A program made the translations under genes and the position numbers. A DNA stretch of 64,000 nt from Lachnospiraceae bacterium (GTDB lineage Bacteria > Bacillota > Clostridia > Lachnospirales > Lachnospiraceae): contig JAFOEY010000033.1 in assembly GCA_017387565.1 (NCBI GenBank), forward strand, positions 25,208-89,207. Reading direction: 5' to 3'. The notes under the pieces were generated by a model. It was not told the origin of the DNA and searched no databases. It was given only the letters and a program-made list of their open reading frames with translations. This document shows, one piece after another, positions 1 to 64,000 of the stretch. Position 1 is the first letter of the stretch, and each line of letters opens with the position of its first letter.

Positions 1-550
1 TTTTTAAAATATAATAACTGTCATTTGCCTTTTCCTGCCGCGGCGATTCGATTTCAAGTCCCTGATTTAATGTATTCTGCAAAATCGAGGCAACCTGATG
101 TCCCGATTCGGAATTGGCATAATAAAAACATTGTGGACCGCAGACAGAACTATCCTGAAAGCTGTTCTGGTGAATGCTGACAACCAAATCTGCATGTTGA
201 TCTTCCATAAACTGAATTCTGCGATGCATATCCTGCGCTTTCTTATTGGTTGCGTTCTCATCATACAGACCGCAATCGGTTGTTCTTGTCATGACAACGG
301 TAAGATCAGACTGCTTTAATACTTTCTGAAGCTTTAATGCTATTTCCAGATTGACATCCTTTTCGAGAATCTGATTGACCCCCACTTTTCCGGGATCATT
401 TCCCCCATGTCCAACATCAATCACAACGATTTTTTCTTTTTCATCTCGGGCAGTCATGGTATAGATTGCTGCCTGTCTGGATAAAACAACCATGGCCGCA
501 AGCAGAAAAACCGTCATACACGTTGCTATCACTTTCCGTTCCATTTTCAA
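1..550 (-). CDS. cwlD: N-acetylmuramoyl-L-alanine amidase, CwlD-like (partial, C-terminus off window)
   Basis: Read on the minus strand, this frame stays open to the window edge and encodes an N-terminal membrane or signal segment (about residues 3-25), then an Amidase_3 catalytic domain. It opens with VIDVGHGGNDPGK (zinc-binding His), continues with an acidic residue in the EKD segment and has the SIHQNSF motif (second zinc His). Amidase_3 enzymes cleave the lactyl-amide bond between muramic acid and the stem peptide; CwlD does this for muramic-lactam formation in spore cortex. I place the start at a TTG (550) because AAGGAA lies 7 nt upstream of it; an ATG at 544 is the alternative. A GH18 gene lies just upstream on the same strand. 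CwlD rather than another amidase is inferred from the short anchored form and the spmAB genes further on. Confidence 0.85.
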   Translation of the reverse strand, partial: MKMERKVIATCMTVFLLAAMVVLSRQAAIYTMTARDEKEKIVVIDVGHGGNDPGKVGVNQILEKDVNLEIALKLQKVLKQSDLTVVMTRTTDCGLYDENATNKKAQDMHRRIQFMEDQHADLVVSIHQNSFQDSSVCGPQCFYYANSESGHQVASILQNTLNQGLEIESPRQEKANDSYYILK

Positions 551-616
551 CCATAAATTCCTTTTTTATAGTATTTATGCATAAACAAAAACAGATATTC
601 AAACGACCGGATTCTG

Positions 617-642
617 TTGGGGCAAAATACCTTCTGACCCAA
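617..642. repeat. 26-nt imperfect palindrome, copy 1
   Basis: TTGGGGCA and TGACCCAA arms flank a short AT-rich centre, between the GH18 stop and the amidase start. It resembles two better-matched copies at 28353 and 39133. All three lie 40-70 nt upstream of a minus-strand start codon. Confidence 0.5.
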
Positions 643-661
643 ACATCATAATAAATAATTC

Positions 662-2338
662 CTACTGTAAATAAGCTGCTATTTCATTCCAGATATCAGC
701 TTTCTCCTGGCCCAGTCTCCATCCGGCAACTCCGGCAAGATTGTATTTTTCCATAACGTTTAATTTCACCGCAATGGATTCACTCTCTTCAAGCCATACC
801 GCATAATCTGTTCCGTCTACGGAAAATTGCGCTGTATACTGGCAGGTGCCATCATCCCAGACGGTTGTAACACCGTTGTTATTTAAAAAGTTCTCAATCT
901 CATTCATTCCGTATGCAACCTGACCGATATCACCTGTCGTTTTCCACAGTCTGGTATAAAACGGGATTGCATTGATGACTTTTTCAGCCGGAACCTGTGA
1001 AAGTGTCTTTTCAATTCCACTCTGTACGAAATCAATGGATGCATTGGAGCCCACACCGTCTGCAGCCGCAACATGTTCATCATATCCCATGATAATCACA
1101 TAATCGACGACTTCTCCCTGTTTTCCACGGTCATAATTTAACAGATATCCATTATCTGCGGAAAGGATGATACCGTTTTTGTGACATTCAATATAGAGTT
1201 CCCGTAAAAACTGAATATAACCGGGAGCCGCTTCTGCGCTAACTGCTTCAAAATCGACATTAATCCCATCTATCCGATATTCCAATGTCGTCTGAATCAA
1301 CCGTTCAATCAAATTGCGACGACTCGCTGTATTGTTGACAACATTAGCTGTTGAAACATCCTTGTTGGTAAAGTTATCCAAAAGAGCCCATACCTGGATA
1401 CCTCTGTTATGCATGGCACTAACATATGACGCATCAGCCAATGAAGAAAAATTGCCATTATCATCAATCAGAGAAAACCATGTGGGAGATATAACATTCA
1501 CTCCCTGTGTATTTTGCAACAATCCCTCTGCATATGCATTGGCATCCCTGTTGGTTACCATATTCCATACCAGGCAAACCTTGCCATCCCTTTGCAAGGG
1601 TGCATAAGCCGGTGCTACATAATCTGTCACAGGCGCAGGCGTAACCGGAGCTGTTTCCTCCAGTCTCTTGTTTTCTACGTATCCGCTGATTCCATCATAC
1701 GTAGTGACCAGACTCCAGGTCTCCATCTCATCAACCAAACGAACATTGTCTCCTTTGGAAAGATCTGCTAAAACCTCACTCTTTACACCACCAAGCACCC
1801 TGACCTGGGTATCTTTTTTAACCAAAGCATGACGTTCTTCTTCCCAAACTGTATCAATGATGACGCGGTTCGGCTCTCCAAAAAACTGATAAGAAAAATT
1901 ACTGAATTTTTTCACAAACTCGTCAGCCAGATAAAGCGTATCGTTCATGGCAACCGTCAGAGCGTAACTCTCCGATGCAAATTCCGAACCGAAAGTATAA
2001 TCCGTACTTCCGATTGCTGTTGAAAGAATTGCTGTATCGGTTGTAAATAAAAGCTGCTGTTGTGACATATCATAATAAAAATGATTATTTAAATTTTCAT
2101 CAACAAAAGCAAGCGGAAAATAGACATGACCATCCCGATAAAGAGCATCGGTCTCGATCAACGTATCATTAAAAATAATCGCCGTTTCCTCACCGCCGGC
2201 CACATTGAAATATGCGTTTAAATCCACTCTCTCCTGCGAATAAGAGTACTTTTCCAACAGACCTGTTGACACGCCAATCAGTGCCACAACAACAATCAGT
2301 ACAACCGCAACCAAGACGGGTATATAATTTTTCTTCAT
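662..2338 (-). CDS. Membrane-anchored GH18-family hydrolase with SH3 domain
   Basis: A 558-aa extracytoplasmic protein. Residues about 7-27 form a single N-terminal membrane anchor. Next comes a region like the copper-amine-oxidase N-terminal-like domain (about 40-165), then a bacterial SH3-type domain (about 175-232, with VRVLGG and ISGYVENKRL). A glycoside hydrolase family 18 barrel follows, with the active-site strand DGINVDFEAV (Glu as general acid) and the late-barrel GVAGWRLG motif. This order matches spore-cortex or cell-wall glycosylases of the SleL/YaaH group, so the likely substrate is peptidoglycan or another GlcNAc polymer. A good ribosome site (GGAGGATATACAA) precedes the ATG. 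The downstream neighbour is the CwlD-like amidase, consistent with a wall-remodelling pair. Confidence 0.85.
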   Translation of the reverse strand: MKKNYIPVLVAVVLIVVVALIGVSTGLLEKYSYSQERVDLNAYFNVAGGEETAIIFNDTLIETDALYRDGHVYFPLAFVDENLNNHFYYDMSQQQLLFTTDTAILSTAIGSTDYTFGSEFASESYALTVAMNDTLYLADEFVKKFSNFSYQFFGEPNRVIIDTVWEEERHALVKKDTQVRVLGGVKSEVLADLSKGDNVRLVDEMETWSLVTTYDGISGYVENKRLEETAPVTPAPVTDYVAPAYAPLQRDGKVCLVWNMVTNRDANAYAEGLLQNTQGVNVISPTWFSLIDDNGNFSSLADASYVSAMHNRGIQVWALLDNFTNKDVSTANVVNNTASRRNLIERLIQTTLEYRIDGINVDFEAVSAEAAPGYIQFLRELYIECHKNGIILSADNGYLLNYDRGKQGEVVDYVIIMGYDEHVAAADGVGSNASIDFVQSGIEKTLSQVPAEKVINAIPFYTRLWKTTGDIGQVAYGMNEIENFLNNNGVTTVWDDGTCQYTAQFSVDGTDYAVWLEESESIAVKLNVMEKYNLAGVAGWRLGQEKADIWNEIAAYLQ

Positions 2339-2461
2339 TTGTATATCCTCCGATTCAAATGATATCAGATTTTCCGATTCTTATACATTTTAAACATCAA
2401 TTTAAACATCATCCCGGATATCATTTGAATCCGATTATAACAAAACTTTTATTTCAGCACA

Positions 2462-2543
2462 ATGCTTAAACTCCCCAATCCCTTTGCCAAAGGCAAACCT
2501 ATGATCAGCATAGAAGGACCTTGATCATACCCCCGTTAAGCAT
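2462..2543 (-). other. Candidate structured RNA segment (three-way-junction-like)
   Basis: On the minus strand, ATGCTTAA and TTAAGCAT can close a helix around two hairpins: TATGATCA/TGATCATA and TTTGCC-TTT-GGCAAA. G-rich single strands lie between them. It sits between the 77-aa gene and a TATAAT-containing stretch upstream of the GH18 gene. It matches no riboswitch consensus I know and lacks a U-tract, so it is only a folding candidate. Confidence 0.25.
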
Positions 2544-2553
2544 CTATGGCTTA

Positions 2554-2787
2554 TTAACAGATACTGTCATAGCGGATTTCCCTGATATATCCACGCTCGT
2601 CCGTTACGAAATCCGCCATATAAAAATGATCTTCCCGAAACACTGCCGAACTTATCTTTTTCGGTGATGACAATGTTCCGTCGAGATACAGCACAGCTCC
2701 CTTTTTTAAAGAAGCAGTCAAATCCTGTTCCATTTGCTTTTTCGTGTTTTTCTTTTCTGCTTCCATAAAATAATACAGCACCTCCAT
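2554..2787 (-). CDS. Small conserved-looking hypothetical protein
   Basis: 77 codons from the ATG at 2787, or 70 from an in-frame ATG at 2766. GGAGGTG lies upstream of the second and AAGGAA upstream of the first, so the start is unsettled. The protein is soluble and charged, with a lysine/glutamate-rich N-terminal half and a C-terminal half of beta-like character (GAVLYLDGTLSS, FVTDERGYIREIRYD). I do not recognise the family. A strong minus-strand promoter 370 nt upstream could transcribe it with a long leader. Nothing in the residues points to a catalytic function. Confidence 0.5.
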   Translation of the reverse strand: MEVLYYFMEAEKKNTKKQMEQDLTASLKKGAVLYLDGTLSSPKKISSAVFREDHFYMADFVTDERGYIREIRYDSIC

Positions 2788-3153
2788 GGATATTTTATTT
2801 TCCTTATTTTGTCAGCGATCAAAATCCGTATTTACCGTTTTCCAAAAGGTTTGTGATATATTATAAAATTTGGCATTATACTTTTTTTGATAATGACGAT
2901 AATAAATAAAGAAGACAAGAATACTACGGGACATGTAAAATAAAAAAATAAAAAAAGCATTTTCTAATATTGAATTATACGTGATTGTGAAAATATACCG
3001 ATGATATAACCATCGATCAGGCACGAAGCCTTAGACAACCCATAAGGGTCAAAATGTGAATTTGATTTGCTTTAAAGAATTCACTAACAAATTTAAGATA
3101 AACGCTTATGCCTCCTTTCCTTACGGATTGTCCCGGAAGCATCTTGTAAGTTC

Positions 3154-3182
3154 ATTATATATGCATTGTTTCTTTTTGACAA
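3154..3182 (-). promoter_or_regulatory. Sigma-A promoter (minus strand) with long leader downstream
   Basis: TTGTCA (complement of 3177-3182), a 17-nt spacer and TATAAT (complement of 3154-3159). The predicted transcript starts near 3147 and runs to the small gene at 2787. The leader holds a 41-codon open frame (3142-3017), a perfect AAAGGAGG at 3111-3118 that no normal start codon follows, and hairpins ACCC-TTAT-GGGT and CGATG-GTTATAT-CATCG. This describes most of the 557-nt gap 2788-3344; I see no convincing gene in it. Confidence 0.6.
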
Positions 3183-3344
3183 TATACTTTTTCTTTTTTT
3201 GTTAATATTGCACAAAACAATGAGTGTGTTAAAATATGGAAATCTAAAATTTTTTTAAACTGGCACTTGCCTCTCTTGACTAAATAAACTATACATTATA
3301 AGATACATTTACAATTTTTTCGTATACAGTAAGGATGTGATAAC

Positions 3345-4115
3345 ATGAAAATCGAAAAAATTAATGACAATCAAATTCGTTGCACACTTACTCACAATGA
3401 TTTGGCCAACCGTGAACTCAAAATCAGTGAGTTAGCTTATGGCAGTGATAAAGCGAAATCTCTTTTTAAAGATATGATGGAACAGGCTTCTTACGAATTT
3501 GGATTTGAAGCTGAAGATATTCCGTTGATGATAGAGGCTGTCCCAATCAGCTCAGAATGTATTGTTTTAACCATTACCAAGGTGGAAGATCCGGAAGAAC
3601 TGGATACACGTTTTTCCAAATTTGCACCTTCTGTTCATGAAGACAGTTCATCCGGGGAAGAAGCTGATATCTCCGATATTTCCGAAGAAGTCATGGATTT
3701 ATTTCATAAAATTCAGAAATCCGAGCGCGATTTTATGAGTGATGTTACCAAAAGCAACACTCTTCCCGGTACCCCTGCAGATACCCAAGACTCCAAAGAA
3801 AAATCAGAAAAAGTCAAAACGGTTGAAGCATGTATCTTTTCTTTTGACAGCCTTTCCCTTGTCATCCAGTTTGCACATGCCGTAAATAATTTTACCATCT
3901 GCAGGAATTCTTTATATAAGGATAAAACAAAGGATGAATATCATTTAGTGATATACAATCATGAAATCGGTGTCAGGGAATTCAATCAGCTCAGCAATGC
4001 CGCATCAGAGTATGGTCATCTTTTAAAGAGCATGACCCACACAGAGACCTATTATAAAGAGCATTTTGAACCGATTGTCGAAAATCATGCTTTGCAATCT
4101 CTGGGCACTGTATAA
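3345..4115 (+). CDS. mecA: MecA-type adaptor protein for ClpC protease
   Basis: 256 aa with the MecA layout: an N-terminal substrate-binding domain (starting MKIEKINDNQIRCTLT), an acidic, low-complexity linker (about residues 85-150 here, rich in Ser/Glu/Asp) and a C-terminal domain of about 100 aa that in the family docks on ClpC. MecA delivers substrates (ComK and others in Bacillus) to the ClpCP protease and promotes ClpC assembly. AAGGATG stands 9 nt before the ATG. It is a single-gene unit on the plus strand closed by the hairpin at 4162. The substrate in this organism cannot be told from sequence. Confidence 0.9.
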   Translation: MKIEKINDNQIRCTLTHNDLANRELKISELAYGSDKAKSLFKDMMEQASYEFGFEAEDIPLMIEAVPISSECIVLTITKVEDPEELDTRFSKFAPSVHEDSSSGEEADISDISEEVMDLFHKIQKSERDFMSDVTKSNTLPGTPADTQDSKEKSEKVKTVEACIFSFDSLSLVIQFAHAVNNFTICRNSLYKDKTKDEYHLVIYNHEIGVREFNQLSNAASEYGHLLKSMTHTETYYKEHFEPIVENHALQSLGTV

Positions 4116-4161
4116 TAATTGAATTATTTTCACTTAGTTCGTTACTAACAAAGCGACAAAA

Positions 4162-4202
4162 AGGCTGTACCGGTTATCCGGCACAGCCTGATTTATTATT
4201 TT
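4162..4202. terminator. Bidirectional intrinsic terminator between mecA and DUF1858 gene
   Basis: AGGCTGT-A-CCGG / TTAT / CCGG-C-ACAGCCT stem with a T-rich run after it on the plus strand and TTTTTGTCG after it on the minus strand. The two flanking genes converge on it. Confidence 0.85.
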
Positions 4203-4210
4203 GACATCGA

Positions 4211-4402
4211 TTATAAACTATTAATCTTTGCCATCAATTCATCAATATCAATTCCATGAACCGCTGCGGCTTCTTCCAATGTTTCCATTTGGGATGCCGG
4301 ACAGCCTAAGCAGTGCATTCCTGCTTCCAGCAAAACCGGAACAACACTTTGGTCTTTCATAAGAATTTCACCAATTGTCATGTCTTTTGTGATTTCTGCC
4401 AT
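4211..4402 (-). CDS. DUF1858 domain protein (redox-disulfide type)
   Basis: 63 aa, the whole protein being one DUF1858 domain. It opens with an [11 protein letters not shown]-type segment and has the family's CLGCPAS motif (C-x-x-C) followed by a helix rich in Glu/Ala ([14 protein letters not shown]). Family members are annotated as hybrid-cluster-protein-associated putative redox-disulfide proteins, and a thiol-redox or metal role is inferred from the CxxC only. AAGGAGG lies upstream of the ATG. It is a single gene; the upstream FUSC-HAD gene on the same strand ends elsewhere, so no operon partner is clear. Confidence 0.85.
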
Positions 4403-4559
4403 TATCGACGCCTCCTTAAAAATTGGTCTTTATTTCTGCTTTAGTATAACCTAATCCCATTTTTTTATCAACGAAAATAACTCTGATACCAACCTATTTC
4501 CATTTCATCATTTTCACTTCGCCATTTTTATTTCATCATTTCTACTTTATTCTGCTTAC

Positions 4560-5828
4560 CTATTCATACACTTTTTTCATATATTTAACCACACGATTAA
4601 AGTCTCCGGGCTGAATCAGATACGTATACTTTCCTTCAATCGTTCCAAATGTAACGGTTTTCTCTATTCCAAGCTGTGTTTTCAAGTAGTCAATCATATT
4701 TTCTTTGGACGCATTTTTATTGTAGATTTTCAGAAGAGAACATCCCTCGCATTCTGTAGATAAATGCATGATTACTTTTAACGTCTGACAGAATTCTTCC
4801 TTCATCATATCTGCATAAAGCATCTCAATGCGTTCTGTTTTATCAATTACCATAAAATAAACAACATTTTCGTTTTCCGGAAGAGGTCTTTTGATATAGT
4901 TCCGGTAGGGAGATTTTCGCATTTTTTCAACAACGGTATTATAATCCTCCCAATCTGACTCCTGATAATAAATCAAAAGAACATCATCCACAACCACATT
5001 GGCAAAATAGGGTATCTCTCTTTTTTCAAAGTATGAACGGACAGCCTCGCAATGACCTGAGCTGACAATGTATACGTATTCGTACTTGTTTTCCCCAATA
5101 TTGTATAAAGCTGCACCATCCATGGCAATCACAGGGAGCTTTAGATGAATACCGCGCAGCGGTTCCATTAAAGATGCCGGTGTGCGAATCGTTGATACGG
5201 TAAAATTAGCTCCGCTGTCAATCATCCGGTTTAATTCCACACGACTATAATCGGACATACTTCCATTTAAAGAAAGCAATGTGTCATCCAATCCTGACAA
5301 AAACAGAATTTCGTTGCGCTTTTTTCCCGGAATCCGGAAACAGTTTACCGCAACTGCAACCACAATTCCTATCATAGTGTCCAGAAAGCGGTTCCATACA
5401 AAAATAAATGGATTGCTGTCCTGAATGTGATTGACTACAATGCTGAGAAATACGACACAGGAAAAATAAGATGCCTGCTTTTGTCGGATTAGCACCGTGG
5501 TATACAAAATGATGATGATAAACGCGGAAACAATCAGACGGTAGGAAATAATTCCCAAAAAGGAAGCTTCACCGGGAAGCTTTCTGTGTATCAGTAACAG
5601 CACAAGTCCATATAATGCACCAATAACCGTCCCTATACTTCTCTGCATGGCAAAGCGGCGTGTCTCGCTGACGTAATCTCTCATACACCAAAGCACGGCA
5701 AGCTGGGAATAAAAAACAATTCCTGCATTTCCACGTAAAATATCAATCAGAAAGCACAGGAAAACACCCACTGCTGACTTCATAATCCGCATTCCGATCC
5801 GGGGTATGTTTTGTGTTTTTATGCTCAT
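4560..5828 (-). CDS. FUSC/aromatic-acid-exporter-like membrane protein fused to a degenerate HAD (Cof-type) domain
   Basis: 422 aa in two parts. Residues 1-165 contain about five hydrophobic segments with the FUSC/ArAE signature region around RRFAMQRSIGTVIGALYG. From about 172 to the end, the chain follows the plan of a Cof-type HAD phosphatase, but the motif normally DxDGT reads GLDDT (179-183), so the nucleophile Asp is Gly. Motif II appears as VSTIRT, and the C-terminal GDxxND region reads GTIEGKY. The HAD half is therefore probably a binding or regulatory pseudo-enzyme. Half-size FUSC proteins usually export aromatic or organic acids, so a transport role regulated by ligand binding is inference. 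It lies 9 nt downstream of a cytidylate-kinase-like gene. Confidence 0.75.
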   Translation of the reverse strand: MSIKTQNIPRIGMRIMKSAVGVFLCFLIDILRGNAGIVFYSQLAVLWCMRDYVSETRRFAMQRSIGTVIGALYGLVLLLIHRKLPGEASFLGIISYRLIVSAFIIIILYTTVLIRQKQASYFSCVVFLSIVVNHIQDSNPFIFVWNRFLDTMIGIVVAVAVNCFRIPGKKRNEILFLSGLDDTLLSLNGSMSDYSRVELNRMIDSGANFTVSTIRTPASLMEPLRGIHLKLPVIAMDGAALYNIGENKYEYVYIVSSGHCEAVRSYFEKREIPYFANVVVDDVLLIYYQESDWEDYNTVVEKMRKSPYRNYIKRPLPENENVVYFMVIDKTERIEMLYADMMKEEFCQTLKVIMHLSTECEGCSLLKIYNKNASKENMIDYLKTQLGIEKTVTFGTIEGKYTYLIQPGDFNRVVKYMKKVYE

Positions 5829-5837
5829 GAATATGTT

Positions 5838-6425
5838 TTATCCTTCTGCCAGTCTGCAAATGATATCCACACAGGTATCAATGCCTAAAGAAGAGCTTTT
5901 CAATGTCAAGTCATAATAATCTGCATTTCCAAACTCGGTATTGGTATAATAAGTACAGTATCTTCTTCTTGCCTTGTCCACAGACTTCATTTCTTCCAAA
6001 ATTTTGCTTTCAGAATATTCGGGCATCTGCTGTTTTAAATTTTTCAGGCGAAAATACTGAGATGCTGAAATAAAAACATGTAGCGAATAATCAAATTCTT
6101 TTAATATCACATTGGCATTGCGCCCTACGATGACACATTTTCCCTTTTCACCTACTTTTTTAATGGCATCTCTCTGTGCCGCAAAAAGCTTTTCATTTAA
6201 GGGTTTGTTGTAAAAATCAAACAGACTTTGCCCCAGTCCGAAATTGTGGGGAACCTTTTCGTCATACATTCTGAAATCTTCCGGTGTCAGATCCGAAGCC
6301 TCCATGGCAGAACGAATAATCATATCTTTATCCAGATAATAATATCCCAGTCTTTCCGCTACTGCCTTTCCGATTTGTCCACCGCCGGCTCCAAATTCCC
6401 TGCTGATTGTAATGATTTTTTTCAT
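5838..6425 (-). CDS. Cytidylate kinase-like family protein
   Basis: 195 aa. It starts MKKIITISREFGAGGGQIGK, in which a P-loop-like GAGGG...GK replaces the classical GxxxxGK, as in the Cytidylate_kin2 family. VIVGRNANVIL and a basic region DRRY/RRRYCTYY-like (around residues 130-145, with KARRRYCTYY) follow. The family is related to CMP kinase, but substrate and function are not established. I chose the ATG at 6425 because AAAGGAG stands 9 nt upstream; a longer in-frame start lacks such a site. It is probably co-transcribed with the FUSC-HAD gene that follows after 9 nt. Confidence 0.85.
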   Translation of the reverse strand: MKKIITISREFGAGGGQIGKAVAERLGYYYLDKDMIIRSAMEASDLTPEDFRMYDEKVPHNFGLGQSLFDFYNKPLNEKLFAAQRDAIKKVGEKGKCVIVGRNANVILKEFDYSLHVFISASQYFRLKNLKQQMPEYSESKILEEMKSVDKARRRYCTYYTNTEFGNADYYDLTLKSSSLGIDTCVDIICRLAEG

Positions 6426-6474
6426 AGGCACACACTCCTTTCTATTCAAGGAAAATAAGTCTATATTGCTACGT

Positions 6475-7215
6475 TTATAAAACTTTATTCAGGAAATTAA
6501 TCGTTCTGGGTTCCTTCGGATTCAGTAATACTTCCTGAGGAGTTCCCTCTTCAACAATATATCCGCCATCCATAAATATGACTCTGTCTGCAACTTCCCT
6601 TGCAAATCCCATCTCATGAGTGACAATCACCATTGTCATGCCGTCTGCTGCAAGTTCCTTCATAACCTGTAATACTTCACCAACCATTTCCGGATCAAGT
6701 GCTGATGTCGGTTCATCAAAAAGCATAATATCAGGTTGCATACAGAGTGCCCTTGCTATGGCAATACGCTGTTTTTGTCCACCTGACAGCTGACTGGGAT
6801 AACTTTCTTTTTTCTCAACCAGTCCTACTTTTTCCAGCATTTTCAGCGCACGCTCTTTTGCTTCTCCTTTTGAACATTTTTTCAACATATTCGGCGCAAG
6901 TACCAGATTGTCCAAAATATTCAAATTATTAAACAGATTGAAATGCTGGAATACCATTCCAATATTTTCACGTACTTTATTGATATTGGTTTTTTTGCTT
7001 GTGATATCCATATCATCCACGATAATCGTACCACCGGAAGCTTCCTCTAAACGATTTAAGCATCTTAAAAAGGTAGATTTTCCCGATCCGGAGGGGCCGA
7101 TTACAACAACCACTTCTCCTTCATAAATATCGGTTGAAATATCCTTTAGCACTTCAAGACTGCCGAAGTTCTTTTTCAGATTTTTAACATGTATTTTTAC
7201 GTTTCTATCTTCCAA
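6475..7215 (-). CDS. Polar amino acid ABC transporter, ATP-binding protein (GlnQ type)
   Basis: 246 aa with the full ABC ATPase set: Walker [10 protein letters not shown] (about 38-46), Q-loop VFQHFNLF, signature LSGGQKQR, Walker [15 protein letters not shown] and switch His in VTHEMGFA. The close match of these segments to GlnQ/HisP ATPases indicates uptake of polar amino acids, energising the permease encoded just upstream. The start is a TTG with AAAGGAG 8 nt before it; no nearby ATG fits. It overlaps the permease stop by 11 nt, suggesting translational coupling. It is the third gene of the SBP-permease-ATPase unit. Confidence 0.95.
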
Positions 7216-7876
7216 CGTTTAATCTCCTTTCCACAACCTTTGCACTTCTTGAAAGGATTGTAATCACAATCAGATACATGATACCGACAATTGCCCAGGT
7301 CTGGAATGACATGAAGGTATTTGCCTGTACATTTTTTGCCGTATTAACCAGTTCCGGAAATCCAATAACAGATAGAATAGAAGTATCCTTTAATGTAATA
7401 ATAAACTGATTAATAAAAGTAGGAATCATAGTACGAATCGCCTGAGGAAGAACAACCTTTCTCATTGCCATACCATAAGAAAGTCCCAGTGAACGTGCCG
7501 CTTCCATTTGTCCTATATCTACAGACTGAATACCGGCTCTGATAATCTCAGCCATATACGCGCCACAATTTAACGCCAGACAAATGGTACCTGCCTGAAG
7601 TGCAGTCAGAGTTACATTAAATCCGCCAATAACATTGTTAAAAAGATAAGGCATACCAAAATAGACGAAAAATGCCAGTACAATCATCGGCACACCTCTG
7701 ATAACGTCTACAAAAATCTGGGAAAAAATATTACATGCCTTATTTTTCACAACACCAAGCATTCCGAAAATTAATCCGATGATACAGGCAAAGAATAAAC
7801 CAAGCAACGCCAAAAGCAGCGTTCTTCCCATCGCAGCCAAAAGCATACTGCCATAAACTGTTATAATTTTTACCAT
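7205..7876 (-). CDS. Polar amino acid ABC transporter permease
   Basis: 223 aa, about five membrane helices, with the His/Glu/Gln/Arg-type permease features: an EAA loop reading [23 protein letters not shown] (shown in parts: [17 protein letters not shown]) and [18 protein letters not shown] near the N-terminal half. It forms the membrane channel with the overlapping ATPase gene and receives substrate from the lipoprotein encoded upstream. AAGGAAAAG precedes the ATG. A 35-nt hairpin separates it from the binding-protein gene, a common way to give the binding protein more mRNA than the channel. Confidence 0.93.
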
Positions 7877-7941
7877 AGTCTTTTCCTTTCCGTATTTTAC
7901 TCTTATACCTATTGTATACTATATTTTATAAAAATGAAAGA

Positions 7942-7976
7942 CGCCAGAGCGGGCGTTTTTTCCCCCCCGTCTGGCG
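7942..7976 (-). terminator. Intercistronic stem-loop (attenuator or RNA stabiliser)
   Basis: CGCCAGA and TCTGGCG arms with an inner CGGG/CCCG pairing, between the binding-protein gene and the permease gene. On the minus strand it is followed by a modest T-rich stretch, so partial termination or 3-prime protection of the binding-protein mRNA is likely. Confidence 0.7.
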
Positions 7977-8008
7977 ATCTTTTTCCTGTCATATGAATTT
8001 CTATCGAA

Positions 8009-8872
8009 TTATTCACCAAGATATTTTGCTAAAATTTCGTCATATGTTCCGTTTGCCTTGATGTTTGCAAGACCTGCGTTGAACATATCAACAAGTTCCT
8101 GATTATCAGCATTGAAAATAGCAAAACCATACTGTGCAGGTTCATTTCCCGTACCGTCAACCAGTTTCATTTTAAGATCGCTGTTGTCTTTGATATTTGC
8201 TGCCATAATCGGAGTATCATCAAATACAGCTGCAACCTGACCACCGACAACTGCCTGATACATAGTCGGTGAATCTTCAAAATATGTGATGGTGAAACCA
8301 TATTCATCAACAAGGCTTTCTGCATAAGTAGCACTCATGGAACCTGTCTTAACTGCTACTGATTTTCCGGAAAGACCATCAAATCCTGTAATATCAGAAG
8401 ACTCTGCTACAGCCATACTCTGATTTGCATCATAGTATCCGTCTGAGAAAATCCAGCCTGATTCTTTACGTTCATCTGTAATAGATGCACCTGCAATCAT
8501 ACCATCTGCCTGACCGGCCTGACATGCTGCGATAGAAGCGTCCCAGCCAAGTGACTGAAGTTCATATTCAAATCCCTGATCTTCTGCAACAGCTGCAAGA
8601 ATGTCTACGTCAATACCAACAAATTCTCCGGAATCATCAGTATACTCAAAGGGCTTGAATGATGTATCTGTTGCAATCACCCATTTCTTGCCTGTTGTTT
8701 CCTCTGCTGCTTCTTCGGTTTCAGCCTCTTCTGTTGTTTCCTCAGCAGCTTCCTCAGTAGTTTCTTCTGTTACTGCAGGCTCCTCTGTCTTTGCTTCTTC
8801 TGTACTACCGCATCCTGCAAGGCTGAATACCATGGCTGATGCAAGAAGTACTGCCAATAATTTCTTTTTCAT
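8009..8872 (-). CDS. Amino acid ABC transporter substrate-binding lipoprotein
   Basis: 287 aa. A lipoprotein signal peptide ends in the lipobox LAGC (Cys about 21). A Thr/Glu repeat linker of about 35 residues follows (tracts of EETTEEAAEE type), then a family-3 periplasmic binding domain from about residue 63. That domain shows FKPFEYTDDSGEFVGIDVDI and GQADGMIAGASITDERK, the usual ligand-contact segments of polar amino acid receptors. The protein captures the amino acid outside the membrane for the permease/ATPase encoded downstream. The acidic linker probably acts as a spacer from the membrane. AGAGGAG lies upstream. The exact amino acid cannot be read from sequence. Confidence 0.93.
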   Translation of the reverse strand: MKKKLLAVLLASAMVFSLAGCGSTEEAKTEEPAVTEETTEEAAEETTEEAETEEAAEETTGKKWVIATDTSFKPFEYTDDSGEFVGIDVDILAAVAEDQGFEYELQSLGWDASIAACQAGQADGMIAGASITDERKESGWIFSDGYYDANQSMAVAESSDITGFDGLSGKSVAVKTGSMSATYAESLVDEYGFTITYFEDSPTMYQAVVGGQVAAVFDDTPIMAANIKDNSDLKMKLVDGTGNEPAQYGFAIFNADNQELVDMFNAGLANIKANGTYDEILAKYLGE

Positions 8873-9084
8873 AACTAATTCTCCTCTCTTAGTTTAAAAA
8901 TTTTTCAGTCAGTTTTAAAAGATTGCCGGATTTGTATCCTGAAACAATATTCAAAACCGCTTATTTATATCAACAGCCTAAGCTGTGATAATCAATCTAT
9001 CATATTTTTCTAATTATCATTCTGATTATCAGAAGCCCGTATTTATTCTGTCTTTATCCGTATTGCCAATATTTAGATTCGATT

Positions 9085-9789
9085 TTAAATTCGACATGCA
9101 TCCACAAATGCCTGAACCAGTTTTACACTGTTTTCATTTACCCGATAGGAAAATTCCGGATGCCACTGAACGCCTACGGCAAATTTCTGTCCTTTCACAG
9201 AAATAGCTTCCACCAGACCATCTTCCGAAACAGCCATGACTTCTGCCCGCTCAGCGGGACTTTTTACAGCCTGATGATGATAACTGTTTACCTCAATGGT
9301 TCCTTCTCCCAAAATCTTTGAAAGAAGTGTGTTTTCCATAATACGCACCTTGTGAGCGGCGACATCATAGGGCGGTTCCATGTGGTGTTCCACCGTACTT
9401 TCATACTCAGTAGGGAGATCCTGATATAAATCACCGCCTAAATAAGCATTCATGAACTGAATTCCACGGCAAATACCAAATACCGGTTTATCATCAGCAA
9501 GCGCCATGTCCAAAAGAATACTCTCCATGGCATCTCTGTCCTTACACGAAACACCGCATTTATCGGATGCCTCTCTTCCATATACATAAGGACCGACATC
9601 ATGCCCTCCTGTCAGCAACAGACCATCACACAATGCATATGCTTCTTTTAGTTCTGCCTGATCCGTGGTCAAAGGAAGCATAATCGGAAGTGCATTGCAC
9701 TCTTCGAGTACCTTCATATATCCCGGCAGCATCCAATAACTCTCTTTTTCATCATCATATAGTGGAATTAAACCAATAACCGGTCTCAT
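9085..9789 (-). CDS. Class I glutamine amidotransferase-like hydrolase (peptidase C26, PuuD family)
   Basis: 234 aa with the catalytic triad layout of gamma-glutamyl hydrolases. The nucleophile elbow is FGICRGIQFMN (Cys), the oxyanion region LLLTGGHDVGP, and the His-x-Glu of the triad is in VQWHPEFS. PuuD-type enzymes release GABA from gamma-glutamyl-GABA; other members cleave different gamma-glutamyl compounds. The start at 9789 (MRPVIGLIPLY) has AGGAAG 8 nt upstream; a longer frame to 9855 lacks a site. It lies upstream of the amino-acid ABC genes on the same strand, so a role in using an imported gamma-glutamyl compound is possible but not shown. Confidence 0.85.
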   Translation of the reverse strand: MRPVIGLIPLYDDEKESYWMLPGYMKVLEECNALPIMLPLTTDQAELKEAYALCDGLLLTGGHDVGPYVYGREASDKCGVSCKDRDAMESILLDMALADDKPVFGICRGIQFMNAYLGGDLYQDLPTEYESTVEHHMEPPYDVAAHKVRIMENTLLSKILGEGTIEVNSYHHQAVKSPAERAEVMAVSEDGLVEAISVKGQKFAVGVQWHPEFSYRVNENSVKLVQAFVDACRI

Positions 9790-9922
9790 CTTCATCACTT
9801 CCTGCAAATATTCTTTCAATAAAAGATATCTAAAGATGCATTCAGATGTATTCAAATCAAATGAAAGATATATTTGATTACTAATTTTTTGAATAAATTA
9901 TAAGAAAGAATAATAAGAAAGG

Positions 9923-9952
9923 CGTCTGCTTCTATTTTTCTTAAAGCAGACG
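9923..9952. other. Stem-loop in the C26 hydrolase/pfl intergenic region
   Basis: CGTCTGCTT and AAGCAGACG arms around a T-rich 12-nt loop, with T-rich flanks on both strands. No gene ends here, so its role (terminator of an unseen transcript, or leader element) is open. The 569-nt gap 9790-10358 holds this hairpin, the 10052 repeat and the pfl promoter, and no other gene I can support. Confidence 0.5.
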
Positions 9953-10051
9953 TCTTTGTCTTTCATGTGATACACTATACAATTAATTTTTTTAATTTGC
10001 AACTGTTTTTTGATTCAGTTCATAATAATTTCATATTTTTTATGTCTTTTT

Positions 10052-10093
10052 CGGTTTCAACCGTCTGAAGACGAAGTCTGAGTTTTGAAACCG
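10052..10093. repeat. Fold-back repeat, solo core (copy A)
   Basis: CGGTTTCAA and TTGAAACCG arms enclose GTCTGAAGACGAAGTCTGAG. This is the central hairpin found inside the two 225-bp elements at 35711 and 49583. Here the long outer arms are absent. Confidence 0.8.
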
Positions 10094-10243
10094 GTCATTT
10101 AATAATACTTAACACAAATACAAAAAGGATAATTCTTATTTATCTTTCATACTACATTTAGTTACCCTTACACTCTATCTTGTGTTATTTCTAAAAAGCC
10201 TTAAAATACCACTTTTTGTTTGTAAAAAAGTACAACACTTTGC

Positions 10244-10273
10244 TTGACGTATTTTGACCTTATAACCTATAAT
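10244..10273 (+). promoter_or_regulatory. Sigma-A promoter for the pfl operon
   Basis: TTGACG (10244-10249), 18-nt spacer, TATAAT (10268-10273). It predicts a 5-prime leader of about 80 nt before the PFL core start at 10359. No regulator site could be assigned. Confidence 0.75.
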
Positions 10274-10358
10274 TGAATCATGGGATTAGCATAATTTCAT
10301 GTGCTACTTAAACGGATTTTTCCGTAAAAAAATAATATTTATAGGAGGCATTTCAAAA

Positions 10359-12398
10359 ATGAGACCCGAATGGACAGATTTTGTAACTGGCAAATGGGAC
10401 AAAGAAGTCAATGTCCGTGACTTCATCCAGAGAAACTACACACCTTATGAAGGTGACGAAGCATTCTTAGCTGGCCCTACTCAAAACACAAAGGACTTAT
10501 GGAATCAGGTACTTGATTTACAGAAACAGGAGCGTGCAGCTGGCGGTGTTCTTGATATGGATACCAAAGTTGTTTCTACCATTACTTCTCATGGTCCCGG
10601 TTACCTTGATAAGAGCAAAGAAACAATCGTTGGTTTCCAGACTGACAAACCTTTCAAACGTTCTTTACAGCCTTACGGCGGTATCCGTATGGCAGAGAAA
10701 GCTTGCGCAGACAACGGCTACACAGTAGATCCTGAAATCTCAGAGTTTTTCTCTACACACAGAAAAACACACAACGCAGGTGTATTTGATGCATATACTC
10801 CCGAAATGAGAGCTTGCCGTACAGCTCATATCATCACAGGTCTTCCGGATGCATACGGACGTGGACGTATCATCGGCGACTACAGACGTGTTGCATTATA
10901 TGGTATTGACAGACTGATCGAAGACAAAGAAGATCAGAAAGCTTCTACAGGACGTGTTATGACAGATGACGTTATCCGTCTTCGTGAAGAAATTTCAGAG
11001 CAGATTACTGCATTAAAGATGATGAAACAGATGGCAGCTTCTTACGGATGTGATATCTCTAAACCTGCTGCTAACGTACAGGAAGCTATCCAGTGGACAT
11101 ACTTCGGATACTTATGTGCAGTTAAAGAACAGAACGGTGCAGCTATGTCTCTTGGACGTACATCTACATTCCTTGATGTTTACGCAGAAAGAGATTTAAA
11201 GAACGGTACATTCACAGAAGAACAGATTCAGGAATTCGTTGATCACTTCATCATGAAATTACGTTGCGTAAAATTCGCTCGTACACCTGAATACAACCAG
11301 ATTTTTGCCGGTGACCCTGTATGGGTAACAGAATCACTTGGTGGTGTTGGTATCGACGGACGTCCGTTAGTAACAAAGATGTCTTTCCGCTACTTAAATA
11401 CATTAAACAACTTAGGTGCATCTCCTGAACCGAACTTAACAGTTCTTTGGTCAACAAGATTACCGGAAGGCTGGAAGAAATTCTGTGCTAAGATGTCTAT
11501 CAAGACTTCTTCAATCCAGTACGAAAACGATGACTTAATGAGAGTAACACATGGTGATGACTACGGTATCGCTTGCTGTGTATCTTCCATGAGAATTGGT
11601 AAAGAAATGCAGTTCTTCGGCGCACGTGCTAACGTTGCAAAATGTTTGTTATACGCATTAAACGGTGGTATCGACGAAGTAACCAAGAAACAGGTTGGAC
11701 CGAAATATCGTCCTGTTACCGGTGATGTTCTTGATTATGATGACGTAATGGAAAAATTCACTGACATGCTTGAATGGCAGGCAGAGGTTTATGTTAATAC
11801 TCTGAATATCATCCACTACATGCATGATAAATACTGCTATGAAAGAGCTCAGATGGCATTACATGACAGAGATGTAAGACGTTACTTCGCAACAGGTGTT
11901 GCCGGTCTTTCAATCGTTGCTGACTCTTTGTCAGCTATCAAATATGCAAAAGTTGAAGTAGTTCGTGATGAAGATGGAATCATCGTTGACTTCAAGACAA
12001 CCGGTGACTTCCCCAAATATGGTAATGATGATGACCGTGTTGACTCTATCGCACAGGAAATCGTACACAAATTCATGACAGCTATCAGAAGACATCATGT
12101 ATACAGAGATGGTTTCCCGACAACATCTATCTTAACCATTACATCTAACGTAACATACGGTAAAGCTACAGGTAACACTCCTGATGGACGTAGAAAAGGA
12201 CAGCCTTTCGCTCCCGGTGCTAACCCGATGCACGGCCGTGATACTCATGGTGCAGTTGCTTCCTTATCTTCTGTATCTAAACTTCCTTTCAACGATGCAC
12301 AGGATGGTATTTCCAATACATTTACCATTATCCCCGGTGCTCTTGGAAAAGATGATCAGGTATTCGCAGGAGATATCGAAATCGACTTAAACAAATAA
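10359..12398 (+). CDS. pflB: Pyruvate formate-lyase core subunit lacking the glycyl radical domain
   Basis: 679 aa. It is the CoA-dependent lyase that splits pyruvate to acetyl-CoA and formate. The protein follows classical PflB throughout: [13 protein letters not shown] start, substrate and barrel segments, and the adjacent active-site cysteines in YGIACCVSS (Cys406-Cys407, codons at 11574-11579). It ends just after [15 protein letters not shown], where the usual enzyme continues into the glycyl radical domain. That domain is encoded separately at 12682, and 679 plus 81 aa equals the 760 aa of E. coli PflB. The start has AGGAGG 10 nt upstream; an in-frame upstream ATG at 10299 has none. Codon use is strongly biased, suggesting high expression. 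A frameshift is unlikely, as the downstream parts have their own ribosome sites. Confidence 0.95.
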
Positions 12399-12416
12399 TG
12401 AAAAAGGGTGATTGTT

Positions 12417-12617
12417 ATGGACGAAAATGCAATGATTGATGATTTAATCCGTCAGCTTGACGGTGGAATGTCAAAAGAAGTCGGACATGTAAATGTGGAT
12501 GTTAATTCTCTTACAGCCGGCAAAAATGTAGAAACCATGGGATGTGCGGACTGCTCTTCCAATCCTCTTGCATGCAGCGTTCCGACACTTCACGAAGGTT
12601 TGGATGGCGAAGAATAG
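12417..12617 (+). CDS. 66-aa protein resembling the N-terminal part of the PFL glycyl radical domain, radical loop replaced by a Cys segment
   Basis: ATG at 12417 with AAGGGTG 6 nt upstream, 18 nt after the PFL core stop. Residues 1-31 line up with the separate radical-domain protein at 12682: IDDLIRQLDG against [10 protein letters not shown], then SKEVGHVNVDV against [11 protein letters not shown]. After this the RVSGYAVNF radical loop is missing. Instead there is GCADCSSNPLAC (three cysteines, two as CxxC), then an acidic tail LDGEE. It is therefore a paralogue or decoy of the radical domain without the radical glycine. Possible roles are a placeholder that occupies the open site, a chaperone for radical-domain docking, or a thiol/metal protein. 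All are inference; I know no named family for it. Confidence 0.8.
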   Translation: MDENAMIDDLIRQLDGGMSKEVGHVNVDVNSLTAGKNVETMGCADCSSNPLACSVPTLHEGLDGEE

Positions 12618-12681
12618 GCCGTTACAAACTTTCCAAACAAAGTAACATTACAAATTATGAATTAATAGGAGGTAATTAATT

Positions 12682-12927
12682 ATGGCAGACGCTAGTACAG
12701 CTCAAGTAGACAACTTAGTAAACTTATTAGATGGTTATGCAACAAAAGGCGGACATCATTTAAATGTTAACGTATTAAACAGAGATACATTATTAGATGC
12801 ACAGAAAAATCCTGAGAACTATCCTCAGTTAACAATCCGTGTATCAGGATATGCTGTTAACTTCATCAAATTAACACCTGAACAGCAGGCAGACGTTATC
12901 AGCAGAACATTCCATGAATCAATCTAA
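12682..12927 (+). CDS. grcA: Separate glycyl radical domain of pyruvate formate-lyase (GrcA/YfiD-like)
   Basis: 81 aa equal to the C-terminal end of classical [18 protein letters not shown], then [15 protein letters not shown] with the radical glycine Gly56 (codon 12847-12849), and [11 protein letters not shown] near the end. E. coli keeps this domain inside PflB and also has GrcA/YfiD, a spare copy that rescues cleaved enzyme. Here the core gene has no such domain, so this protein should be an essential subunit rather than a spare. A strong AGGAGG site lies 9 nt upstream. It is the third gene of the operon, followed by a terminator. The radical would be installed by the activase at 13132. 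Confidence 0.93.
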
Positions 12928-12948
12928 TTGATACGTTTATGAATGACG

Positions 12949-12985
12949 ACAACCCTTTGGTTTTTTCCAAAGGGTTGTTTTATTT
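12949..12985 (+). terminator. Intrinsic terminator of the pfl operon
   Basis: ACAACCCTTTGG / TTTTTT / CCAAAGGGTTGT perfect 12-bp stem followed by TTTATTTT. Confidence 0.93.
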
Positions 12986-12996
12986 TAATAGGAATG

Positions 12997-13005
12997 TGAT
13001 ATAAT
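12997..13005 (+). promoter_or_regulatory. Extended -10 promoter upstream of pflA
   Basis: TGATATAAT (TGn plus TATAAT) right after the pfl terminator; the -35 is poor (TTGTTT). The leader of about 120 nt contains the palindrome GTTGCTGTAAGCAAC. It implies that pflA and the ferredoxin can be transcribed apart from pflB. Confidence 0.5.
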
Positions 13006-13131
13006 GATAAACAGGGGTTATAAATCAGAAATTATTTCTGCTTGCAGGAAAAACGATTTTTATTTTAATTGTGAGAGTTGCTGTAAGCAACGAAGCAATT
13101 CGTACAAGAAATGAAGAAAAGAGGAACGAAT

Positions 13132-13896
13132 ATGAGCGGTAGAATTCATTCATTAGAAAGCTTCGGTACCGTAGACGGTCCCGGCACACGTTTTGTAGTC
13201 TTTGTACAGGGATGTCCCATGCGATGTGCGTATTGCCACAATCCGGATACCTGGTCCATGACAGGCGGTACCATAATGGAGGCTTCCGAGATTATTGAGC
13301 AATATGAAAGAAATAAGCCATTTTATCAAAATGGAGGAGGTCTTACTGTAACCGGTGGTGAACCTCTGATGCAGATTGACTTTTTAATCGAGCTTTTTAC
13401 GCTTTGCAAAGAAAAAGGCATCCATACCTGCATCGACACCTCAGGAATTGCTTATAAGCCTGCCAATACAGAATACAATGCAAAGCTGGATCATTTAATG
13501 ACCATGACAGATCTGGTTATGTTGGATATCAAACATATTGATCCTGAAAAGCATAAAGAATTGACAAAGCAGCCCAATGACGGCATTCTGGCCTTTGCGG
13601 CATACTTAAACGAAAAAAAGGTTGATATGTGGATCAGACACGTTGTTGTTCCGGGAATCACCGATGATGAAGAATATCTTTATAAACTGGGATATTTCAT
13701 CGGACAATTTACCAACTTAAAGGCTTTGGATGTATTGCCTTACCATGATATGGCAAAAAAGAAATACAAAGAACTGAATATTGATTATGTCTTAAAAGAT
13801 GTAAAACCGATGGATAAAAATCTCATACCAGAGAAAAAACAATTTATCTTGAATGGTATCAAAAAACGACGGGAAGAAATGGGAATCTCGAAATAA
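13132..13896 (+). CDS. pflA: Pyruvate formate-lyase activating enzyme (radical SAM)
   Basis: 254 aa, radical SAM enzyme that abstracts a hydrogen from the PFL glycine using a [4Fe-4S] cluster and S-adenosylmethionine. The cluster motif is CPMRCAYC (Cys28, 32, 35). The short PflA form without an extra ferredoxin insert is indicated by length and by FGTVDGPGTRFVVFVQGC at the start. GGGLTVTGGEPL is the SAM-binding GGE region and VTGGEPLMQ the downstream loop. I chose 13132 because AGAGGAA stands 8 nt before it; an ATG at 13111 is less well placed. Its substrate here should be Gly56 of the small protein at 12682. The ferredoxin gene 107 nt downstream could supply the reducing electron. Confidence 0.95.
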   Translation: MSGRIHSLESFGTVDGPGTRFVVFVQGCPMRCAYCHNPDTWSMTGGTIMEASEIIEQYERNKPFYQNGGGLTVTGGEPLMQIDFLIELFTLCKEKGIHTCIDTSGIAYKPANTEYNAKLDHLMTMTDLVMLDIKHIDPEKHKELTKQPNDGILAFAAYLNEKKVDMWIRHVVVPGITDDEEYLYKLGYFIGQFTNLKALDVLPYHDMAKKKYKELNIDYVLKDVKPMDKNLIPEKKQFILNGIKKRREEMGISK

Positions 13897-14003
13897 TACC
13901 TCTGTTTTCTATTTTTTTACACTTGTTTTATCAGAGGTAATGTATTAAAATACTTATTGGATAGAGATAAAAATAGTAAAGTCTATTTAAGGAGGATATC
14001 ATT

Positions 14004-14174
14004 ATGGCATTCGTAATTAACGATGGTTGTGTAGCTTGTGGTGCTTGTGAAGGCGCTTGCCCCGTTGGAGCAATCAGCATGGGAGACGGCAAATTTGAAA
14101 TCGACGCTTCTAAATGTGTAGATTGTGGTACATGTGCAGGTCAGTGCCCTACAGGTTCTATCGAAGCTGAATAA
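14004..14174 (+). CDS. 2[4Fe-4S] ferredoxin
   Basis: 56 aa with two classical cluster motifs: CVACGACEGACPVG near the N-terminus and CVDCGTCAGQCPTG near the C-terminus, the clostridial-type bacterial ferredoxin plan. It is a low-potential one-electron carrier in the cytoplasm. AAGGAGG lies 7 nt before the ATG. TTGGAT and TAGAGA-like elements lie in the 107-nt gap before it, but I cannot assign a promoter firmly, so it may share the pflA transcript. Its position after pflA makes it a candidate electron donor for the activase, alongside general roles with pyruvate:ferredoxin oxidoreductase or hydrogenase. Confidence 0.95.
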   Translation: MAFVINDGCVACGACEGACPVGAISMGDGKFEIDASKCVDCGTCAGQCPTGSIEAE

Positions 14175-14215
14175 TCATTTTTGATTTGTATGTGTATAAT
14201 CTAAAATACACAATT

Positions 14216-14244
14216 AAAAACCTCACCGCATGGTGAGGTTTTTT
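14216..14244. terminator. Bidirectional terminator between ferredoxin and dnaB
   Basis: CCTCACC / GCAT / GGTGAGG stem with TTTTTT on the plus side and AAAAA on the other, so it works for both converging genes. Confidence 0.9.
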
Positions 14245-14374
14245 GATGCATTTCTTATATCTCTTTTTATACTTAAATCTCTTATTTGCGTCAAATTTCC
14301 TGTTTGTGCAAAAATTCTCTGTTTTGTAAAATTCTCTACTTATGCTAAAGCCCCTATCACACAAAAAACTATTT

Positions 14375-15736
14375 TTACTCTTCCTGGTTATAATATTTCT
14401 TTTCCAGATTAGCAAACTTGGTGTAATCCGGCAGCCATGCTAACTTAACAACACCGGTTGGTCCACTTCTCTGCTTTGCAATGTTAATCTCAGCAATTCC
14501 GCGTTCCTTTGAATCCTTGTTATAATAGTCATCACGGTAAATAAACATAACAACATCGGCATCCTGCTCGATTGCCCCTGATTCACGCAAATCAGACAGC
14601 ATCGGCCGCTTATCCGGTCTCTGCTCAACCGCACGGCTTAACTGTGACAACGCAATGATAGGAATGTCTAATTCCCTGGCCAAGGATTTCAGTGAACGGG
14701 ATATTTCAGATATCTCCTGCTGACGGGATTCCGAAGCCGCCCGATTGGAACCTTTCATCAACTGCAGATAGTCAATAATAATCAGTTTAATATCCTTCTC
14801 TATTTTATATTTACGGCATTTACTCCGAAGCTCCGATACCGTAAGACTCGGCGGTGCATCGATAATCAGATTGGAATCACCAATCTCTCCTGCCGATCTG
14901 ACGAGTTTTTCCCATTCATCATCCGAGAGATTACCGGTTCGGATATTTCCGGAATTTACATTGGATTCTAATGATAATAAACGGTTTACCAGTTCTACTT
15001 CGCCCATTTCCAAACTGAATATGGCAACAGCCATATTTTGACGCAATGCAACATATTCCGCAATATTAAGTACAAAAGCGGTTTTTCCCATAGCCGGACG
15101 CGCTGCAATCAGAACAAGGTTGGAGGCATGTAAACCGGCCAGCTTGTAATCTAAATCCAAAAATCCGGTGGGAACTCCTGTCACATTACCGGAAGACTGG
15201 GAAGCTGCCTCAATCCTTGCCAAAGCCTGCATGACAACTTCATCGATAGGCATATGGGTAGACATCTTTCTGGACTGAAGCAGGTCAAAAACTTTCTTTT
15301 CTGTCTGCTCGAGCAAAACTTTGAAATCCTGTTTGCCTTCATAACAGGAATTTGCGATTTCCTCATTGATTTTAATCAATTTCCGCAATGTGGATTTTTC
15401 AATCACAATATTACAAAAATCACGAATTAGACTGGAATTGGTATCAGCAACAAGCCCACCTAAATATTCCACATTATTAATCTCATCCGGAATTCCTTTT
15501 TCTTTCAGTTTGTTTTGTAACGGAATGACATCCGGAACACTTCCTTTGTCATATAACTCCACAATCGCATCAAAAATTATGCCATTCTTTTTTCCATAGA
15601 AGTCCTCTGCTGTTAATAACTCTGTTGCCGTTACAATCGCATCTTTATCCGAAATCATAGCTCCGATAACAGCCTGCTCTGCTTCTAAACTATAAGGCAT
15701 CACTCTTTTTTTAATTTGCTGTTCTTCTGCCGGCAT
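14375..15736 (-). CDS. dnaB: Replicative DNA helicase DnaB
   Basis: 453 aa, hexameric fork helicase. The N-terminal domain (about 10-115) opens with SLEAEQAVIGAMI. The RecA-like motor follows, with Walker A ARPAMGKTAF, LFSLEMG-type segment (AIFSLEMGEVELVNRL), Walker B LIIIDYLQLM, DNA-binding RESGAIEQDADVV and the arginine finger region KQRSGPTG. Length and motifs are ordinary for Firmicutes DnaB (DnaC of Bacillus). AGGAAG precedes the ATG. It is the last gene of the gdpP-rplI-dnaB operon, with 24 nt between rplI and dnaB, an order conserved in Firmicutes. Confidence 0.97.
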   Translation of the reverse strand: MPAEEQQIKKRVMPYSLEAEQAVIGAMISDKDAIVTATELLTAEDFYGKKNGIIFDAIVELYDKGSVPDVIPLQNKLKEKGIPDEINNVEYLGGLVADTNSSLIRDFCNIVIEKSTLRKLIKINEEIANSCYEGKQDFKVLLEQTEKKVFDLLQSRKMSTHMPIDEVVMQALARIEAASQSSGNVTGVPTGFLDLDYKLAGLHASNLVLIAARPAMGKTAFVLNIAEYVALRQNMAVAIFSLEMGEVELVNRLLSLESNVNSGNIRTGNLSDDEWEKLVRSAGEIGDSNLIIDAPPSLTVSELRSKCRKYKIEKDIKLIIIDYLQLMKGSNRAASESRQQEISEISRSLKSLARELDIPIIALSQLSRAVEQRPDKRPMLSDLRESGAIEQDADVVMFIYRDDYYNKDSKERGIAEINIAKQRSGPTGVVKLAWLPDYTKFANLEKKYYNQEE

Positions 15737-15760
15737 AATGTATCTTCCTAACCAATCATC

Positions 15761-16207
15761 TTACTGCTCTACTACCTTCACGCGGATCATCCCGCTTACC
15801 TTAGGATGAAGCTTTACTTTTACTTCATAAGTGCCAAAATTTTTAATCGCTTCAGGTAATACAAGTTTTTTCTTATCAAGTTCTTTTCCAAACTGCTCTT
15901 TATAGGCAATTGCAATTTCCTTTGATGAAACAGAACCAAAGGCTTTTCCACCCTCTCCGGATTTCATTTTCACCTCAACAATCTGTTCTTCCATTTCTTT
16001 TGCAAAATCCTTTGCAGCTTGTAACTGCTCTGCAGCAATCTTTTCTTCATTGGCTTTTTGCAGTTTCAAATCATTTAAGTTTTTAGGAGTAGCCTCTACA
16101 CCTAATTTCTGGGGAAGGATATAATTTCTGACATATCCGTCACTCTTTTCAATAATATCGCCTTTTTTTCCGATATTTTTTACATCTTGTAATAAAATGA
16201 TCTTCAT
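15761..16207 (-). CDS. rplI: 50S ribosomal protein L9
   Basis: 148 aa. The N-terminal rRNA-binding domain begins MKIILLQDVKNIGKKGD and has GYVRNYILPQKLG. A long helical connector follows, rich in Lys/Glu/Ala (about 45-75), then the C-terminal domain with GEGGKAFGSVSSKEIA. This is the usual length. It starts one base after the gdpP stop with AAGGAGAG overlapping the gdpP end, so the two are translationally coupled. Confidence 0.98.
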   Translation of the reverse strand: MKIILLQDVKNIGKKGDIIEKSDGYVRNYILPQKLGVEATPKNLNDLKLQKANEEKIAAEQLQAAKDFAKEMEEQIVEVKMKSGEGGKAFGSVSSKEIAIAYKEQFGKELDKKKLVLPEAIKNFGTYEVKVKLHPKVSGMIRVKVVEQ

Positions 16208-18256
16208 TTAAATCTCTCCTTTTTCCATCATAGAAGTCAAGGTCTCTTTTAACGTATCAATGGCCTGTTCTACAGACATATCCTTAAGCTGTGCCGCAGC
16301 AACATTTATATGACCGCCGCCACCAAATCTTTCCATGATAATCTGAACATTTACCTCATCGATACTTCTCGCACTGATATATACCAGATTATTGTATTCT
16401 GTCAAAACAAAGCTTGCCTTGATTTCATTCATATTTAAGAGTTCATTTGCCGCTTGCGCTCCAACAATCGTAGGACTTTGTGAATTGCCGGGATCACAAA
16501 CAGATATCGCAAAGGAATCTTTAAAGATTTCTGCTTTACTGATGGTTTCTGCTTTTACCCGGTAATCAACGGCATCATCCCGAAACATCTTTCTGACCCT
16601 AAGCACATCTGCACCATTTCTTCTTAAATATGCCGCTGCTTCAAATGTTCTGACACCGGCCTTTGACGTAAAATTATTGCTGTCTATGACAATTCCACCA
16701 TATAAGCAATCTGCTTCCGTGCTGTTTAGCCGTAAACCGTCAATATACTGAATAATCTCTGCAACCATTTCACAGGCACTCGAAGCATAGGATTCGATAT
16801 AAGACAAAGTTGCATTTTCAATATATTCTTCTCCCTGTCTGTGATGATCCAATACAACAATGGAGCGACATTGCTTAAGCAACTCCGGGCATTCGGTAAT
16901 ACTCGGCTTATTCACGTCCACAACCACCAGACAGGTGTTAGAACCTGCATGTTCCATTGCCTGCGCATTACCAATTAAAACCTGCTCTTCCGGATCAATA
17001 TGACTGAGAAAATGCTCAACCATCGGTTTTACTGCAGGTGCAACATCATTTAATACGATATTGACGTTTCTACCCAGGCTCTTTGCAATACAGTAAATAC
17101 CCACTGCCGCACCAAAGCTATCCACATCCGACATTCGGTGCCCCATGACGAGAACACGGTCCTTTGTTGAAATCAATTCTCTTAATGCATGAGCTTTCAC
17201 ACGGGCTTTTACTCGGGTGTTCTTTTCGACACGCTGACTCTTTCCACCATAGTAGCTTACACCGTCTTTCGTCTTGATAACAGCCTGATCACCGCCACGT
17301 CCCAAAGCAAGGTCTATGGCCGTTCGAGCATATTCGTAGTTTTGTGCATAGGAAAGACCACCTACACCGACACCGATACTCAAGGTAACCGACATTTCAT
17401 TTCCAATATTAACCGTCTTAACTTCTTCAAGTAAATCAAAACGATTTTCCTGCAACATCGAAAGCGACTGCTTGCGAATGATGAAAAAGAATTTGTCTTT
17501 TTCCATCTTGCGTACAATTCCGTCCAAAGATGCAAAATATTTATTTACACGTCTCTCTATCAATGCTGTCAAAAGTGATCTGCGCACCTCTTCCACACTG
17601 TCAAGAGCTTCTTCATAATTATCAAAATACAAAAGTCCGACAGCAAGACTCTGATTATCGATTTCTGTTAATGCTAACTTTAGTGCAGTCTGATCAAACA
17701 GATACAATGCAATCAGATATCCTTCATATACTCCTTCGGATGTGAAAATATCACTGTTTTGTACCATCTCATCCAAGGGAATCTTTTTCATTTTGGCATG
17801 AAAATCCCGATCTTCATATTGAAAATCCACCTCAGCCTCATCATTTTCCTTGTTGGGAAATTTATCTTTCGATAAGGTCGGAAAAAAGGAATATATCGTC
17901 TTATTTTCGACTTTAGACTTTTCAATAATCTGGGCAAATGCCCGATTAGCCCAAATGATCTTTCCGCTTTCATCCAGTAGTGCATTCGGCATTTCCAGAT
18001 CGCGCAACAGTCGTTTCTGAATCTGTCCGTATTGCGTCGCAAAGCTGACCAACTCATTCATGACAATCGGTCTGTTAAAGTGCTCCATTAACAAAAATAC
18101 AATCAGATAAATCAGGGTAAAAGCCGACATCAATATACCGGCCGTAACATCCAGTGTATAAGTAATAATATCTGTTATTGCGAGCAAAACTCCAAATACC
18201 AGAGGCATCTGGAAATATAAGCGCAACCTTCCTTTAAACTTAAGATTTTTGTCCAT
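16208..18256 (-). CDS. gdpP: Cyclic-di-AMP phosphodiesterase GdpP
   Basis: 682 aa. Two N-terminal membrane helices (about 14-60), a PAS-like domain (about 85-170, LLDESGKIIWANRAF), a degenerate GGDEF domain (about 185-320) and a DHH/DHHA1 phosphodiesterase domain (about 350-660) with MGHRMSDVDSFGAA, VLDHHRQGE and the GGGGHINVAAAQ glycine loop. It hydrolyses c-di-AMP to pApA at the membrane; in Bacillus the PAS domain binds haem. All metal-ligand motifs are present, so the enzyme should be active. Weak GAGG site upstream of the ATG. First gene of the operon with rplI and dnaB. Confidence 0.95.
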   Translation of the reverse strand: MDKNLKFKGRLRLYFQMPLVFGVLLAITDIITYTLDVTAGILMSAFTLIYLIVFLLMEHFNRPIVMNELVSFATQYGQIQKRLLRDLEMPNALLDESGKIIWANRAFAQIIEKSKVENKTIYSFFPTLSKDKFPNKENDEAEVDFQYEDRDFHAKMKKIPLDEMVQNSDIFTSEGVYEGYLIALYLFDQTALKLALTEIDNQSLAVGLLYFDNYEEALDSVEEVRRSLLTALIERRVNKYFASLDGIVRKMEKDKFFFIIRKQSLSMLQENRFDLLEEVKTVNIGNEMSVTLSIGVGVGGLSYAQNYEYARTAIDLALGRGGDQAVIKTKDGVSYYGGKSQRVEKNTRVKARVKAHALRELISTKDRVLVMGHRMSDVDSFGAAVGIYCIAKSLGRNVNIVLNDVAPAVKPMVEHFLSHIDPEEQVLIGNAQAMEHAGSNTCLVVVDVNKPSITECPELLKQCRSIVVLDHHRQGEEYIENATLSYIESYASSACEMVAEIIQYIDGLRLNSTEADCLYGGIVIDSNNFTSKAGVRTFEAAAYLRRNGADVLRVRKMFRDDAVDYRVKAETISKAEIFKDSFAISVCDPGNSQSPTIVGAQAANELLNMNEIKASFVLTEYNNLVYISARSIDEVNVQIIMERFGGGGHINVAAAQLKDMSVEQAIDTLKETLTSMMEKGEI

Positions 18257-18331
18257 TTAGCTTTGCCTCATTCCGTCTTCAAAAACTATGTAAGACAGCA
18301 ATCAAATATATTTTCACAATTACCACACTTA

Positions 18332-18391
18332 TGTAATCAGTACATAATACTTGTAATCGGTACACAATACTTGTAATCGGTACATAATACT
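18332..18391. repeat. Three tandem 20-bp repeats
   Basis: Units 18332-18351, 18352-18371 and 18372-18391 follow TGTAATCGGTACATAATACT with one or two changes each. They lie upstream of gdpP on the minus strand, so they could hold operator or promoter elements. The 511-nt gap 18257-18767 holds these, the 39-bp repeats below and the rpsR terminator, and no gene I can support. Confidence 0.85.
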
Positions 18392-18562
18392 GATACTGGT
18401 GTTTTTCACAAAACTAGTATACCATTAAACCAAAAATTTTGCACATACTATATATGGTAGTTTTAATACATATCTCATGCAAGCAAAAATTGAAAGCTGA
18501 AAAAATGACTTTATATATTTTTGAAAGCTGAAATACTGCTATATTGCGTAAATTGAAATATT

Positions 18563-18655
18563 TAGTCCCAAAATACGAAATGAAACCGGTTTGGCATGTC
18601 ATGCGAAAACAAGATGTAGTCCCAAAACACGGAATAATGTTATTTTGGCATGACA
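18563..18655. repeat. Pair of imperfect 39-bp direct repeats
   Basis: 18563-18601 and 18617-18655, starting TAGTCCCAAAA and ending TTGGCATG(T/A)CA, match at 29 of 39 positions. A shorter direct repeat, TTGAAAGCTGAAA, occurs twice just before them (18490 and 18531). No coding potential is seen. Confidence 0.6.
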
Positions 18656-18717
18656 AGCCGGAAGAAGTTGTCGGTCCAATTCCAGAAATAATAACGAATT
18701 GAACCTATACAATAAAA

Positions 18718-18750
18718 AAACACTCCCTAAGTATTATTAGAGAGTGTTTC
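18718..18750 (-). terminator. Terminator of the rpsF-ssb-rpsR operon
   Basis: On the minus strand ACACTCTCTAA / TAATAC / TTAGGGAGTGT stem followed by TTTTTTTATTG, 18 nt after the rpsR stop. Confidence 0.9.
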
Positions 18751-18767
18751 AAAATTATAATTTCACA

Positions 18768-19031
18768 TTAGTCCTGTACATAGGGCATCAGTGCAACGTG
18801 ACGTGCACGTTTAATAGCTACTGTTAATGCTCTCTGATGCTTAGCACAGTTTCCTGTAATTCTACGAGGAAGAATTTTTCCTCTTTCAGAAATATATTTT
18901 CTTAATTTAGCTGTATCTTTGTAATCGATCACATTATCTTTTCCGCAGAATACACAAACTTTTTTTCTTCTACGGATTCCGCCTCTTCTCTTCATGGGAG
19001 AATCGGATTTGTCTGTCTTATTAAAAGCCAT
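18768..19031 (-). CDS. rpsR: 30S ribosomal protein S18
   Basis: 87 aa with a zinc-type variant motif CVFCGK near the N-terminus, [17 protein letters not shown] and [14 protein letters not shown], the S18 signature. The basic N-terminus ([12 protein letters not shown]) is normal. It is the third gene of the S6-SSB-S18 operon, 23 nt after ssb, and is followed by a terminator. Confidence 0.98.
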
Positions 19032-19054
19032 GTTTTTGCCTCCATTCTAATTCT

Positions 19055-19498
19055 CTAATTGAACGGCAATTCCTCGATACCTTCGGGAATGTTGATAAAT
19101 CCTGCACCTGCTTCTACCGGAGCAGCATTGCTCTGAGCGGGTACATAGCCACCATTATCAGAACCACCCTGTGCATTTTTGCTTTCAGCAAATTCCTGCT
19201 CTTCTACAATTATATCTGTTGTATAAACCTTTACACCATCTTTGTTGGTATAGCTTCCGGTCTGAATTCTACCGGTAAGAGCAATTTTGGTTCCTTTATG
19301 CAGGTATTTCTCTGCAAATTCACCCTGTCTTCCAAAAGCAACACAGTTGATAAAATCTGCGGTCTGTCCATCCTGACTGTTACGACCTCTGCGATCTACT
19401 GCAATGGAATATCTGGCAATTGCCAGCGGCTGCTCACCCTGTGAATATCTCACTTCAGGATCTCTTGTTAAACGTCCCATTAGAATAACTTTATTCAT
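19055..19498 (-). CDS. ssb: Single-stranded DNA-binding protein
   Basis: 147 aa. It has an OB-fold domain (about 1-105, MNKVILMGRLTRDPEVRY, FINCVAFGRQGEFAEKYL), a disordered Gly/Asn/Ala-rich linker and the C-terminal partner-binding tip, here IEELPFN rather than the common DDDIPF, still acidic and ending in a Pro-Phe pair. It coats single-stranded DNA during replication and repair. It is placed between rpsF and rpsR, the standard Firmicutes order. Confidence 0.97.
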   Translation of the reverse strand: MNKVILMGRLTRDPEVRYSQGEQPLAIARYSIAVDRRGRNSQDGQTADFINCVAFGRQGEFAEKYLHKGTKIALTGRIQTGSYTNKDGVKVYTTDIIVEEQEFAESKNAQGGSDNGGYVPAQSNAAPVEAGAGFINIPEGIEELPFN

Positions 19499-19516
19499 AT
19501 TTTTTCCTACTTTCTA

Positions 19517-19807
19517 TTATGCCTCGTCTTGTCTTACGCATAAGAATCTGATGACATTTTCCATAAGACGTACATGGTTCTCAACGTCATAAGGAACTGT
19601 TGCATCAGCATCGAACTGGATGAAATAATAGAATGCTTCACTCATCTTCTGAATGTCATATGCAAGTTTCTTCTTGCCCCATTCATCAACATTTGTGATA
19701 GTTCCACCGAATCTCTCGATATAGCCTTTTACTTTTTCAATCGTTGCGGCTCTTTCATCATCTTCGATTTTAGCACTGACAACAACGGCTAATTCATATT
19801 TGTTCAT
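19517..19807 (-). CDS. rpsF: 30S ribosomal protein S6
   Basis: 96 aa, one S6 domain starting MNKYELAVVV, with VDEWGKKKLAYDIQK and the conserved FIQFDAD strand. AAAGGAGG precedes the ATG. A hairpin (GCCCTTTA / TAAAGAGC, 19833-19856) lies in the 5-prime leader where S6:S18 can bind in other Firmicutes, but I do not see the conserved binding loop clearly enough to call it. First gene of rpsF-ssb-rpsR. Confidence 0.98.
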   Translation of the reverse strand: MNKYELAVVVSAKIEDDERAATIEKVKGYIERFGGTITNVDEWGKKKLAYDIQKMSEAFYYFIQFDADATVPYDVENHVRLMENVIRFLCVRQDEA

Positions 19808-19906
19808 GCTTGTTACCTCCTTTTGGTCTCTGGCCCTTTAACTTTTAATAAAGAGCAAGGAATAATATATCACAAACATGAATGATACCATCTATCTGCG
19901 CAAATT

Positions 19907-20089
19907 TCAAGTATTTTTACAAATTTCTTTCGTATTTTTTTCGACCTGCACTCGTGGCATCATCAACTGATGTCCACAACCGACACATTTTAATCGAAAA
20001 TCGGCACCCACACGCAATACTTCCCATTGTTTACTCCCGCATGGATGTGCTTTTTTTAAGGTAATAATATCTCCAATCTGATATTCCAT
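19907..20089 (-). CDS. DUF951 family protein
   Basis: 60 aa from the ATG at 20089, chosen because GGAG stands 6 nt before it; an upstream ATG at 20131 has no site. The protein is a single DUF951 domain: YQIGDIITLKKAHPCGSKQWEV, then KCVGCGHQLMMPR with a CxxC. It often lies near rpsF in Firmicutes, as here. A small beta-barrel with a metal-type CxxC and nucleic-acid binding is suggested by the fold family, but function is unknown. Confidence 0.9.
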   Translation of the reverse strand: MEYQIGDIITLKKAHPCGSKQWEVLRVGADFRLKCVGCGHQLMMPRVQVEKNTKEICKNT

Positions 20090-20166
20090 AGGAATCTCCA
20101 TTCCGATACTTTTTGTACAACTCAAACTCAAACAACAATGAAAAACCGCTTTTTTACCAATTCATT

Positions 20167-20889
20167 TTATCCTACCGTAATCTGTGAAAAAATCTCTCCA
20201 ATCGGTCCGCTGATTACCAAATCTGCCATGCTGTCTCTGGTAGTCGGTGCTTTATTGATTACGACCAGTTTGTTTCCTTTGTAATAGTCAATTAATCCTG
20301 CTGCCGGATAAACAACTAAAGAAGTGCCTCCGATAACCAACATATCGGCAGATGCTATGGCACGGATGGCATTGGTCATAACAGTATTATCCAAACCTTC
20401 TTCATATAACACAACATCCGGCTTTATAAATCCTCCGCACTCACATCTGGGGACATCCTCTGAATCAAGAATATACTGCGCATCATAAAACTTCCCACAG
20501 GATTCGCAGTAATTCCTCAAAACACTCCCGTGAAGTTCATATACCGTTTTACTGCCGGCTGCCTGATGAAGCCCATCGATATTCTGTGTCACGACGGCTT
20601 TTAATTTACCTGCCTTCTCCAATTCAGCCAGTTTTAAATGCGCCGCGTTAGGCTTTGCAGACAGACAGAGCATTTTGTCCCGATAAAACCGATAAAACTC
20701 CGACGTCTTTTGCCGGTAAAAGGTATGACTCAATATCGTTTCCGGAGGATAATCGTATTTCTGGTGATACAGACCATCCACACTTCGAAAATCCGGAATT
20801 CCGCTTTCGGTAGATACTCCTGCCCCACCAAAAAATACAATAGAATTACTTTCATCAATCATTTTTTGCAGTTGTTCCAACTCTGTCAT
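20167..20889 (-). CDS. cobB: NAD-dependent protein deacylase, Sir2 family
   Basis: 240 aa sirtuin. NAD-binding GAGVSTESGIPDFRS, catalytic TQNIDGLH and the acceptor His in ELHGSV, then a zinc module with Cys pairs in YCESCGKFYD and CECGG. Late NAD-binding GGTSLVVYPA. It removes acyl groups from lysines using NAD, releasing nicotinamide and O-acyl-ADP-ribose. No Tyr/Arg pair of the desuccinylase kind is evident (the segment after the NAD loop reads VDGLYHQKYDY), so a deacetylase is more likely. AAGGAGG upstream; single gene. Confidence 0.93.
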   Translation of the reverse strand: MTELEQLQKMIDESNSIVFFGGAGVSTESGIPDFRSVDGLYHQKYDYPPETILSHTFYRQKTSEFYRFYRDKMLCLSAKPNAAHLKLAELEKAGKLKAVVTQNIDGLHQAAGSKTVYELHGSVLRNYCESCGKFYDAQYILDSEDVPRCECGGFIKPDVVLYEEGLDNTVMTNAIRAIASADMLVIGGTSLVVYPAAGLIDYYKGNKLVVINKAPTTRDSMADLVISGPIGEIFSQITVG

Positions 20890-21054
20890 AATATCATATC
20901 CTCCTTATACATATTTTATCAACTCGCATCACATGCATAAATCCACTCGGATCATTGCCAGGTCCACATCGCATACATAAATCCATTTGGCTTATTTTCC
21001 GCTCACATCTCATCCAAACATACTCAGAGATGGACATTCGCCAAATAAAAAAGA

Positions 21055-21081
21055 CAGTCCATGCACAAATCGCATGAACTG
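21055..21081 (-). terminator. Terminator of the chemoreceptor gene
   Basis: Minus strand CAGTTCATGC / GATTTGT / GCATGGACTG followed by TCTTTTTTATTT, 15 nt after the stop. Confidence 0.88.
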
Positions 21082-21096
21082 CCTGAAATTCTTTTC

Positions 21097-22395
21097 CTAA
21101 ATATAAATCTGGAAACGGTTGGTCTGGGTTGTTAAATCATCGGCAACCTGATTTAATCTGCTGGTAGCATTTTTAATCTCACCAATGGTGGCAGCCAGCT
21201 CTTCGGCACTTGCTGCTGTTTCCTCTGTAGATGCCGCATTCTGTTCAGCAATAGCAGAAAGGCTTTCAACTGATACCATAACCTGACCTTTTGCAACATC
21301 CAGATTTTTGGTGCTCTGGGCAATACTTTCCACACCTTCCATGGTAACAATCAGTCCATGATTCACTTTATCAAATACTCTCTTGGTCATTTCAACCTTA
21401 TCAGCCTGGAAACCGATAATAGCATCAACCGTATTCATGGTCTTAACAGCCTGCTCGGTGTCTGCAAGCAAATTGTTGATAATTGCTTCAATTGTCTTAG
21501 CCGACTGATTGGACTGCTCTGCAAGATTTTTAATCTGTTCCGCTACGACTGCAAAACCTCTTCCGCTTTCACCGGCTCTGGCAGCCTCAATAGAAGCATT
21601 TAAAGCCAATAGATTGGTCTCGTTCGCAATGGATGAAATCAACTCAGTAGCCTTATGTATTTCCTGTGCGGATTCGTTGGTAGTATTGGTCTGCTCATAA
21701 ATAACAGCAATCTGCGCTTTAACTTTTTCGGAAATCGTCTTTAATTCGCCAACAGAATCAACACCTTCCTGACCTGCAGCTTTCATCTGATCGGCATTCG
21801 CAATCAGTTTAGCAACGGCATTGCCGGTTTCCTCAATTCCTTCTCCAATACGGTTAATCGCATCGGATACTGCCTGTGTCTCAGCCGCCTGTGCTGTTGC
21901 TCCGTTTGCCATATCGCCCATACTTCTTGCAACATCTTCAGATGCATTGCTTGTCTGCTCAGCCATCTTATCCAGTCTTGCAGTCGAATCTTCAATAACG
22001 TCGGAAGTATTTCCAACCTGTCCAATAACATCTTTTAACTGGCCAATAACATTATTGGCATGGCTCGCCAAAACAGCAATTTCATCTTTGCGTTCCAAAT
22101 CCAGTTTGCCAAGCTCAGCCGTCAAATCACCACTGCCGGCACGATCCAGTGTCTGAATAATACGGTCAATGGAATTTCCCAGTCTCCATGCGAATGCCTG
22201 CATAACAAACAGCATAATAACAGAATTAACGATAAAAATAATCAATATTGGCATCTTGACTGTAGATAAAACATCTTTTCCAAAAAACAGTCTGATTCCA
22301 ATACAGAGCTCAATACATGTTGCAATCAGCGGAAGCAATGAATAAATCATCAGTTTCCATCGAATGTTTAATTTTACATCAGCGTTTTTCTTCAT
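21097..22395 (-). CDS. Methyl-accepting chemotaxis-type receptor with almost no extracytoplasmic domain
   Basis: 432 aa. Two membrane helices (about 14-36 and 44-66) are separated by less than 15 residues, so there is no room for a ligand-binding domain. A HAMP-like segment (about 68-120) follows, then a long coiled-coil signalling domain with the kinase-contact tip NETNLLALNASIEAARAGE and GRGFAVVAEQIKNLAEQS. It should couple to CheA/CheW in the cell and sense a cytoplasmic, membrane or energy signal. AGAGAGG upstream. It lies next to a GGDEF gene on the same strand, 120 nt apart. Confidence 0.93.
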   Translation of the reverse strand: MKKNADVKLNIRWKLMIYSLLPLIATCIELCIGIRLFFGKDVLSTVKMPILIIFIVNSVIMLFVMQAFAWRLGNSIDRIIQTLDRAGSGDLTAELGKLDLERKDEIAVLASHANNVIGQLKDVIGQVGNTSDVIEDSTARLDKMAEQTSNASEDVARSMGDMANGATAQAAETQAVSDAINRIGEGIEETGNAVAKLIANADQMKAAGQEGVDSVGELKTISEKVKAQIAVIYEQTNTTNESAQEIHKATELISSIANETNLLALNASIEAARAGESGRGFAVVAEQIKNLAEQSNQSAKTIEAIINNLLADTEQAVKTMNTVDAIIGFQADKVEMTKRVFDKVNHGLIVTMEGVESIAQSTKNLDVAKGQVMVSVESLSAIAEQNAASTEETAASAEELAATIGEIKNATSRLNQVADDLTTQTNRFQIYI

Positions 22396-22515
22396 ACTAT
22401 AACCTCTCTTTAATACCTACTGTAATGTTCCCCACAAAAAAAACCCTTTTCTACATGACATTATATCATAGTTTTTATCATTTGTAACTGCTAAACAACG
22501 GTTTTTTACCTTTTC

Positions 22516-23814
22516 TTAAAAATTATCCGCATCCTCCACAATTTGGTTTCTGCCACCGGTTTTTCCTTTGTATAACAAGTCGTCTGCTCTCTTTACAATT
22601 TCTTCAATACTTTCTTTTTTCTTGTATTCGGTTATTCCCATTGTCATGGTAACATGAAACATTGTGCCTTCATATTCAAACTGCGTTTTTCGTATTTCCT
22701 CCACCATGGATTCTACCAGTCCATATGCCGTTTTATAATCTGTTTTAAAAACCAGCAGAAATTCTTCTCCGCCCCAGCGAATAGGAATCCCGTTTTTATC
22801 CATATGCTTTACAAAAATGTCAGACAGCTTCGTTAATACAAGATCTCCACAATCATGACCATAAGTGTCATTGATTCTTTTAAAGAAATCAATATCTCCT
22901 AACGCCACAACAACCTTTTTGCGGAAATTACTGGCTTCTGCCAGATCGATATATTTGGACAACTCAATACGACCGGCACGACGGTTATACAATCCGGTAA
23001 GCGGATCCTTATAGATTAGCGTCTGCAAGGTCTCGCCTACCTCCTGTGCATGTCGTCCCATATCACCCAGTTCATCCGTTCTTTTTAAAACCGCAACCGG
23101 CATTTTGGTATTGAAGTTATTTTCTGCCAGACTTCCGATATAGGTTCTGATTTGATTTAATGTTTTTACAATATTGCCTGCAAAAAGCGATGCAATCAAA
23201 ACCACGCCCAGCAAAGCTATAATAAATACAATCAAAATCTTGGTAATAATGCTGCTGACACTGTCCCGAACACTTTCATTGGACATTCCGGCAAAAATCA
23301 TACCGCAGATTTGACCATTGTTTTTTAACGGCACATAATAGCCATAATAATATTTTCCATTGATATAAACACGGTCGGAATAATACTCATTTCCCATCTG
23401 AATTGCAGAAAAAATATTGGGATCTTTAGAAGTCGTATGAACAATCCTCTCCCCTGTATCATCCGTAATCGTTGTCAGCATACGCGTATCGCCATAAAAA
23501 ATACTGATTTCATTACCGGTATTTTCTTTAATCTGGTCAATCAGCGTATATTCTTTCGTCAAGTCTGTATCCCCCATGAAGAACCGCTCGTCCTCCATTC
23601 GAATCTCTCCCGGATAAGACAACGAATAAATAGCTACCGCTTCCCTTGCTGTGGAAGCCAGTGCCTTTTGGATTTCTAATTCCATTCCTTCCGATACGCT
23701 TTTAGTCCCCATAATGACAAGCACGATACCCAATACCAGAATCGGTACTGCCATAACAGCTGACAGCGACAGAAATAATCCTGTGCTTTTTCTTCTCTTT
23801 TCGCTCTTCTTCAT
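22516..23814 (-). CDS. Diguanylate cyclase (sCache-type sensor plus GGDEF)
   Basis: 432 aa. Two membrane helices (about 14-36 and 190-215) frame an extracytoplasmic sensor of Cache type (about 40-185, with YYGYYVPLKNNGQICGMIFAG-like end in parts: YVPLKNN, GMIFAGMS). A HAMP-like linker and a GGDEF domain follow, with KDPLTGLYNRR, the substrate segment DIDFFKRINDTYGHDCGD and the active site GGEEF. No RxxD inhibitory site is seen before GGEEF. It makes c-di-GMP from two GTP in response to an outside signal. The start at 23814 has GAGGGG close upstream; a longer frame to 23859 is less likely. Confidence 0.92.
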   Translation of the reverse strand: MKKSEKRRKSTGLFLSLSAVMAVPILVLGIVLVIMGTKSVSEGMELEIQKALASTAREAVAIYSLSYPGEIRMEDERFFMGDTDLTKEYTLIDQIKENTGNEISIFYGDTRMLTTITDDTGERIVHTTSKDPNIFSAIQMGNEYYSDRVYINGKYYYGYYVPLKNNGQICGMIFAGMSNESVRDSVSSIITKILIVFIIALLGVVLIASLFAGNIVKTLNQIRTYIGSLAENNFNTKMPVAVLKRTDELGDMGRHAQEVGETLQTLIYKDPLTGLYNRRAGRIELSKYIDLAEASNFRKKVVVALGDIDFFKRINDTYGHDCGDLVLTKLSDIFVKHMDKNGIPIRWGGEEFLLVFKTDYKTAYGLVESMVEEIRKTQFEYEGTMFHVTMTMGITEYKKKESIEEIVKRADDLLYKGKTGGRNQIVEDADNF

Positions 23815-23900
23815 ATTTCCCCTCGCATTGTTCAACAATATAGCAACCATCCTACACAAAACGAACTGTTGCCTTGCTGTTACGACATTCTTTTACATGA

Positions 23901-24362
23901 TTATTTTACTATATCCCCAAAGTCCGACACAAGTCCGCAATAATCTTTTTTTACACGATATTCATTCTCTTTCAATCCCGGAAAAAAGATTTTTGTAACC
24001 TCTTCCGGATTCAAAATCAGTTTTTGCTTTTCTTCCCGCTTTAATTGCTTAATCGCATACTCCAAACGGGCAGCCGACGCATAAGTATCTGCTTCCCAGA
24101 CCATCTTGATCTCACGGATTTTATGAGAATGCGTATATTTTGCACCCTTTCCCTTCTGCTGATAATGCTCTTTCATACGCCTCTTTACATCTGTCGTAAT
24201 TCCGGTATAAAACGAATGATCTTCACATTCTACTATATAAATGTATGTTATTCTCTCTTGTTGGGCTCTCTCTTTTCCGACGCTTTCTTTTTTGTCCCCG
24301 GTCAATATTTGTTTTTGCTTTGTACCGCTCTGTGTTTCTTTTTTCATCGCAACACACTTCAT
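23901..24362 (-). CDS. GIY-YIG domain protein (UPF0213-like) with basic N-terminal extension
   Basis: 153 aa. Residues about 38-120 form a GIY-YIG nuclease-superfamily domain: YIYIVECEDHSFYTGIT (YIY and YTG marks), then the Arg-x-x-x-His segment RRMKEHYQQ and a late Glu in ARLEYAIKQL. UPF0213 (YhbQ/YazA) proteins are this small domain alone. Here about 37 charged residues precede it, and about 35 follow. A role in DNA processing is inferred from the fold only. It begins 4 nt after the stop of the 136-aa gene, so these three genes form one unit with the radical SAM gene. Confidence 0.8.
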   Translation of the reverse strand: MKCVAMKKETQSGTKQKQILTGDKKESVGKERAQQERITYIYIVECEDHSFYTGITTDVKRRMKEHYQQKGKGAKYTHSHKIREIKMVWEADTYASAARLEYAIKQLKREEKQKLILNPEEVTKIFFPGLKENEYRVKKDYCGLVSDFGDIVK

Positions 24363-24365
24363 CTG

Positions 24366-24776
24366 TTATTTATGCAATCCGTAAAACTTATCCGGATATT
24401 CCGTCCCGGTATCAACCTGTAGCCGAAGCGTATATTCCTCGGGATTTTCTGCCATTTTTAAAAAGGTATCAAAAGCCGTAAGAATCATTACTGCCTCATT
24501 TTGTTTATACTTCGCATTATCCATATCCATCCGGGCTTTAAAATGATCCATCTGCCAGATTAAGATGTCAATCACATGATAGCCTTCCACATTCACCTCA
24601 TTGGAAAAATCATGCTTTACCAGATAATAGACATATTCCTTATAAATATCATCTCTCTGCATCAGGCGATTCCAAAATCCCTCAAAAAAAGATTCCGGCA
24701 TATCGTTTGAAAGACATGATTCGTATGTAAACTGTTTTACCTGCTCTCTTGTAATGACCAATTTATTCTGATCCAT
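24366..24776 (-). CDS. Hypothetical soluble protein overlapping a radical SAM gene
   Basis: 136 aa, start at 24776 with AAGGGATG 9 nt upstream. It overlaps the end of the radical SAM gene by 14 nt, so translation is probably coupled. The protein is helical and acidic, with a conserved-looking segment YHVIDILIWQMDHFKARMD in the middle and ENPEEYTLRLQVDTGTEY near the end. No cysteines form a motif and no signal peptide is seen. I do not recognise the family. Its partner genes are a PflX-like radical SAM enzyme upstream and a GIY-YIG protein downstream. Confidence 0.75.
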   Translation of the reverse strand: MDQNKLVITREQVKQFTYESCLSNDMPESFFEGFWNRLMQRDDIYKEYVYYLVKHDFSNEVNVEGYHVIDILIWQMDHFKARMDMDNAKYKQNEAVMILTAFDTFLKMAENPEEYTLRLQVDTGTEYPDKFYGLHK

Positions 24777-25731
24777 GTATGTCCATCCCTTGCTGTTTTT
24801 CTTCTTTTCTGACACCTTCCAAATCAAACGCCGGAATAAAGCTCTCTTTTGCCGTCTTTCCAATCTGCATATATGCTTTGGTAATTCCGAGTGACAACGC
24901 ATAATCGATTACTTTTTGATATTCATAGGTTGTTAAATGCCTTTGTAACTGTTTATCCTGCAGTTCTATATTCCTAATCGGCGTATATTGATTCAGAATA
25001 CTGAAATAAATATCTTCGCCATATTCGTGATACAGATACTCTAAAACCTTTTCTGCTTCTCTCCGTTGCCCGGGCAGTACCAGATGACGGACAATCACGC
25101 CTTTTTTGATACTTCCGTCTTTTTGAAAAGAAATACTTCCTGTCTGTCTGACCATTTCTTTGATGGCAGCCTTAGCCACTTTAGAGTAATTTGATGCACC
25201 AAAATAACGCCTTCCCAACTCGTCGGAAATGCATTTAAAATCAGGAAGATACACATCCACAAAACCATCCAGTAAACGAAGAGCTTCTACCGATTCATAT
25301 CCTCCACAGTTATAAATAATCGGAAGGTTAAGCCCTTTTTCCTTTGCCAGGAAAAGCGCCTCCACAATAGTGGGAATAAACATGACTCCGGTTACCAGAT
25401 TAATGTTATTCGCACCTTTATCCTGTAATTCCATAAATATTTCAGCCAAACGCACTTTCGAAATCGCCAAACCGGCTTTTCCTCTGGAAATTTCCCAATT
25501 CTGGCAAAAAACACATTGGAGATTGCACCCTGAAAAGAAGACCGCACCGGAACCGTTATTCTGGCTGATACAGGGTTCTTCCCAAAAATGGAGTGCAGCT
25601 CTTGCAACATGCGGCAAGGCTTCCATTTTGCAAAAACCGACCTCTCCTTTCAGACGATTTGCGCCACATTTCCTTGGACACAGAAAACAACAGCTATAAT
25701 ATTGTTCTTCCTGCTTGCTATACATTTCCAT
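24763..25731 (-). CDS. PflX-like radical SAM protein (PFL-activase-related)
   Basis: 322 aa. An N-terminal cysteine-rich part (YYSCCFLCPRKCGANR and GFCKME) precedes the radical SAM cluster motif CNLQCVFC, then VTGVMFIPTIVEALF, GGYESVEALRLLDG, and YLPDFKCISDEL, the plan of the PflX family of activase-related proteins. Its substrate is unknown; the extra N-terminal cysteines could hold a second cluster. I chose the start at 25731 (MEMYSKQ) because GAGG stands 8 nt before it; an ATG-type start at 25758 is less likely. It is the first gene of a three-gene unit and overlaps the next gene by 14 nt. Confidence 0.88.
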   Translation of the reverse strand: MEMYSKQEEQYYSCCFLCPRKCGANRLKGEVGFCKMEALPHVARAALHFWEEPCISQNNGSGAVFFSGCNLQCVFCQNWEISRGKAGLAISKVRLAEIFMELQDKGANNINLVTGVMFIPTIVEALFLAKEKGLNLPIIYNCGGYESVEALRLLDGFVDVYLPDFKCISDELGRRYFGASNYSKVAKAAIKEMVRQTGSISFQKDGSIKKGVIVRHLVLPGQRREAEKVLEYLYHEYGEDIYFSILNQYTPIRNIELQDKQLQRHLTTYEYQKVIDYALSLGITKAYMQIGKTAKESFIPAFDLEGVRKEEKQQGMDIHGSE

Positions 25732-25754
25732 CCACAAAACCTCACAAGTCAGAA

Positions 25755-26396
25755 TCACTTTTCATCTCTGTCTTTTGGTTTCATGATCTTTCTCTGTCTG
25801 GCTGTAATGTACTTATCAATATCCTGACGCGGAATCATATAACAACCAAACAGCGTCTTTCCGTCTTCACGGTCTACCCTACGAACCACACGTCCCATAA
25901 CGGAAATGTCCATATCCATTAAGGTATCAGTATAAACTAATTTTATGTAATCCATATCATTATTATCATAGTGTCCCACGATAAAAGAAAAACCGGCCGA
26001 GCTCATATCCAGAATATATGCATCAATGGTTGCTTTCCCATGATTTACATAGCAGTATTCATCAATCGGTACTCTGAAATGCGATCTGCGGTTTAGATTT
26101 ACACCATTTCCTTTCGCAATAATTGCATGATATTTCTGATCTTTGAATTTAATATATTGAACATGACAACCCTTGAAAACAATCGGTTTTCCGTCACGAA
26201 CGACTAGCAGCTCGGCAATAATGCATTCTGAGCCAAAGGTTAATACCTTATCTTCATATTTCAGCGGAGGAATCAGAATGCATCTCCCTTTTACGGAAGT
26301 GTCCAGAACCGGACATTTCCATTCCATTTTCTCACGCTCTTTCATTTTAATGGTCAATGTAACAATTTCATCTTTTTCAAGCTCATATATATACAT
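25755..26396 (-). CDS. PilZ-domain c-di-GMP receptor (YcgR-like)
   Basis: 213 aa. An N-terminal YcgR-N-like domain (about 1-95) is followed by a PilZ domain (about 100-205), with the c-di-GMP motifs RRSHFR (RRxxxR) and DMSSAGFSF (DxSxxG). In the family it binds c-di-GMP and alters flagellar motor, enzyme or transcription partners. It sits between two GGDEF genes on the same strand, so it is a natural effector for them. AAAAGG precedes the ATG. The radical SAM gene after it starts within the PilZ gene's downstream edge, so read-through is likely. Confidence 0.92.
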   Translation of the reverse strand: MYIYELEKDEIVTLTIKMKEREKMEWKCPVLDTSVKGRCILIPPLKYEDKVLTFGSECIIAELLVVRDGKPIVFKGCHVQYIKFKDQKYHAIIAKGNGVNLNRRSHFRVPIDEYCYVNHGKATIDAYILDMSSAGFSFIVGHYDNNDMDYIKLVYTDTLMDMDISVMGRVVRRVDREDGKTLFGCYMIPRQDIDKYITARQRKIMKPKDRDEK

Positions 26397-26411
26397 AACT
26401 GGAACCTTTTA

Positions 26412-26708
26412 TCACTTTTTTATCACATGCTTAGGATCTTTGAGCAAAAGAATAATCAGCCAGATGATCAGGCCAAGCGCTATAACAGATAATCCTAAAA
26501 AAGTATCATTTAACATATCCTGTCCTGATGGAGAAAAATATGCTTCTCTAAACTCCAGATACTCATAAACAGCATCTACGAACCACATCAGGGAGGCTCC
26601 CCAGAACTCGTAACACAGGATACCTATTTTTAAAAACCGGGCTTTTTCGTTCACATACCATAATATGGTCGAAAAAATGGCTGCAAAAACTGTAATTAAT
26701 AATGTCAT
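26412..26708 (-). CDS. Small membrane protein of unknown function
   Basis: 98 aa, three predicted membrane helices (about 1-19, 27-45 and 70-92) with an acidic segment between the second and third (EYLEFREAYFSPSGQ) and a Lys-rich end. AAGGAG precedes the ATG. It starts 12 nt after the 131-aa membrane protein gene and ends 15 nt before the PilZ gene, so the three form a tight unit. I do not recognise the family. Confidence 0.75.
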   Translation of the reverse strand: MTLLITVFAAIFSTILWYVNEKARFLKIGILCYEFWGASLMWFVDAVYEYLEFREAYFSPSGQDMLNDTFLGLSVIALGLIIWLIILLLKDPKHVIKK

Positions 26709-26720
26709 CCCGGTCTCTCC

Positions 26721-27116
26721 TTATTGAATAACCGCTTTTTTATTCATGCCCTTTGTCTCGATTAATGTAAGAACACTCCAGAAGAGTGTAACAACAACCG
26801 CCATGGTTACACCTACCGTTGACATTTCATGCAGCATCTTTGCAAAATCTGCCGGATTATTCGTCGCTGTCAAAAACGGAAAATAAGGCACGATTTCTCC
26901 ATGCCATAAATGTTCAAATGCGAGTAAGCCAGAGCCTCCCCACAAAAAATTCGATAATCTTTTTATATGATGGGACCAAACATGACAACTTCCGGTATCC
27001 TTAATAAGCCCACCCTCTATTTTCTGAATTTCTTTTTGTTCTTCTTTCCTATTTAAAACTTTTGAAACCGCTGTTGCCACCATCGCTTCTGCCATGGGAA
27101 CCATAAAACATGCCAT
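26721..27116 (-). CDS. Histidine-rich small membrane protein of unknown function
   Basis: 131 aa. One hydrophobic helix in the middle (about 55-75, FLWGGSGLLAFEHLWHGE) and one near the end (about 95-118, STVGVTMAVVVTLFW) are predicted. Several histidines lie near or in the helices (SHHIKR, EHLWHGE, LHEM), which could bind metal or haem; this is only a suggestion. AGGAGG precedes the ATG. It is the first of a run with the 98-aa membrane protein and the PilZ gene, downstream of a GGDEF gene. I cannot name the family. Confidence 0.78.
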   Translation of the reverse strand: MACFMVPMAEAMVATAVSKVLNRKEEQKEIQKIEGGLIKDTGSCHVWSHHIKRLSNFLWGGSGLLAFEHLWHGEIVPYFPFLTATNNPADFAKMLHEMSTVGVTMAVVVTLFWSVLTLIETKGMNKKAVIQ

Positions 27117-27216
27117 AAGAAACCTCCTGCCTGATTAAACAAAATCGCATTTTTTTAATAATAACATACATCGCGCAAAGATAAAAGAAAATGAGATATA
27201 CAACCTGTTTTTTGAT

Positions 27217-28308
27217 TTAATATACAATCCGGTCTCTTCCGTCTTTCTTTCCGCGATAGAGTTTTTGATCTGCATTGGTTAACATACTTTCATAATTGCC
27301 GCTATAATCATATTTCGCCAATCCAAAAGTCATGGTAATACGTATTTCCACATCATCTTTGGTCACAACTATATCTTTAATTTTCCGGCGTATTTCACAC
27401 AACTTGATAAAGGCCGAATCACCATTCGTTTCCGGGAATATCAGCAGAAACTCTTCCCCACCCCACCGGGCAGCCATATATTTTTCCTTCATTTCCTGCC
27501 GAAATACTTTTCCGATTGCCTGAAGCACTTTATCCCCTGCATCATGCCCATAGGTATCATTTACCTTTTTAAAAAAATCAATGTCGCAAATACACACACA
27601 CAGTCCTTTATCTCTACTATTTTTACAACATTCTTCAATATATTCCAATGCCTTTCTACGGTTATATAAAGATGTCAATTTATCGGTATTGGCCATAACC
27701 TTAAGTTCTTCATTGTAAGCAATCAGCTTACTCTCAAGTTCCTGGCTATCTCTGCCATAAATATAAGAAATAACCGAAATTGACCAGAAAATTACAATTG
27801 TGTTAATCATTTGCAGGGAATCATTTTCACGGTTGCTTATTTTAACAAGCGATTCACTATTGCAGAAAATATAGTATAGCGCAATACGAAAAATACATAA
27901 CCCTGTTGCAAAGAGTGCTTTAAAACGCAGATTGTTATATTGAACAAAAAAGACCAATACCAGCAAAACCATCAAATAGTGCTGCACACCCACGTCCCAT
28001 CCGAACAAATAGATAAAACTTATAATCCAAATAATCATAGCAACACTCAGCGCTGTAAAAATCCCAAGTGTACGAAATTTGTATGTGGATGCAAAAATAC
28101 CCCCAAAAGCCAGCAATGCCACCAAATATAACACAAAACCACCCTTGGCAGATATAACATTAATAAAAACGGTCGGTATCAATAGATATGCAATAAATGA
28201 CAATGTCAAAATACGAATAACAACTGCCGTTTTCTTCGATTCATTTTCAGCCTGCGTATCTTTTCCTATGAACTCTGTAAATCTTGACCATAAATCCCAT
28301 AAATACAC
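27217..28308 (-). CDS. Membrane diguanylate cyclase (GGDEF)
   Basis: 363 aa. About six membrane helices fill residues 25-190, and a GGDEF domain follows (about 200-360) with TDKLTSLYNRRKAL, IDFFKKVNDTYGHDAGD and the active site GGEEF. No RxxD inhibitory site stands before it, so product feedback at that site is not expected. It makes c-di-GMP. The start is a GTG with AAGGGG 8 nt upstream. A -10 TATAAT (complement of 28431-28436) and a 26-nt palindrome (28353) lie upstream in the leader. The next genes on the strand are the two small membrane proteins and the PilZ protein. Confidence 0.93.
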   Translation of the reverse strand: MYLWDLWSRFTEFIGKDTQAENESKKTAVVIRILTLSFIAYLLIPTVFINVISAKGGFVLYLVALLAFGGIFASTYKFRTLGIFTALSVAMIIWIISFIYLFGWDVGVQHYLMVLLVLVFFVQYNNLRFKALFATGLCIFRIALYYIFCNSESLVKISNRENDSLQMINTIVIFWSISVISYIYGRDSQELESKLIAYNEELKVMANTDKLTSLYNRRKALEYIEECCKNSRDKGLCVCICDIDFFKKVNDTYGHDAGDKVLQAIGKVFRQEMKEKYMAARWGGEEFLLIFPETNGDSAFIKLCEIRRKIKDIVVTKDDVEIRITMTFGLAKYDYSGNYESMLTNADQKLYRGKKDGRDRIVY

Positions 28309-28352
28309 GTAAAATACCCCTTATGCTTAACCATCTGTCTGTGTAATGCTGT

Positions 28353-28378
28353 TGGGGTCAAAAGATATTTTGCCCCCA
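28353..28378. repeat. 26-nt palindrome, copy 2
   Basis: TGGGGTCAAAA / GAT / ATTTTGCCCCCA. It lies 45 nt upstream of the GTG of the GGDEF gene and about 50 nt after a TATAAT, so in its 5-prime leader. It is nearly identical to the copy at 39133. The 313-nt gap 28309-28621 holds this, the -10 box and the hairpin at 28516, and no gene. Confidence 0.8.
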
Positions 28379-28515
28379 TGATACAACGGATTGCAATTCA
28401 CTTTGTGCTCTCACAATCCTAATACAAACTATTATACTTCTATATCTACAAAATAGTCTATATTTTTTAATCCAAAAAATTTCTTTATTCGAAATCCATT
28501 ACTGTCAAATCACAA

Positions 28516-28554
28516 ATCGGGCTGTTACAAAAATAATTTTGGTAACAGCCCGAT
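28516..28554 (-). terminator. Strong stem-loop after the transketolase genes
   Basis: ATCGGGCTGTTAC / 13-nt loop / GTAACAGCCCGAT, 13-bp stem, 68 nt after the stop of the transketolase C-subunit gene. No clean U-tract follows, so it may act as terminator or RNA stabiliser. Confidence 0.65.
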
Positions 28555-28621
28555 TACATCAAATAAAAATTACACAACAGATCTCATAAAACTTTGATTC
28601 ATCTGCTGTATGAAAATTATA

Positions 28622-29560
28622 TTATAGATTTTCTTTTATTTTTGCATAAATACCTTTTGCATCCAGTCCGTATTTTACAACAAGGTCTGCTGCCGGTCCG
28701 GATTCGCCAAATCGATCATAAACACCGATTTTGGTCACTTTTGTAGGTGCATTTTCAGAAAGGACATCACAAACTGCGCTTCCCAGACCACCAATTACAG
28801 AATGTTCTTCAACCGTAAATACTTTTCCGGTTTTCTTTGCAGAAGCTACTACCAGATCTTTATCTAACGGTTTAATGGTATGGATATTAATGACCTCTGC
28901 ATCAACACCATCTGCTTTTAACATTTCCGCTGCCCCCATGGCACCTTCCACACAGATACCGGTTGCAATAATGGATACATCACTACCTTCTTTGAGTACC
29001 ACACCTTTTCCAATTTCAAACTTGTAGTCTGCATTGTCATTGATGACCGGAACTGCAGCACGACCAAATCTTAAATAAACCGGACCATCCATTTCCAACG
29101 CTGCACGAACAGCAGCTCTTGCTTCAATATCATCAGAGGGCACAATGACTGTCATGCCGGGAATCGTTCTCATTAATGCAATATCTTCATTACACTGATG
29201 TGTTGCACCATCTTCACCAACGGTTATTCCGGCATGTGTTGCGCCTATTTTTACATTTAAGTGAGGGTAGCCGATGGAGTTGCGAATCTGCTCAAAGTTC
29301 CTTCCTGCAGCAAACATTGCAAAAGAAGAAATAAAAGGTATTTTCCCACATGTAGCAAGACCGGCCGCAATACCTGTCATATTACATTCTGCGATACCAC
29401 AGTCAATATGTCGTTCAGGATATGCTTTTTGAAAAATACTTGTCTTTGTTGCACCCGCTAAATCGGCATCTAAAACAACTAATTCAGGGAAGTCTTTTGC
29501 ACAGTCAACCAAAGCATTTCCGTAACTTTCTCTTGTTGCGATTTTCTTTACGTCTGCCAT
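28622..29560 (-). CDS. Transketolase, C-terminal subunit
   Basis: 312 aa carrying the pyrimidine-binding and C-terminal domains of transketolase: DADLAGATKTS, FIAECN-type segment CGIAECNMTGIAAGL with the catalytic Glu, and the C-terminal GGLGSAVCDVL. Together with the N-subunit it moves two-carbon units between sugar phosphates in the pentose phosphate pathway, using thiamine diphosphate. Its ATG overlaps the stop of the N-subunit gene (TAATG), so the two are made together. Split transketolase is usual in many anaerobes and archaea. Confidence 0.95.
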   Translation of the reverse strand: MADVKKIATRESYGNALVDCAKDFPELVVLDADLAGATKTSIFQKAYPERHIDCGIAECNMTGIAAGLATCGKIPFISSFAMFAAGRNFEQIRNSIGYPHLNVKIGATHAGITVGEDGATHQCNEDIALMRTIPGMTVIVPSDDIEARAAVRAALEMDGPVYLRFGRAAVPVINDNADYKFEIGKGVVLKEGSDVSIIATGICVEGAMGAAEMLKADGVDAEVINIHTIKPLDKDLVVASAKKTGKVFTVEEHSVIGGLGSAVCDVLSENAPTKVTKIGVYDRFGESGPAADLVVKYGLDAKGIYAKIKENL

Positions 29561-30405
29561 TATACTTCACCTGCTTTCTCTAATTCTGCGGCAATTTTAT
29601 CCAAATCAGCCATTGCAGTTGCATATTCTTCATCGTTGGGAGCTTTTCCGTGCCATCCGGCTTTATCTTCCATAAAAGAAACACCTTTTCCTTTTACGGT
29701 ATGCATAATAATCGCTGTGGGTTTTCCTTTTGTTTCTCTTGCTTTTTTAAATGCGGCACGAATTTCATCAAAGTTGTGTCCGTCAATATTAATAGCCTGG
29801 AAATTAAATGCTTCAAATTTTGCATCAATGGGATAAACGGAACAAACATCCTCTACTTTTCCATCAATCTGAAGACCGTTATTATCCACGATTACTACCA
29901 GATTATCTAATTTATTAGCACCTGCAAACATGGATGCTTCCCAGACCTGACCTTCCTGAATTTCTCCATCTCCCAAAAGGGTATACACACGAAAATCCTT
30001 TTTATCCAGTTTTGCTGCCAAAGCCATGCCGACAGCCGCTGAAATACCCTGGCCTAAAGAACCGGAGCTCATATCCACACCGGGCGTTTCCTGCATACAG
30101 GGATGTCCCTGTAAATAAGAACCGATTTTTCGAAGAGTTGTTAAATCCTCAACAGGGAAATAACCTCTGTTTGCCAACGCAGAATAAAGACCGGGAGCAG
30201 TATGACCTTTTGATAACACAAAACGGTCTCTGTCTTCCCATTTTGGATTCGCAGGATCAATATTCATTTCCTCAAAATAAAGATACGTAAACATATCTGC
30301 CGCAGAAAGTGATCCACCGGGATGTCCGGCTTTTGCACTATGAACTGAGGTCACAATACCCTTACGAACTTCGTTTGCCATTTTCTGAAGCTCTAAGTTT
30401 GTCAT
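29560..30405 (-). CDS. Transketolase, N-terminal subunit
   Basis: 281 aa carrying the thiamine-diphosphate binding domain: SAKAGHPGGSLSAADM, the GHAAPGLY-type SKGHTAPGLYSA, and GDGEIQEGQVWEA...NNGLQ, the ThDP/metal motif (GDGE to NN). I chose the ATG at 30405 because AGAGGAG stands 5 nt before it; the longer frame to 30510 has no site. It is the first gene of the pair and downstream of the isomerase terminator, so it should have its own promoter. Confidence 0.95.
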   Translation of the reverse strand: MTNLELQKMANEVRKGIVTSVHSAKAGHPGGSLSAADMFTYLYFEEMNIDPANPKWEDRDRFVLSKGHTAPGLYSALANRGYFPVEDLTTLRKIGSYLQGHPCMQETPGVDMSSGSLGQGISAAVGMALAAKLDKKDFRVYTLLGDGEIQEGQVWEASMFAGANKLDNLVVIVDNNGLQIDGKVEDVCSVYPIDAKFEAFNFQAINIDGHNFDEIRAAFKKARETKGKPTAIIMHTVKGKGVSFMEDKAGWHGKAPNDEEYATAMADLDKIAAELEKAGEV

Positions 30406-30519
30406 GGTTTCTCCTCTTTCTTGTTGTGGAGCAACTTCGTGATTTTTCTTACAATACATAATGACTCCGGAAACCATCGCGAAGTTAGTCCTTATTAATA
30501 AATTTTTCAAACGTACAAA

Positions 30520-30555
30520 GAAGACTTCGGTCGGCTCTCCGACCGAAATCCTCTT
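30520..30555 (-). terminator. Terminator of the xylB-DUF4867-isomerase unit
   Basis: Minus strand AAGAGGATTTCGGTCGG / AGAG / CCGACCGAAGTCTT followed by CTTTG, 40 nt after the isomerase stop. Strong stem, modest U-tract. Confidence 0.8.
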
Positions 30556-30594
30556 TTATTTTATACAAAATATGTCCGCGTTACAATCCTAAAA

Positions 30595-32079
30595 TTATGC
30601 AAAAGGATTTTCTGTCGGGTAACGAACGCCGGCAGGCTGGTTGTATCCAATTTCATCTACATCAACACCGATGTATTTGAATACTTCGTATAATGCTTTT
30701 CCGTGATGACCAAAAGCAACCGCGCCATGATGAGGGAAGTTTTTCTCAATCAATACATGTCTGTAGAAACGTCCCATTTCCGGAATTGCAAATACACCGA
30801 TACCACCAAAGGATTTTGTTGCTACAGGTAATACTTCACCATTTGCAATATAAGCGCGCAGAATATTGTCTGCTGTAGACTGTAAACGGAAAAAGGTAAT
30901 TTCACCGGGAACAATATCGCCCTCTAAGGTACCCTGGGTTACTTCTTCGGGAAGGGCTCTTGCCATAATCATCTGGTACTGCATTCCGCAAGATGTAAGT
31001 TTCTTGCTGTTGGTATTTCCACAGTGGAAGCCCATGAAAGTATCTTTGTGTGTATAGTTGAATTTGCCCTCAATGGACTCTTTGTACATATCAGCCGGAA
31101 CGGAGTTGTTGATATCCAGCAAGGTAACGATATCCTCGGATACACAATAACCGATAAACTCTGATAAGCATCCGTAAATATCTACTTCACAGGATACCGG
31201 AATACCCATACCTGTCAGACGGCTGTTAACATAGCAGGGAACAAATCCAAACTGTGTCTGGAATGCCGGCCAGCATTTTCCTGCAATTGCCACATATTTG
31301 CGATATCCTCTGTGCTCTTCAACCCAGTCTAATAAGGTCAATTCATACTGAGCCAGCTTAGGAAGAATGGTAGGTTTGTTGTTTCCGGCACCAAGCTCTT
31401 CTTCCATTTCTTTTACTTTTGCAGGGATACGAGGATCATCTGCATGCTTGTTGAAAGATTCAAATAAATCGAGTTCTGAATTTTCTTCAATTTCCACACC
31501 AAGGTTATAAAGCTGTTTAATTGGTGCATTACAAGCTAAGAAGTTTAACGGTCTGGGACCAAAGCTTATAATTTTTAAATTTGAAAGTGCATCAATTGCA
31601 CGTGCAATCGGAACAAATTCATGAATCATATCAGCGCATTCTTCTGCAGTTCCGACAGGATATTCAGGAATATATGCACGTACATTACGCAGTTTTAAAT
31701 TATAACTGGCATTTAACATTCCGCAGTAAGCATCACCACGACCCTGCAACAAGTCGTCCTGTGTTTCCTCAGCAGCAGCAACAAACATTTTAGGTCCATC
31801 AAAGTGTTTCGCAAGTAATGTCTCAGAAATTTCAGGGCCAAAGTTTCCAAGATATACGCACAGGGCATTACATCCGGCTTTTTTAATATCTTCTAATGCC
31901 TGTACCATATGGATTTCACTTTCCACGATACAAATGGGGCATTCATAAATGTCTGCAGCATTATATTTCGCTTTATAAGCTTCTACTAAAGCTTTTCTTC
32001 TGTTTACGGAAAGAGATTCCGGAAAGCAGTCACGACTTACTGCAACAATACCTATTTTTACTTCAGGTGCATTAAACAT
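30595..32079 (-). CDS. L-fucose/L-arabinose isomerase family protein
   Basis: 494 aa. It has the fucose-isomerase-like three-domain plan: an N-terminal Rossmann-like part (KIGIVAVSRDCFPESL, ALCVYLGNFGPE), a middle part, and a C-terminal part with the metal and substrate residues (GYCVSEDIVTLLDIN, MGFHCGNTNSKK, HHGAVAFGHHG). Family members isomerise aldoses to ketoses with Mn. The true substrate is not certain; next to xylulokinase, a pentose or deoxysugar giving a xylulokinase substrate is likely. AAGGAGG upstream. It is the last gene of the xylB unit. Confidence 0.85.
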   Translation of the reverse strand: MFNAPEVKIGIVAVSRDCFPESLSVNRRKALVEAYKAKYNAADIYECPICIVESEIHMVQALEDIKKAGCNALCVYLGNFGPEISETLLAKHFDGPKMFVAAAEETQDDLLQGRGDAYCGMLNASYNLKLRNVRAYIPEYPVGTAEECADMIHEFVPIARAIDALSNLKIISFGPRPLNFLACNAPIKQLYNLGVEIEENSELDLFESFNKHADDPRIPAKVKEMEEELGAGNNKPTILPKLAQYELTLLDWVEEHRGYRKYVAIAGKCWPAFQTQFGFVPCYVNSRLTGMGIPVSCEVDIYGCLSEFIGYCVSEDIVTLLDINNSVPADMYKESIEGKFNYTHKDTFMGFHCGNTNSKKLTSCGMQYQMIMARALPEEVTQGTLEGDIVPGEITFFRLQSTADNILRAYIANGEVLPVATKSFGGIGVFAIPEMGRFYRHVLIEKNFPHHGAVAFGHHGKALYEVFKYIGVDVDEIGYNQPAGVRYPTENPFA

Positions 32080-32174
32080 ATCATTGTCCTCCTTATTACC
32101 TTATGTTTTTCTTTATTTATTATTTTTCACACTTTTTATACGTCACTATTTTAAATATTTATAAGAGAATTCTC

Positions 32175-32798
32175 TTATTCATTTACATTTAAGTTTTTTC
32201 CGATTAAGCCTATATGGGCATTTGCATCAAGGCCGCCTTCCGGATGTCCGATCAGCCATTTATTTTTTGCTGTAATTAATTTATCTTCCCATTCGTCATG
32301 GTTATCATCCAACGGATAGTTTGTACCTTTGGGTAATACAACCCCGACTTTGAATCCGGCTCCTTTTACCCCGCAGGGTGCATAATGAAGTGTTGTTGCA
32401 TATACTTCTACTGCGGTTCCTGCCGGTACGAGGAACGCTTCCATCAAAGATGTGTCATATGTAAAATCATCCGTAATATCCTGCTGGCAGCCTAAAATTA
32501 AAATAGCATCTGTGGCAGCGACATTGATTTCTGAACTTCTGTGGTATTCAACCGCATTGAGAAGTTCATTGTGTCCGTTACAATAACCGATTTCGATTTC
32601 CAGCTCACCATATGTTTTTTTCGTCAGTTCCTGATATACAGGCAGTGCCTCCAAAACAGCAACGCTGGGTTCATAAGCTACTCCATCCGGCAACGGTGTC
32701 TTTTCATTGATTGCATCCACAAGCTCTGAAAAATCAACGTTTTGTACGATTCTGCCATACTTTCTGAACCTTTCATCCGTCACGTCATAAATTGTCAT
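32175..32798 (-). CDS. DUF4867 family protein (sugar-locus, cupin-like)
   Basis: 207 aa, the DUF4867 family, commonly found beside sugar isomerases and kinases in Clostridia. The sequence shows a beta-rich core with ELEIEIGYCNGHN, AVEYHRSSEINVAATDAIL, and FLVPAGTAVEVYATTLHYAPCGV, which reads like a cupin or epimerase-like fold. The function is unknown; a mutarotase/isomerase or lyxose-isomerase-like role is possible. I chose the ATG at 32798 with AAAGGAG 7 nt upstream. It lies between xylulokinase and the fucose-isomerase-like gene. Confidence 0.8.
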   Translation of the reverse strand: MTIYDVTDERFRKYGRIVQNVDFSELVDAINEKTPLPDGVAYEPSVAVLEALPVYQELTKKTYGELEIEIGYCNGHNELLNAVEYHRSSEINVAATDAILILGCQQDITDDFTYDTSLMEAFLVPAGTAVEVYATTLHYAPCGVKGAGFKVGVVLPKGTNYPLDDNHDEWEDKLITAKNKWLIGHPEGGLDANAHIGLIGKNLNVNE

Positions 32799-32935
32799 GT
32801 CATAACTCCTTTCTGTTATATAAAAATCATCTTGGTTTTCCACATAGCATGTGGTTTGTTTCAAGTTAGTGAATACATGTTAATATCTTTTTCCATTCTT
32901 TTACTGCATTTACCGAATCACTGCATTTGCTGAAC

Positions 32936-34405
32936 TCACTGAATTTTTTGAAACAGCTCTTTGCATGCAGGATAGATTTGCTTAAACTGCCGGTATCTTG
33001 CTTCGTATTTTTCAACCAGAGCCGGTTCCGGTTCTACCGTATCCACAATCTTAACGATTTTTGCCGCCGCATCTTCTACGCTTGCAAACTCTCCGTTAGC
33101 CACAGCGGCAAGCATAGCACCTCCCAATGCCGGACCTTCTTCACTTTCAATCACATCTACTTTTACATTTAAAATATTGGCAATCATCTTTTTCCACAGC
33201 GGGCTCTTTGCACCACCGCCACAGATCTTGGTTCTCTCAATCTTAATACCAAGTGCTTTTGCTACTTCAAAAGAATCACGAAGTGCAAAAGCAACACCTT
33301 CTAAAACCGCCTGTGTCATATCAGCTCTTGTCGAATCCATGGTCAAACCGATAAAAGTACCTCTTGCCTGTGGATCATTAATCGGTGAGCGTTCACCCAT
33401 TAAATAAGGCAGGAAATAAACATGATTTTCACCAAGCTTTTCAATCGCTTTTTGTTCAGCCGCATAATCCTTGGTTCCGATGATTTCATCCATCCACCAC
33501 TTATTGCAGCTTGCTGCAGATAACATGCATCCCATCAGGTGATAATGACCATCTGCATGTGCAAAGGCATGCAAAGCATTAAATTTATCCACCCCGAATT
33601 TTTCCGAAGATATAAAAATGGTTCCGCTCGTACCGAGTGATATATTACAATTACCGTCTCCAACGGTACCTGTACCAACAGCCGCCGCTGCATTGTCACC
33701 GGCACCCGCAACAACTTTGCAGCTTTCCGGAATTCCAAGTTCAGCAGCAATTTCGGGAAGTACACATCCTACTGTCTCATAACTTTCGTAAACCTTTGCT
33801 AACTGTTCTTCTTTGATGCCGCAAATCTCACACATTTCCTTTGACCAGCATCTGTTCTTTACGTCAAACACTAACATGCCGGAAGCATCGGAAACATCGG
33901 TGCAGTGCACACCGGATAATTTATAAGCAATGTAGTCTTTGGGGAGCATGATTTTTTTAATTCTCGCAAAATTTTCAGGCTCTTTATTCCTGACCCACAA
34001 AATTTTGGGAGCTGTAAATCCGGTAAAAGAAATATTAGCTGTATACTCGGATAATTTATCTTTTCCGATTACATTATTTAAATAATCACATTCCTCTGTT
34101 GTACGACCATCATTCCAGAGAATGGCAGGACGTATAACCTCGTCGTTTTCATCCAGAATAACCAGTCCGTGCATCTGTCCGCCAAAGCTGATGCCTGCAA
34201 CCTGACTTTTGTCTGCATCTTGAATTAATTCTTTAATTCCGGCCATTACCTGCGTATACCAGTCTTCCGGCTTCTGCTCAGACCAGCCGGGATGTGGAAA
34301 ATACAACGGATATTCTTTGGAAACGATGTTCATAATCTTTCCGCTTCCATCCATGAGCAGTAATTTTACTGCAGAAGTACCCAGATCAACTCCAATATAT
34401 AACAT
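32936..34405 (-). CDS. xylB: Xylulokinase
   Basis: 489 aa FGGY carbohydrate kinase: N-terminal ATPase segment MLYIGVDLGTSAVKLLLMD, AGISFGGQMHGLV, then NISLGTSGTIF, and the family's C-terminal signature ICGGGAKSPLWKKMIA. It phosphorylates D-xylulose to feed the pentose phosphate pathway. The MHGLV segment after the first GGQ is typical of xylulokinase rather than glycerol or ribulose kinase. I chose the ATG at 34405 (AAGGAGGAG 5-6 nt before it). First gene of the unit, with a promoter and palindromic operator upstream. Confidence 0.93.
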   Translation of the reverse strand: MLYIGVDLGTSAVKLLLMDGSGKIMNIVSKEYPLYFPHPGWSEQKPEDWYTQVMAGIKELIQDADKSQVAGISFGGQMHGLVILDENDEVIRPAILWNDGRTTEECDYLNNVIGKDKLSEYTANISFTGFTAPKILWVRNKEPENFARIKKIMLPKDYIAYKLSGVHCTDVSDASGMLVFDVKNRCWSKEMCEICGIKEEQLAKVYESYETVGCVLPEIAAELGIPESCKVVAGAGDNAAAAVGTGTVGDGNCNISLGTSGTIFISSEKFGVDKFNALHAFAHADGHYHLMGCMLSAASCNKWWMDEIIGTKDYAAEQKAIEKLGENHVYFLPYLMGERSPINDPQARGTFIGLTMDSTRADMTQAVLEGVAFALRDSFEVAKALGIKIERTKICGGGAKSPLWKKMIANILNVKVDVIESEEGPALGGAMLAAVANGEFASVEDAAAKIVKIVDTVEPEPALVEKYEARYRQFKQIYPACKELFQKIQ

Positions 34406-34440
34406 TTTGCTCCTCCTTTTTGATATCATTCTTATCCTTT

Positions 34441-34476
34441 ATTATAACATTTAAACCTTCTCTGTGCCCGTGCACA
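34441..34476 (-). promoter_or_regulatory. xylB promoter with overlapping LacI-type palindrome
   Basis: TATAAT (complement of 34441-34446) with the near-palindrome TGTGCCCGTGCACA (34463-34476, central CG) covering the -35 position. The central CG and symmetry are typical of LacI-family operators, so the divergent regulator at 34681 probably acts here. Confidence 0.55.
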
Positions 34477-34590
34477 TTTTTATCATATATTCTTTTTTTT
34501 GAAAAATCAATATTTATTTTTTAAAACATCTGTTTTTCTTATCATTTCAGCACTTTTACTGTTTTTTTTATTTTTTATTGTGCATATTAA

Positions 34591-34611
34591 CAATATATGT
34601 GCACGATATAT
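34591..34611. promoter_or_regulatory. Second GTGCAC palindrome near the regulator gene
   Basis: ATATATGTGCACGATATATA, sharing the GTGCAC of the 34463 site, 70 nt before the LacI-family start. A candidate autoregulatory or looping operator; weaker than the first. Confidence 0.4.
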
Positions 34612-34680
34612 ATTTTTGTTGTTTTTTTGAAAAAATGGGAATAAAATATAGTTAGTTTTTTGCAGGAGGGAGATTCGTAT

Positions 34681-35700
34681 ATGGCAACCATAAAAGAAAT
34701 TGCAGAATTAGCCGGTGTTTCCAGAGGAACCGTTGACCGTGTGTTGAATAAGCGCGGAGCGGTAAATCCCAAAACAGAAGCAAAAATACTTGAAATTGCC
34801 AAAGCTTTGGATTATAAACCAAATAAAGCCGGCATCGTTTTAGCCGCACAGAAAAAGAAAATCAAGCTCGGTGTGGTAATGTTTGGTGTAGAAAATCCCT
34901 TTTTTGATGATGTGATTTTGGGTATTCGTGAAAAAGAAGAAGAGCTTCTTAGCTATAATTGCTCGGTGATCATCAAACGAATTTCTGCTTTTGGCATTAA
35001 AGATCAACTTGATGCCATTGACGAATTGCTTTCCGAAGAGATAAACGGCTTAGCCATTTCCCCTCAAAACGACCCCCTGATTGCTGCTAAAATAAATGAA
35101 TTATATGATTTAGGCATTCCAACTGTTACTTTTAATACAGATATTGCCGGTTCGAAACGCATTGCCTATGTTGGCAGCAATTATTATCGTTGTGGCCAGA
35201 CAGCAGCCGGACTAATGCATCTGATAACCAGTGGCGATGTCTATGTCGGTATTGTAAGCGGTAATTCCAATGTATTATGTCATACCGAACGAATTGCAGG
35301 CTTCCGTTCCTCTTTAAAAGAATATACAAACATTCACGAAGTAGCTTTTTTTGAAAATGATGATGACGACTTTGTCAGCTATGATAAGACTGCAAAAATG
35401 CTGAAAGAACATCCGGAAATGAATGCCATTTTCTTTGCGGCAAGCGGTGCTTATGGCGGTTGCAAAGCTGTTCTTGCAGCTAACAGACAAGATCAGATCA
35501 AAATAGTCGCTTTTGATAAAATTGAAAAAACAGTCGAAATGATTCAAAATGGTGTTATTGCTGCATCTATATGCCAAAAACCGCGCATTCAGGGTTCTTT
35601 ACCCCTCGAATTATTATTTGAATATCTGACAACAGGGGAAAGTCCAAAAAAAGAATTCCATTATATGGAAGCAGAAATCCGGATTAAAGAAAATATTTAA
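34681..35700 (+). CDS. LacI-family sugar regulator
   Basis: 339 aa. N-terminal helix-turn-helix MATIKEIAELAGVSRGTVDRVL with the following hinge helix region (DYKPNKAG), then a periplasmic-binding-like effector domain (about 60-335; GVVMFGVENPFFDDV, GIVSGNSNVLCHTERIAGF, IVAFDK). Divergent from the xylB unit, it should sense a sugar or sugar phosphate from it. The sequence GTVDRV at the recognition helix differs from the usual TVSRV and may mean an unusual operator. Start at 34681 with GGAGGGAG about 9 nt upstream. Confidence 0.92.
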   Translation: MATIKEIAELAGVSRGTVDRVLNKRGAVNPKTEAKILEIAKALDYKPNKAGIVLAAQKKKIKLGVVMFGVENPFFDDVILGIREKEEELLSYNCSVIIKRISAFGIKDQLDAIDELLSEEINGLAISPQNDPLIAAKINELYDLGIPTVTFNTDIAGSKRIAYVGSNYYRCGQTAAGLMHLITSGDVYVGIVSGNSNVLCHTERIAGFRSSLKEYTNIHEVAFFENDDDDFVSYDKTAKMLKEHPEMNAIFFAASGAYGGCKAVLAANRQDQIKIVAFDKIEKTVEMIQNGVIAASICQKPRIQGSLPLELLFEYLTTGESPKKEFHYMEAEIRIKENI

Positions 35701-35710
35701 GAAATATCTC

Positions 35711-35935
35711 CGGATTTGTGTTCCCAACATATATCTTTGCCCGCCGGCTTTTACGAGGTTTTGTGACTTTCTTAGCGGCATGGCGAGCAAAAATAATGCC
35801 CGGTTTCAACTGTCCGAAGACGAAGTCTGAGTTTTGAAACCGGGCATTTAATTATACTTTTGTGAGCATGACGCTTAGAAAGTCTAAAAACCGAAGTACG
35901 AGGCGGCAAAGATATATGTTGGGAACACAAATCCG
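35711..35935. repeat. 225-bp fold-back repeat (copy B)
   Basis: A perfect 31-bp outer inverted repeat (35711-35741 and 35905-35935, beginning CGGATTTGTGTTCCCAAC) continues inward as an imperfect stem and ends in the core hairpin ATGCCCGGTTTCAA / TTGAAACCGGGCAT (35796-35809 and 35834-35847) with inner AGAC-GAA-GTCT. The whole unit would fold as one long hairpin. It lies between the LacI-family gene and the SRP RNA, which converge. Highly similar to the 49583 copy. No coding frame. Confidence 0.93.
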
Positions 35936-35954
35936 AAATAAAATAAAATTTAAA

Positions 35955-36219
35955 ACCGTGCGTCCGGCTTCGAATCGCATCCCTATGCGTTACCTCTACA
36001 GTTAACTCAACCCAGGCACCCTCACGGCACATGGAAGATTCCCCTTAGTGCTGCTGTATTCCTACCCTGACACGGTTCGAAGATTTCCATTGCGTAAGAC
36101 CCAGATATCAACGCCACTTATAGAGGGCAGCCATAAAAACGCTAAACCCTCGGCCGGACATCACCCCTGCTAAAGCGGATTGCAGGTACAAGGCACCGCT
36201 ACTGCCCCGGCTGCACGGT
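35955..36219 (-). ncRNA. ffs: Signal recognition particle RNA, large bacterial type
   Basis: About 265 nt. The ends pair (ACCGTGC with GCACGGT). The 5-prime part GCCGGGGCAGTAGCGGTGCC with CTGCAATCCGCTTTAGCAGG is the Alu domain of large SRP RNAs. The S-domain apex reads GTCAGGG-TAGGAA-TACAGCAGCACTAAGG, the Ffh-binding helix 8 with a GGAA loop. It is the RNA scaffold of the particle that targets membrane proteins. A strong promoter lies just upstream and the 3-prime end runs into TTTTAAATTTT. Confidence 0.93.
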
Positions 36220-36226
36220 AAGTCTT

Positions 36227-36255
36227 AGTATACTTTGTTTTTACACAAAAGTCAA
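36227..36255 (-). promoter_or_regulatory. SRP RNA promoter
   Basis: TTGACT (complement of 36250-36255), exact 17-nt spacer, TATACT (complement of 36227-36232), about 8 nt before the predicted RNA 5-prime end. Confidence 0.88.
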
Positions 36256-36272
36256 TGAATGCATTCTATAGC

Positions 36273-36920
36273 TTATCGCAATTTTCTAAAAAAAGCTTTC
36301 AGTAATTCCGAGCATTCTTCCCTCATGATGCCTGTCGACAATTCCACCTGATGATTAAACTCTTTCATTTGTAAAATATTTAAAACCGATCCTGCACAAC
36401 CGGCTTTCGGATTCATACTCCCTACCACAACCCTTTTTATCCTTGCCTGAACGATGGCACCTGCACACATCTGGCAGGGCTCCAATGTGACATAAAGTGT
36501 ACAATCTTCTAATCTCCAGTCATTCAATTTCCGGCTTGCCTTGCGGATTGCGGAAATTTCTGCATGAGACAATGTACTATGATCTGTATTTCTCCGGTTG
36601 TATCCTCTGGATATTATCACATCATCCTTTACAATCACACACCCGATGGGAACCTCATTTAACACAGCCGCTTTCTTTGCCTGTCTGATGGCCTCTTTCA
36701 TATAATAGATATCCCTATTATACTGAGCTTTTTCTTCTTCCTGTTGTACTTCTAATAATTCCGCTTTTTTCTGTAAGCGGGACAATCTCCTTCTTTCTGA
36801 TTTTGTCAGCTCAGACTTTTCCTGCAACTCCAGAATTTGTTTTGATATCGTCTCCATTTCTGACAACAGATCATTGTTCAGTATCATACTTTTGGGAAAT
36901 ATCTTGTTTTTTTCTGACAT
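36273..36920 (-). CDS. tadA: tRNA adenosine(34) deaminase with N-terminal coiled-coil extension
   Basis: 215 aa, about 50 more than usual TadA. Residues from about 70 form the deaminase: zinc and catalytic SHAEISAI (His, Glu) and LEPCQMCAGA (two Cys), plus AVLNEVPIGCVIV. It changes A34 to inosine in tRNA-Arg(ACG). Before it comes a charged helical stretch (about 20-65, with LTKSERRRLSRLQKKAELLEV in parts) that predicts a coiled coil. I prefer 36920 (AAAGGA 10 nt before); an ATG at 36929 overlaps the previous gene's stop (TAATG). It lies next to the SRP RNA, a frequent neighbour of tadA. Confidence 0.92.
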   Translation of the reverse strand: MSEKNKIFPKSMILNNDLLSEMETISKQILELQEKSELTKSERRRLSRLQKKAELLEVQQEEEKAQYNRDIYYMKEAIRQAKKAAVLNEVPIGCVIVKDDVIISRGYNRRNTDHSTLSHAEISAIRKASRKLNDWRLEDCTLYVTLEPCQMCAGAIVQARIKRVVVGSMNPKAGCAGSVLNILQMKEFNHQVELSTGIMREECSELLKAFFRKLR

Positions 36921-36928
36921 CTTCTGCA

Positions 36929-37930
36929 TTATCCTTTCGTGAAATAGTAACCAAACGTTCCTGTTTGTATTTCTTCTTTTCCAGCAGGCTCAAAATCAGG
37001 AAATCCAAACATCGTAGCTACCATTTGTTCTCTTTCATAATAATTTCCCGGTACACCCAGCCGGCTTTCACCGTTTCTTTCATCCAGAACCAAATGTCCG
37101 TAATTATAGTATCCGTGAAGGAGAAAACTGTTATGAAGATAAGAGCGAAACAGCATTTCTTCTTCTAAAACACCCAGTTCTATTATTTTACGAAATCCGG
37201 ATTGTAATTCTTCCGGTTCGTCGCCAGCATCCGTTTCATCAAACGAATCACATTCCGATTCGGTTACCCTCTTCCTCATATTATCTAATCTCTGTTCTAT
37301 CGGTTTTCTCGATTCATTCGTGTGCTGTAACTCTGATAGTCTCTCTGATTCTTTACTATTCTGTCGTTCTGCCTGTTCTTCCGCCTCTCTACTATTTTGC
37401 TGCTCTGCCTGTCGTCCCGGTTCTCTGCGATTTTGCAGTGCTATCTGTTCGACGGATTCTTTTATGCTCTGCCCTTCTTTCGGTTCCTTTGGTTTGATAT
37501 ATGCTTTTTGTTCTTTCGTCTGCTCCGAATTCTTATCTGTATCCGAATTCTCCCTCTTTTCTTCCCTTTGGTCAAATTCATGCAAAGGACATTCTATGCC
37601 GCCGGATAGAAAACAGAAATTGCCCACTCGTATACACATCTCCAGATCTTTCCTGTTTCGTTGCAATAAGGCGGCTGTTTCAGCATCCATAATTCCCTTA
37701 CCAGCCAATGCCTCTTTTAAAAACGCAGAATCATTTTTGTATATCATTTCTTTTAAAACACACGCATCTTTATGAAAAAAACGGATGATCCAATCATCAT
37801 ATTGTGCAAACTCTGCAAATGCACTCAAATCCAGATGGGCCGTGGGAACTTTTTCTTTTTCATACACAAACAGTTTCACTGTCTTTTTCTTCTTATTTTC
37901 TTTTCCATCCAGATACCAGACCTTTTTCAA
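36929..37930 (-). CDS. DUF6128-like protein with 12-residue repeats
   Basis: 333 aa. The likely start is a TTG at 37930 (giving MKKVWYLDGKEN) with AGAGGTGGG upstream; the ATG at 37957 has no ribosome site. An N-terminal part (about 1-120) and a C-terminal conserved part (about 255-330: HNSFLLHGYYNYGHLVLDE, GVPGNYYEREQMVATMFGFP) frame a disordered linker. The linker holds five 12-residue repeats, such as REAEEQAERQNS and KESERLSELQHT (residues about 157-216). DUF6128 proteins are known mainly from Clostridia; function unknown. The stop overlaps the tadA upstream ATG. Confidence 0.7.
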   Translation of the reverse strand: MKKVWYLDGKENKKKKTVKLFVYEKEKVPTAHLDLSAFAEFAQYDDWIIRFFHKDACVLKEMIYKNDSAFLKEALAGKGIMDAETAALLQRNRKDLEMCIRVGNFCFLSGGIECPLHEFDQREEKRENSDTDKNSEQTKEQKAYIKPKEPKEGQSIKESVEQIALQNRREPGRQAEQQNSREAEEQAERQNSKESERLSELQHTNESRKPIEQRLDNMRKRVTESECDSFDETDAGDEPEELQSGFRKIIELGVLEEEMLFRSYLHNSFLLHGYYNYGHLVLDERNGESRLGVPGNYYEREQMVATMFGFPDFEPAGKEEIQTGTFGYYFTKG

Positions 37931-38008
37931 AAATATCCCACCTCTCAAAGTTTTCATGAGTCATTTTACTCATTTCATTCTATGAAGAGGTGGGACAAAT
38001 TATGTTTC

Positions 38009-39094
38009 TTAGTATTTCAGATTTTTTAAATATTTCATATAATTCACAACCATAAGTGCTATTTTTAATGTCAATGCATCATCAAACACACGAATATCCA
38101 GCCCGGTTGCTTTCTGAAGCTTTTCTAAGCGATATAATAAAGTGTTTCTGTGAACATAAAGCTGACGTGCTGTTTCCGATACATTTAAGCTGTTTTCCAA
38201 AAATATATCGATTGTATTCAATGTCTCTTCATCTAATTCTTTCTGCATATTTTCACCAAAAATTTCTTCAATAAACATCTGGCACAAATTTATGGGAAGC
38301 TGATAAATCAGACGTCCAATACCCAAGGTATTATATGCAACCACGTCCTTATCTGCATAAAAAATTTTACCGACATCTAAAGCCATTTTCGCCTCTTTAT
38401 AACTTTTTGACAAATCTTTTAATTCTGAAACAATTGTACCATACGCAATCTTTCCATTAATCATGATCTCTGTATTGAGCATTCCTCTGATAGTCAACGA
38501 TATATCCATCAGAGTATCATAGCCTTCATCCGGCTTTAACTGTTTAATCACAATCAGATTATGTTCGTCAACAGATGTAACAAAGTCTCCACACTGCTGG
38601 GAAAACATATTTTTTAGCATTTCCTGTATAATACTGTCACTCTCTTTTTGGACCTCCACTAAGATAACTGCACGTCTGACAGAAATATCCAGATGAAGCT
38701 TCTTGGCCCGATTATAAACATCGACCAGCAACAAGTTGTCCAGAAGAAGATTTTGAAAAAAATTGTTCTTGTCAATTTTTTCCCGGTATGCAACCAATAG
38801 ACTTTGTAATTGTTTTACGGCAATTCTGGCAATTACAATATGATCTGCCAAATCCTTGCAGATAACCACATAGGTAACTTCATCCTCATGAATCACTTTC
38901 ATATAATGATAACCACCAATGGTCTGAGATTCTGCTTCAGAATCCACAAATTCATTAATTGCATTCAGTGAGAAATCCTTTTTATCACCCGTAGATGCAA
39001 TTAGCAATCCTGCACTATCTATCACCGTCAGATCAATTTTTGTAATTTCTTTTAAATCTTCAATACAGGTCTGTATTACTTGTGTTGATAACAA
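38009..39094 (-). CDS. CdaR/PucR-family sugar-diacid-type regulator
   Basis: 361 aa. An N-terminal Diacid_rec-like sensor domain (about 1-130, LTVIDSAGLLIASTG), a middle GGDEF-like degenerate part typical of the family and a C-terminal PucR helix-turn-helix (about 295-345, NVSETARQLYVHRNTLLYRLEKLQ). CdaR activates genes for glucarate/galactarate or glycerate use in Gram-negatives; here the effector is unknown. The start is a TTG, AAAGGA about 9 nt before it. A 26-nt palindrome lies in the leader 39 nt upstream. It precedes the DUF6128 gene on the strand. Confidence 0.87.
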   Translation of the reverse strand: MLSTQVIQTCIEDLKEITKIDLTVIDSAGLLIASTGDKKDFSLNAINEFVDSEAESQTIGGYHYMKVIHEDEVTYVVICKDLADHIVIARIAVKQLQSLLVAYREKIDKNNFFQNLLLDNLLLVDVYNRAKKLHLDISVRRAVILVEVQKESDSIIQEMLKNMFSQQCGDFVTSVDEHNLIVIKQLKPDEGYDTLMDISLTIRGMLNTEIMINGKIAYGTIVSELKDLSKSYKEAKMALDVGKIFYADKDVVAYNTLGIGRLIYQLPINLCQMFIEEIFGENMQKELDEETLNTIDIFLENSLNVSETARQLYVHRNTLLYRLEKLQKATGLDIRVFDDALTLKIALMVVNYMKYLKNLKY

Positions 39095-39132
39095 ATACTC
39101 ACGTCCTTTATCTTCTTAATATAATATGATGT

Positions 39133-39158
39133 TGGGGGCAAAAGGTATTTTGACCCCA
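39133..39158. repeat. 26-nt palindrome, copy 3
   Basis: TGGGGGCAAAA / GGT / ATTTTGACCCCA, nearly identical to 28353, in the leader of the CdaR-type gene. A TATAAT box (complement of 39192-39197) lies upstream. Confidence 0.8.
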
Positions 39159-39203
39159 TGATATTAATTGACACACCAAACACCTAATACCATTATACTA
39201 GAA

Positions 39204-39231
39204 AAGGGAGATACATAAACGTATCTCCCTT
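39204..39231 (-). terminator. Terminator after the sugar ABC ATPase gene
   Basis: AAGGGAGATAC / ATAAAC / GTATCTCCCTT stem followed on the minus strand by TTTTCTAG, 22 nt after the stop. Confidence 0.88.
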
Positions 39232-39252
39232 AATTGTTTCAGGAATAAGAAA

Positions 39253-40365
39253 CTAGTTTGTGATAACCATTTCTGTTTCTTTATCGAAGATGTGAATCTT
39301 CTCAACATCAATAGCGAATTTAACAACATCGCCGGGTCTTGCTGTTGTACGAGGATCAACTCTTGCGGTCATAGGGAACTCTTCAAGATCGAAGTATAAG
39401 TAAACTTCTGCACCAAGTAACTCGTATACTCTTACTGTTGCTTCGAAAGTGCTCTGAGGAGAAGCCTCAACCATCATTTCTGAATCATATACATCTTCAG
39501 GACGGATACCAAATGTAACAGTTCTTCCATTGTAACCGCCTTCAATTAATTTTTTAGATTTAGCAGGAGGTAACGGAATGAAGTGACCAGCTACTTTTAA
39601 TACTGCTGTATCATCAACAACTTCTACAACTGCATCTAAGAAGTTCATCTGAGGTGATCCCATGAAACCGGCTACGAATAAGTTTGCGGGTTTATCATAT
39701 AAGTTCTGAGGTGTATCAACCTGCTGGATAATACCATCTTTCATAACTACGATTCTGGTACCAAGTGTCATAGCTTCTGTCTGATCATGTGTAACGTAGA
39801 TGATGGTTGTACCTAATCTCTGATGTAATTTAGCAATCTCGATACGCATCTGTACACGTAATTTAGCATCCAGGTTTGACAAAGGCTCATCCATCAGGAA
39901 TACTTTAGGATTACGCACGATAGCACGACCCATAGCAACACGCTGTCTCTGACCACCTGACAAAGCTTTCGGTTTACGGTCAAGAAGGGGAGTTAAATCA
40001 AGAATTCTAGCTGCCTCGTTAACCATTTTATCGATTTCTTCTTTCGGAACCTTTCTTAACTTAAGACCAAATGCCATGTTATCGCGAACGGTCATATGAG
40101 GGTATAACGCATAACTCTGGAATACCATTGCGATATCTCTGTCCTTAGGTTCTACATCGTTGACCATTTTGTCACCGATCCATAATTCACCGGATGAAAT
40201 ATCTTCCAGACCAGCGATCATACGAAGGGTAGTAGATTTACCACAACCTGAAGGTCCTACGAAGATAATAAACTCCTGGTCATCGATTTCAAGATTGAAA
40301 TCTTTAACTGCTTCAAATCCGTTAGGATATACTTTGCAGATATTTTTCAATGATAAGTTTGCCAT
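39253..40365 (-). CDS. Carbohydrate ABC transporter ATPase (MsmX/UgpC type)
   Basis: 370 aa. ABC domain with Walker A GPSGCGKST, signature LSGGQRQR, Walker B VFLMDEPLSNLD and switch His THDQTEAM, then a C-terminal OB-fold (TOBE) domain of about 130 aa (TFGIRPEDVY) as in MalK/MsmX. Such ATPases serve several sugar importers at once, and no permease or binding protein lies nearby, so it is likely the shared multi-porter ATPase. Strong codon bias and AGGAGG suggest high expression. Single gene with its own terminator. Confidence 0.95.
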   Translation of the reverse strand: MANLSLKNICKVYPNGFEAVKDFNLEIDDQEFIIFVGPSGCGKSTTLRMIAGLEDISSGELWIGDKMVNDVEPKDRDIAMVFQSYALYPHMTVRDNMAFGLKLRKVPKEEIDKMVNEAARILDLTPLLDRKPKALSGGQRQRVAMGRAIVRNPKVFLMDEPLSNLDAKLRVQMRIEIAKLHQRLGTTIIYVTHDQTEAMTLGTRIVVMKDGIIQQVDTPQNLYDKPANLFVAGFMGSPQMNFLDAVVEVVDDTAVLKVAGHFIPLPPAKSKKLIEGGYNGRTVTFGIRPEDVYDSEMMVEASPQSTFEATVRVYELLGAEVYLYFDLEEFPMTARVDPRTTARPGDVVKFAIDVEKIHIFDKETEMVITN

Positions 40366-40560
40366 TTATTTTTCCTCCTAATATTGTTTCATCACGCGGC
40401 CCACGGCCTATGTTTCTAGTATAAAGGATGCCTTATTTTTTTCCTATGACACTATTATACAAAGAATTTTTTTTAATTTATACATTTTGCCCAATCACTT
40501 TGGTTCTGTCAAATTTCAGTTTCATCTCATAACATCGACTATTTCTATCAGCTTAAAATC

Positions 40561-41817
40561 TCAGCTTAGAATCCCGTATTTTTCACACACCTGATGAAAC
40601 TGCTTTTCCATCTTATGATTCATCTTCAATATTTCATCTGATTCATAATTTACTTTCTGCAAAATATCATCATATGACACAATCATAGGCTCCACAATCT
40701 GTTTGGTAAAGTGATTTAAAGATACTTCTTTCCGAAGTGTGGAAATCGCATCATCTTTTTCCGAAATCTGCTTATAGGCACGCTCATTTATAAGCGCAGT
40801 CACAGTATCTGCCACCTGTAAAATCTTCATGGGAAGTGTCATATCATTTTCTTTTAAGCCCCTTGGATATCCGCTTCCATCCATCCTTTCATGATGCGCA
40901 AGCGCAATCCCTAAAACTTCTTCATCCAGTTTGTTTTTTAAAATTTTTTCGGAAATATCAACATGTGTTCTCATAAGAACAGTCTCTTCCTCTGTCAAAG
41001 AACGTCTGGCATCGATTATCTCACTCGGGATTGCAAGCATTCCCAAATCATGTAGCAGCGCGCCGTAATATAATTTTTCAGTGGTCTTTTCATCCAGAAA
41101 CAACCGCTTTGCAAGTTCTTCACATATGCATACGCATGTAACACTGTCCACCACCTGATTTTGAGAGCGAAATCCCAGACAATACATGAGCATTTCCATG
41201 TATTTCTTTTTCTCCTCATTGGTAAACATGATGTAATCCATCAGATGATCGAGTTCTTTCTCAAATTCCTCACTGTCGATCTTTTCAAAAATATGATGTT
41301 TTTCCTCAGCTCTTTGAAGCAGTTCCAACGAAGAAGAAGAGAATTTGATATCACGGAACTTTTCAAACAGGGAAAGTTCAAATTTTTCTCCCAAAGTCTT
41401 CCGGTAAATATCTACTTTCTCTGCCAGTGAAAGCAGCTCGGTTTCTTTGGCATACGCAAACGGCATCTTCTTCAATTTGGAAGCATCCAGATGATGATAC
41501 AGCAGTACTTTGGACCGTTCCGAGATCGGCGATAAATACTTAAAAAACAGATATCCGTATACCGAATGCGGCATGACATTTTTTAATTCATAATGAATAA
41601 ATTCATCTGAAAGATTGGTTTTATACGCACCAATATCATGCAGCGTACCGAGCATAGCCCATTCTGCCAGTTCAAATTTTTCATAGCCGCCACTTTCTAA
41701 TAACAGCTTATAAAATATGTATCCGGTCCTGGAACCGTGTTTCATGATTTCTCTATCAATGAGTTTGAGTGTATCTCTCGTTAAAAGAAATATATTTTTA
41801 CTACTGATAAAATCCAT
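40561..41817 (-). CDS. HD-GYP protein with a second, N-terminal HD-type domain
   Basis: 418 aa with no membrane helix. The C-terminal half is a standard HD-GYP phosphodiesterase (about 205-400): LLHDLGMLAIP, LMRTHVDISEKI, AHHERMDGSGYPRGL and ILQVADTVTALI. The N-terminal half (about 20-180) keeps an HD-like pattern, LGTLHDIGAYKTN, PHSVYGYLFF and LLYHHLD, without the GYP part. HD-GYP domains hydrolyse c-di-GMP to GMP, so it opposes the two GGDEF proteins at 22516 and 27217. The extra half may bind metal or regulate. GGAGGAAA precedes the ATG; 14 nt after the GNAT gene start region, the two being adjacent. Confidence 0.9.
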   Translation of the reverse strand: MDFISSKNIFLLTRDTLKLIDREIMKHGSRTGYIFYKLLLESGGYEKFELAEWAMLGTLHDIGAYKTNLSDEFIHYELKNVMPHSVYGYLFFKYLSPISERSKVLLYHHLDASKLKKMPFAYAKETELLSLAEKVDIYRKTLGEKFELSLFEKFRDIKFSSSSLELLQRAEEKHHIFEKIDSEEFEKELDHLMDYIMFTNEEKKKYMEMLMYCLGFRSQNQVVDSVTCVCICEELAKRLFLDEKTTEKLYYGALLHDLGMLAIPSEIIDARRSLTEEETVLMRTHVDISEKILKNKLDEEVLGIALAHHERMDGSGYPRGLKENDMTLPMKILQVADTVTALINERAYKQISEKDDAISTLRKEVSLNHFTKQIVEPMIVSYDDILQKVNYESDEILKMNHKMEKQFHQVCEKYGILS

Positions 41818-41831
41818 ACCTTTTCCTCCGG

Positions 41832-42308
41832 TTAAAAAATCCAGGACATAGGGGTAAAACTGATCCCATCTTTTAACTGTTGAATATTTGTATCTACAAA
41901 ACCGACTTTATGATAAAATCCTACAGCATAAGGGGAAGAATGAACAGTCAGCCGATATCCGCCAATACTTTTTTCAAAATCTTTCAGCGCCTCTATAAGT
42001 TTCCGGCCAATTCCGTTTTTGTGATAGTTTTCATCGACAAACAGCAAAGACACATGTTCTTTGTCGCGCAGGGAGGCGACACCAATTAACTGTCCTCTGT
42101 AAAATGCTCCGTATACTTTATATTCTCCAGCCAAAAACATACGGCGAAGGGTCTGATCCGTAATGAAATCCCTGAAATTTTGAATTCCCTCGGCAGAATA
42201 CACATTTCCTTCAAACTTCAGGAACGTCCTCCATGCCAGCCCCATCGCATCTTCCCATTCATTATTTTCAATCGGTCTTATTTCCACACTTTGACTTCCG
42301 ATATCCAT
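41832..42308 (-). CDS. GNAT-family N-acetyltransferase
   Basis: 158 aa, one GNAT domain: acetyl-CoA loop NYHKNGIGRKLIEALKDF (the Q/R-x-x-G-x-G/A form reads HKNGIGRK), strand YRLTVHSSPYAVGFYHKVGF. It transfers acetyl from acetyl-CoA to an unknown amine. GAGGATAAC precedes the ATG. It is followed after 14 nt by the HD-GYP gene and probably shares its transcript. Confidence 0.9.
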   Translation of the reverse strand: MDIGSQSVEIRPIENNEWEDAMGLAWRTFLKFEGNVYSAEGIQNFRDFITDQTLRRMFLAGEYKVYGAFYRGQLIGVASLRDKEHVSLLFVDENYHKNGIGRKLIEALKDFEKSIGGYRLTVHSSPYAVGFYHKVGFVDTNIQQLKDGISFTPMSWIF

Positions 42309-42384
42309 GTTATCCTCTGTAAGAAAAATTTGCCAATCTTTTTCTCCCTATTTACAATTGTGTTTTAAGGGAGTTGTTTTTTCA

Positions 42385-43362
42385 TTATACCACTTTATTT
42401 GTCAACGGCAAATTGTTTTCTATAGCATAAGCATTTTCCAATGTCTGCAAAGCAATTGCATCCATAGCTTCCTTTGTAAAAAATCCCATATGAGAAGTAA
42501 TTAATACATTGGGAAACGTCATCAGTCTTGCCAAAACTTCATCCATTACAATATTTGTCGAGCAGTCCTCATAAAAAATGCCCTCTTCCTCTTCATAGAC
42601 ATCCAGACCGACACCACCGAATTTTCCTGCTATCAGTCCTTCAATCAAAGCTTCCGAATCAATCAGTGAACCTCTGGAAGTATTCACCAAATAAACCCCG
42701 TCTTTCATCTTTTCGATGCTGCGTTTATTAATCAGATGTTTTGTTTCTTTTGTCAGGGGACAGTGCAGGGAAATCACATCGGATTGAGCAAACAACTCAT
42801 CCAATGGTACATATTCAACAGGCAGTTTTTCATTTGGATAAGGATCATATGCCAAGACATCCATTCCAAATCCTTTCAATATGCGAATCATTGCCTGTCC
42901 GATTTTTCCTGTTCCGATGACTCCGGCCGTTTTATGAAACAAATCAGTACCCATAAACCCGTTGATATTCATATTAAAATCCCTTGTTCTGTAAAAAGCC
43001 TTGTGAATACAGCGGTTTACGGACAGCAAAAGACCGGTCGCATATTCAGCCACCGCTTCCGGAGAATATCCGGGTACACGTAACACCGGAATTTTATCCT
43101 TTGCAGCTTTGATGTCAACATGATTAAATCCGGCACTGCGCAATAAGATTGCTTTTATTTTCATCTCATACAATTGGTCGATCATAGCTGCATCCACATG
43201 ATCATTTACAAAAATACATATCGCATCATATCCTTTTGCCAGGAATACAGTTTCCGGATTACAGGGCACATCAATAAAATGAATCAAAAAACCATACTCC
43301 TTTGCCATAGGTTCGAATTTGGCACGGTCGTATGGTTTTGTTCCGTAAAATGCAATTTTCAT
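42385..43362 (-). CDS. D-lactate dehydrogenase (2-hydroxyacid dehydrogenase family)
   Basis: 325 aa. NAD-binding GVIGTGKIGQAMI, catalytic Arg in VNTSRGSLIDSEAL, Glu in LDVYEEEEGIFYEDCS and His in ITSHMGFFTKEAM. The GIFYEDCS-type segment after the Glu is a mark of D-lactate dehydrogenase rather than glyoxylate or phosphoglycerate enzymes. It reduces pyruvate to D-lactate, regenerating NAD in fermentation. The start at 43362 has AGAGAGGAT 9 nt upstream; a longer frame to 43473 has none. Single gene. Confidence 0.93.
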   Translation of the reverse strand: MKIAFYGTKPYDRAKFEPMAKEYGFLIHFIDVPCNPETVFLAKGYDAICIFVNDHVDAAMIDQLYEMKIKAILLRSAGFNHVDIKAAKDKIPVLRVPGYSPEAVAEYATGLLLSVNRCIHKAFYRTRDFNMNINGFMGTDLFHKTAGVIGTGKIGQAMIRILKGFGMDVLAYDPYPNEKLPVEYVPLDELFAQSDVISLHCPLTKETKHLINKRSIEKMKDGVYLVNTSRGSLIDSEALIEGLIAGKFGGVGLDVYEEEEGIFYEDCSTNIVMDEVLARLMTFPNVLITSHMGFFTKEAMDAIALQTLENAYAIENNLPLTNKVV

Positions 43363-43538
43363 AGCTAATATCCTCTCTTTCATAAACAAGTGCCGTATTT
43401 TGCATTTCCCATCATTGTCTGGTGCACATCTGTCAAAACACGGAATCAATATACTAACTATGATTATTCTCACATTTTACTTTAAATATTCTGTTTTTAG
43501 TATCATGGAGGGCAAAATAAAATAGTTATTTTACCGGG

Positions 43539-44423
43539 CTATTGAAAAAAGCCCTTAAAGAATTCCACAATCGAATTCATTACCTGCCCAAGTCCTGTCA
43601 AAAAGCTTTCATCCGTCGCTTTATTTAATAGCTCATCCCCAAACTTGTCATATAAATCTGCTGCCTGATCTAACAGCATATTAGGGTCTAGTCCAAGTTT
43701 TTTGATTTTCAACATAAAATCAACTATTTGCTGCTCTTCACCATCTTCCAAAGATACACCGAATTTTTCTTCACCTTCTTTAATGGCTTTACGGATATCA
43801 TCCTCTGTTTCCAGTTCTCCGGCTGCAAGTTTTGCTTTGATATACGCAATCAAAGCTTCCACTTCCTCATCACTGGCGCTTTTTGTTACCAGCTCTCCGG
43901 TTGTAATCAGCTCATTCATGGCCGTATCCAAAATTTCATCCGAAACAGGCTCTCCCGATACCTGCTCATATGCTTTTATGGCACCAATCAATCCGGCTGT
44001 TCCGGAAATCTGTGTGGGACCAACTACCATAATATCCGCATTTTCCACACCTGCGGTCAAAAGGGCATTGCGATACATACCGGTCGTGCAGTAATTGATA
44101 TTCTGTGTGGTTACCACAACTCCGTGTCCTTCTTCTGCCGGTGTTACCATAACACTGGATAATGCTCTCGTACCAATCACGGAAGGATCTACATAGGAAT
44201 CCAGATATTTGTGCTCATCCTGATTAGTTATTGTAATAACCGTGTAGTTAGAAAGCTCTTCCTCAGAAACACCCATCATGGATAAAACGCTTGCCTTCTG
44301 TTCTGCCGAAAGATCTGCTCCCAAAGCAATAACACCCTTATCTGCTCCTTCGGCACATACAGTCATACCCCATAAAAACGTACAAAGCAATGTACCCAAT
44401 AAGTAACGAAACCATTTTTTCAT
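43539..44423 (-). CDS. DUF1002 secreted protein
   Basis: 294 aa. Signal peptide (about 1-25, cleavage near VCAEG) and one DUF1002 domain: VIALGADLSAEQKASVLSMMG at its start, then TNQDEHKYLD and VTTQNINYCTTGMYRNALLTAG. The family is common in Firmicutes and of unknown function; it is exported and soluble. AGGAGG lies upstream. A hairpin GGGCT / TTTTTCAAT / AGCCC overlaps the stop codon and may form part of a terminator with the following AT-rich stretch. Confidence 0.88.
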   Translation of the reverse strand: MKKWFRYLLGTLLCTFLWGMTVCAEGADKGVIALGADLSAEQKASVLSMMGVSEEELSNYTVITITNQDEHKYLDSYVDPSVIGTRALSSVMVTPAEEGHGVVVTTQNINYCTTGMYRNALLTAGVENADIMVVGPTQISGTAGLIGAIKAYEQVSGEPVSDEILDTAMNELITTGELVTKSASDEEVEALIAYIKAKLAAGELETEDDIRKAIKEGEEKFGVSLEDGEEQQIVDFMLKIKKLGLDPNMLLDQAADLYDKFGDELLNKATDESFLTGLGQVMNSIVEFFKGFFQ

Positions 44424-44515
44424 AAGTCATTCCTCCTAAAGAATATTGTAAAAGATATCCCTCATAAACGAATTCCATCAGCAAGTGACGAAAATAACTT
44501 TTGTCACTCACATCA

Positions 44516-45445
44516 TTATATATATTTCTGCAGCCAATTACAAATTTCTGCAAAAACAAGGTCTTTTTCCGGCTCAAACAGAATTTCATGACGCGCATTG
44601 TCATATAATTTTAATTCTGTATTTGCAATTCCCAACTGTTGAAACTGTCTGTATACCTGCATAACTCCTTTGCCATAATTGCCCACCGGATCTTCCTTTC
44701 CGGCCATCAGTAAGATTGGCAAGTCCTTGGGAACACGTTTCAAAAAAGACATTTTATTTAGATTGGCTGACAATTGAAATATCGTATCAAAACCATTCAC
44801 GGTAAATAAAAATCCGCACTGTGGATCATTCATATATTCATCAACTACTTTTTCATCGATGTTAATCCAGTCAAAGCAGGTTCTTTTTTCCGTGCGCTTA
44901 TTATAGGAACCAAAAACCAGCCGGTCAATAAAAGCACTTTTTTCCCGGCTTTTTCCACATAATTTAAACAATCCGGAAACCAGTCTTGCCATATTCACCA
45001 TAACAGGACCGTTATTGGCGGTTCCACAGAGAATAACTCCGTCAATTCCTTGTCCGAAATGAATCAGATAATTACGCAAAATCAAGGATCCCATACTGTG
45101 TCCAAGCATAAAATAGGGCAGATTTTTTTCTTTTTTCTGCATGTTTTCCTTTAGCCTGTGCTCATCCGAAACTAAAACAGCAGCCGCATTTTTTTCACAA
45201 AAATAGCCGTAATCTCCATATTCTTTTGCACTTCTCCCGTGTCCGAGATGATCATCTCCCACTACGATATAACCTTTTTGTGCCATATGGCATGCAAATT
45301 CATCATATCTTTCGATATGCTCGGCCATTCCGTGGATAAGCTGTAATATGGCAATCGGAGAAACTTCATCCGACTGCCATTTTGTTGCATAAATAGTATG
45401 AATCCCGTCTTTTGACGGAAAAGAAAATGTGGTCTTATTTACCAT
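44516..45445 (-). CDS. Alpha/beta hydrolase (serine aminopeptidase S33, monoacylglycerol-lipase-like)
   Basis: 309 aa. LIHGMAEHIERYDEFA oxyanion region with the HGMAEH typical of lysophospholipase/monoacylglycerol lipase, nucleophile elbow LGHSMGSLI (Ser), and a late catalytic His in YDNARHEILFE with an Asp in GKEDPVG. It likely cleaves an ester such as a lysolipid or monoglyceride; substrate unknown. AAAGGATT precedes the ATG. Follows metG by 26 nt on the same strand, so it may be co-transcribed. Confidence 0.9.
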   Translation of the reverse strand: MVNKTTFSFPSKDGIHTIYATKWQSDEVSPIAILQLIHGMAEHIERYDEFACHMAQKGYIVVGDDHLGHGRSAKEYGDYGYFCEKNAAAVLVSDEHRLKENMQKKEKNLPYFMLGHSMGSLILRNYLIHFGQGIDGVILCGTANNGPVMVNMARLVSGLFKLCGKSREKSAFIDRLVFGSYNKRTEKRTCFDWINIDEKVVDEYMNDPQCGFLFTVNGFDTIFQLSANLNKMSFLKRVPKDLPILLMAGKEDPVGNYGKGVMQVYRQFQQLGIANTELKLYDNARHEILFEPEKDLVFAEICNWLQKYI

Positions 45446-45471
45446 AATAATCCTTTCGCAAGATCTTTGTG

Positions 45472-47460
45472 TCAGCAGATTTCGGCTCCTGCAGGCATGG
45501 GCTTTTCAGGCGTTACCAATGCAAGATTACCATCTGCATCTTCCGCACACAAAAGCATTCCTTCCGATAATACGCCCGCAAGCTTGGCAGGTTTTAAATT
45601 GACTAATACCATAACCTGTTTTCCCACCATTTCCTCGGGAGTATAATAAGCCTTAATTCCGGAAACGATCTGTTTAACCTGGCTTCCCACCTGTACCTGG
45701 GAGCACAACAGCTTTTTGCTCTTTGGAACCGCCTCACAGGAAATGATTTTTCCTACCTGGAACTGCATCTTTCCAAAATCGTCAAATGTAATTTCCGGTT
45801 TCGCTTCAATATCAATCACGTCTTCCGCTTTTTCTTCCGGTTCATCCACAATTCCTGCTGCGGCTTTTCTTTCCGCAAACATAGCTTCCGCTTTTTCCAA
45901 TACTTCATTGACATCCAGTCTTGCAAACAGAATTTCGGGAGCATCGGTCACTTTATTTCCATCCGGATATAAACCGAATTTCTCAATATCATCAAAGCTT
46001 CGAAGCTTAGTATTTAACTGTGCTGCAATCTTAGCTGCGGTATCGGGCATAAAGGGCTCCAATAAAGAAGCGCCAATGACAATGCTTTCCACCAGATTAT
46101 ATAAAACAGTAGAAAGTCTGTCTTTTTTTGCCTCATCCTTGGCAAGTACCCAAGGTGTCGTCTCATCAATATACTTGTTGCAGCGTTTGAAGGTTGTAAA
46201 AATTTCTGAAATTGCATCTGCAACCCGCAGATCATCCATCTTACGTAAGACTCTCTTGTAAGTGTCTGTGACAACAGCTTTTAAATCATCATCAAAAGCT
46301 TTCTGCTCTGCATCGGCACTTTCACCTTTGTTGGAAATCACACCGCCAAAATATTTATTGCTCATGGAAATGGTACGGTTTACCAGATTGCCCAATGTAT
46401 TTGCCAGATCGGAATTTAATCTTTCCACCATCAGTTCCCAGGTAATGACACCATCATTTTCAAAAGGCATCTCATGGAGGACAAAATATCTGACAGCATC
46501 CACACCGAAGAAATCAACTAAATCCTCTGCATAAATAACATTTCCTTTGGATTTACTCATTTTTCCGTCGCCCTGCAATAACCAGGGATGTCCGAATACC
46601 TGTTTCGGAAGCGGCTCACCCAAAGCCATTAAGAAAATCGGCCAATAAATGGTATGGAAACGAATAATATCCTTTCCGATTAAGTGAAGATCGGCAGGCC
46701 ATAATTTCTGATACTGCTCTGAACTGTTACCGTCTGCATCATAACCGATACCGGTAATATAGTTTGTCAAAGCATCCAGCCATACGTAAACGACATGTTT
46801 ATCATCGAAATCTACCGGAATGCCCCATTTGAAAGAGGTTCTGGAAACACATAAATCCTGCAGACCCGGCAAAAGGAAATTGTTCATCATTTCATTTTTA
46901 CGACTTACCGGCTGGATAAATTCCGGGTGTGTATTGATATGCTCAATCAAGCGATCTGCATACTTACTCATTTTAAAGAAGTAAGCTTCCTCTTTTGCAG
47001 GCTTTACTTCACGTCCGCAGTCGGGACATTTTCCGTCTACTAACTGTGACTCGGTCCAAAATGATTCACAGGGTGTACAGTACAGACCTTCATAAGCTCC
47101 TTTATATATATCACCCTGATCATACAATCTTTTAAAAATCTTTTGTACCTGCTTTTCATGAGGCACATCCGTGGTACGGATAAATTTATCATAAGAAGTA
47201 TTTAACATATCGCAGATATCACGAATCTGACCCGCAACATGATCGACAAATTCCTTGGGTGTAATGCCTGCTTCTTCGGCTTTTAATTCGATTTTCTGAC
47301 CATGCTCATCCGTTCCGGTCTGGAAAAACACATCATATCCGTCTTTTCTTTTAAAACGGGCAATACTGTCTGCCAATACAATTTCATAACTGTTTCCGAT
47401 ATGCGGTTTACCGGATGTATAGGCAATCGCCGTCGTAATATAATACTTTCCTTTATTCAT
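45472..47460 (-). CDS. metG: Methionyl-tRNA synthetase
   Basis: 662 aa. Class I synthetase with HIGH-type GKPHIGNSYE, zinc knuckle CTPCESF...CPDCGRE, KMSKS in DGKMSKSKGNVI, anticodon-binding helices and a C-terminal tRNA-binding OB domain (about 560-662, QVGKIISCEAV, VNLKPAKLAGVLSEGM). It charges initiator and elongator tRNA-Met. AGGAGG site. I looked for a T-box in the 295 nt upstream and saw none. Followed closely by the hydrolase gene. Confidence 0.97.
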   Translation of the reverse strand: MNKGKYYITTAIAYTSGKPHIGNSYEIVLADSIARFKRKDGYDVFFQTGTDEHGQKIELKAEEAGITPKEFVDHVAGQIRDICDMLNTSYDKFIRTTDVPHEKQVQKIFKRLYDQGDIYKGAYEGLYCTPCESFWTESQLVDGKCPDCGREVKPAKEEAYFFKMSKYADRLIEHINTHPEFIQPVSRKNEMMNNFLLPGLQDLCVSRTSFKWGIPVDFDDKHVVYVWLDALTNYITGIGYDADGNSSEQYQKLWPADLHLIGKDIIRFHTIYWPIFLMALGEPLPKQVFGHPWLLQGDGKMSKSKGNVIYAEDLVDFFGVDAVRYFVLHEMPFENDGVITWELMVERLNSDLANTLGNLVNRTISMSNKYFGGVISNKGESADAEQKAFDDDLKAVVTDTYKRVLRKMDDLRVADAISEIFTTFKRCNKYIDETTPWVLAKDEAKKDRLSTVLYNLVESIVIGASLLEPFMPDTAAKIAAQLNTKLRSFDDIEKFGLYPDGNKVTDAPEILFARLDVNEVLEKAEAMFAERKAAAGIVDEPEEKAEDVIDIEAKPEITFDDFGKMQFQVGKIISCEAVPKSKKLLCSQVQVGSQVKQIVSGIKAYYTPEEMVGKQVMVLVNLKPAKLAGVLSEGMLLCAEDADGNLALVTPEKPMPAGAEIC

Positions 47461-47755
47461 CGGTTTTACTCCTCCTATAGTAACATTTTCTCCCAGATTT
47501 ATCCCCTGTATTTATCTTCCGGATTCATCGGAAGCTTTACAAGATTCCAACACTTTTGTTTCCTTCTTTGAAATGGGAAGAAAATGAATATTTTCTCACG
47601 TTTCAGACTATCACATCATGCTTTTTGTGTCAAATAAACACAGGCTTTGAAGGATATGTTTTTCATGTTTTTCATCACATGTTTTTATCACATTGGGCAT
47701 TTTTTTCATTGGTCTGACATAAACATACTATGTATCAATATCTCCGGTGATTCCT

Positions 47756-49570
47756 ATGAAAAAAAAGGCTACCCTTATTTGGGTTATTATTCTGGCAATT
47801 GTTTGCAGTTTCTCCTGTATCATACTTTATAAAGTGGAGTATCCCGGAAGAACACTCCGCCAAATTGCACAAAACCGCCTGCTTTCCCAGTCTGAAGAAA
47901 ATTCTCTTCTCGCCCATTTTACCTATCGCTATCCGGATAAAGCCGGTCTTTCCAAAGAAATTCGCATGCCTGTATATGATAAAGCACAGACAGCTCTTTG
48001 TATAGAGAAAGACAAAGAAGATCTGGATACATTGAATCATCTGGATTTTTCTCATAGTACTCATAGTCTGTCCAAAACAACAATATGTCATTCATTGATG
48101 TTTTCTTTAAAACACAGTATTCAATTATCCTCTTTTCCTTATTTTGAAGAGCCTTTTACCCCATATAGCGGAGTTCAGAATGAATTACCAATTTTATTGA
48201 CAGAATATTCGTTTGAAAAAGAAGAAGATGTCAAAAACTATCTGCAAATCCTTGCTCTGCTCCCCGAATACCTGGAAGGCTTGTGCCAATATGAAACGGA
48301 AAAAGCGGCTGCCGGATTGTTTATGAGTGATTTTGCAGCAGACTGTGTTATCAACACATTGGATGATTTCTGCAACATGCCGGATTCCGAAAACATCTAT
48401 CTGACAACCTTTGAGAGCAGGCTGAAAGAATTATATAAAAAACGAAAAATATCCAAAAAAGAGTATGCCTATTATTTAAACGAAAACGAACGCCTGATTA
48501 AAACCGTACTTTTTCCGGCATATCAGAAAACCGGAGATTCTCTGACTTTGCTGAAAGCAGGAGATAAATCGACCCCAAAGGGGCTTTGTTACTATCCGGA
48601 CGGAAAACAGTATTATGAGACTTTGGTCTGCTCCGTTTTGGGAGAAGACCTTCCCATAACAGCATTAAAAAATGCTTTTTGCAGACAATTACAGGCAGAT
48701 TATGTAGAACTGAATGCGTTATTGCAAAGTCATACCGACTATTTTATCGACATCATGGGAAAAGAGGATCAGTACGATCCACTGCTTTCCTTAAGCCCCG
48801 AAGAATGTGTCCGTATGTTACAACAGCTCATGGGAGAGGACTTCGGCACTTTGAATACGGATGATTATCCTTATGAAATTAAAAGCGTCGAATCCGTGAT
48901 GGAAAGCTATACCAATCCCGCCTACTATTTTACTCCGCCTGCCGATGATACTGCTCATAATGTGATATACATAAATCATGCACAAACACCGGAAGGATTA
49001 TCCTTATTTACAACACTGGCTCACGAAGGTTTTCCGGGGCACCTGTATCAATCGGTTACTTGTGCCCACACATTGTCTTCCTTCAGTCTCCCCTCCCTAT
49101 CCGGCATTACATATTACGGCGGATACCTGGAAGGCTATGCAACCTATATAGAATTTCTTTCCTATGATTATGCCAAGCAGGCTGCTGCCAGACTGGCTTT
49201 AAACGATCAGTCCTCTTATTACTACGACTATTTGATGTATCAGAGACGAATTTGCATAAACCTCTTTTCCATTCTGGATATTATGATCCATTATGAAGGC
49301 GCCGGATGTGATGATATCGCACCATTTTTACGTCGTATCGGTATCACGGACGAACAGAATATTGCCAACATCTATCATTATATTGCCACCGAGCCGGCAA
49401 CTTACGTCAAATATTTTGGTGGATATCTCAAAATTCTGGAATGCAAAAACCTTGCCAAAGATGTCTGGGGAGAACGCTACAACGATCAGGATTTTCATGC
49501 AACCCTGCTAAAATACGGTCCGGTCGACTTTTTCTCCTTAAAAAACGCAATCAAGGCAGAAATTCCTTAA
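47756..49570 (+). CDS. DUF885 family membrane-anchored protein (putative metallopeptidase)
   Basis: 604 aa. One N-terminal signal anchor (about 3-25) and a large DUF885 domain with the family's zinc-like motif AHEGFPGHLYQS (HExxxxH-type) and a later Glu/Tyr-rich helix YYGGYLEGYATYIEF. Related proteins act as metallo-carboxypeptidases or dipeptidases, so an extracytoplasmic peptidase is likely but the substrate is unknown. The ATG at 47756 has GGTG 6 nt before it; a GTG at 47747 is the alternative. Plus-strand single gene ending 12 nt before a fold-back repeat. Confidence 0.88.
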   Translation: MKKKATLIWVIILAIVCSFSCIILYKVEYPGRTLRQIAQNRLLSQSEENSLLAHFTYRYPDKAGLSKEIRMPVYDKAQTALCIEKDKEDLDTLNHLDFSHSTHSLSKTTICHSLMFSLKHSIQLSSFPYFEEPFTPYSGVQNELPILLTEYSFEKEEDVKNYLQILALLPEYLEGLCQYETEKAAAGLFMSDFAADCVINTLDDFCNMPDSENIYLTTFESRLKELYKKRKISKKEYAYYLNENERLIKTVLFPAYQKTGDSLTLLKAGDKSTPKGLCYYPDGKQYYETLVCSVLGEDLPITALKNAFCRQLQADYVELNALLQSHTDYFIDIMGKEDQYDPLLSLSPEECVRMLQQLMGEDFGTLNTDDYPYEIKSVESVMESYTNPAYYFTPPADDTAHNVIYINHAQTPEGLSLFTTLAHEGFPGHLYQSVTCAHTLSSFSLPSLSGITYYGGYLEGYATYIEFLSYDYAKQAAARLALNDQSSYYYDYLMYQRRICINLFSILDIMIHYEGAGCDDIAPFLRRIGITDEQNIANIYHYIATEPATYVKYFGGYLKILECKNLAKDVWGERYNDQDFHATLLKYGPVDFFSLKNAIKAEIP

Positions 49571-49582
49571 ATACTTTCTTAT

Positions 49583-49808
49583 TTGGATTTGTGTTCCCAA
49601 TATATATCTTTGCCGCCGGCTTTTACGAGGTTTTGTGCCATTCTTAGCGGCATGGCGAACAAAAGGAGATGCCCGGTTTCAACTGTCTGAAGACGAAGTC
49701 TGAGTTTTGAAACCGGGCATTAATAATACTTTTGTGAGCATGCCGCTTAGAAAGGCTAAAAACCGAAGTACGAGGCGGCAAAGATATATATTGGGAACAC
49801 AAATCCAA
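49583..49808. repeat. 226-bp fold-back repeat (copy C)
   Basis: Outer perfect inverted arms of 35 bp (starting TTGGATTTGTGTTCCCAATA and ending in the complement), an imperfect inner stem and the same GCCCGGTTTCAA / TTGAAACCGGGC core as the 35711 copy. It lies between the converging DUF885 (+) and NdpA-like (-) genes, 12 and 18 nt from their stops, so it is probably also their transcription terminator. Confidence 0.93.
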
Positions 49809-49826
49809 GAAGGGGAAATTTATATA

Positions 49827-50846
49827 TCAGATTTTTGCCTTCAGGCATCCGATATTTTTGATCAATACCGAAACACTTCCGTCGCTTTCGGTAATGAATT
49901 CCACACTGGAAGGATCGTTATACTCCTTCATGGGAATTTTTATTTCAATACCGGAATCGGTTTTTAAAACCTGCGTCTCATATTTACGGACCGTTTTTTC
50001 ACTTTGCGGCTTAATCTCCTCGTGAACCATATCGTATTTTTCCATTTTTTCCTGAAACTCGTGTTTCAGATCCGGTTTTTCTTCAAAAATCTTTTCTGCA
50101 ATATGTTCTACGGTAAATCCTCCGTTTTCCTCTAACTCCTCATGAATGATATTTTTGGCTTTCATATTAGCCTCAAACTGACAGCTTTCATCATAATAGC
50201 CGTTCTGCACGCTCTCTACGGCACGGCTTACAATGGAAAGCTTGGATTTAGGTGACAGCTTTCCGGAGCATTTCAAAAACAGATAGGTGAAGTAATTGGT
50301 CTTTTCTCCGTTCACATCATATTTTTTCTCGATAGCATAGACATTCAGGTCTTTAAGCTGAATAATTGCAGCTTCCTGAAGGCGCTGGCTTTCCGTAGGA
50401 AGAATGGATTTATACTTAATGATCTGATTTTCATTTTTTTCTTCCACCGACTGTGTTCTATGTGTATAAAACTCTTTATAATTCATCTTAAGTAACGCAA
50501 GATACGGTTCCTCTTTTGCATCAAAGCGCACTACCATTAAATCAGCAGGCGGAATGTCAATATTGCTGTTCATAATCTGATATAAATAATTTGCCATGTC
50601 TTTACTGATATCAATAAAATATTCTTCATCATATTGGATCAGCATTTTATATACTTCCGATTCTTCTTTGTAAAACTGGCAGCTCTTACAGTCATCCCCG
50701 GATATGATTTTATAAATATGCTCTCTCAAAAAATCAGCCAGATCCGATCCAAATTCCAATTCGCTGTCCGATAGTACCGGCATACCGACAGAAGAATCCA
50801 AAATATGTACAATTACTCTTTTAATTCGAATATCATCTTTTAACAT
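49827..50846 (-). CDS. Nucleoid-associated protein, NdpA/YejK-like
   Basis: 339 aa, the 37-kDa nucleoid-associated protein family: an N-terminal part beginning DIRIKRVIVHILDSSVGMPVL, the ADLMVVRFDAKEEPYLALLKMNYKE segment (in parts ADLMVVRF, YLALLKMNYK) and a C-terminal part. E. coli YejK binds the nucleoid and topoisomerase IV; the Gram-positive role is unknown. The start ATG at 50846 has GAGGGTG 9 nt upstream (a GTG at 50858 is also in frame). Single gene. Confidence 0.85.
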   Translation of the reverse strand: MLKDDIRIKRVIVHILDSSVGMPVLSDSELEFGSDLADFLREHIYKIISGDDCKSCQFYKEESEVYKMLIQYDEEYFIDISKDMANYLYQIMNSNIDIPPADLMVVRFDAKEEPYLALLKMNYKEFYTHRTQSVEEKNENQIIKYKSILPTESQRLQEAAIIQLKDLNVYAIEKKYDVNGEKTNYFTYLFLKCSGKLSPKSKLSIVSRAVESVQNGYYDESCQFEANMKAKNIIHEELEENGGFTVEHIAEKIFEEKPDLKHEFQEKMEKYDMVHEEIKPQSEKTVRKYETQVLKTDSGIEIKIPMKEYNDPSSVEFITESDGSVSVLIKNIGCLKAKI

Positions 50847-51039
50847 AATTTCATTCACCCTCTTTTTCCTTGGTTTTTCAAACTTATATTTCTCTGTCCT
50901 TTTTTTACAAATATGTTGCTCTAAAAATTGCTATTTTTCTCACAGGCTTAGCACTGTTACGTTGACATACAAATGAAAACGAATCTATGGTAATATGCAA
51001 ATTTTGTAAAACCACAAATTGTAAAATGTATTTTCTTTT

Positions 51040-51987
51040 CTATATAGCACCGAAACTCTTTAACAAAAACAACCACAAAGTCAGACTAACCGCACTAAAC
51101 AATGTAGTACAAACCACGGTACTCGATGTCAGTACACCTTCATGTCCCATATTTTTTGCCATAATATAACAGCTTGGTGTGGTTGCCGATCCAAGCATAA
51201 TCAATATCGCAACCATTTTTTCTCCTCCAAATCCCATACAAAATGCGATTGGAAGAAAAATTGCCGGCCAGACAAATAATTTTGTCACCGTGCAGATCAT
51301 GGTCGGCTTGATTTTTTTGATTGCTTTTCTTCCTTCAAATCCCGCTCCCAGGCCGATTAAAGCAAGTGGTGATGCCAAAACGGAAAAATTGTGAAGCGTT
51401 TTATCCAGAACAAAAGGCAGTTTTACATGCAGAATGGATGCAAACATTCCTATAAAAATGCTGATGATAATCGGGTTCTTTGCAATATCTGCCAATGACT
51501 TTTTAAGACTTTCTTTTGACAGATGATGCTCGCCCGGCCCCGTAAAAGATAAAATTACGACAGCCATGACATTGTAAAGAGGTACCGTTCCGATAATCAT
51601 AAGCGGTGCCATCTGGGATGTTCCGTAAATATTCTGAATAAAAGCAAGGCCTAAAACCGCCGCGCTGCTTCGATAGCAGGCCTGCGTAAACTCACCGACT
51701 AAATCTTTATTCTTTAAAAAGATACTACTTACCATCCATACCGAAAGAATACTGACTCCCGTTACAAGAAAACAGAAGAGTACATATCTGCTATCCCATA
51801 CCGATGAAAAATCGGAATGAAGCAGATCTTCAAAAAGCATAGCCGGTAAGGTAACGCGGAAATTAAATTTGTTTAATGTCTTTACAAAAGGCTCGTCCAA
51901 AAGCCCGGCCTGTTTCAACAGATAGCCTATCAGCATGGTTAAAAAGACCGGAATGGTTGCATTCAGCGAAAAAAGTAAATTCTCCAT
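51040..51987 (-). CDS. AEC (auxin efflux carrier) family transporter
   Basis: 315 aa with about ten membrane helices in two halves, of the bile acid/auxin-carrier superfamily. The N-terminal segment is FLTMLIGYLLKQAGLLDE, with the crossover region NPIIISIFIGMFAS and the C-terminal half containing LGSATTPSCYIMAKNMG. Members carry malate, other dicarboxylates or unknown organic anions, and the substrate is not predictable. The ribosome site is weak. It ends the run with SpmA/SpmB after a 25-nt gap, so it could share their transcript. Confidence 0.9.
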   Translation of the reverse strand: MENLLFSLNATIPVFLTMLIGYLLKQAGLLDEPFVKTLNKFNFRVTLPAMLFEDLLHSDFSSVWDSRYVLFCFLVTGVSILSVWMVSSIFLKNKDLVGEFTQACYRSSAAVLGLAFIQNIYGTSQMAPLMIIGTVPLYNVMAVVILSFTGPGEHHLSKESLKKSLADIAKNPIIISIFIGMFASILHVKLPFVLDKTLHNFSVLASPLALIGLGAGFEGRKAIKKIKPTMICTVTKLFVWPAIFLPIAFCMGFGGEKMVAILIMLGSATTPSCYIMAKNMGHEGVLTSSTVVCTTLFSAVSLTLWLFLLKSFGAI

Positions 51988-52012
51988 AACAAAATTATTA
52001 TATGTTTCAAAT

Positions 52013-52552
52013 TCAAAAAAGTAAAGAATAAGTACTCTGTGCCAAAATCACGCTGGCTATTGTTCCGGCTAATGTTGCCAGCAAAGCTCCGCTTAATGTA
52101 AAACGTACCTTTTGTACTTTTGCAGCCATGAAATAAACCGACATGGTATAAAAAATCGTTTCCGTCGAACTCATCATCAGGGATGTCATTAAACCGATTT
52201 TTGAATCCGGACCATATTGTTTAAAGATATCTAAAACCAGGCCGGTTGCGGCAGAAGAAGAAAACATTTTTACAAATGTCAGCGGAACCAGATCGCCCGG
52301 AAATCCAATCGGATCGGTAATCGTTCCCAAAAGTCTGCCCAAAAATTCCAAAATACCGGAAGCGCGTAAAATTCCCACCGCAATCATCAATCCGATCAAG
52401 GTCGGCACGATGCCTACAACCGTTTTTAATCCTTCTTTTACCCCTTTGATGAAAACATCATAGACCGGAATCTTAGCTGCAAAACCATAAGCTACAATAT
52501 AAAAAATAAAAACCGGAATCATTAAATTTGATAAATTTGCCAATACTCTCAT
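52013..52552 (-). CDS. spmB: Spore maturation protein B
   Basis: 179 aa membrane protein with a nucleoside-recognition (Gate) domain: FIKGVKEGLKTVVGIVPTLIGLM-like start (in parts VKEGLKTVVGIVP), LVPLTFVKMFSSSAATGL, and TETIFYTMSVYF. In Bacillus SpmA and SpmB are made in the mother cell or forespore and are needed for core dehydration. It overlaps the SpmA stop by 4 nt. This supports a spore-forming host. Confidence 0.93.
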   Translation of the reverse strand: MRVLANLSNLMIPVFIFYIVAYGFAAKIPVYDVFIKGVKEGLKTVVGIVPTLIGLMIAVGILRASGILEFLGRLLGTITDPIGFPGDLVPLTFVKMFSSSAATGLVLDIFKQYGPDSKIGLMTSLMMSSTETIFYTMSVYFMAAKVQKVRFTLSGALLATLAGTIASVILAQSTYSLLF

Positions 52553-53223
52553 TCTTTTTTTCCCATATCCATGATTTTACAAAAAATGACTGCCGTTAAT
52601 GTACTGATTAAGGTTGCAATTATCGCCGGCACAATGATCACCGCAGGATTTCTGCTGCCATACTGACTTCGATAGGCAATGATATTAACCGGAATTAACT
52701 GAAGAGAAGAAATATTCATAATCAAAAAAATACACATTTCATTACTGGCGATACCCGGATGTGTTTCTTTTTGTTCAATGCTTTTTTGCCTGATGCCGTG
52801 ACCATTTATATATATCTCACCCTGCAATGGTTCATTTTTGTTTTTTTTCCTTTCCCTTTCCAAGACCGCCAGCTCCTCCATAGCCTTTAGTCCGGCAGGT
52901 GTGGCTGCCCATCCCAGTCCCAGAATATTGGCAATAAAATTTACGGAAATATATTGGAAGGCCTTATGTTCTTTAGGAATTCTCGGAAATAAAAACTTTA
53001 AAACCGGTGTTAAAAGTTTAGTCAGGCCATCTACCAGCCCCGATTCTTTTCCCACTTCCATGAGTCCGGTCCAAAAGCCCACAATTCCCAGCATGGTAAT
53101 ACATAATTCCACAGCTTCCTTTGCCGAATCAATGACACCTCCCGATATCTCCGCCATATTTCCGCAAAATGCGCCATATCCAATTCCAATTAAAATCATA
53201 AATGCCCAGATATAATTCAGCAT
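52549..53223 (-). CDS. spmA: Spore maturation protein A
   Basis: 224 aa membrane protein of the same Gate-domain family: SAKEAVELCITMLGIVGFWTGLM, SVNFIANILGLGWAATPAGLKAM and ISSLQLIPVNIIAYRSQYGS (each in shorter parts in the chain). It has an insert of about 30 hydrophilic residues (RKKNKNEPLQGEIYINGHG) between the two membrane halves that makes it longer than the Bacillus protein. It is coupled to spmB by a 4-nt overlap. Confidence 0.93.
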   Translation of the reverse strand: MLNYIWAFMILIGIGYGAFCGNMAEISGGVIDSAKEAVELCITMLGIVGFWTGLMEVGKESGLVDGLTKLLTPVLKFLFPRIPKEHKAFQYISVNFIANILGLGWAATPAGLKAMEELAVLERERKKNKNEPLQGEIYINGHGIRQKSIEQKETHPGIASNEMCIFLIMNISSLQLIPVNIIAYRSQYGSRNPAVIIVPAIIATLISTLTAVIFCKIMDMGKKE

Positions 53224-53389
53224 ATTTTACATCCGTTTCTGAGTATTTTGTTTATCAATAAACTATGATAAAGAACCTTGATTTATTACTTTTTTCCTTA
53301 AACAGGATTTTCCTTTCGTATATGTTTACGGATTTTCATTTTAATTCGAAAAAAATCAGAAAACTGCATGCTTTTGAGAAAACAGAATA

Positions 53390-53450
53390 TTGAAAAAACA
53401 GATATAATTGTCTATAATAGTATTAATTATGAGCCCGGGGTCATGGGCTC
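53390..53450 (+). promoter_or_regulatory. Promoter and 5-prime hairpin of the DHH phosphoesterase gene
   Basis: TTGAAA (53390-53395), 17-nt spacer, TATAAT (53413-53418), then GAGCCC / GGGGTCAT / GGGCTC (53431-53450), which would fold at the 5-prime end of the mRNA. It ends 38 nt before the start codon. Confidence 0.78.
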
Positions 53451-53488
53451 ACGTAACAGATTTGTATAAAAGAGAAGGAGTTTCATTT

Positions 53489-54409
53489 ATGAGGTTAATT
53501 ACACGTTCAGATTTTGACGGACTTGCATGCGGTGCTCTGTTAAAAGAAGCCGGCATTATTGACTGCTGGAAATTTGCACATCCAAAGGATTTGCAGGATG
53601 GACTGATAGAAGTGACAGAAGACGATTGTCTTGCTAATGTACCTTATGTAGAAGGCTGTGGACTTTGGTTTGATCATCATTCCAGCGAACACGAAAGACT
53701 TGCTTTAGAAGGAAAATACAAAGGAGAAAGCCGTATTACTCCTTCTTGTGCAAGAATTATTTATGAATATTACGGAGGGCGTGAGCGTTTTCCGCAGTTT
53801 GATGATATGATGGAGGCTGTTGATAAGGTTGATTCCGGCAATTTGACCATTGATGAGATTCAGAATCCTCAGGGATGGATCTTAATCGGTTTCTTAATGG
53901 ATCCTCGTACCGGCCTTGGTCGTTTCCGTAACTTTACCATTTCCAACTACCAACTGATGGAAAAACTGATTGATGCCTGTCGTACCATGTCTACTGATGA
54001 GATTTTGGCTCTACCCGATATTCAGGAACGAATTGAAATTTACAATGAGCAGACAGAAAAATTTAAAGAAATGGTTCATACATACAGCTGGACAAAAGGA
54101 AATGTTATCGTCACAGACTTAAGAGGTATTGATCCGATTTATACCGGTAACCGTTTTATGATTTACAGTATGTATCCCAATCAGAATATATCCGCATGGA
54201 TTGTCAGCGGCAAAGGTGGCGTAGGATGTTCTGCTGCTGTAGGTTACAGCATCCTAAATAAAACCAGCAACGTCAACGTCGGAAGTCTGATGCTCAAATA
54301 CGGCGGCGGCGGTCACAAAAAAGTCGGTACCTGTCAGTTCTCAGATGAGAATATGGAAACAGAATTGCCCAAAATGTTAGATGAACTTTGTGCTTTGGCT
54401 AATGCTTAA
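53489..54409 (+). CDS. DHH-family phosphoesterase (exopolyphosphatase-like)
   Basis: 306 aa, DHH domain (TRSDFDGLACGALLK, FDHHSSEHER) and DHHA1-type C-terminal domain ending GGGGHKKVGTCQF. Metal motifs are complete. The family contains exopolyphosphatases, nanoRNases and c-di-AMP or pAp hydrolases; without membrane or PAS parts it is more like a stand-alone nuclease or polyphosphatase, not GdpP. Start at 53489 with GAAGGAG 8 nt before it. Monocistronic, with its own promoter and terminator. Confidence 0.9.
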   Translation: MRLITRSDFDGLACGALLKEAGIIDCWKFAHPKDLQDGLIEVTEDDCLANVPYVEGCGLWFDHHSSEHERLALEGKYKGESRITPSCARIIYEYYGGRERFPQFDDMMEAVDKVDSGNLTIDEIQNPQGWILIGFLMDPRTGLGRFRNFTISNYQLMEKLIDACRTMSTDEILALPDIQERIEIYNEQTEKFKEMVHTYSWTKGNVIVTDLRGIDPIYTGNRFMIYSMYPNQNISAWIVSGKGGVGCSAAVGYSILNKTSNVNVGSLMLKYGGGGHKKVGTCQFSDENMETELPKMLDELCALANA

Positions 54410-54416
54410 ATACAAC

Positions 54417-54448
54417 AAAACCGGATGTGAAATCACATCCGGTTTTTT
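54417..54448. terminator. Bidirectional terminator between DHH gene and fabZ
   Basis: ACCGGATGTGA / AA / TCACATCCGGT, T6 after on the plus strand and A-rich before it, serving both converging genes. Confidence 0.93.
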
Positions 54449-54467
54449 ATACATGTTAGGAATTTTA

Positions 54468-54899
54468 TCAATTGCCCAATGCAAATGTCAGTTCAGCTTT
54501 GCAGACAAGCTTTCCGTCAACATAAGCATTTGCTTTTCCAACACCGACAGGCCCTTTGACACGAATAATTTCCGTCTCCAACATCAGGACATCTCCGGGT
54601 TTTACCATTCCTTTGAAACGAGCTTCTTTAATTCCTCCAAAATAAGCAATTTTTCCCTTATTTTCAGGCATGCTCAAAATTGCTACGGCACCAACCTGTG
54701 CCAATGCTTCAATAATCAATACCCCGGGCATAACAGGCTCTGTAGGAAAATGACCTGCAAAAAATGGTTCATTAAAGGATACGCATTTTTTGCCGACCGC
54801 TTTCACACCTGGCTCTAATTCTTCAATGGTATCAATCAGCATAAATGGATGTCTGTGTGGTATAATTTCTAAAATTTCTTTGGTTGTTAATACTGACAT
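54468..54899 (-). CDS. fabZ: 3-hydroxyacyl-ACP dehydratase FabZ
   Basis: 143 aa hotdog-fold enzyme: [17 protein letters not shown] with the catalytic His, [27 protein letters not shown] with the catalytic Glu. It removes water from beta-hydroxyacyl-ACP in fatty acid elongation. It starts 1 nt after the ACP stop, so the two are coupled. Other fab genes are not in this window. Confidence 0.96.
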
Positions 54900-54900
54900 C

Positions 54901-55140
54901 TTATGCCTCTACACCTTTACTCTTCATATATTCGATTACAGCTCCAACAGTTGTCAATCCATCTAAATCTTCCGGAGGAATCTCTACTCCGTATTCTTCT
55001 TCAAAAGCCATAACCAATTCATATAAGTCTAAAGAATCTGCTCCCAGATCATCTTTAAAGGAAGTATCTTCTGTAATAGAAGATCCTTCAACATTAAGCT
55101 GTTCAACAATGATTTCAATAACTCTTTCTAACATGTTCAC
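54901..55140 (-). CDS. acpP: Acyl carrier protein
   Basis: 79 aa acidic four-helix protein with the phosphopantetheine site [12 protein letters not shown] (Ser in DSL). It carries growing fatty acyl chains. GGAGAAG upstream. Coupled to fabZ downstream. Confidence 0.96.
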
Positions 55141-55194
55141 TTCTCCTTTATTATTATGATCAAAAATTTTGTTTTGACTATCGAAAGTATATTA

Positions 55195-56055
55195 TCAACT
55201 ATCTTCCTTGTCAATATCTTTTAGAAGATATTTATAAACTTCACGCTTAGAAATGCCCCTGTCTTTGGCAACGGCCTTCATTGCCTCTTTTCGTTCAACT
55301 CCATCACGTTCATATATGGCCATATGTTCTTCGATGGAAACCGACTGCCAGTCTGTCTGTTTTTCCTTTTTCTTATCATTGAGAGTTTTCCCTTCCAGCA
55401 CAAGAACATATTCTCCTCTGGGGTCTTCCTTCTCATAATAAGAAACAGCCTCGGCTAACGACATCGGCATGACCTCTTCAAACTTTTTCGTTAACTCCCG
55501 GCATAATGTTATCCTTCGATCTCCAAGCACATCCAGAAGTTCTTTTAAGGTCTTCTTTAAATGATGCGGAGCTTCATACAAAATCATGGTCCGGGATTCC
55601 TGATTAAGCTCTTCTAAAATCATGCTTCGCTCTTTTTTCTCAGAAGGCAAAAATCCTTCAAAACAAAATCTTCTGGTCGACAATCCGGAAAGGGTCAGTG
55701 CCGTAATGCAGGCGGCTGGTCCCGGCAGACTGGTTATTTTTATTCCCTCTTCCATACACATTGCCACCAGAACTTCACCAGGGTCGGAGATAGCCGGAGT
55801 ACCGGCATCTGTAATAAGCGCAATATTCTGCCCCTGATGCAGCTTCGCAATCAAAGTTTTTGCTTTATCTACTTTATTATACTCATGATAACTGGTCATG
55901 GGAGTCCGGATACCAAAATGATTCAACAGTTTAATACTGTTTCTGGTATCCTCAGCCGCAATTAAATCCACCTGCTCTAACGTCTCCCTTACCCGGGGTG
56001 TCATATCACTCAGATTTCCGATGGGAGTCGCACATAAATATAAAATTCCACTCAT
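55195..56055 (-). CDS. rsmI: 16S rRNA (cytidine(1402)-2'-O)-methyltransferase RsmI
   Basis: 286 aa. Tetrapyrrole-methylase fold: N-terminal LCATPIGNLSDMTPR, AEDTRNSIKLL, LITDAGTPAISDPGE and LPGPAACITAL, each a family mark for SAM binding. It methylates the ribose of C1402 in 16S rRNA. GGAAAT-type site before the ATG, 8 nt after the trmN6 stop. Member of the conserved yaaT-yabB-rsmI cluster. Confidence 0.95.
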   Translation of the reverse strand: MSGILYLCATPIGNLSDMTPRVRETLEQVDLIAAEDTRNSIKLLNHFGIRTPMTSYHEYNKVDKAKTLIAKLHQGQNIALITDAGTPAISDPGEVLVAMCMEEGIKITSLPGPAACITALTLSGLSTRRFCFEGFLPSEKKERSMILEELNQESRTMILYEAPHHLKKTLKELLDVLGDRRITLCRELTKKFEEVMPMSLAEAVSYYEKEDPRGEYVLVLEGKTLNDKKKEKQTDWQSVSIEEHMAIYERDGVERKEAMKAVAKDRGISKREVYKYLLKDIDKEDS

Positions 56056-56063
56056 CTTATTTC

Positions 56064-56831
56064 CTAATCTGCTTTTATGCGGTCATCATATTCCGACGGT
56101 TTATATATATCATATATTTCATCTGTATAAACGCCGGGACTCTGATACACAATCAAAGGTGCTTCTATTTCTATCCGGGATTTTCCTCCCTTTTTTGCTT
56201 CTATTAAAACCATATTCGGTTCTTTATCCACATAGGGATGAACCATTTTCATCCGTTTGGGCTCTAACTGATATCTGGTCATGGTACCAAACAACTCTAC
56301 CAGCCGGAACGGTCTGTGAACCAGATAAAAGGTCCCGCCCGGTTTCAACAAGGCAGAGGATTCTCTGGCTACATCTTCAAAGGTACACAAAACCTCATGC
56401 CTGGCAATCGTCTTTTGCTCATTTTCTCCGGTTAATCCATGAGTTCCAATCATATAAGGCGGATTGCAAGTGACAACATCAAAGCTGCCCTTAGGGAAAA
56501 TGGAAGAAGCCTCTTTGATATCTCCTTGTACAATATCAATTTTATGCTCCAGCTTATTGTGTAGAACACTTCGATAAGCCATGTTGGCACTTTCTTTTTG
56601 TATCTCAAGGCCGGTCAGATGCAAAGCCTCTGTCTTAGCTTCTAATAAAATCGGAATAATGCCGGTGCCTGTTCCCAGATCCAAAACCGTAGCTCCCGGC
56701 TTTATTTTTGCAAAACCGGTCAAAAGAACAGCATCGATACCAAAACAGAATAATTTGGGGTTTTGAATAATCTGATATCCTTTTCGTCCCAGGTCATCCA
56801 GTCTTTCGCCTTCGTTTAACCTAGTTGTCAT
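56064..56831 (-). CDS. tRNA1(Val) (adenine(37)-N6)-methyltransferase family protein (YabB-like)
   Basis: 255 aa. SAM-binding VLDLGTGTGIIPILL, catalytic NPPY in VTCNPPYMIG and a C-terminal LVHRPFRLVELFG segment. YabB/TrmN6 methylates N6 of A37 in tRNA-Val. It overlaps the yaaT stop by 11 nt. Fits the conserved yaaT-yabB-rsmI order. Confidence 0.92.
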   Translation of the reverse strand: MTTRLNEGERLDDLGRKGYQIIQNPKLFCFGIDAVLLTGFAKIKPGATVLDLGTGTGIIPILLEAKTEALHLTGLEIQKESANMAYRSVLHNKLEHKIDIVQGDIKEASSIFPKGSFDVVTCNPPYMIGTHGLTGENEQKTIARHEVLCTFEDVARESSALLKPGGTFYLVHRPFRLVELFGTMTRYQLEPKRMKMVHPYVDKEPNMVLIEAKKGGKSRIEIEAPLIVYQSPGVYTDEIYDIYKPSEYDDRIKAD

Positions 56832-57729
56832 CTAATTTTGATTTTCCTTCCTGACGTTCCAGATTCTCCAATTCTTTTAATTCTGCATCATTTACATCGA
56901 TTTTTTCTTTCTTATGATGACGTTTGAAACGCAAATCGTCCACATGATATTCCATAATGTCTTTCTCATCACCATTATCAACAATAACTTTTACCAGTTG
57001 TCGAAGAACATTTACACTATGCACATCCCCGCGTTTTCCGTCCGGTGTTGTCACATGGTCTCCGACATTCGGAAGTTTTCTGTTTAATTCTTCGTAGGTT
57101 TCTTCTTCATTTTTCAGACAACACATCAGTCTTCCGCATACCCCGGAAATCTTCGTGGGATTTAGGGATAAATTCTGTTCCTTAGCCATCTTGATGGAAA
57201 CAGGAGCAAATTCCGATAAAAATGTATGACAGCACAGCGGCCTTCCGCAAATGCCGATGCCTCCCAAAATCTTTGTCTCATCCCGGACACCAATCTGACG
57301 CAATTCAATTCTTGTTTTAAAAACAGCAGCCAGGTCTTTTACCAGCTCTCTGAAATCAATTCTTCCATCGGCTGTGAAATAAAATAAGATTTTATTATTG
57401 TCAAATGTATATTCCGTATCAATCAGCTTCATTTTTAATCCATGCTTCCGGATTTTCTCCAGACAAATTTGAAAAGCCTCTTTTTCCTTTTCAACATTGT
57501 CTGCCTGCTGCCTTTCATCATAAGCTGTTGCTACACGTAAAACCGCTTTTAAAGGCTGAGCAATCTTTTCATCCTCCATCTCCTGAATTCCACTGACTAC
57601 CGTTCCGTATTCCAATCCCCGCGCAGTTTCAACAATGACATGGTCACCTTTTTTTATAAATAATTCCTTGGGATTAAAAAAGTAAACTTTTCCCGCAGTA
57701 CGAAAACGCACTCCAATAATTTTTTGCAT
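56821..57729 (-). CDS. ricT: PSP1/RicT-family protein YaaT
   Basis: 302 aa. PSP1 domain (about 1-200) with Cys clusters GICGRPLCCHTFL and GVCGRLMCCLKNEE. In Bacillus RicT forms the RicAFT complex with two [4Fe-4S] clusters, acts in Y-dependent mRNA processing and in Spo0A phosphorylation. Linked to holB by a 1-nt gap. The C-terminal tail is acidic/Lys-rich (about 270-302). Confidence 0.93.
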   Translation of the reverse strand: MQKIIGVRFRTAGKVYFFNPKELFIKKGDHVIVETARGLEYGTVVSGIQEMEDEKIAQPLKAVLRVATAYDERQQADNVEKEKEAFQICLEKIRKHGLKMKLIDTEYTFDNNKILFYFTADGRIDFRELVKDLAAVFKTRIELRQIGVRDETKILGGIGICGRPLCCHTFLSEFAPVSIKMAKEQNLSLNPTKISGVCGRLMCCLKNEEETYEELNRKLPNVGDHVTTPDGKRGDVHSVNVLRQLVKVIVDNGDEKDIMEYHVDDLRFKRHHKKEKIDVNDAELKELENLERQEGKSKLDDN

Positions 57730-57730
57730 A

Positions 57731-58720
57731 TCAATTCTCCTTCATCGTTAAGAGCAATAATTCCATCGTAAGATCAAAATTAACATTTGCTTTCAATCTT
57801 GATTTGGCTGTTTCCAAAGCATCGATGATAATCTCAATACCCTCATACGTACTTTGATCAGCCGTTTTCTTGATATATGGCAATTCATCTCTGAAAATCA
57901 GATGATTGATATCGTTGGTTGCTTTAAATAAAAGCACATCGCGGTACCAGACTGCCATAATATCCAGATAATCATCAATTTCGAGTTTGTATTCGGAAAT
58001 CTTTTTAATTGCTGTCAGAATATCTGAGATTTCCATATCACGAATATACTTTAACAACGCTACCGCATCATGCTTGATATTGTCAAATTCCTCACTGGAT
58101 GCCAGTGCCTTTGCACGTCCGACATTTCCCCTTGCGAATGCAACACAGACGTCCGCCTTATAATCGGGAACCTTTACCTCCTGCATCAGATATTTTTTTA
58201 CCAGTTCATCCTTTACCGGTTTCATGGTAAGCAGAATACACCGGCTCTGAATGGTCTGCAGCAATGCATCCACATTAGTTGTTAATAAAATAATCACGGC
58301 ATATGACGGAGGCTCCTCTAAGGTTTTTAACAATGCATTCTGCGCCTGAACTGTCATCTTTTCCGCTTCGTTGATAATATAAATTTTTCTTTTACTGCTG
58401 TAAGGCTTAATGACCACATCCCCGGTAATCTTACGGATGTCTTCCACACCAATAGTATTGGGCTTTTCATGTGTTACCTTAATAATATCAGGCTGGTTTC
58501 CGCCTTCTGCCTGCTTACAGGAATGACATTCGCCACAGGCATCTCCGTCCTCGTTTTTTTCACACTGCAATGCCTCTGCAAAAACTTTGGCAATAAATTC
58601 CTTACCGCTGCTTCGTTCTCCCTGAATAATATATGCATGATTTACCTGATCCGCTTTCACAGCGGTCTTTAAATGCTCAACAATCTGTTCCTGTCCTATA
58701 ATATCTTGAAATGTTGCCAT
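57731..58720 (-). CDS. holB: DNA polymerase III delta-prime subunit
   Basis: 329 aa clamp-loader ATPase: IIQGERSSGKEFIAKVFA (P-loop-like with SSGK), a zinc module CGECHSC with two further Cys, and sensor 1 ...LLTTNVDALLQTIQSRC with SRC. It stays in the tau-delta-delta-prime clamp loader that places the beta clamp on primer. GAAGGTG site. Cluster with yaaT and yaaR as in Bacillus. Confidence 0.94.
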   Translation of the reverse strand: MATFQDIIGQEQIVEHLKTAVKADQVNHAYIIQGERSSGKEFIAKVFAEALQCEKNEDGDACGECHSCKQAEGGNQPDIIKVTHEKPNTIGVEDIRKITGDVVIKPYSSKRKIYIINEAEKMTVQAQNALLKTLEEPPSYAVIILLTTNVDALLQTIQSRCILLTMKPVKDELVKKYLMQEVKVPDYKADVCVAFARGNVGRAKALASSEEFDNIKHDAVALLKYIRDMEISDILTAIKKISEYKLEIDDYLDIMAVWYRDVLLFKATNDINHLIFRDELPYIKKTADQSTYEGIEIIIDALETAKSRLKANVNFDLTMELLLLTMKEN

Positions 58721-58736
58721 CTTTTCACCTTCTCTT

Positions 58737-59177
58737 CTACGTAAAAATATCTAAAAGCAATCCCCTGATTTCGTCTATTCGACTTAAAATTGCTATATGG
58801 TCTTTTTCATCCTTGACAAGCTCTCTTGCCAGTTCATCGAGGGTATCATCCACTTGACGAATAATGCCGTAAACGCGATGACGACCCTTTTTATCTAAAA
58901 AATTCTCTCTGGAGAACTTATGACTGCGATTTACAATCTCATTCATAAAGTCTTTAATCAATGCCCGGTACTTTTTCATATCCCGGACATCCATTTTCTT
59001 GGAAATCCTGTCACCCTGCTGTGTGATTTCCTGCATCATGGTGCTTAAACGAACCTGCAAATCCTGTTCTTCAATATTACTTGCCAGAATAAATTTAAAC
59101 GTTCCGTCTCCGGCCTGCACATTTTCCGTCTGGGTAACCTGTGGCATGGGCGCAACCTGATTTACTTTTATGTCCAT
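58737..59177 (-). CDS. yaaR: YaaR family protein (DUF327)
   Basis: 146 aa, helical, beginning [14 protein letters not shown]. The core has [22 protein letters not shown] and [20 protein letters not shown], the DUF327 pattern. Function unknown; conserved with holB in Firmicutes. It precedes holB by 16 nt. Confidence 0.92.
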
Positions 59178-59345
59178 TTACTCACCATCCTTTGTTCATA
59201 AATGCTTTGTAAATATAAAAAATGATTTTTCACTCACTGTTGTATATGGATTGTTGCATTGTCATCCAATACTCGCAATCCATGAACACCTCATACTGTC
59301 ATAAAAATTCCGGATTCGGTGTCCGGTTTTGACACATACATCATT

Positions 59346-59933
59346 TTATTTTTTTGACCAAATATATTCCTCTATCTCACACAGACATTCTTCCAGATTT
59401 TGATTATAAAATTCCTTTTCTATTCCTGCTTCTTTTTTCTTTTCCGGCGAAAAATCAATCGAATCTGCCAAAAATCTGCGGCACATCTCCTCGTAACGCG
59501 GATGCTCTTCTTTTCGTTCACGATCCAGGGCCCTTTGCAAACGAACTCCGTCATCTAACTCTATCATAATCGGTACGACTCGTTCACTTCCAAAATATGC
59601 CTTTGTCTTTTGAAAAGATTCGATGGTCCCAATCATCAGATAATCTGACTTTTCCAAATCAATCTGATCATCATGAACCGTAAAATACTTCCAGACACCA
59701 TAAAATGTATCATAGGCTCTCAGTTCTATAACCTTGCCCGCCTCTACCAATTCATCCGCTTTCTTTTCATCCACATAATAATAATGGATTCCGTTTTCTT
59801 CTCCTGCCCGGATGGGTCTGGTTGTATAAAGCACAATTTTCTGTAGTTTCAATTTTTCATTTTGTAATAGTTTGTTGTAGATTGTATCCTTACCTGATGA
59901 ACTTTTCCCCATAAGGTAAAATATTTTTCCCAT
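59346..59933 (-). CDS. Guanylate-kinase-like protein (divergent P-loop)
   Basis: 195 aa. Guanylate-kinase fold: P-loop reads MGKSSSGKDTIYNKL, GMP-binding VLYTTRPIRAGEENGIHYYYV, and a late Arg-rich ALDRERKEEHPRYEEMCRRF. The usual GPSGVGKGT loop is altered, so catalytic GMP to GDP conversion is likely but not certain. AGGGGAAAC upstream. It stands between yaaR and pyk, where Bacillus-type clusters carry tmk instead. Confidence 0.85.
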   Translation of the reverse strand: MGKIFYLMGKSSSGKDTIYNKLLQNEKLKLQKIVLYTTRPIRAGEENGIHYYYVDEKKADELVEAGKVIELRAYDTFYGVWKYFTVHDDQIDLEKSDYLMIGTIESFQKTKAYFGSERVVPIMIELDDGVRLQRALDRERKEEHPRYEEMCRRFLADSIDFSPEKKKEAGIEKEFYNQNLEECLCEIEEYIWSKK

Positions 59934-59955
59934 TTGTTTCCCCTGTTAACTAAGA

Positions 59956-61368
59956 CTATACCTCTATCACCCGTAACATATTGGTGGTTCCGGCCTTTCC
60001 AAGCGGCACGCCTGCAGTCAGTACCACAATATCTCCATCTTTGATTAGCCCCGCTTTTTTTGCCTGCTGCGTTGCCTCTTCAAACAAATCATCTGCTGTT
60101 TCTTCTTTTTCAATAAGTAAAGGCTGTACTCCCCATGCGAGATTGAGCTGGCGGCATACTCTTGGATTGACACTGCATCCGATAACCGGACATTCCGGTT
60201 TAAAACGGGAAATCATGCCGGCTGTAAATCCGGACATCGTTACCGTAATGATGACAGCTGCTTTTAAGTCGGCTGCTGTTGTACAGGTAGCATGTGAAAT
60301 TGCCGTAGTAATATCTGTCTGGATATCCTGATTTGCCTTTTTCATTCTTCCGCTGTAATCAATATCTTTTTCGGTTCTTTCCGCAATTCTCGCCATAGTT
60401 TTAACTGCTTCAACCGGATATTTTCCGGCTGCGGTCTCACCGGAAAGCATAATGGCAGTGGTTCCATCATAAATTGCATTGGCAACATCGGCTGTTTCCG
60501 CTCTGGTCGGTCTTGGATTTCCAATCATCGATTCTAACATCTGTGTTGCCGTAATGACATGTTTTCCTTTGGCAACGGCTTTTTTGATCATGCTTTTTTG
60601 GATAACCGGAACTTCTTCCAGCGGGATTTCAACACCCATATCACCTCGGGCAACCATAATACCATCCGCTACTTCCAGAATTTCATCAATATTATCAATT
60701 CCCTGCATATTTTCGATTTTCGCAATTATTTTTGCATAACTGTTATGCTCCTGCAAAATTTTGCGGACCTCTAAAATATCCTCTTTACAACGTACAAAAG
60801 ATGCTGCCAGAAAATCATATCCCATTTCAGCACAAAAGATAATATCCTGATAATCTACTTCACTGATATACGGCATGGATAAAATTGCTCCGGGTACGTT
60901 AATTCCTTTGTGATTTGATACGGTTCCTCCATTGATAACCCGACAGACAATATCTGTATCCGTAATCTTTTCAATGACCATTTCAATTTTTCCGTCATCA
61001 ATCAGAATGGTCATCCCTTCTTTTACATCATTCTTTAGATTTTTATATGTGATGGATGCCCTTTTTTCAGTTCCCAAAATGTCTTCTGTCGTCAGAATAA
61101 ATTCTTGTCCCGCTTCAAGCTGTGTTTTCCCGTTTTCAAAATCCCTTAAACGGATTTCGGGTCCTTTTGTATCCAGTAATGTTGCCACCGGAAGCCCCAG
61201 TTCATTACTTACCTTTATGACACTTGTTAACTTCCTTTTCTGCTCCTCATGCGTGCCATGTGAAAAATTAAATCTGGCAACATTCATGCCTGCTAACATT
61301 AATTCCTTTAATTTATCTTCACTTTCCGAAGCCGGACCTATCGTACAAATAATTTTTGTTTTTCTCAT
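59956..61368 (-). CDS. pyk: Pyruvate kinase
   Basis: 470 aa, single-domain-set pyruvate kinase: barrel N-term MRKTKIICTIGPASES with FNFSHGTHEEQ, ATLLDTKGPEIR, IIAKIENMQGIDNIDEIL (catalytic Lys region), MVARGDMGVEIPLEEVP, and ATQMLESMI. It lacks the extra C-terminal PEP-utilising-like domain found in Bacillus Pyk. It converts PEP and ADP to pyruvate and ATP, feeding the PFL at 10359. CGAGGATA site. Codes downstream of the decarboxylase with 18-nt spacing. Confidence 0.96.
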   Translation of the reverse strand: MRKTKIICTIGPASESEDKLKELMLAGMNVARFNFSHGTHEEQKRKLTSVIKVSNELGLPVATLLDTKGPEIRLRDFENGKTQLEAGQEFILTTEDILGTEKRASITYKNLKNDVKEGMTILIDDGKIEMVIEKITDTDIVCRVINGGTVSNHKGINVPGAILSMPYISEVDYQDIIFCAEMGYDFLAASFVRCKEDILEVRKILQEHNSYAKIIAKIENMQGIDNIDEILEVADGIMVARGDMGVEIPLEEVPVIQKSMIKKAVAKGKHVITATQMLESMIGNPRPTRAETADVANAIYDGTTAIMLSGETAAGKYPVEAVKTMARIAERTEKDIDYSGRMKKANQDIQTDITTAISHATCTTAADLKAAVIITVTMSGFTAGMISRFKPECPVIGCSVNPRVCRQLNLAWGVQPLLIEKEETADDLFEEATQQAKKAGLIKDGDIVVLTAGVPLGKAGTTNMLRVIEV

Positions 61369-61386
61369 CTTAATATCCTCGTCTTT

Positions 61387-62853
61387 CTATTCATCTGATA
61401 CACAGGCTATGATTCCCTGATCGATTTTTGCAGGTCCCTGTATTGATAATCCTGCATCGTCTTTTTCTGTTAAGTAATCCAACACTTCTTGTGTAATCTG
61501 CTCTCCTGGAGCAATCAAAGGTATCCCGGGCGGATATAAATAGATAAATTCCGCACTGATTTTATCCTTCGCATCTTTTAAGTTATATTCTCTGCTTTGG
61601 CTATCCATGGCATCCCGGATAGTAAGCCTTGTCCCGGAATAAGGAAAAGGTCTTTTCTTTGTAATATATCCGTTTTCCCTTTTTCTATCGGACGATTTAT
61701 CGGATAATTTATCAGACAATTCCCGATCTGTCTCCCATAATGCCGTTAGCAGCCTCTGAAAACCTTCTTTTGTATCCATAACACTTGTCATGGCAATGAC
61801 ATAATGCTCTTCTTCCATTTCCATCTGCAATTGATATTTTTCCCGAAAAAGACAGCCTAACTGCTTTCCGGTCATATCGATATTGTCCCTGATGCAAATC
61901 ACCAGTTTTCCCGGGTCAAAATCATAAGCGAAAGAACCCTGCATGTTTTGATTCGAAAACAGATATAAATTTTTTAAAGAAATGGTTTTGTTATAAAAAT
62001 CTCCCAATTGTTTTTTGTACGCTTCTGCAAGTTCATGCTTCTTTTCTGCACAAAAATGCAGCGCATCTGAAATACTTTCCATCAAAATATATGAGGGGCT
62101 GCTGGATTGAAATATGGTCAAATGATGTTTTAATACTTTCCGGTCAACCAAATCTCCCTGCACATGTAATAATGCCGTCTGCGTCATTGCAGGCAATGTT
62201 TTGTGCGTACTCTGAATAACAATATCGGCACCACACTGTATTGCACTTTTGGGGAAAAATCCGTCTCCACCCCAAATCCCCAAATGAGCGCCATGTGCCT
62301 CATCTACAATGACCGGTATGTCATAGGAATGAGCGAGCGTACATATTTTTTCAATATCACTTACAATCCCTTCATATGTGGGTGAAGTAAGAACGACACC
62401 TGCATATGATCCTTGCCTTATCATTTTTTCTATCTGATCAACACAAGCAGAACCATTAAACGGATAAGTTTCATTCCATTCCGGATAGACATAGTCCGCC
62501 TCTTTTCCGGTCAGATAAAGGGCATTAAAAACCGATTTATGACAATTTCTTGCCACCAGAAGTCTGCCCGGAGCGTTGGATATACTCTGAATTGCTGCCA
62601 GAATACCGCAACTGCTTCCGTTTATTAAATAAAAACTTTCATCTGCACCAAAAAGCTTGGCGGCAAATTCTTCTTCAAGACGTATGAAATCCGTCGGATG
62701 ATGCAAATTATCAAATCCGTCTATTTCGGTAATATCACGGACGTAAGCAGATGCTAACTGTGAATTAATAGGCCGTCTTTTATGTCCGGGCATATGAAAC
62801 GGATATAAATTACTATTCTCAATTTGATCTAATTTTTCTTCAAAAGTCTTCAT
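61387..62853 (-). CDS. Orn/Lys/Arg decarboxylase-family PLP enzyme
   Basis: 488 aa. Major domain with FHMPGHKRRPINS, Asp/His pair in PVIVDEAHGAHLG, and the PLP-lysine motif in STHKTLPAMTQTALLHV (Lys), then a C-terminal part (LYPPGIPLIAPGE). Members decarboxylate lysine, ornithine or arginine, or are orphan aminotransferase-like enzymes of this cluster (YaaO). The start at 62853 (MKTFEEKLD) is taken because the frame before it looks like leader; an ATG at 62871 is also possible, and both sites are weak. It is the first gene of the pyk-gmk-yaaR-holB unit. Confidence 0.88.
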   Translation of the reverse strand: MKTFEEKLDQIENSNLYPFHMPGHKRRPINSQLASAYVRDITEIDGFDNLHHPTDFIRLEEEFAAKLFGADESFYLINGSSCGILAAIQSISNAPGRLLVARNCHKSVFNALYLTGKEADYVYPEWNETYPFNGSACVDQIEKMIRQGSYAGVVLTSPTYEGIVSDIEKICTLAHSYDIPVIVDEAHGAHLGIWGGDGFFPKSAIQCGADIVIQSTHKTLPAMTQTALLHVQGDLVDRKVLKHHLTIFQSSSPSYILMESISDALHFCAEKKHELAEAYKKQLGDFYNKTISLKNLYLFSNQNMQGSFAYDFDPGKLVICIRDNIDMTGKQLGCLFREKYQLQMEMEEEHYVIAMTSVMDTKEGFQRLLTALWETDRELSDKLSDKSSDRKRENGYITKKRPFPYSGTRLTIRDAMDSQSREYNLKDAKDKISAEFIYLYPPGIPLIAPGEQITQEVLDYLTEKDDAGLSIQGPAKIDQGIIACVSDE

Positions 62854-63027
62854 TCTCAAATAACAAACCATACGATATTATGTGATGCATGCAAATCGTA
62901 TCTAAAGAAAAATATCTTAATTATAAATAAGAAAACAACATTTTACCCCTGCATTGTAGTATTATAACAGTGCATAATCCAATTTATTATACCACAATTA
63001 TATACGATACCAAAGTCTTTTCAAAAA

Positions 63028-63060
63028 AAGCCTCATAAGATTTTAAATCCCATGAGGCTT
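63028..63060 (-). terminator. Terminator of the small lipoprotein gene
   Basis: AAGCCTCAT / GGATTTAAAATCTT / ATGAGGCTT in minus orientation followed by TTTTTTT, right after the stop. Confidence 0.9.
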
Positions 63061-63065
63061 GCACT

Positions 63066-63557
63066 TTAATAACTGGTTGTCAAACTTATATTTTCGGTTA
63101 CTTCCTTATATAAATCAGGATTACCCGATAATGTGAATGCATCTTCTTCATTTAAACTAATTCCGGGATCGGTAAATCGAACCAGATATGGAAATGCTCT
63201 GCAGTTTTCCAAATCTCCATCTTTCACCAAAAGCAGATAAACATAAAAATCATTCTCTCCACTAACATTATATCCGTAATTCCAATAATATGTTTTATTA
63301 AAAAGACCTTTTCTCAATTTTACACCGGTTTCATCAATATCTCCATTTGTGTATATATACCACTCGTATTTTTGTGTCATATCTGCAGTTAAGGCTACTT
63401 CAAATTTGTAACTACTGTACTTATCCATAGTCACTTCATGGGTTGTTGTTGGCGTTGTCAATTTTGAAAAGGAAAAATCCGAGGGTGAACACCCCTGCAA
63501 TATCATAACTAAAAATACCATAATTAATGATACAACCACTTTTTTTGATTTTTTCAT
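63066..63557 (-). CDS. Hypothetical lipoprotein
   Basis: 163 aa. Lipoprotein signal with the lipobox LQGC (Cys about 23), then a beta-rich region with Tyr/Trp-rich segments (YEWYIYTNG, TYYWNYGYNVSGEND). No family recognised. AGGAAGT-type site before the ATG (complement of 63555-63557). Single gene with its own terminator. Exported and membrane-anchored by inference only. Confidence 0.7.
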   Translation of the reverse strand: MKKSKKVVVSLIMVFLVMILQGCSPSDFSFSKLTTPTTTHEVTMDKYSSYKFEVALTADMTQKYEWYIYTNGDIDETGVKLRKGLFNKTYYWNYGYNVSGENDFYVYLLLVKDGDLENCRAFPYLVRFTDPGISLNEEDAFTLSGNPDLYKEVTENISLTTSY

Positions 63558-63758
63558 TCAGACCACTTCCTTAAATAAAAATATTATGTATCAGGTTTAT
63601 AATGTATTGATATGGGTGCTAAAATACCTTTAGACAAGTAATTTCCATAAAATGCATTTTATCACTCACATCATATATAAGAGTATATTACTTTTTTTAA
63701 AAAAGGAAAATAAAAAAAGCATTAAAAATGAGATTTTCTCAAATTAATGCTTTAATAA

Positions 63759-63831
63759 TGAGCCACCGGGGACTCGAACCCCGGACAACTTGATTAAAAG
63801 TCAAGTGCTCTACCACCTGAGCTAGTGGCCC
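63759..63831 (-). tRNA. tRNA-Lys (anticodon TTT)
   Basis: 73 nt without encoded CCA. Acceptor arms GGGCCAC/GTGGCTC, D-arm with GCTCAGGTGGTAGAGC, anticodon stem CTTGA-CTTTTAA-TCAAG giving TTT, T-arm CCGGGGTTCGAGTCCCCGG. Confidence 0.97.
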
Positions 63832-63841
63832 ATAATAATAG

Positions 63842-63875
63842 TGCCCAGAACCGGAATCGAACCAGTGACACGAAG
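63842..63875 (-). tRNA. Truncated tRNA 3-prime half (Phe-like)
   Basis: Complement shows CCTTCGTGTC then the T-arm ACTGGTTCGATTCCGGT and acceptor TCTGGGC-A, 10 nt upstream of tRNA-Lys in transcript order. Variable loop GTGTC and the end of an anticodon stem CCTTC fit tRNA-Phe. The 5-prime half is missing: at 63874 the sequence switches to a different gene. Confidence 0.65.
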
Positions 63876-63999
63876 GTGCTTTGCGAGCTGCTTTGACGAA
63901 TGGGAAAACGACGAGTGTGATATCGCCTTCAAACTCTGCGCGAGTCTTCTGGAATTGCACTTGCGCAGGGGTAATCTCTACGCCGTATAAGTTCTTAAC
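63874..63999 (-). pseudogene. ArgS N-terminal fragment, Bacteroidetes-like, at the contig end
   Basis: Minus-strand frame reads VKNLYGVEITPAQVQ, then FQKTRAEFEGDITLVVFPF and VKAARKAP, which follows the N-terminal domain of arginyl-tRNA synthetase as I know it from Bacteroidetes. It is joined in the middle of the tRNA. Base composition is visibly more G+C-rich than the neighbouring sequence. Most likely a chimeric end, not a gene of this organism. Confidence 0.6.
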
Positions 64000-64000
64000 T

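Follow-up and report, generated by a model that had tools for sequence, protein, structure and literature searches.

In a Lachnospiraceae bacterium, a short gene between the two parts of a split pyruvate formate-lyase (PFL) encodes a small protein, here called S, which belongs to a real, unnamed and well-conserved protein family. S consists of an anchor half that is homologous to a piece of the radical domain and a second half that carries cysteines, and it is well supported that this cysteine half is interchangeable, being supplied in trans by S or in cis as a tail on the PFL core. The dithiol pattern in split PFL is thus well supported, and from it we infer the chemistry: with a probability of roughly one half, S would act as an in-trans dithiol arm of split PFL that uses its radical-domain-like anchor and reduces the catalytic Cys–Cys pair while the radical subunit is away.

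The split pfl locus

The window, by which we mean the whole stretch of 64,000 nucleotides that was analysed, contains a pfl locus with the following elements (positions are those of the window):

10244..10273, + strand: promoter-like TTGACG-18-TATAAT 5′ of the core, 11 of 12 consensus matches, by consensus only
10359..12398, + strand: PFL core without radical domain (split PflB), 679 aa; TIGR01255, 1105.6 bits; PF02901
11574..11579, + strand: vicinal Cys406–Cys407 of the core (IACCVSS)
12351..12395, + strand: cysteine-free C-terminal tail of the core
12417..12617, + strand: S, 66 aa, radical-domain-like anchor and cysteine tail
12435..12506, + strand: residues 7–30 of S, anchor module (IDDLIRQLDGG..GHVNVDVN), homologue of a radical-domain helix and strand; hhalign E 4.9e-10
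12543..12575, + strand: cysteine motif of S, Cys43-x2-Cys46-x6-Cys53
12682..12927, + strand: separate glycyl-radical subunit, 81 aa, with RVSGY and Gly56 at 12847–12849; PF01228, 81.7 bits
12948..12979, + strand: terminator-like hairpin 3′ of the radical subunit, 13 pairs
13132..13896, + strand: PFL-activating enzyme PflA; TIGR02493, 304 bits
14004..14174, + strand: 4Fe-4S ferredoxin, 56 aa, downstream of pflA; NF058577, 85.3 bits

The core is identified as PFL by its TIGR01255 match, which stops at position 665 of the 744 in the model, and by the vicinal cysteines in IACCVSS, while the radical domain is absent. We take Cys406–Cys407 to be the equivalent of C418/C419 in E. coli PFL, and an alignment of the core with the solved sequence 38LB places the same ACCVSS in both. 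The separate radical subunit reaches 157.2 bits against the NCBI model for GrcA3 (NF038360), slightly below the cut-off of 158; the existence of this model means that the radical subunit has already been recognised, and we call it GrcA3 below.

A preliminary description of this DNA, made from the letters alone, had read 12417..12617 as a 66-aa cysteine-containing protein encoded between the core and the radical subunit, inside the operon and with its own ribosome site. All of this is borne out: the frame encodes 66 aa that include GCADCSSNPLAC and finish in an acidic stretch, a purine-rich AAAAAGGG lies 8 nt upstream of the ATG, and S follows the core stop after 18 nt and is itself followed by GrcA3 after 64 nt, with all three genes on a common strand. 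A hairpin scan of the region found no terminator-like hairpin on the + strand between core, S and GrcA3. Over the whole region, terminator-like hairpins on both strands number 7 against a shuffle mean of 3.0, and promoter-like sites number 9, below the 14.2 of the shuffles. The ferredoxin downstream of pflA might be the electron source for the activase. Elsewhere, the window carries a bacterial large SRP RNA (RF01854; 35956–36218, − strand) and a tRNA (63759–63831, − strand).

S is a conserved family encoded with split PFL

A search of 299 genomes of the same family with a 42-row profile (E < 1e-10), run alongside a single-sequence search, found S in 77 of them. The preliminary description had proposed a profile search for the protein next to split pfl genes and would have taken a lack of homologues there as a refutation; S in fact lies between core and GrcA3 on the same strand in 73 of the 77 genomes, 65 of them with the order core–S–GrcA3–PflA and 8 with core–S–GrcA3, at median spacings of 42 nt from core to S and 49 nt from S to GrcA3. 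Among 32 loci from named genomes, the order is core–S–GrcA3 in 31 and core–GrcA3–S in one (L063). In a sample of the class (291 genomes, four of them common to the family sample), full-length S occurs in nine, and all nine have a stand-alone GrcA3.

The other four family genomes carry S as an orphan (L030, L075, L083, L084). Three of them have a split PFL elsewhere in the genome, and no GrcA3 was found in the fourth, which is 67% complete. The orphan of L075 lies just 5′ of MoxR/DUF58 genes, that of L083 directly 5′ of proB and that of L084 near proBA, and no pfl gene lies within the 3 kb of L030. Some S-bearing genomes have a second stand-alone GrcA3 (L179–L183), with no PFL core within 5.5–8 kb.

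From 113 extracted candidates, 109 were retained and merged to 99 non-redundant sequences, drawn from the family sample, the named genomes and the window (L102 from an internal start). The four left out were L113 and L116, which are not S, and L110 and L111, which are S genes shortened by a stop codon; these two stop directly after the CxxC (GCTDCAK and GCTTCSQ), so that the ACxVPTL end is missing. S is under purifying selection, with dN far below dS in the pairs L036/L038 (dN 0.10, dS 2.46), L058/L060 (0.035 and 0.55) and L047/L050 (0.078 and 1.37).

Neither Pfam nor NCBIfam holds a family that scores over its cut-off for S or for two of its relatives, though the same search gave weak GrcA3 matches to the anchor of the two relatives (E 0.0016 and 0.0038). 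The S profile found no convincing match in the PDB: its hits, a designed repeat protein at E 0.0032 and another at 0.35, were taken as chance. Among the papers listed in searches of open-licence literature, none deals with split PFL, with GrcA3 or with S, and the literature examined gives no description of how a radical enzyme copes with a free radical subunit.

No S was found in viral contigs. Virus-labelled contigs of IMG/VR carry other pfl-related genes: L226–L238 encode a PFL 60–62% identical to the core, which was translated for 8 of the 13 and runs into the radical domain in all eight, and L239–L250 carry GrcA3-like genes at 71–81%. To our knowledge, a whole PFL on virus-labelled contigs is less familiar than the spare-part genes of T4. 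Such spare-part genes are described for T4 in an excerpt of PMC8683613.

A radical-domain-like anchor joined to a cysteine pair

The first half of S had been matched by eye to the radical subunit (LDG...GHVNVDV against LDG...HHLNVNV), and this likeness is beyond chance: hhalign aligned the S profile with the radical-domain profile over 32 columns with a probability of 96.6 and an E of 4.9e-10. As a control, the N-terminal half of the S profile also matched the GrcA3 N-terminus in 36/36 genomes searched. In E. coli PFL and in YfiD, the segment that matches this half holds the barrel strand β10 (excerpt of PMC8683613). With respect to the GrcA/YfiD proteins (TIGR04365, NF008341, NF038360), the N-terminal half of S is homologous to the helix and strand before the radical loop; unlike them, S has no RVSGY, and in the 73 of 77 family genomes it stands beside GrcA3 and does not replace it. 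The RVSGY glycyl-radical loop is absent from the window's S and from the 99-sequence alignment, so no radical is carried there.

In the other half it is the cysteines that are kept, whereas a lack of conservation here would have refuted the preliminary description: C53 is present in 99, C46 in 96 and C43 in 77 of the 99 non-redundant sequences, and C46 and C53 stand with G23, H24, N26, P56 and T57 among the near-invariant residues. Two cysteines are found in 22 sequences, three in 75 and four in 2. Which of C43, C46 and C53 is missing differs between sequences, and a pair is kept in 99/99. Judged by sequence, this half resembles the C-terminal tail of other split cores and has no look of a radical loop that has been altered. 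The earlier term 'radical-domain mimic' thus holds for the anchor half, which is homologous, and fails for the cysteine half, which is a dithiol; we have set aside pure radical-domain mimicry as the main reading of S since it describes the anchor alone.

Split cores without S carry a cysteine tail

At least 114 of the 299 family genomes show a short frame with a stand-alone GrcA3 among the matches listed; 76 of these genomes have S, and the other 38 gave no S match. We retrieved all 38 S-less split loci (L202 and L203, which hold a second GrcA3 copy and no core, are not among them) and counted the cysteines that follow the ALGK landmark of the core. The S-adjacent cores have none in 73/73 cases, while the S-less cores have at least two in 36/38 (Fisher p 3.7e-27, kinship ignored). 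The S loci of the named genomes likewise show no core-tail cysteine in 32/32, and the three orphan-S genomes with a split PFL have 0, 0 and 1, so no pair. The core segment after ALGK follows one pattern in 74/76 S-bearing cores and a looser form of it in 30 of the 38 other split cores of the family, and in the 12 fused PFLs compared the sequence after ALGK runs into the radical domain.

Most S-less cores end in tails of the types ...DLDCSNGACASPTLFEGLD, ...ECGNMACNIPNIEESIDRE, DCACCEPN or only GCC, often with the same motif as S. When scored with a profile of the C-terminal half of S, 28 of 42 cis tails exceed the best of 100 shuffles of themselves; the other 14 fail, and the lowest scores belong to the CACCEP and short GCC kinds, which have little in common with S beyond the cysteines. 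Their cysteine spacing ranges from CC to Cx6C (0 to 6 residues), and Cx4C alone is the commonest (15/42). The solved sequences closest to the window's core, PDB 38LB and 38LA ('Formate acetyltransferase'; 1141 and 1123 bits), are split-type PFL cores as well, and neither chain is among the radical-domain matches. After its core, 38LB continues with ...GECDMC and 42 further residues, and the cysteines at ECDMC make this a tail with at least two. No paper on 38LB or 38LA is among those listed in the searches of open-licence literature.

The S profile was also run against the whole of each of the 36 genomes with a tail, the genomes of the control above, and matches with E no higher than 1 were considered: no ORF had both halves of S, and in 13 of the 36 the C-terminal half of the profile matched the end of the PFL core ORF itself (best E 7.4e-5). 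Small-frame matches in G179, G085, G092 and G090 were rejected as none has both halves (that of G179 has MACSIPT after a cysteine and no anchor), and so were those in G057, which crosses two stops and ends in an apparent copper-ATPase start, and in G237. At a looser threshold, the two family genomes left without tail or S showed S-like genes elsewhere, as the dithiol pattern would predict. That of G130 is clear, its orphan ORF GVGHINV...LECENSPVPMACGVPTVF being plainly a divergent S; the ORF of G288, AFLDGHMGGGGG...VCPTCADIPNMMQ, scores through its N-terminal half alone (E 0.2) and is thus a weak S candidate. The same looser search found no S in G548, G486 or G448.

A thioredoxin-like gene lies beside the core in f70 loci

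The genome G486, of family f70, has a core that ends in SLGKDD with no tail and, between pflA and the core, a gene for a 92-aa thioredoxin-like protein (PF00085, E 5.8e-10, over the cut-off; the G486 protein was the one run). A search of 121 f70 genomes with this protein gave a match in 93. In the best 30 of the 93 loci, G486 included, the gene adjoins the PFL core in 30/30, a figure not to be read as the proportion of f70 split PFLs with a thioredoxin, since the loci were picked by thioredoxin score. In 29 of these 30, PflA lies on the other flank, the thirtieth being at a contig end, and both the CxxC and the invariant proline are present in 30/30. Core tails were judged in the 11 longer f70 loci, as the other stretches end before the core tail; GrcA3 lies 3′ of the core in 11/11, and the cores end within a few residues of SLGK, with no tail.

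Counted by locus, the thioredoxin profile matched 0/76 S loci, 0/38 S-less split loci, 12/12 f70 loci and 0/13 fused-PFL loci, the S profile matched 0/12 f70 loci, and the two profiles never overlap in the loci scanned. The only S-profile match counted in an S-less locus falls on the N-terminus of GrcA3 in L187. In G628, G639 and G615, large frames that match thioredoxin were considered as PFL fusions and rejected, as there is no PFL core inside them. Thioredoxin (PF00085) is a supplier of dithiol and a CxxC member of it adjoins these cores; neither Pfam nor NCBIfam classes S itself as a thioredoxin.

S and tails exchange across the core tree

We placed 111 cores on a quick tree (50 with S, 42 with a tail, 4 with neither, 3 from orphan-S genomes and 12 fused; L283 and L259 were too short and left out). 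The S label changes 14 times on this tree, at least 8 of them forced by strongly supported branches, and the tail label 15 times, at least 10 of them so forced. S and tail thus appear to have been switched repeatedly, part of which could come from horizontal transfer or tree error. In the family, S or a tail is found in 114/114 split genomes among the matches listed if the weak case of G288 is counted, and in 113 if it is not. The class sample has 18 split genomes among the matches listed (G450, with its GrcA3 match in a 191-aa frame, was left out), of which 9 have S, 6 a tail and 1 a thioredoxin. In the remaining two, G548 (95% complete) and G448 (82% complete, with the core at a contig end), none of the three was found.

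Related small families

Paralogues of a second type share the anchor and carry a C-terminal YHHGRCDVGSPWAKG motif with two cysteines (in the window's own genome at G000:C2:120470-120649, L335; also L169, L170, L172, L173 and L175). This type 2 occurs in 38/299 family genomes (E < 1e-15), 37 of which also have S, and aligns with S over 53 columns at E 6.4e-11; each of five type-2 proteins compared has two cysteines. Its neighbours vary and look unrelated (hisS, fabH, argS, an exonuclease), and in one type-2 genome, G089, no glycyl radical enzyme (GRE) was matched with an E of 1e-8 or less. The anchor may therefore serve something besides PFL: either other partners too are served by the plan of anchor plus dithiol, or the role of the anchor is not tied to PFL. 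A search of 48 genomes for the type-2 C-terminal motif as a cis tail returned only type-2 genes (4 genomes) and matches at E of 0.036 or above. A third kind of protein has the same anchor and CCxxYGRxANETVGLLDMYTDS towards its end (L171:3779-4069, L174:3751-3972).

A proposed dithiol arm and its alternatives

The preliminary description had suggested that S may occupy the empty radical-domain pocket, guard the core from oxygen, help the true radical subunit to dock or hand over to PflA; of its reading, the tie to split pfl operons, the conserved cysteines and the radical-domain-like first half are supported. We propose that S probably keeps or restores the catalytic Cys–Cys pair when the radical subunit is away. 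Its N-terminal half, a helix and a β10-equivalent strand, would anchor on the core, either in the site of the radical domain or close to it, which is plausible because this half is radical-domain-like. With GrcA3 absent or leaving, the barrel would be open and Cys406–Cys407 exposed; the dithiol of S, lying beside them, would keep or return them to the thiol form by thiol–disulfide exchange, with this pair as the presumed target and electrons presumably passing towards it. When GrcA3 docks, S would give way. Since the dithiol is supplied elsewhere as a core tail or, apparently, as a thioredoxin-like protein, thiol redox work is indicated and not radical mimicry. In E. coli PFL, it is to C419 of the C418/C419 pair that the radical moves from G734 (excerpt of PMC12338860).

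The action proposed for S may be likened to that of the CxxxxC arm at the C-terminus of class I ribonucleotide reductase (RNR). There, thioredoxin or glutaredoxin reduces a C-terminal pair of cysteines, and this pair hands electrons on to the active site (excerpt of PMC5704485). E. coli NrdA ends in GCESGACKI, with the Cx4C that is seen in 15/42 cis tails, and, like the RNR arm, S and the cis tails equip a radical enzyme system with a C-terminal tail that has two cysteines or more (99/99 S; 36/38 S-less split cores). We claim no sequence relation, the likeness being one of working and not of descent, and the arm formed by S differs in being a separate protein. RNR makes a disulfide in turnover; we know of no disulfide formed in the turnover of PFL, and the word 'disulfide' does not occur in the main text of the PFL literature checked for it.

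The strongest rival is that S is an assembly or activation factor, a stand-in for residues 696–733 of E. coli PFL (which include β10) kept after oxygen cleavage, that would recruit GrcA3 or PflA with the cysteines as part of the contact. It owes this rank to those residues, which are part of the S-like region: E. coli PFL that lacks them shows weaker YfiD binding and activation, and the authors name them a recognition element of the cPFL:YfiD complex (excerpt of PMC8683613). The homology of the N-terminal half of S to that part of the radical domain and the place of the S gene between the core and GrcA3 genes also speak for an assembly role. However, cis-tail cores keep the cysteine part without the anchor, so that the cysteines, and not a copy of β10, are the common feature, and f70 has a thioredoxin-like gene instead. 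We consider an assembly role unlikely, if by no means negligible.

It is improbable, in our estimate, that S serves as an accessory subunit which binds a metal (Fe, Zn or Fe–S) and gates radical-domain movement in the manner of the small subunits of BSS, HPAD and MASS. Like S, BSS β/γ, HPAD γ and MASS β/γ/δ are small cysteine-bearing partners of GREs, MASS δ with a tail near the radical domain. Such subunits are encoded with a GRE and bind its catalytic subunit; S is encoded beside split PFL in 73/77 genomes and may bind the core. A HiPIP-like or rubredoxin-like site needs four cysteine ligands, a set that S does not offer, as four cysteines are found in 2/99 sequences and 22/99 have two alone. 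The spacing of 0 to 6 residues in the cis tails is also unlike a fixed site, and the window's S has no iron-sulfur family match in Pfam or NCBIfam. GRE accessory subunits bind [4Fe-4S] or one Fe in HiPIP-like or rubredoxin-like folds (excerpt of PMC12358834), whereas some S proteins have only two cysteines, and the anchor of S derives from the radical domain. A fixed metal site was set aside as the main reading on the variable number and spacing of the cysteines.

We give still less weight to the idea of a sacrificial or repair role, in which the cysteines would scavenge stray radicals or oxygen species near the detachable glycyl radical and would have no part in serving the catalytic pair. 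Quenching is favoured by the fact that thiols donate hydrogen atoms well and by the class sample, where full-length S occurs solely where GrcA3 stands alone (9/9). Yet one thiol would suffice for this, and every S in the alignment keeps a pair; the CxxC of the thioredoxin-like proteins moreover suits disulfide exchange. Lastly, although the N-terminal half of S is radical-domain-like, as it would be in a decaying grcA duplicate without function, the low dN, the near-invariant residues and the retention of S even away from pfl refute this.

What the dithiols may mean for split PFL

As counter-points to the dithiol-arm reading of S, two split genomes of the class sample (G548 and G448) showed none of the three arrangements, and the small protein, the tail and the thioredoxin could each solve a different problem. 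A wider reading, which we put forward tentatively and hold at somewhat under even odds, is that a GRE which loses its covalent radical domain would depend on a dedicated dithiol, for which there would be at least three solutions: a cis tail, S in trans and an operon thioredoxin. Split PFL would then be thiol-redox-gated with an RNR-like arm, and S would be a subunit made from a radical-domain piece.

In Lachnospiraceae of gut and rumen, PFL is one of the main enzymes of fermentation, and with PFL split in at least 114 of the 299 family genomes among the matches listed, how the enzyme copes with a free radical subunit matters to this family. What is new is that the cysteine half is interchangeable between S, the core tail and, it seems, a thioredoxin-like gene, which leads to a testable statement, namely that it is the detachable nature of the radical domain that makes a thiol pair necessary. 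If true, this would connect glycyl radical enzymes with ribonucleotide reductases and their reducing arms, and it would give a likely role to an unnamed protein that roughly one in four of the sampled genomes encodes.
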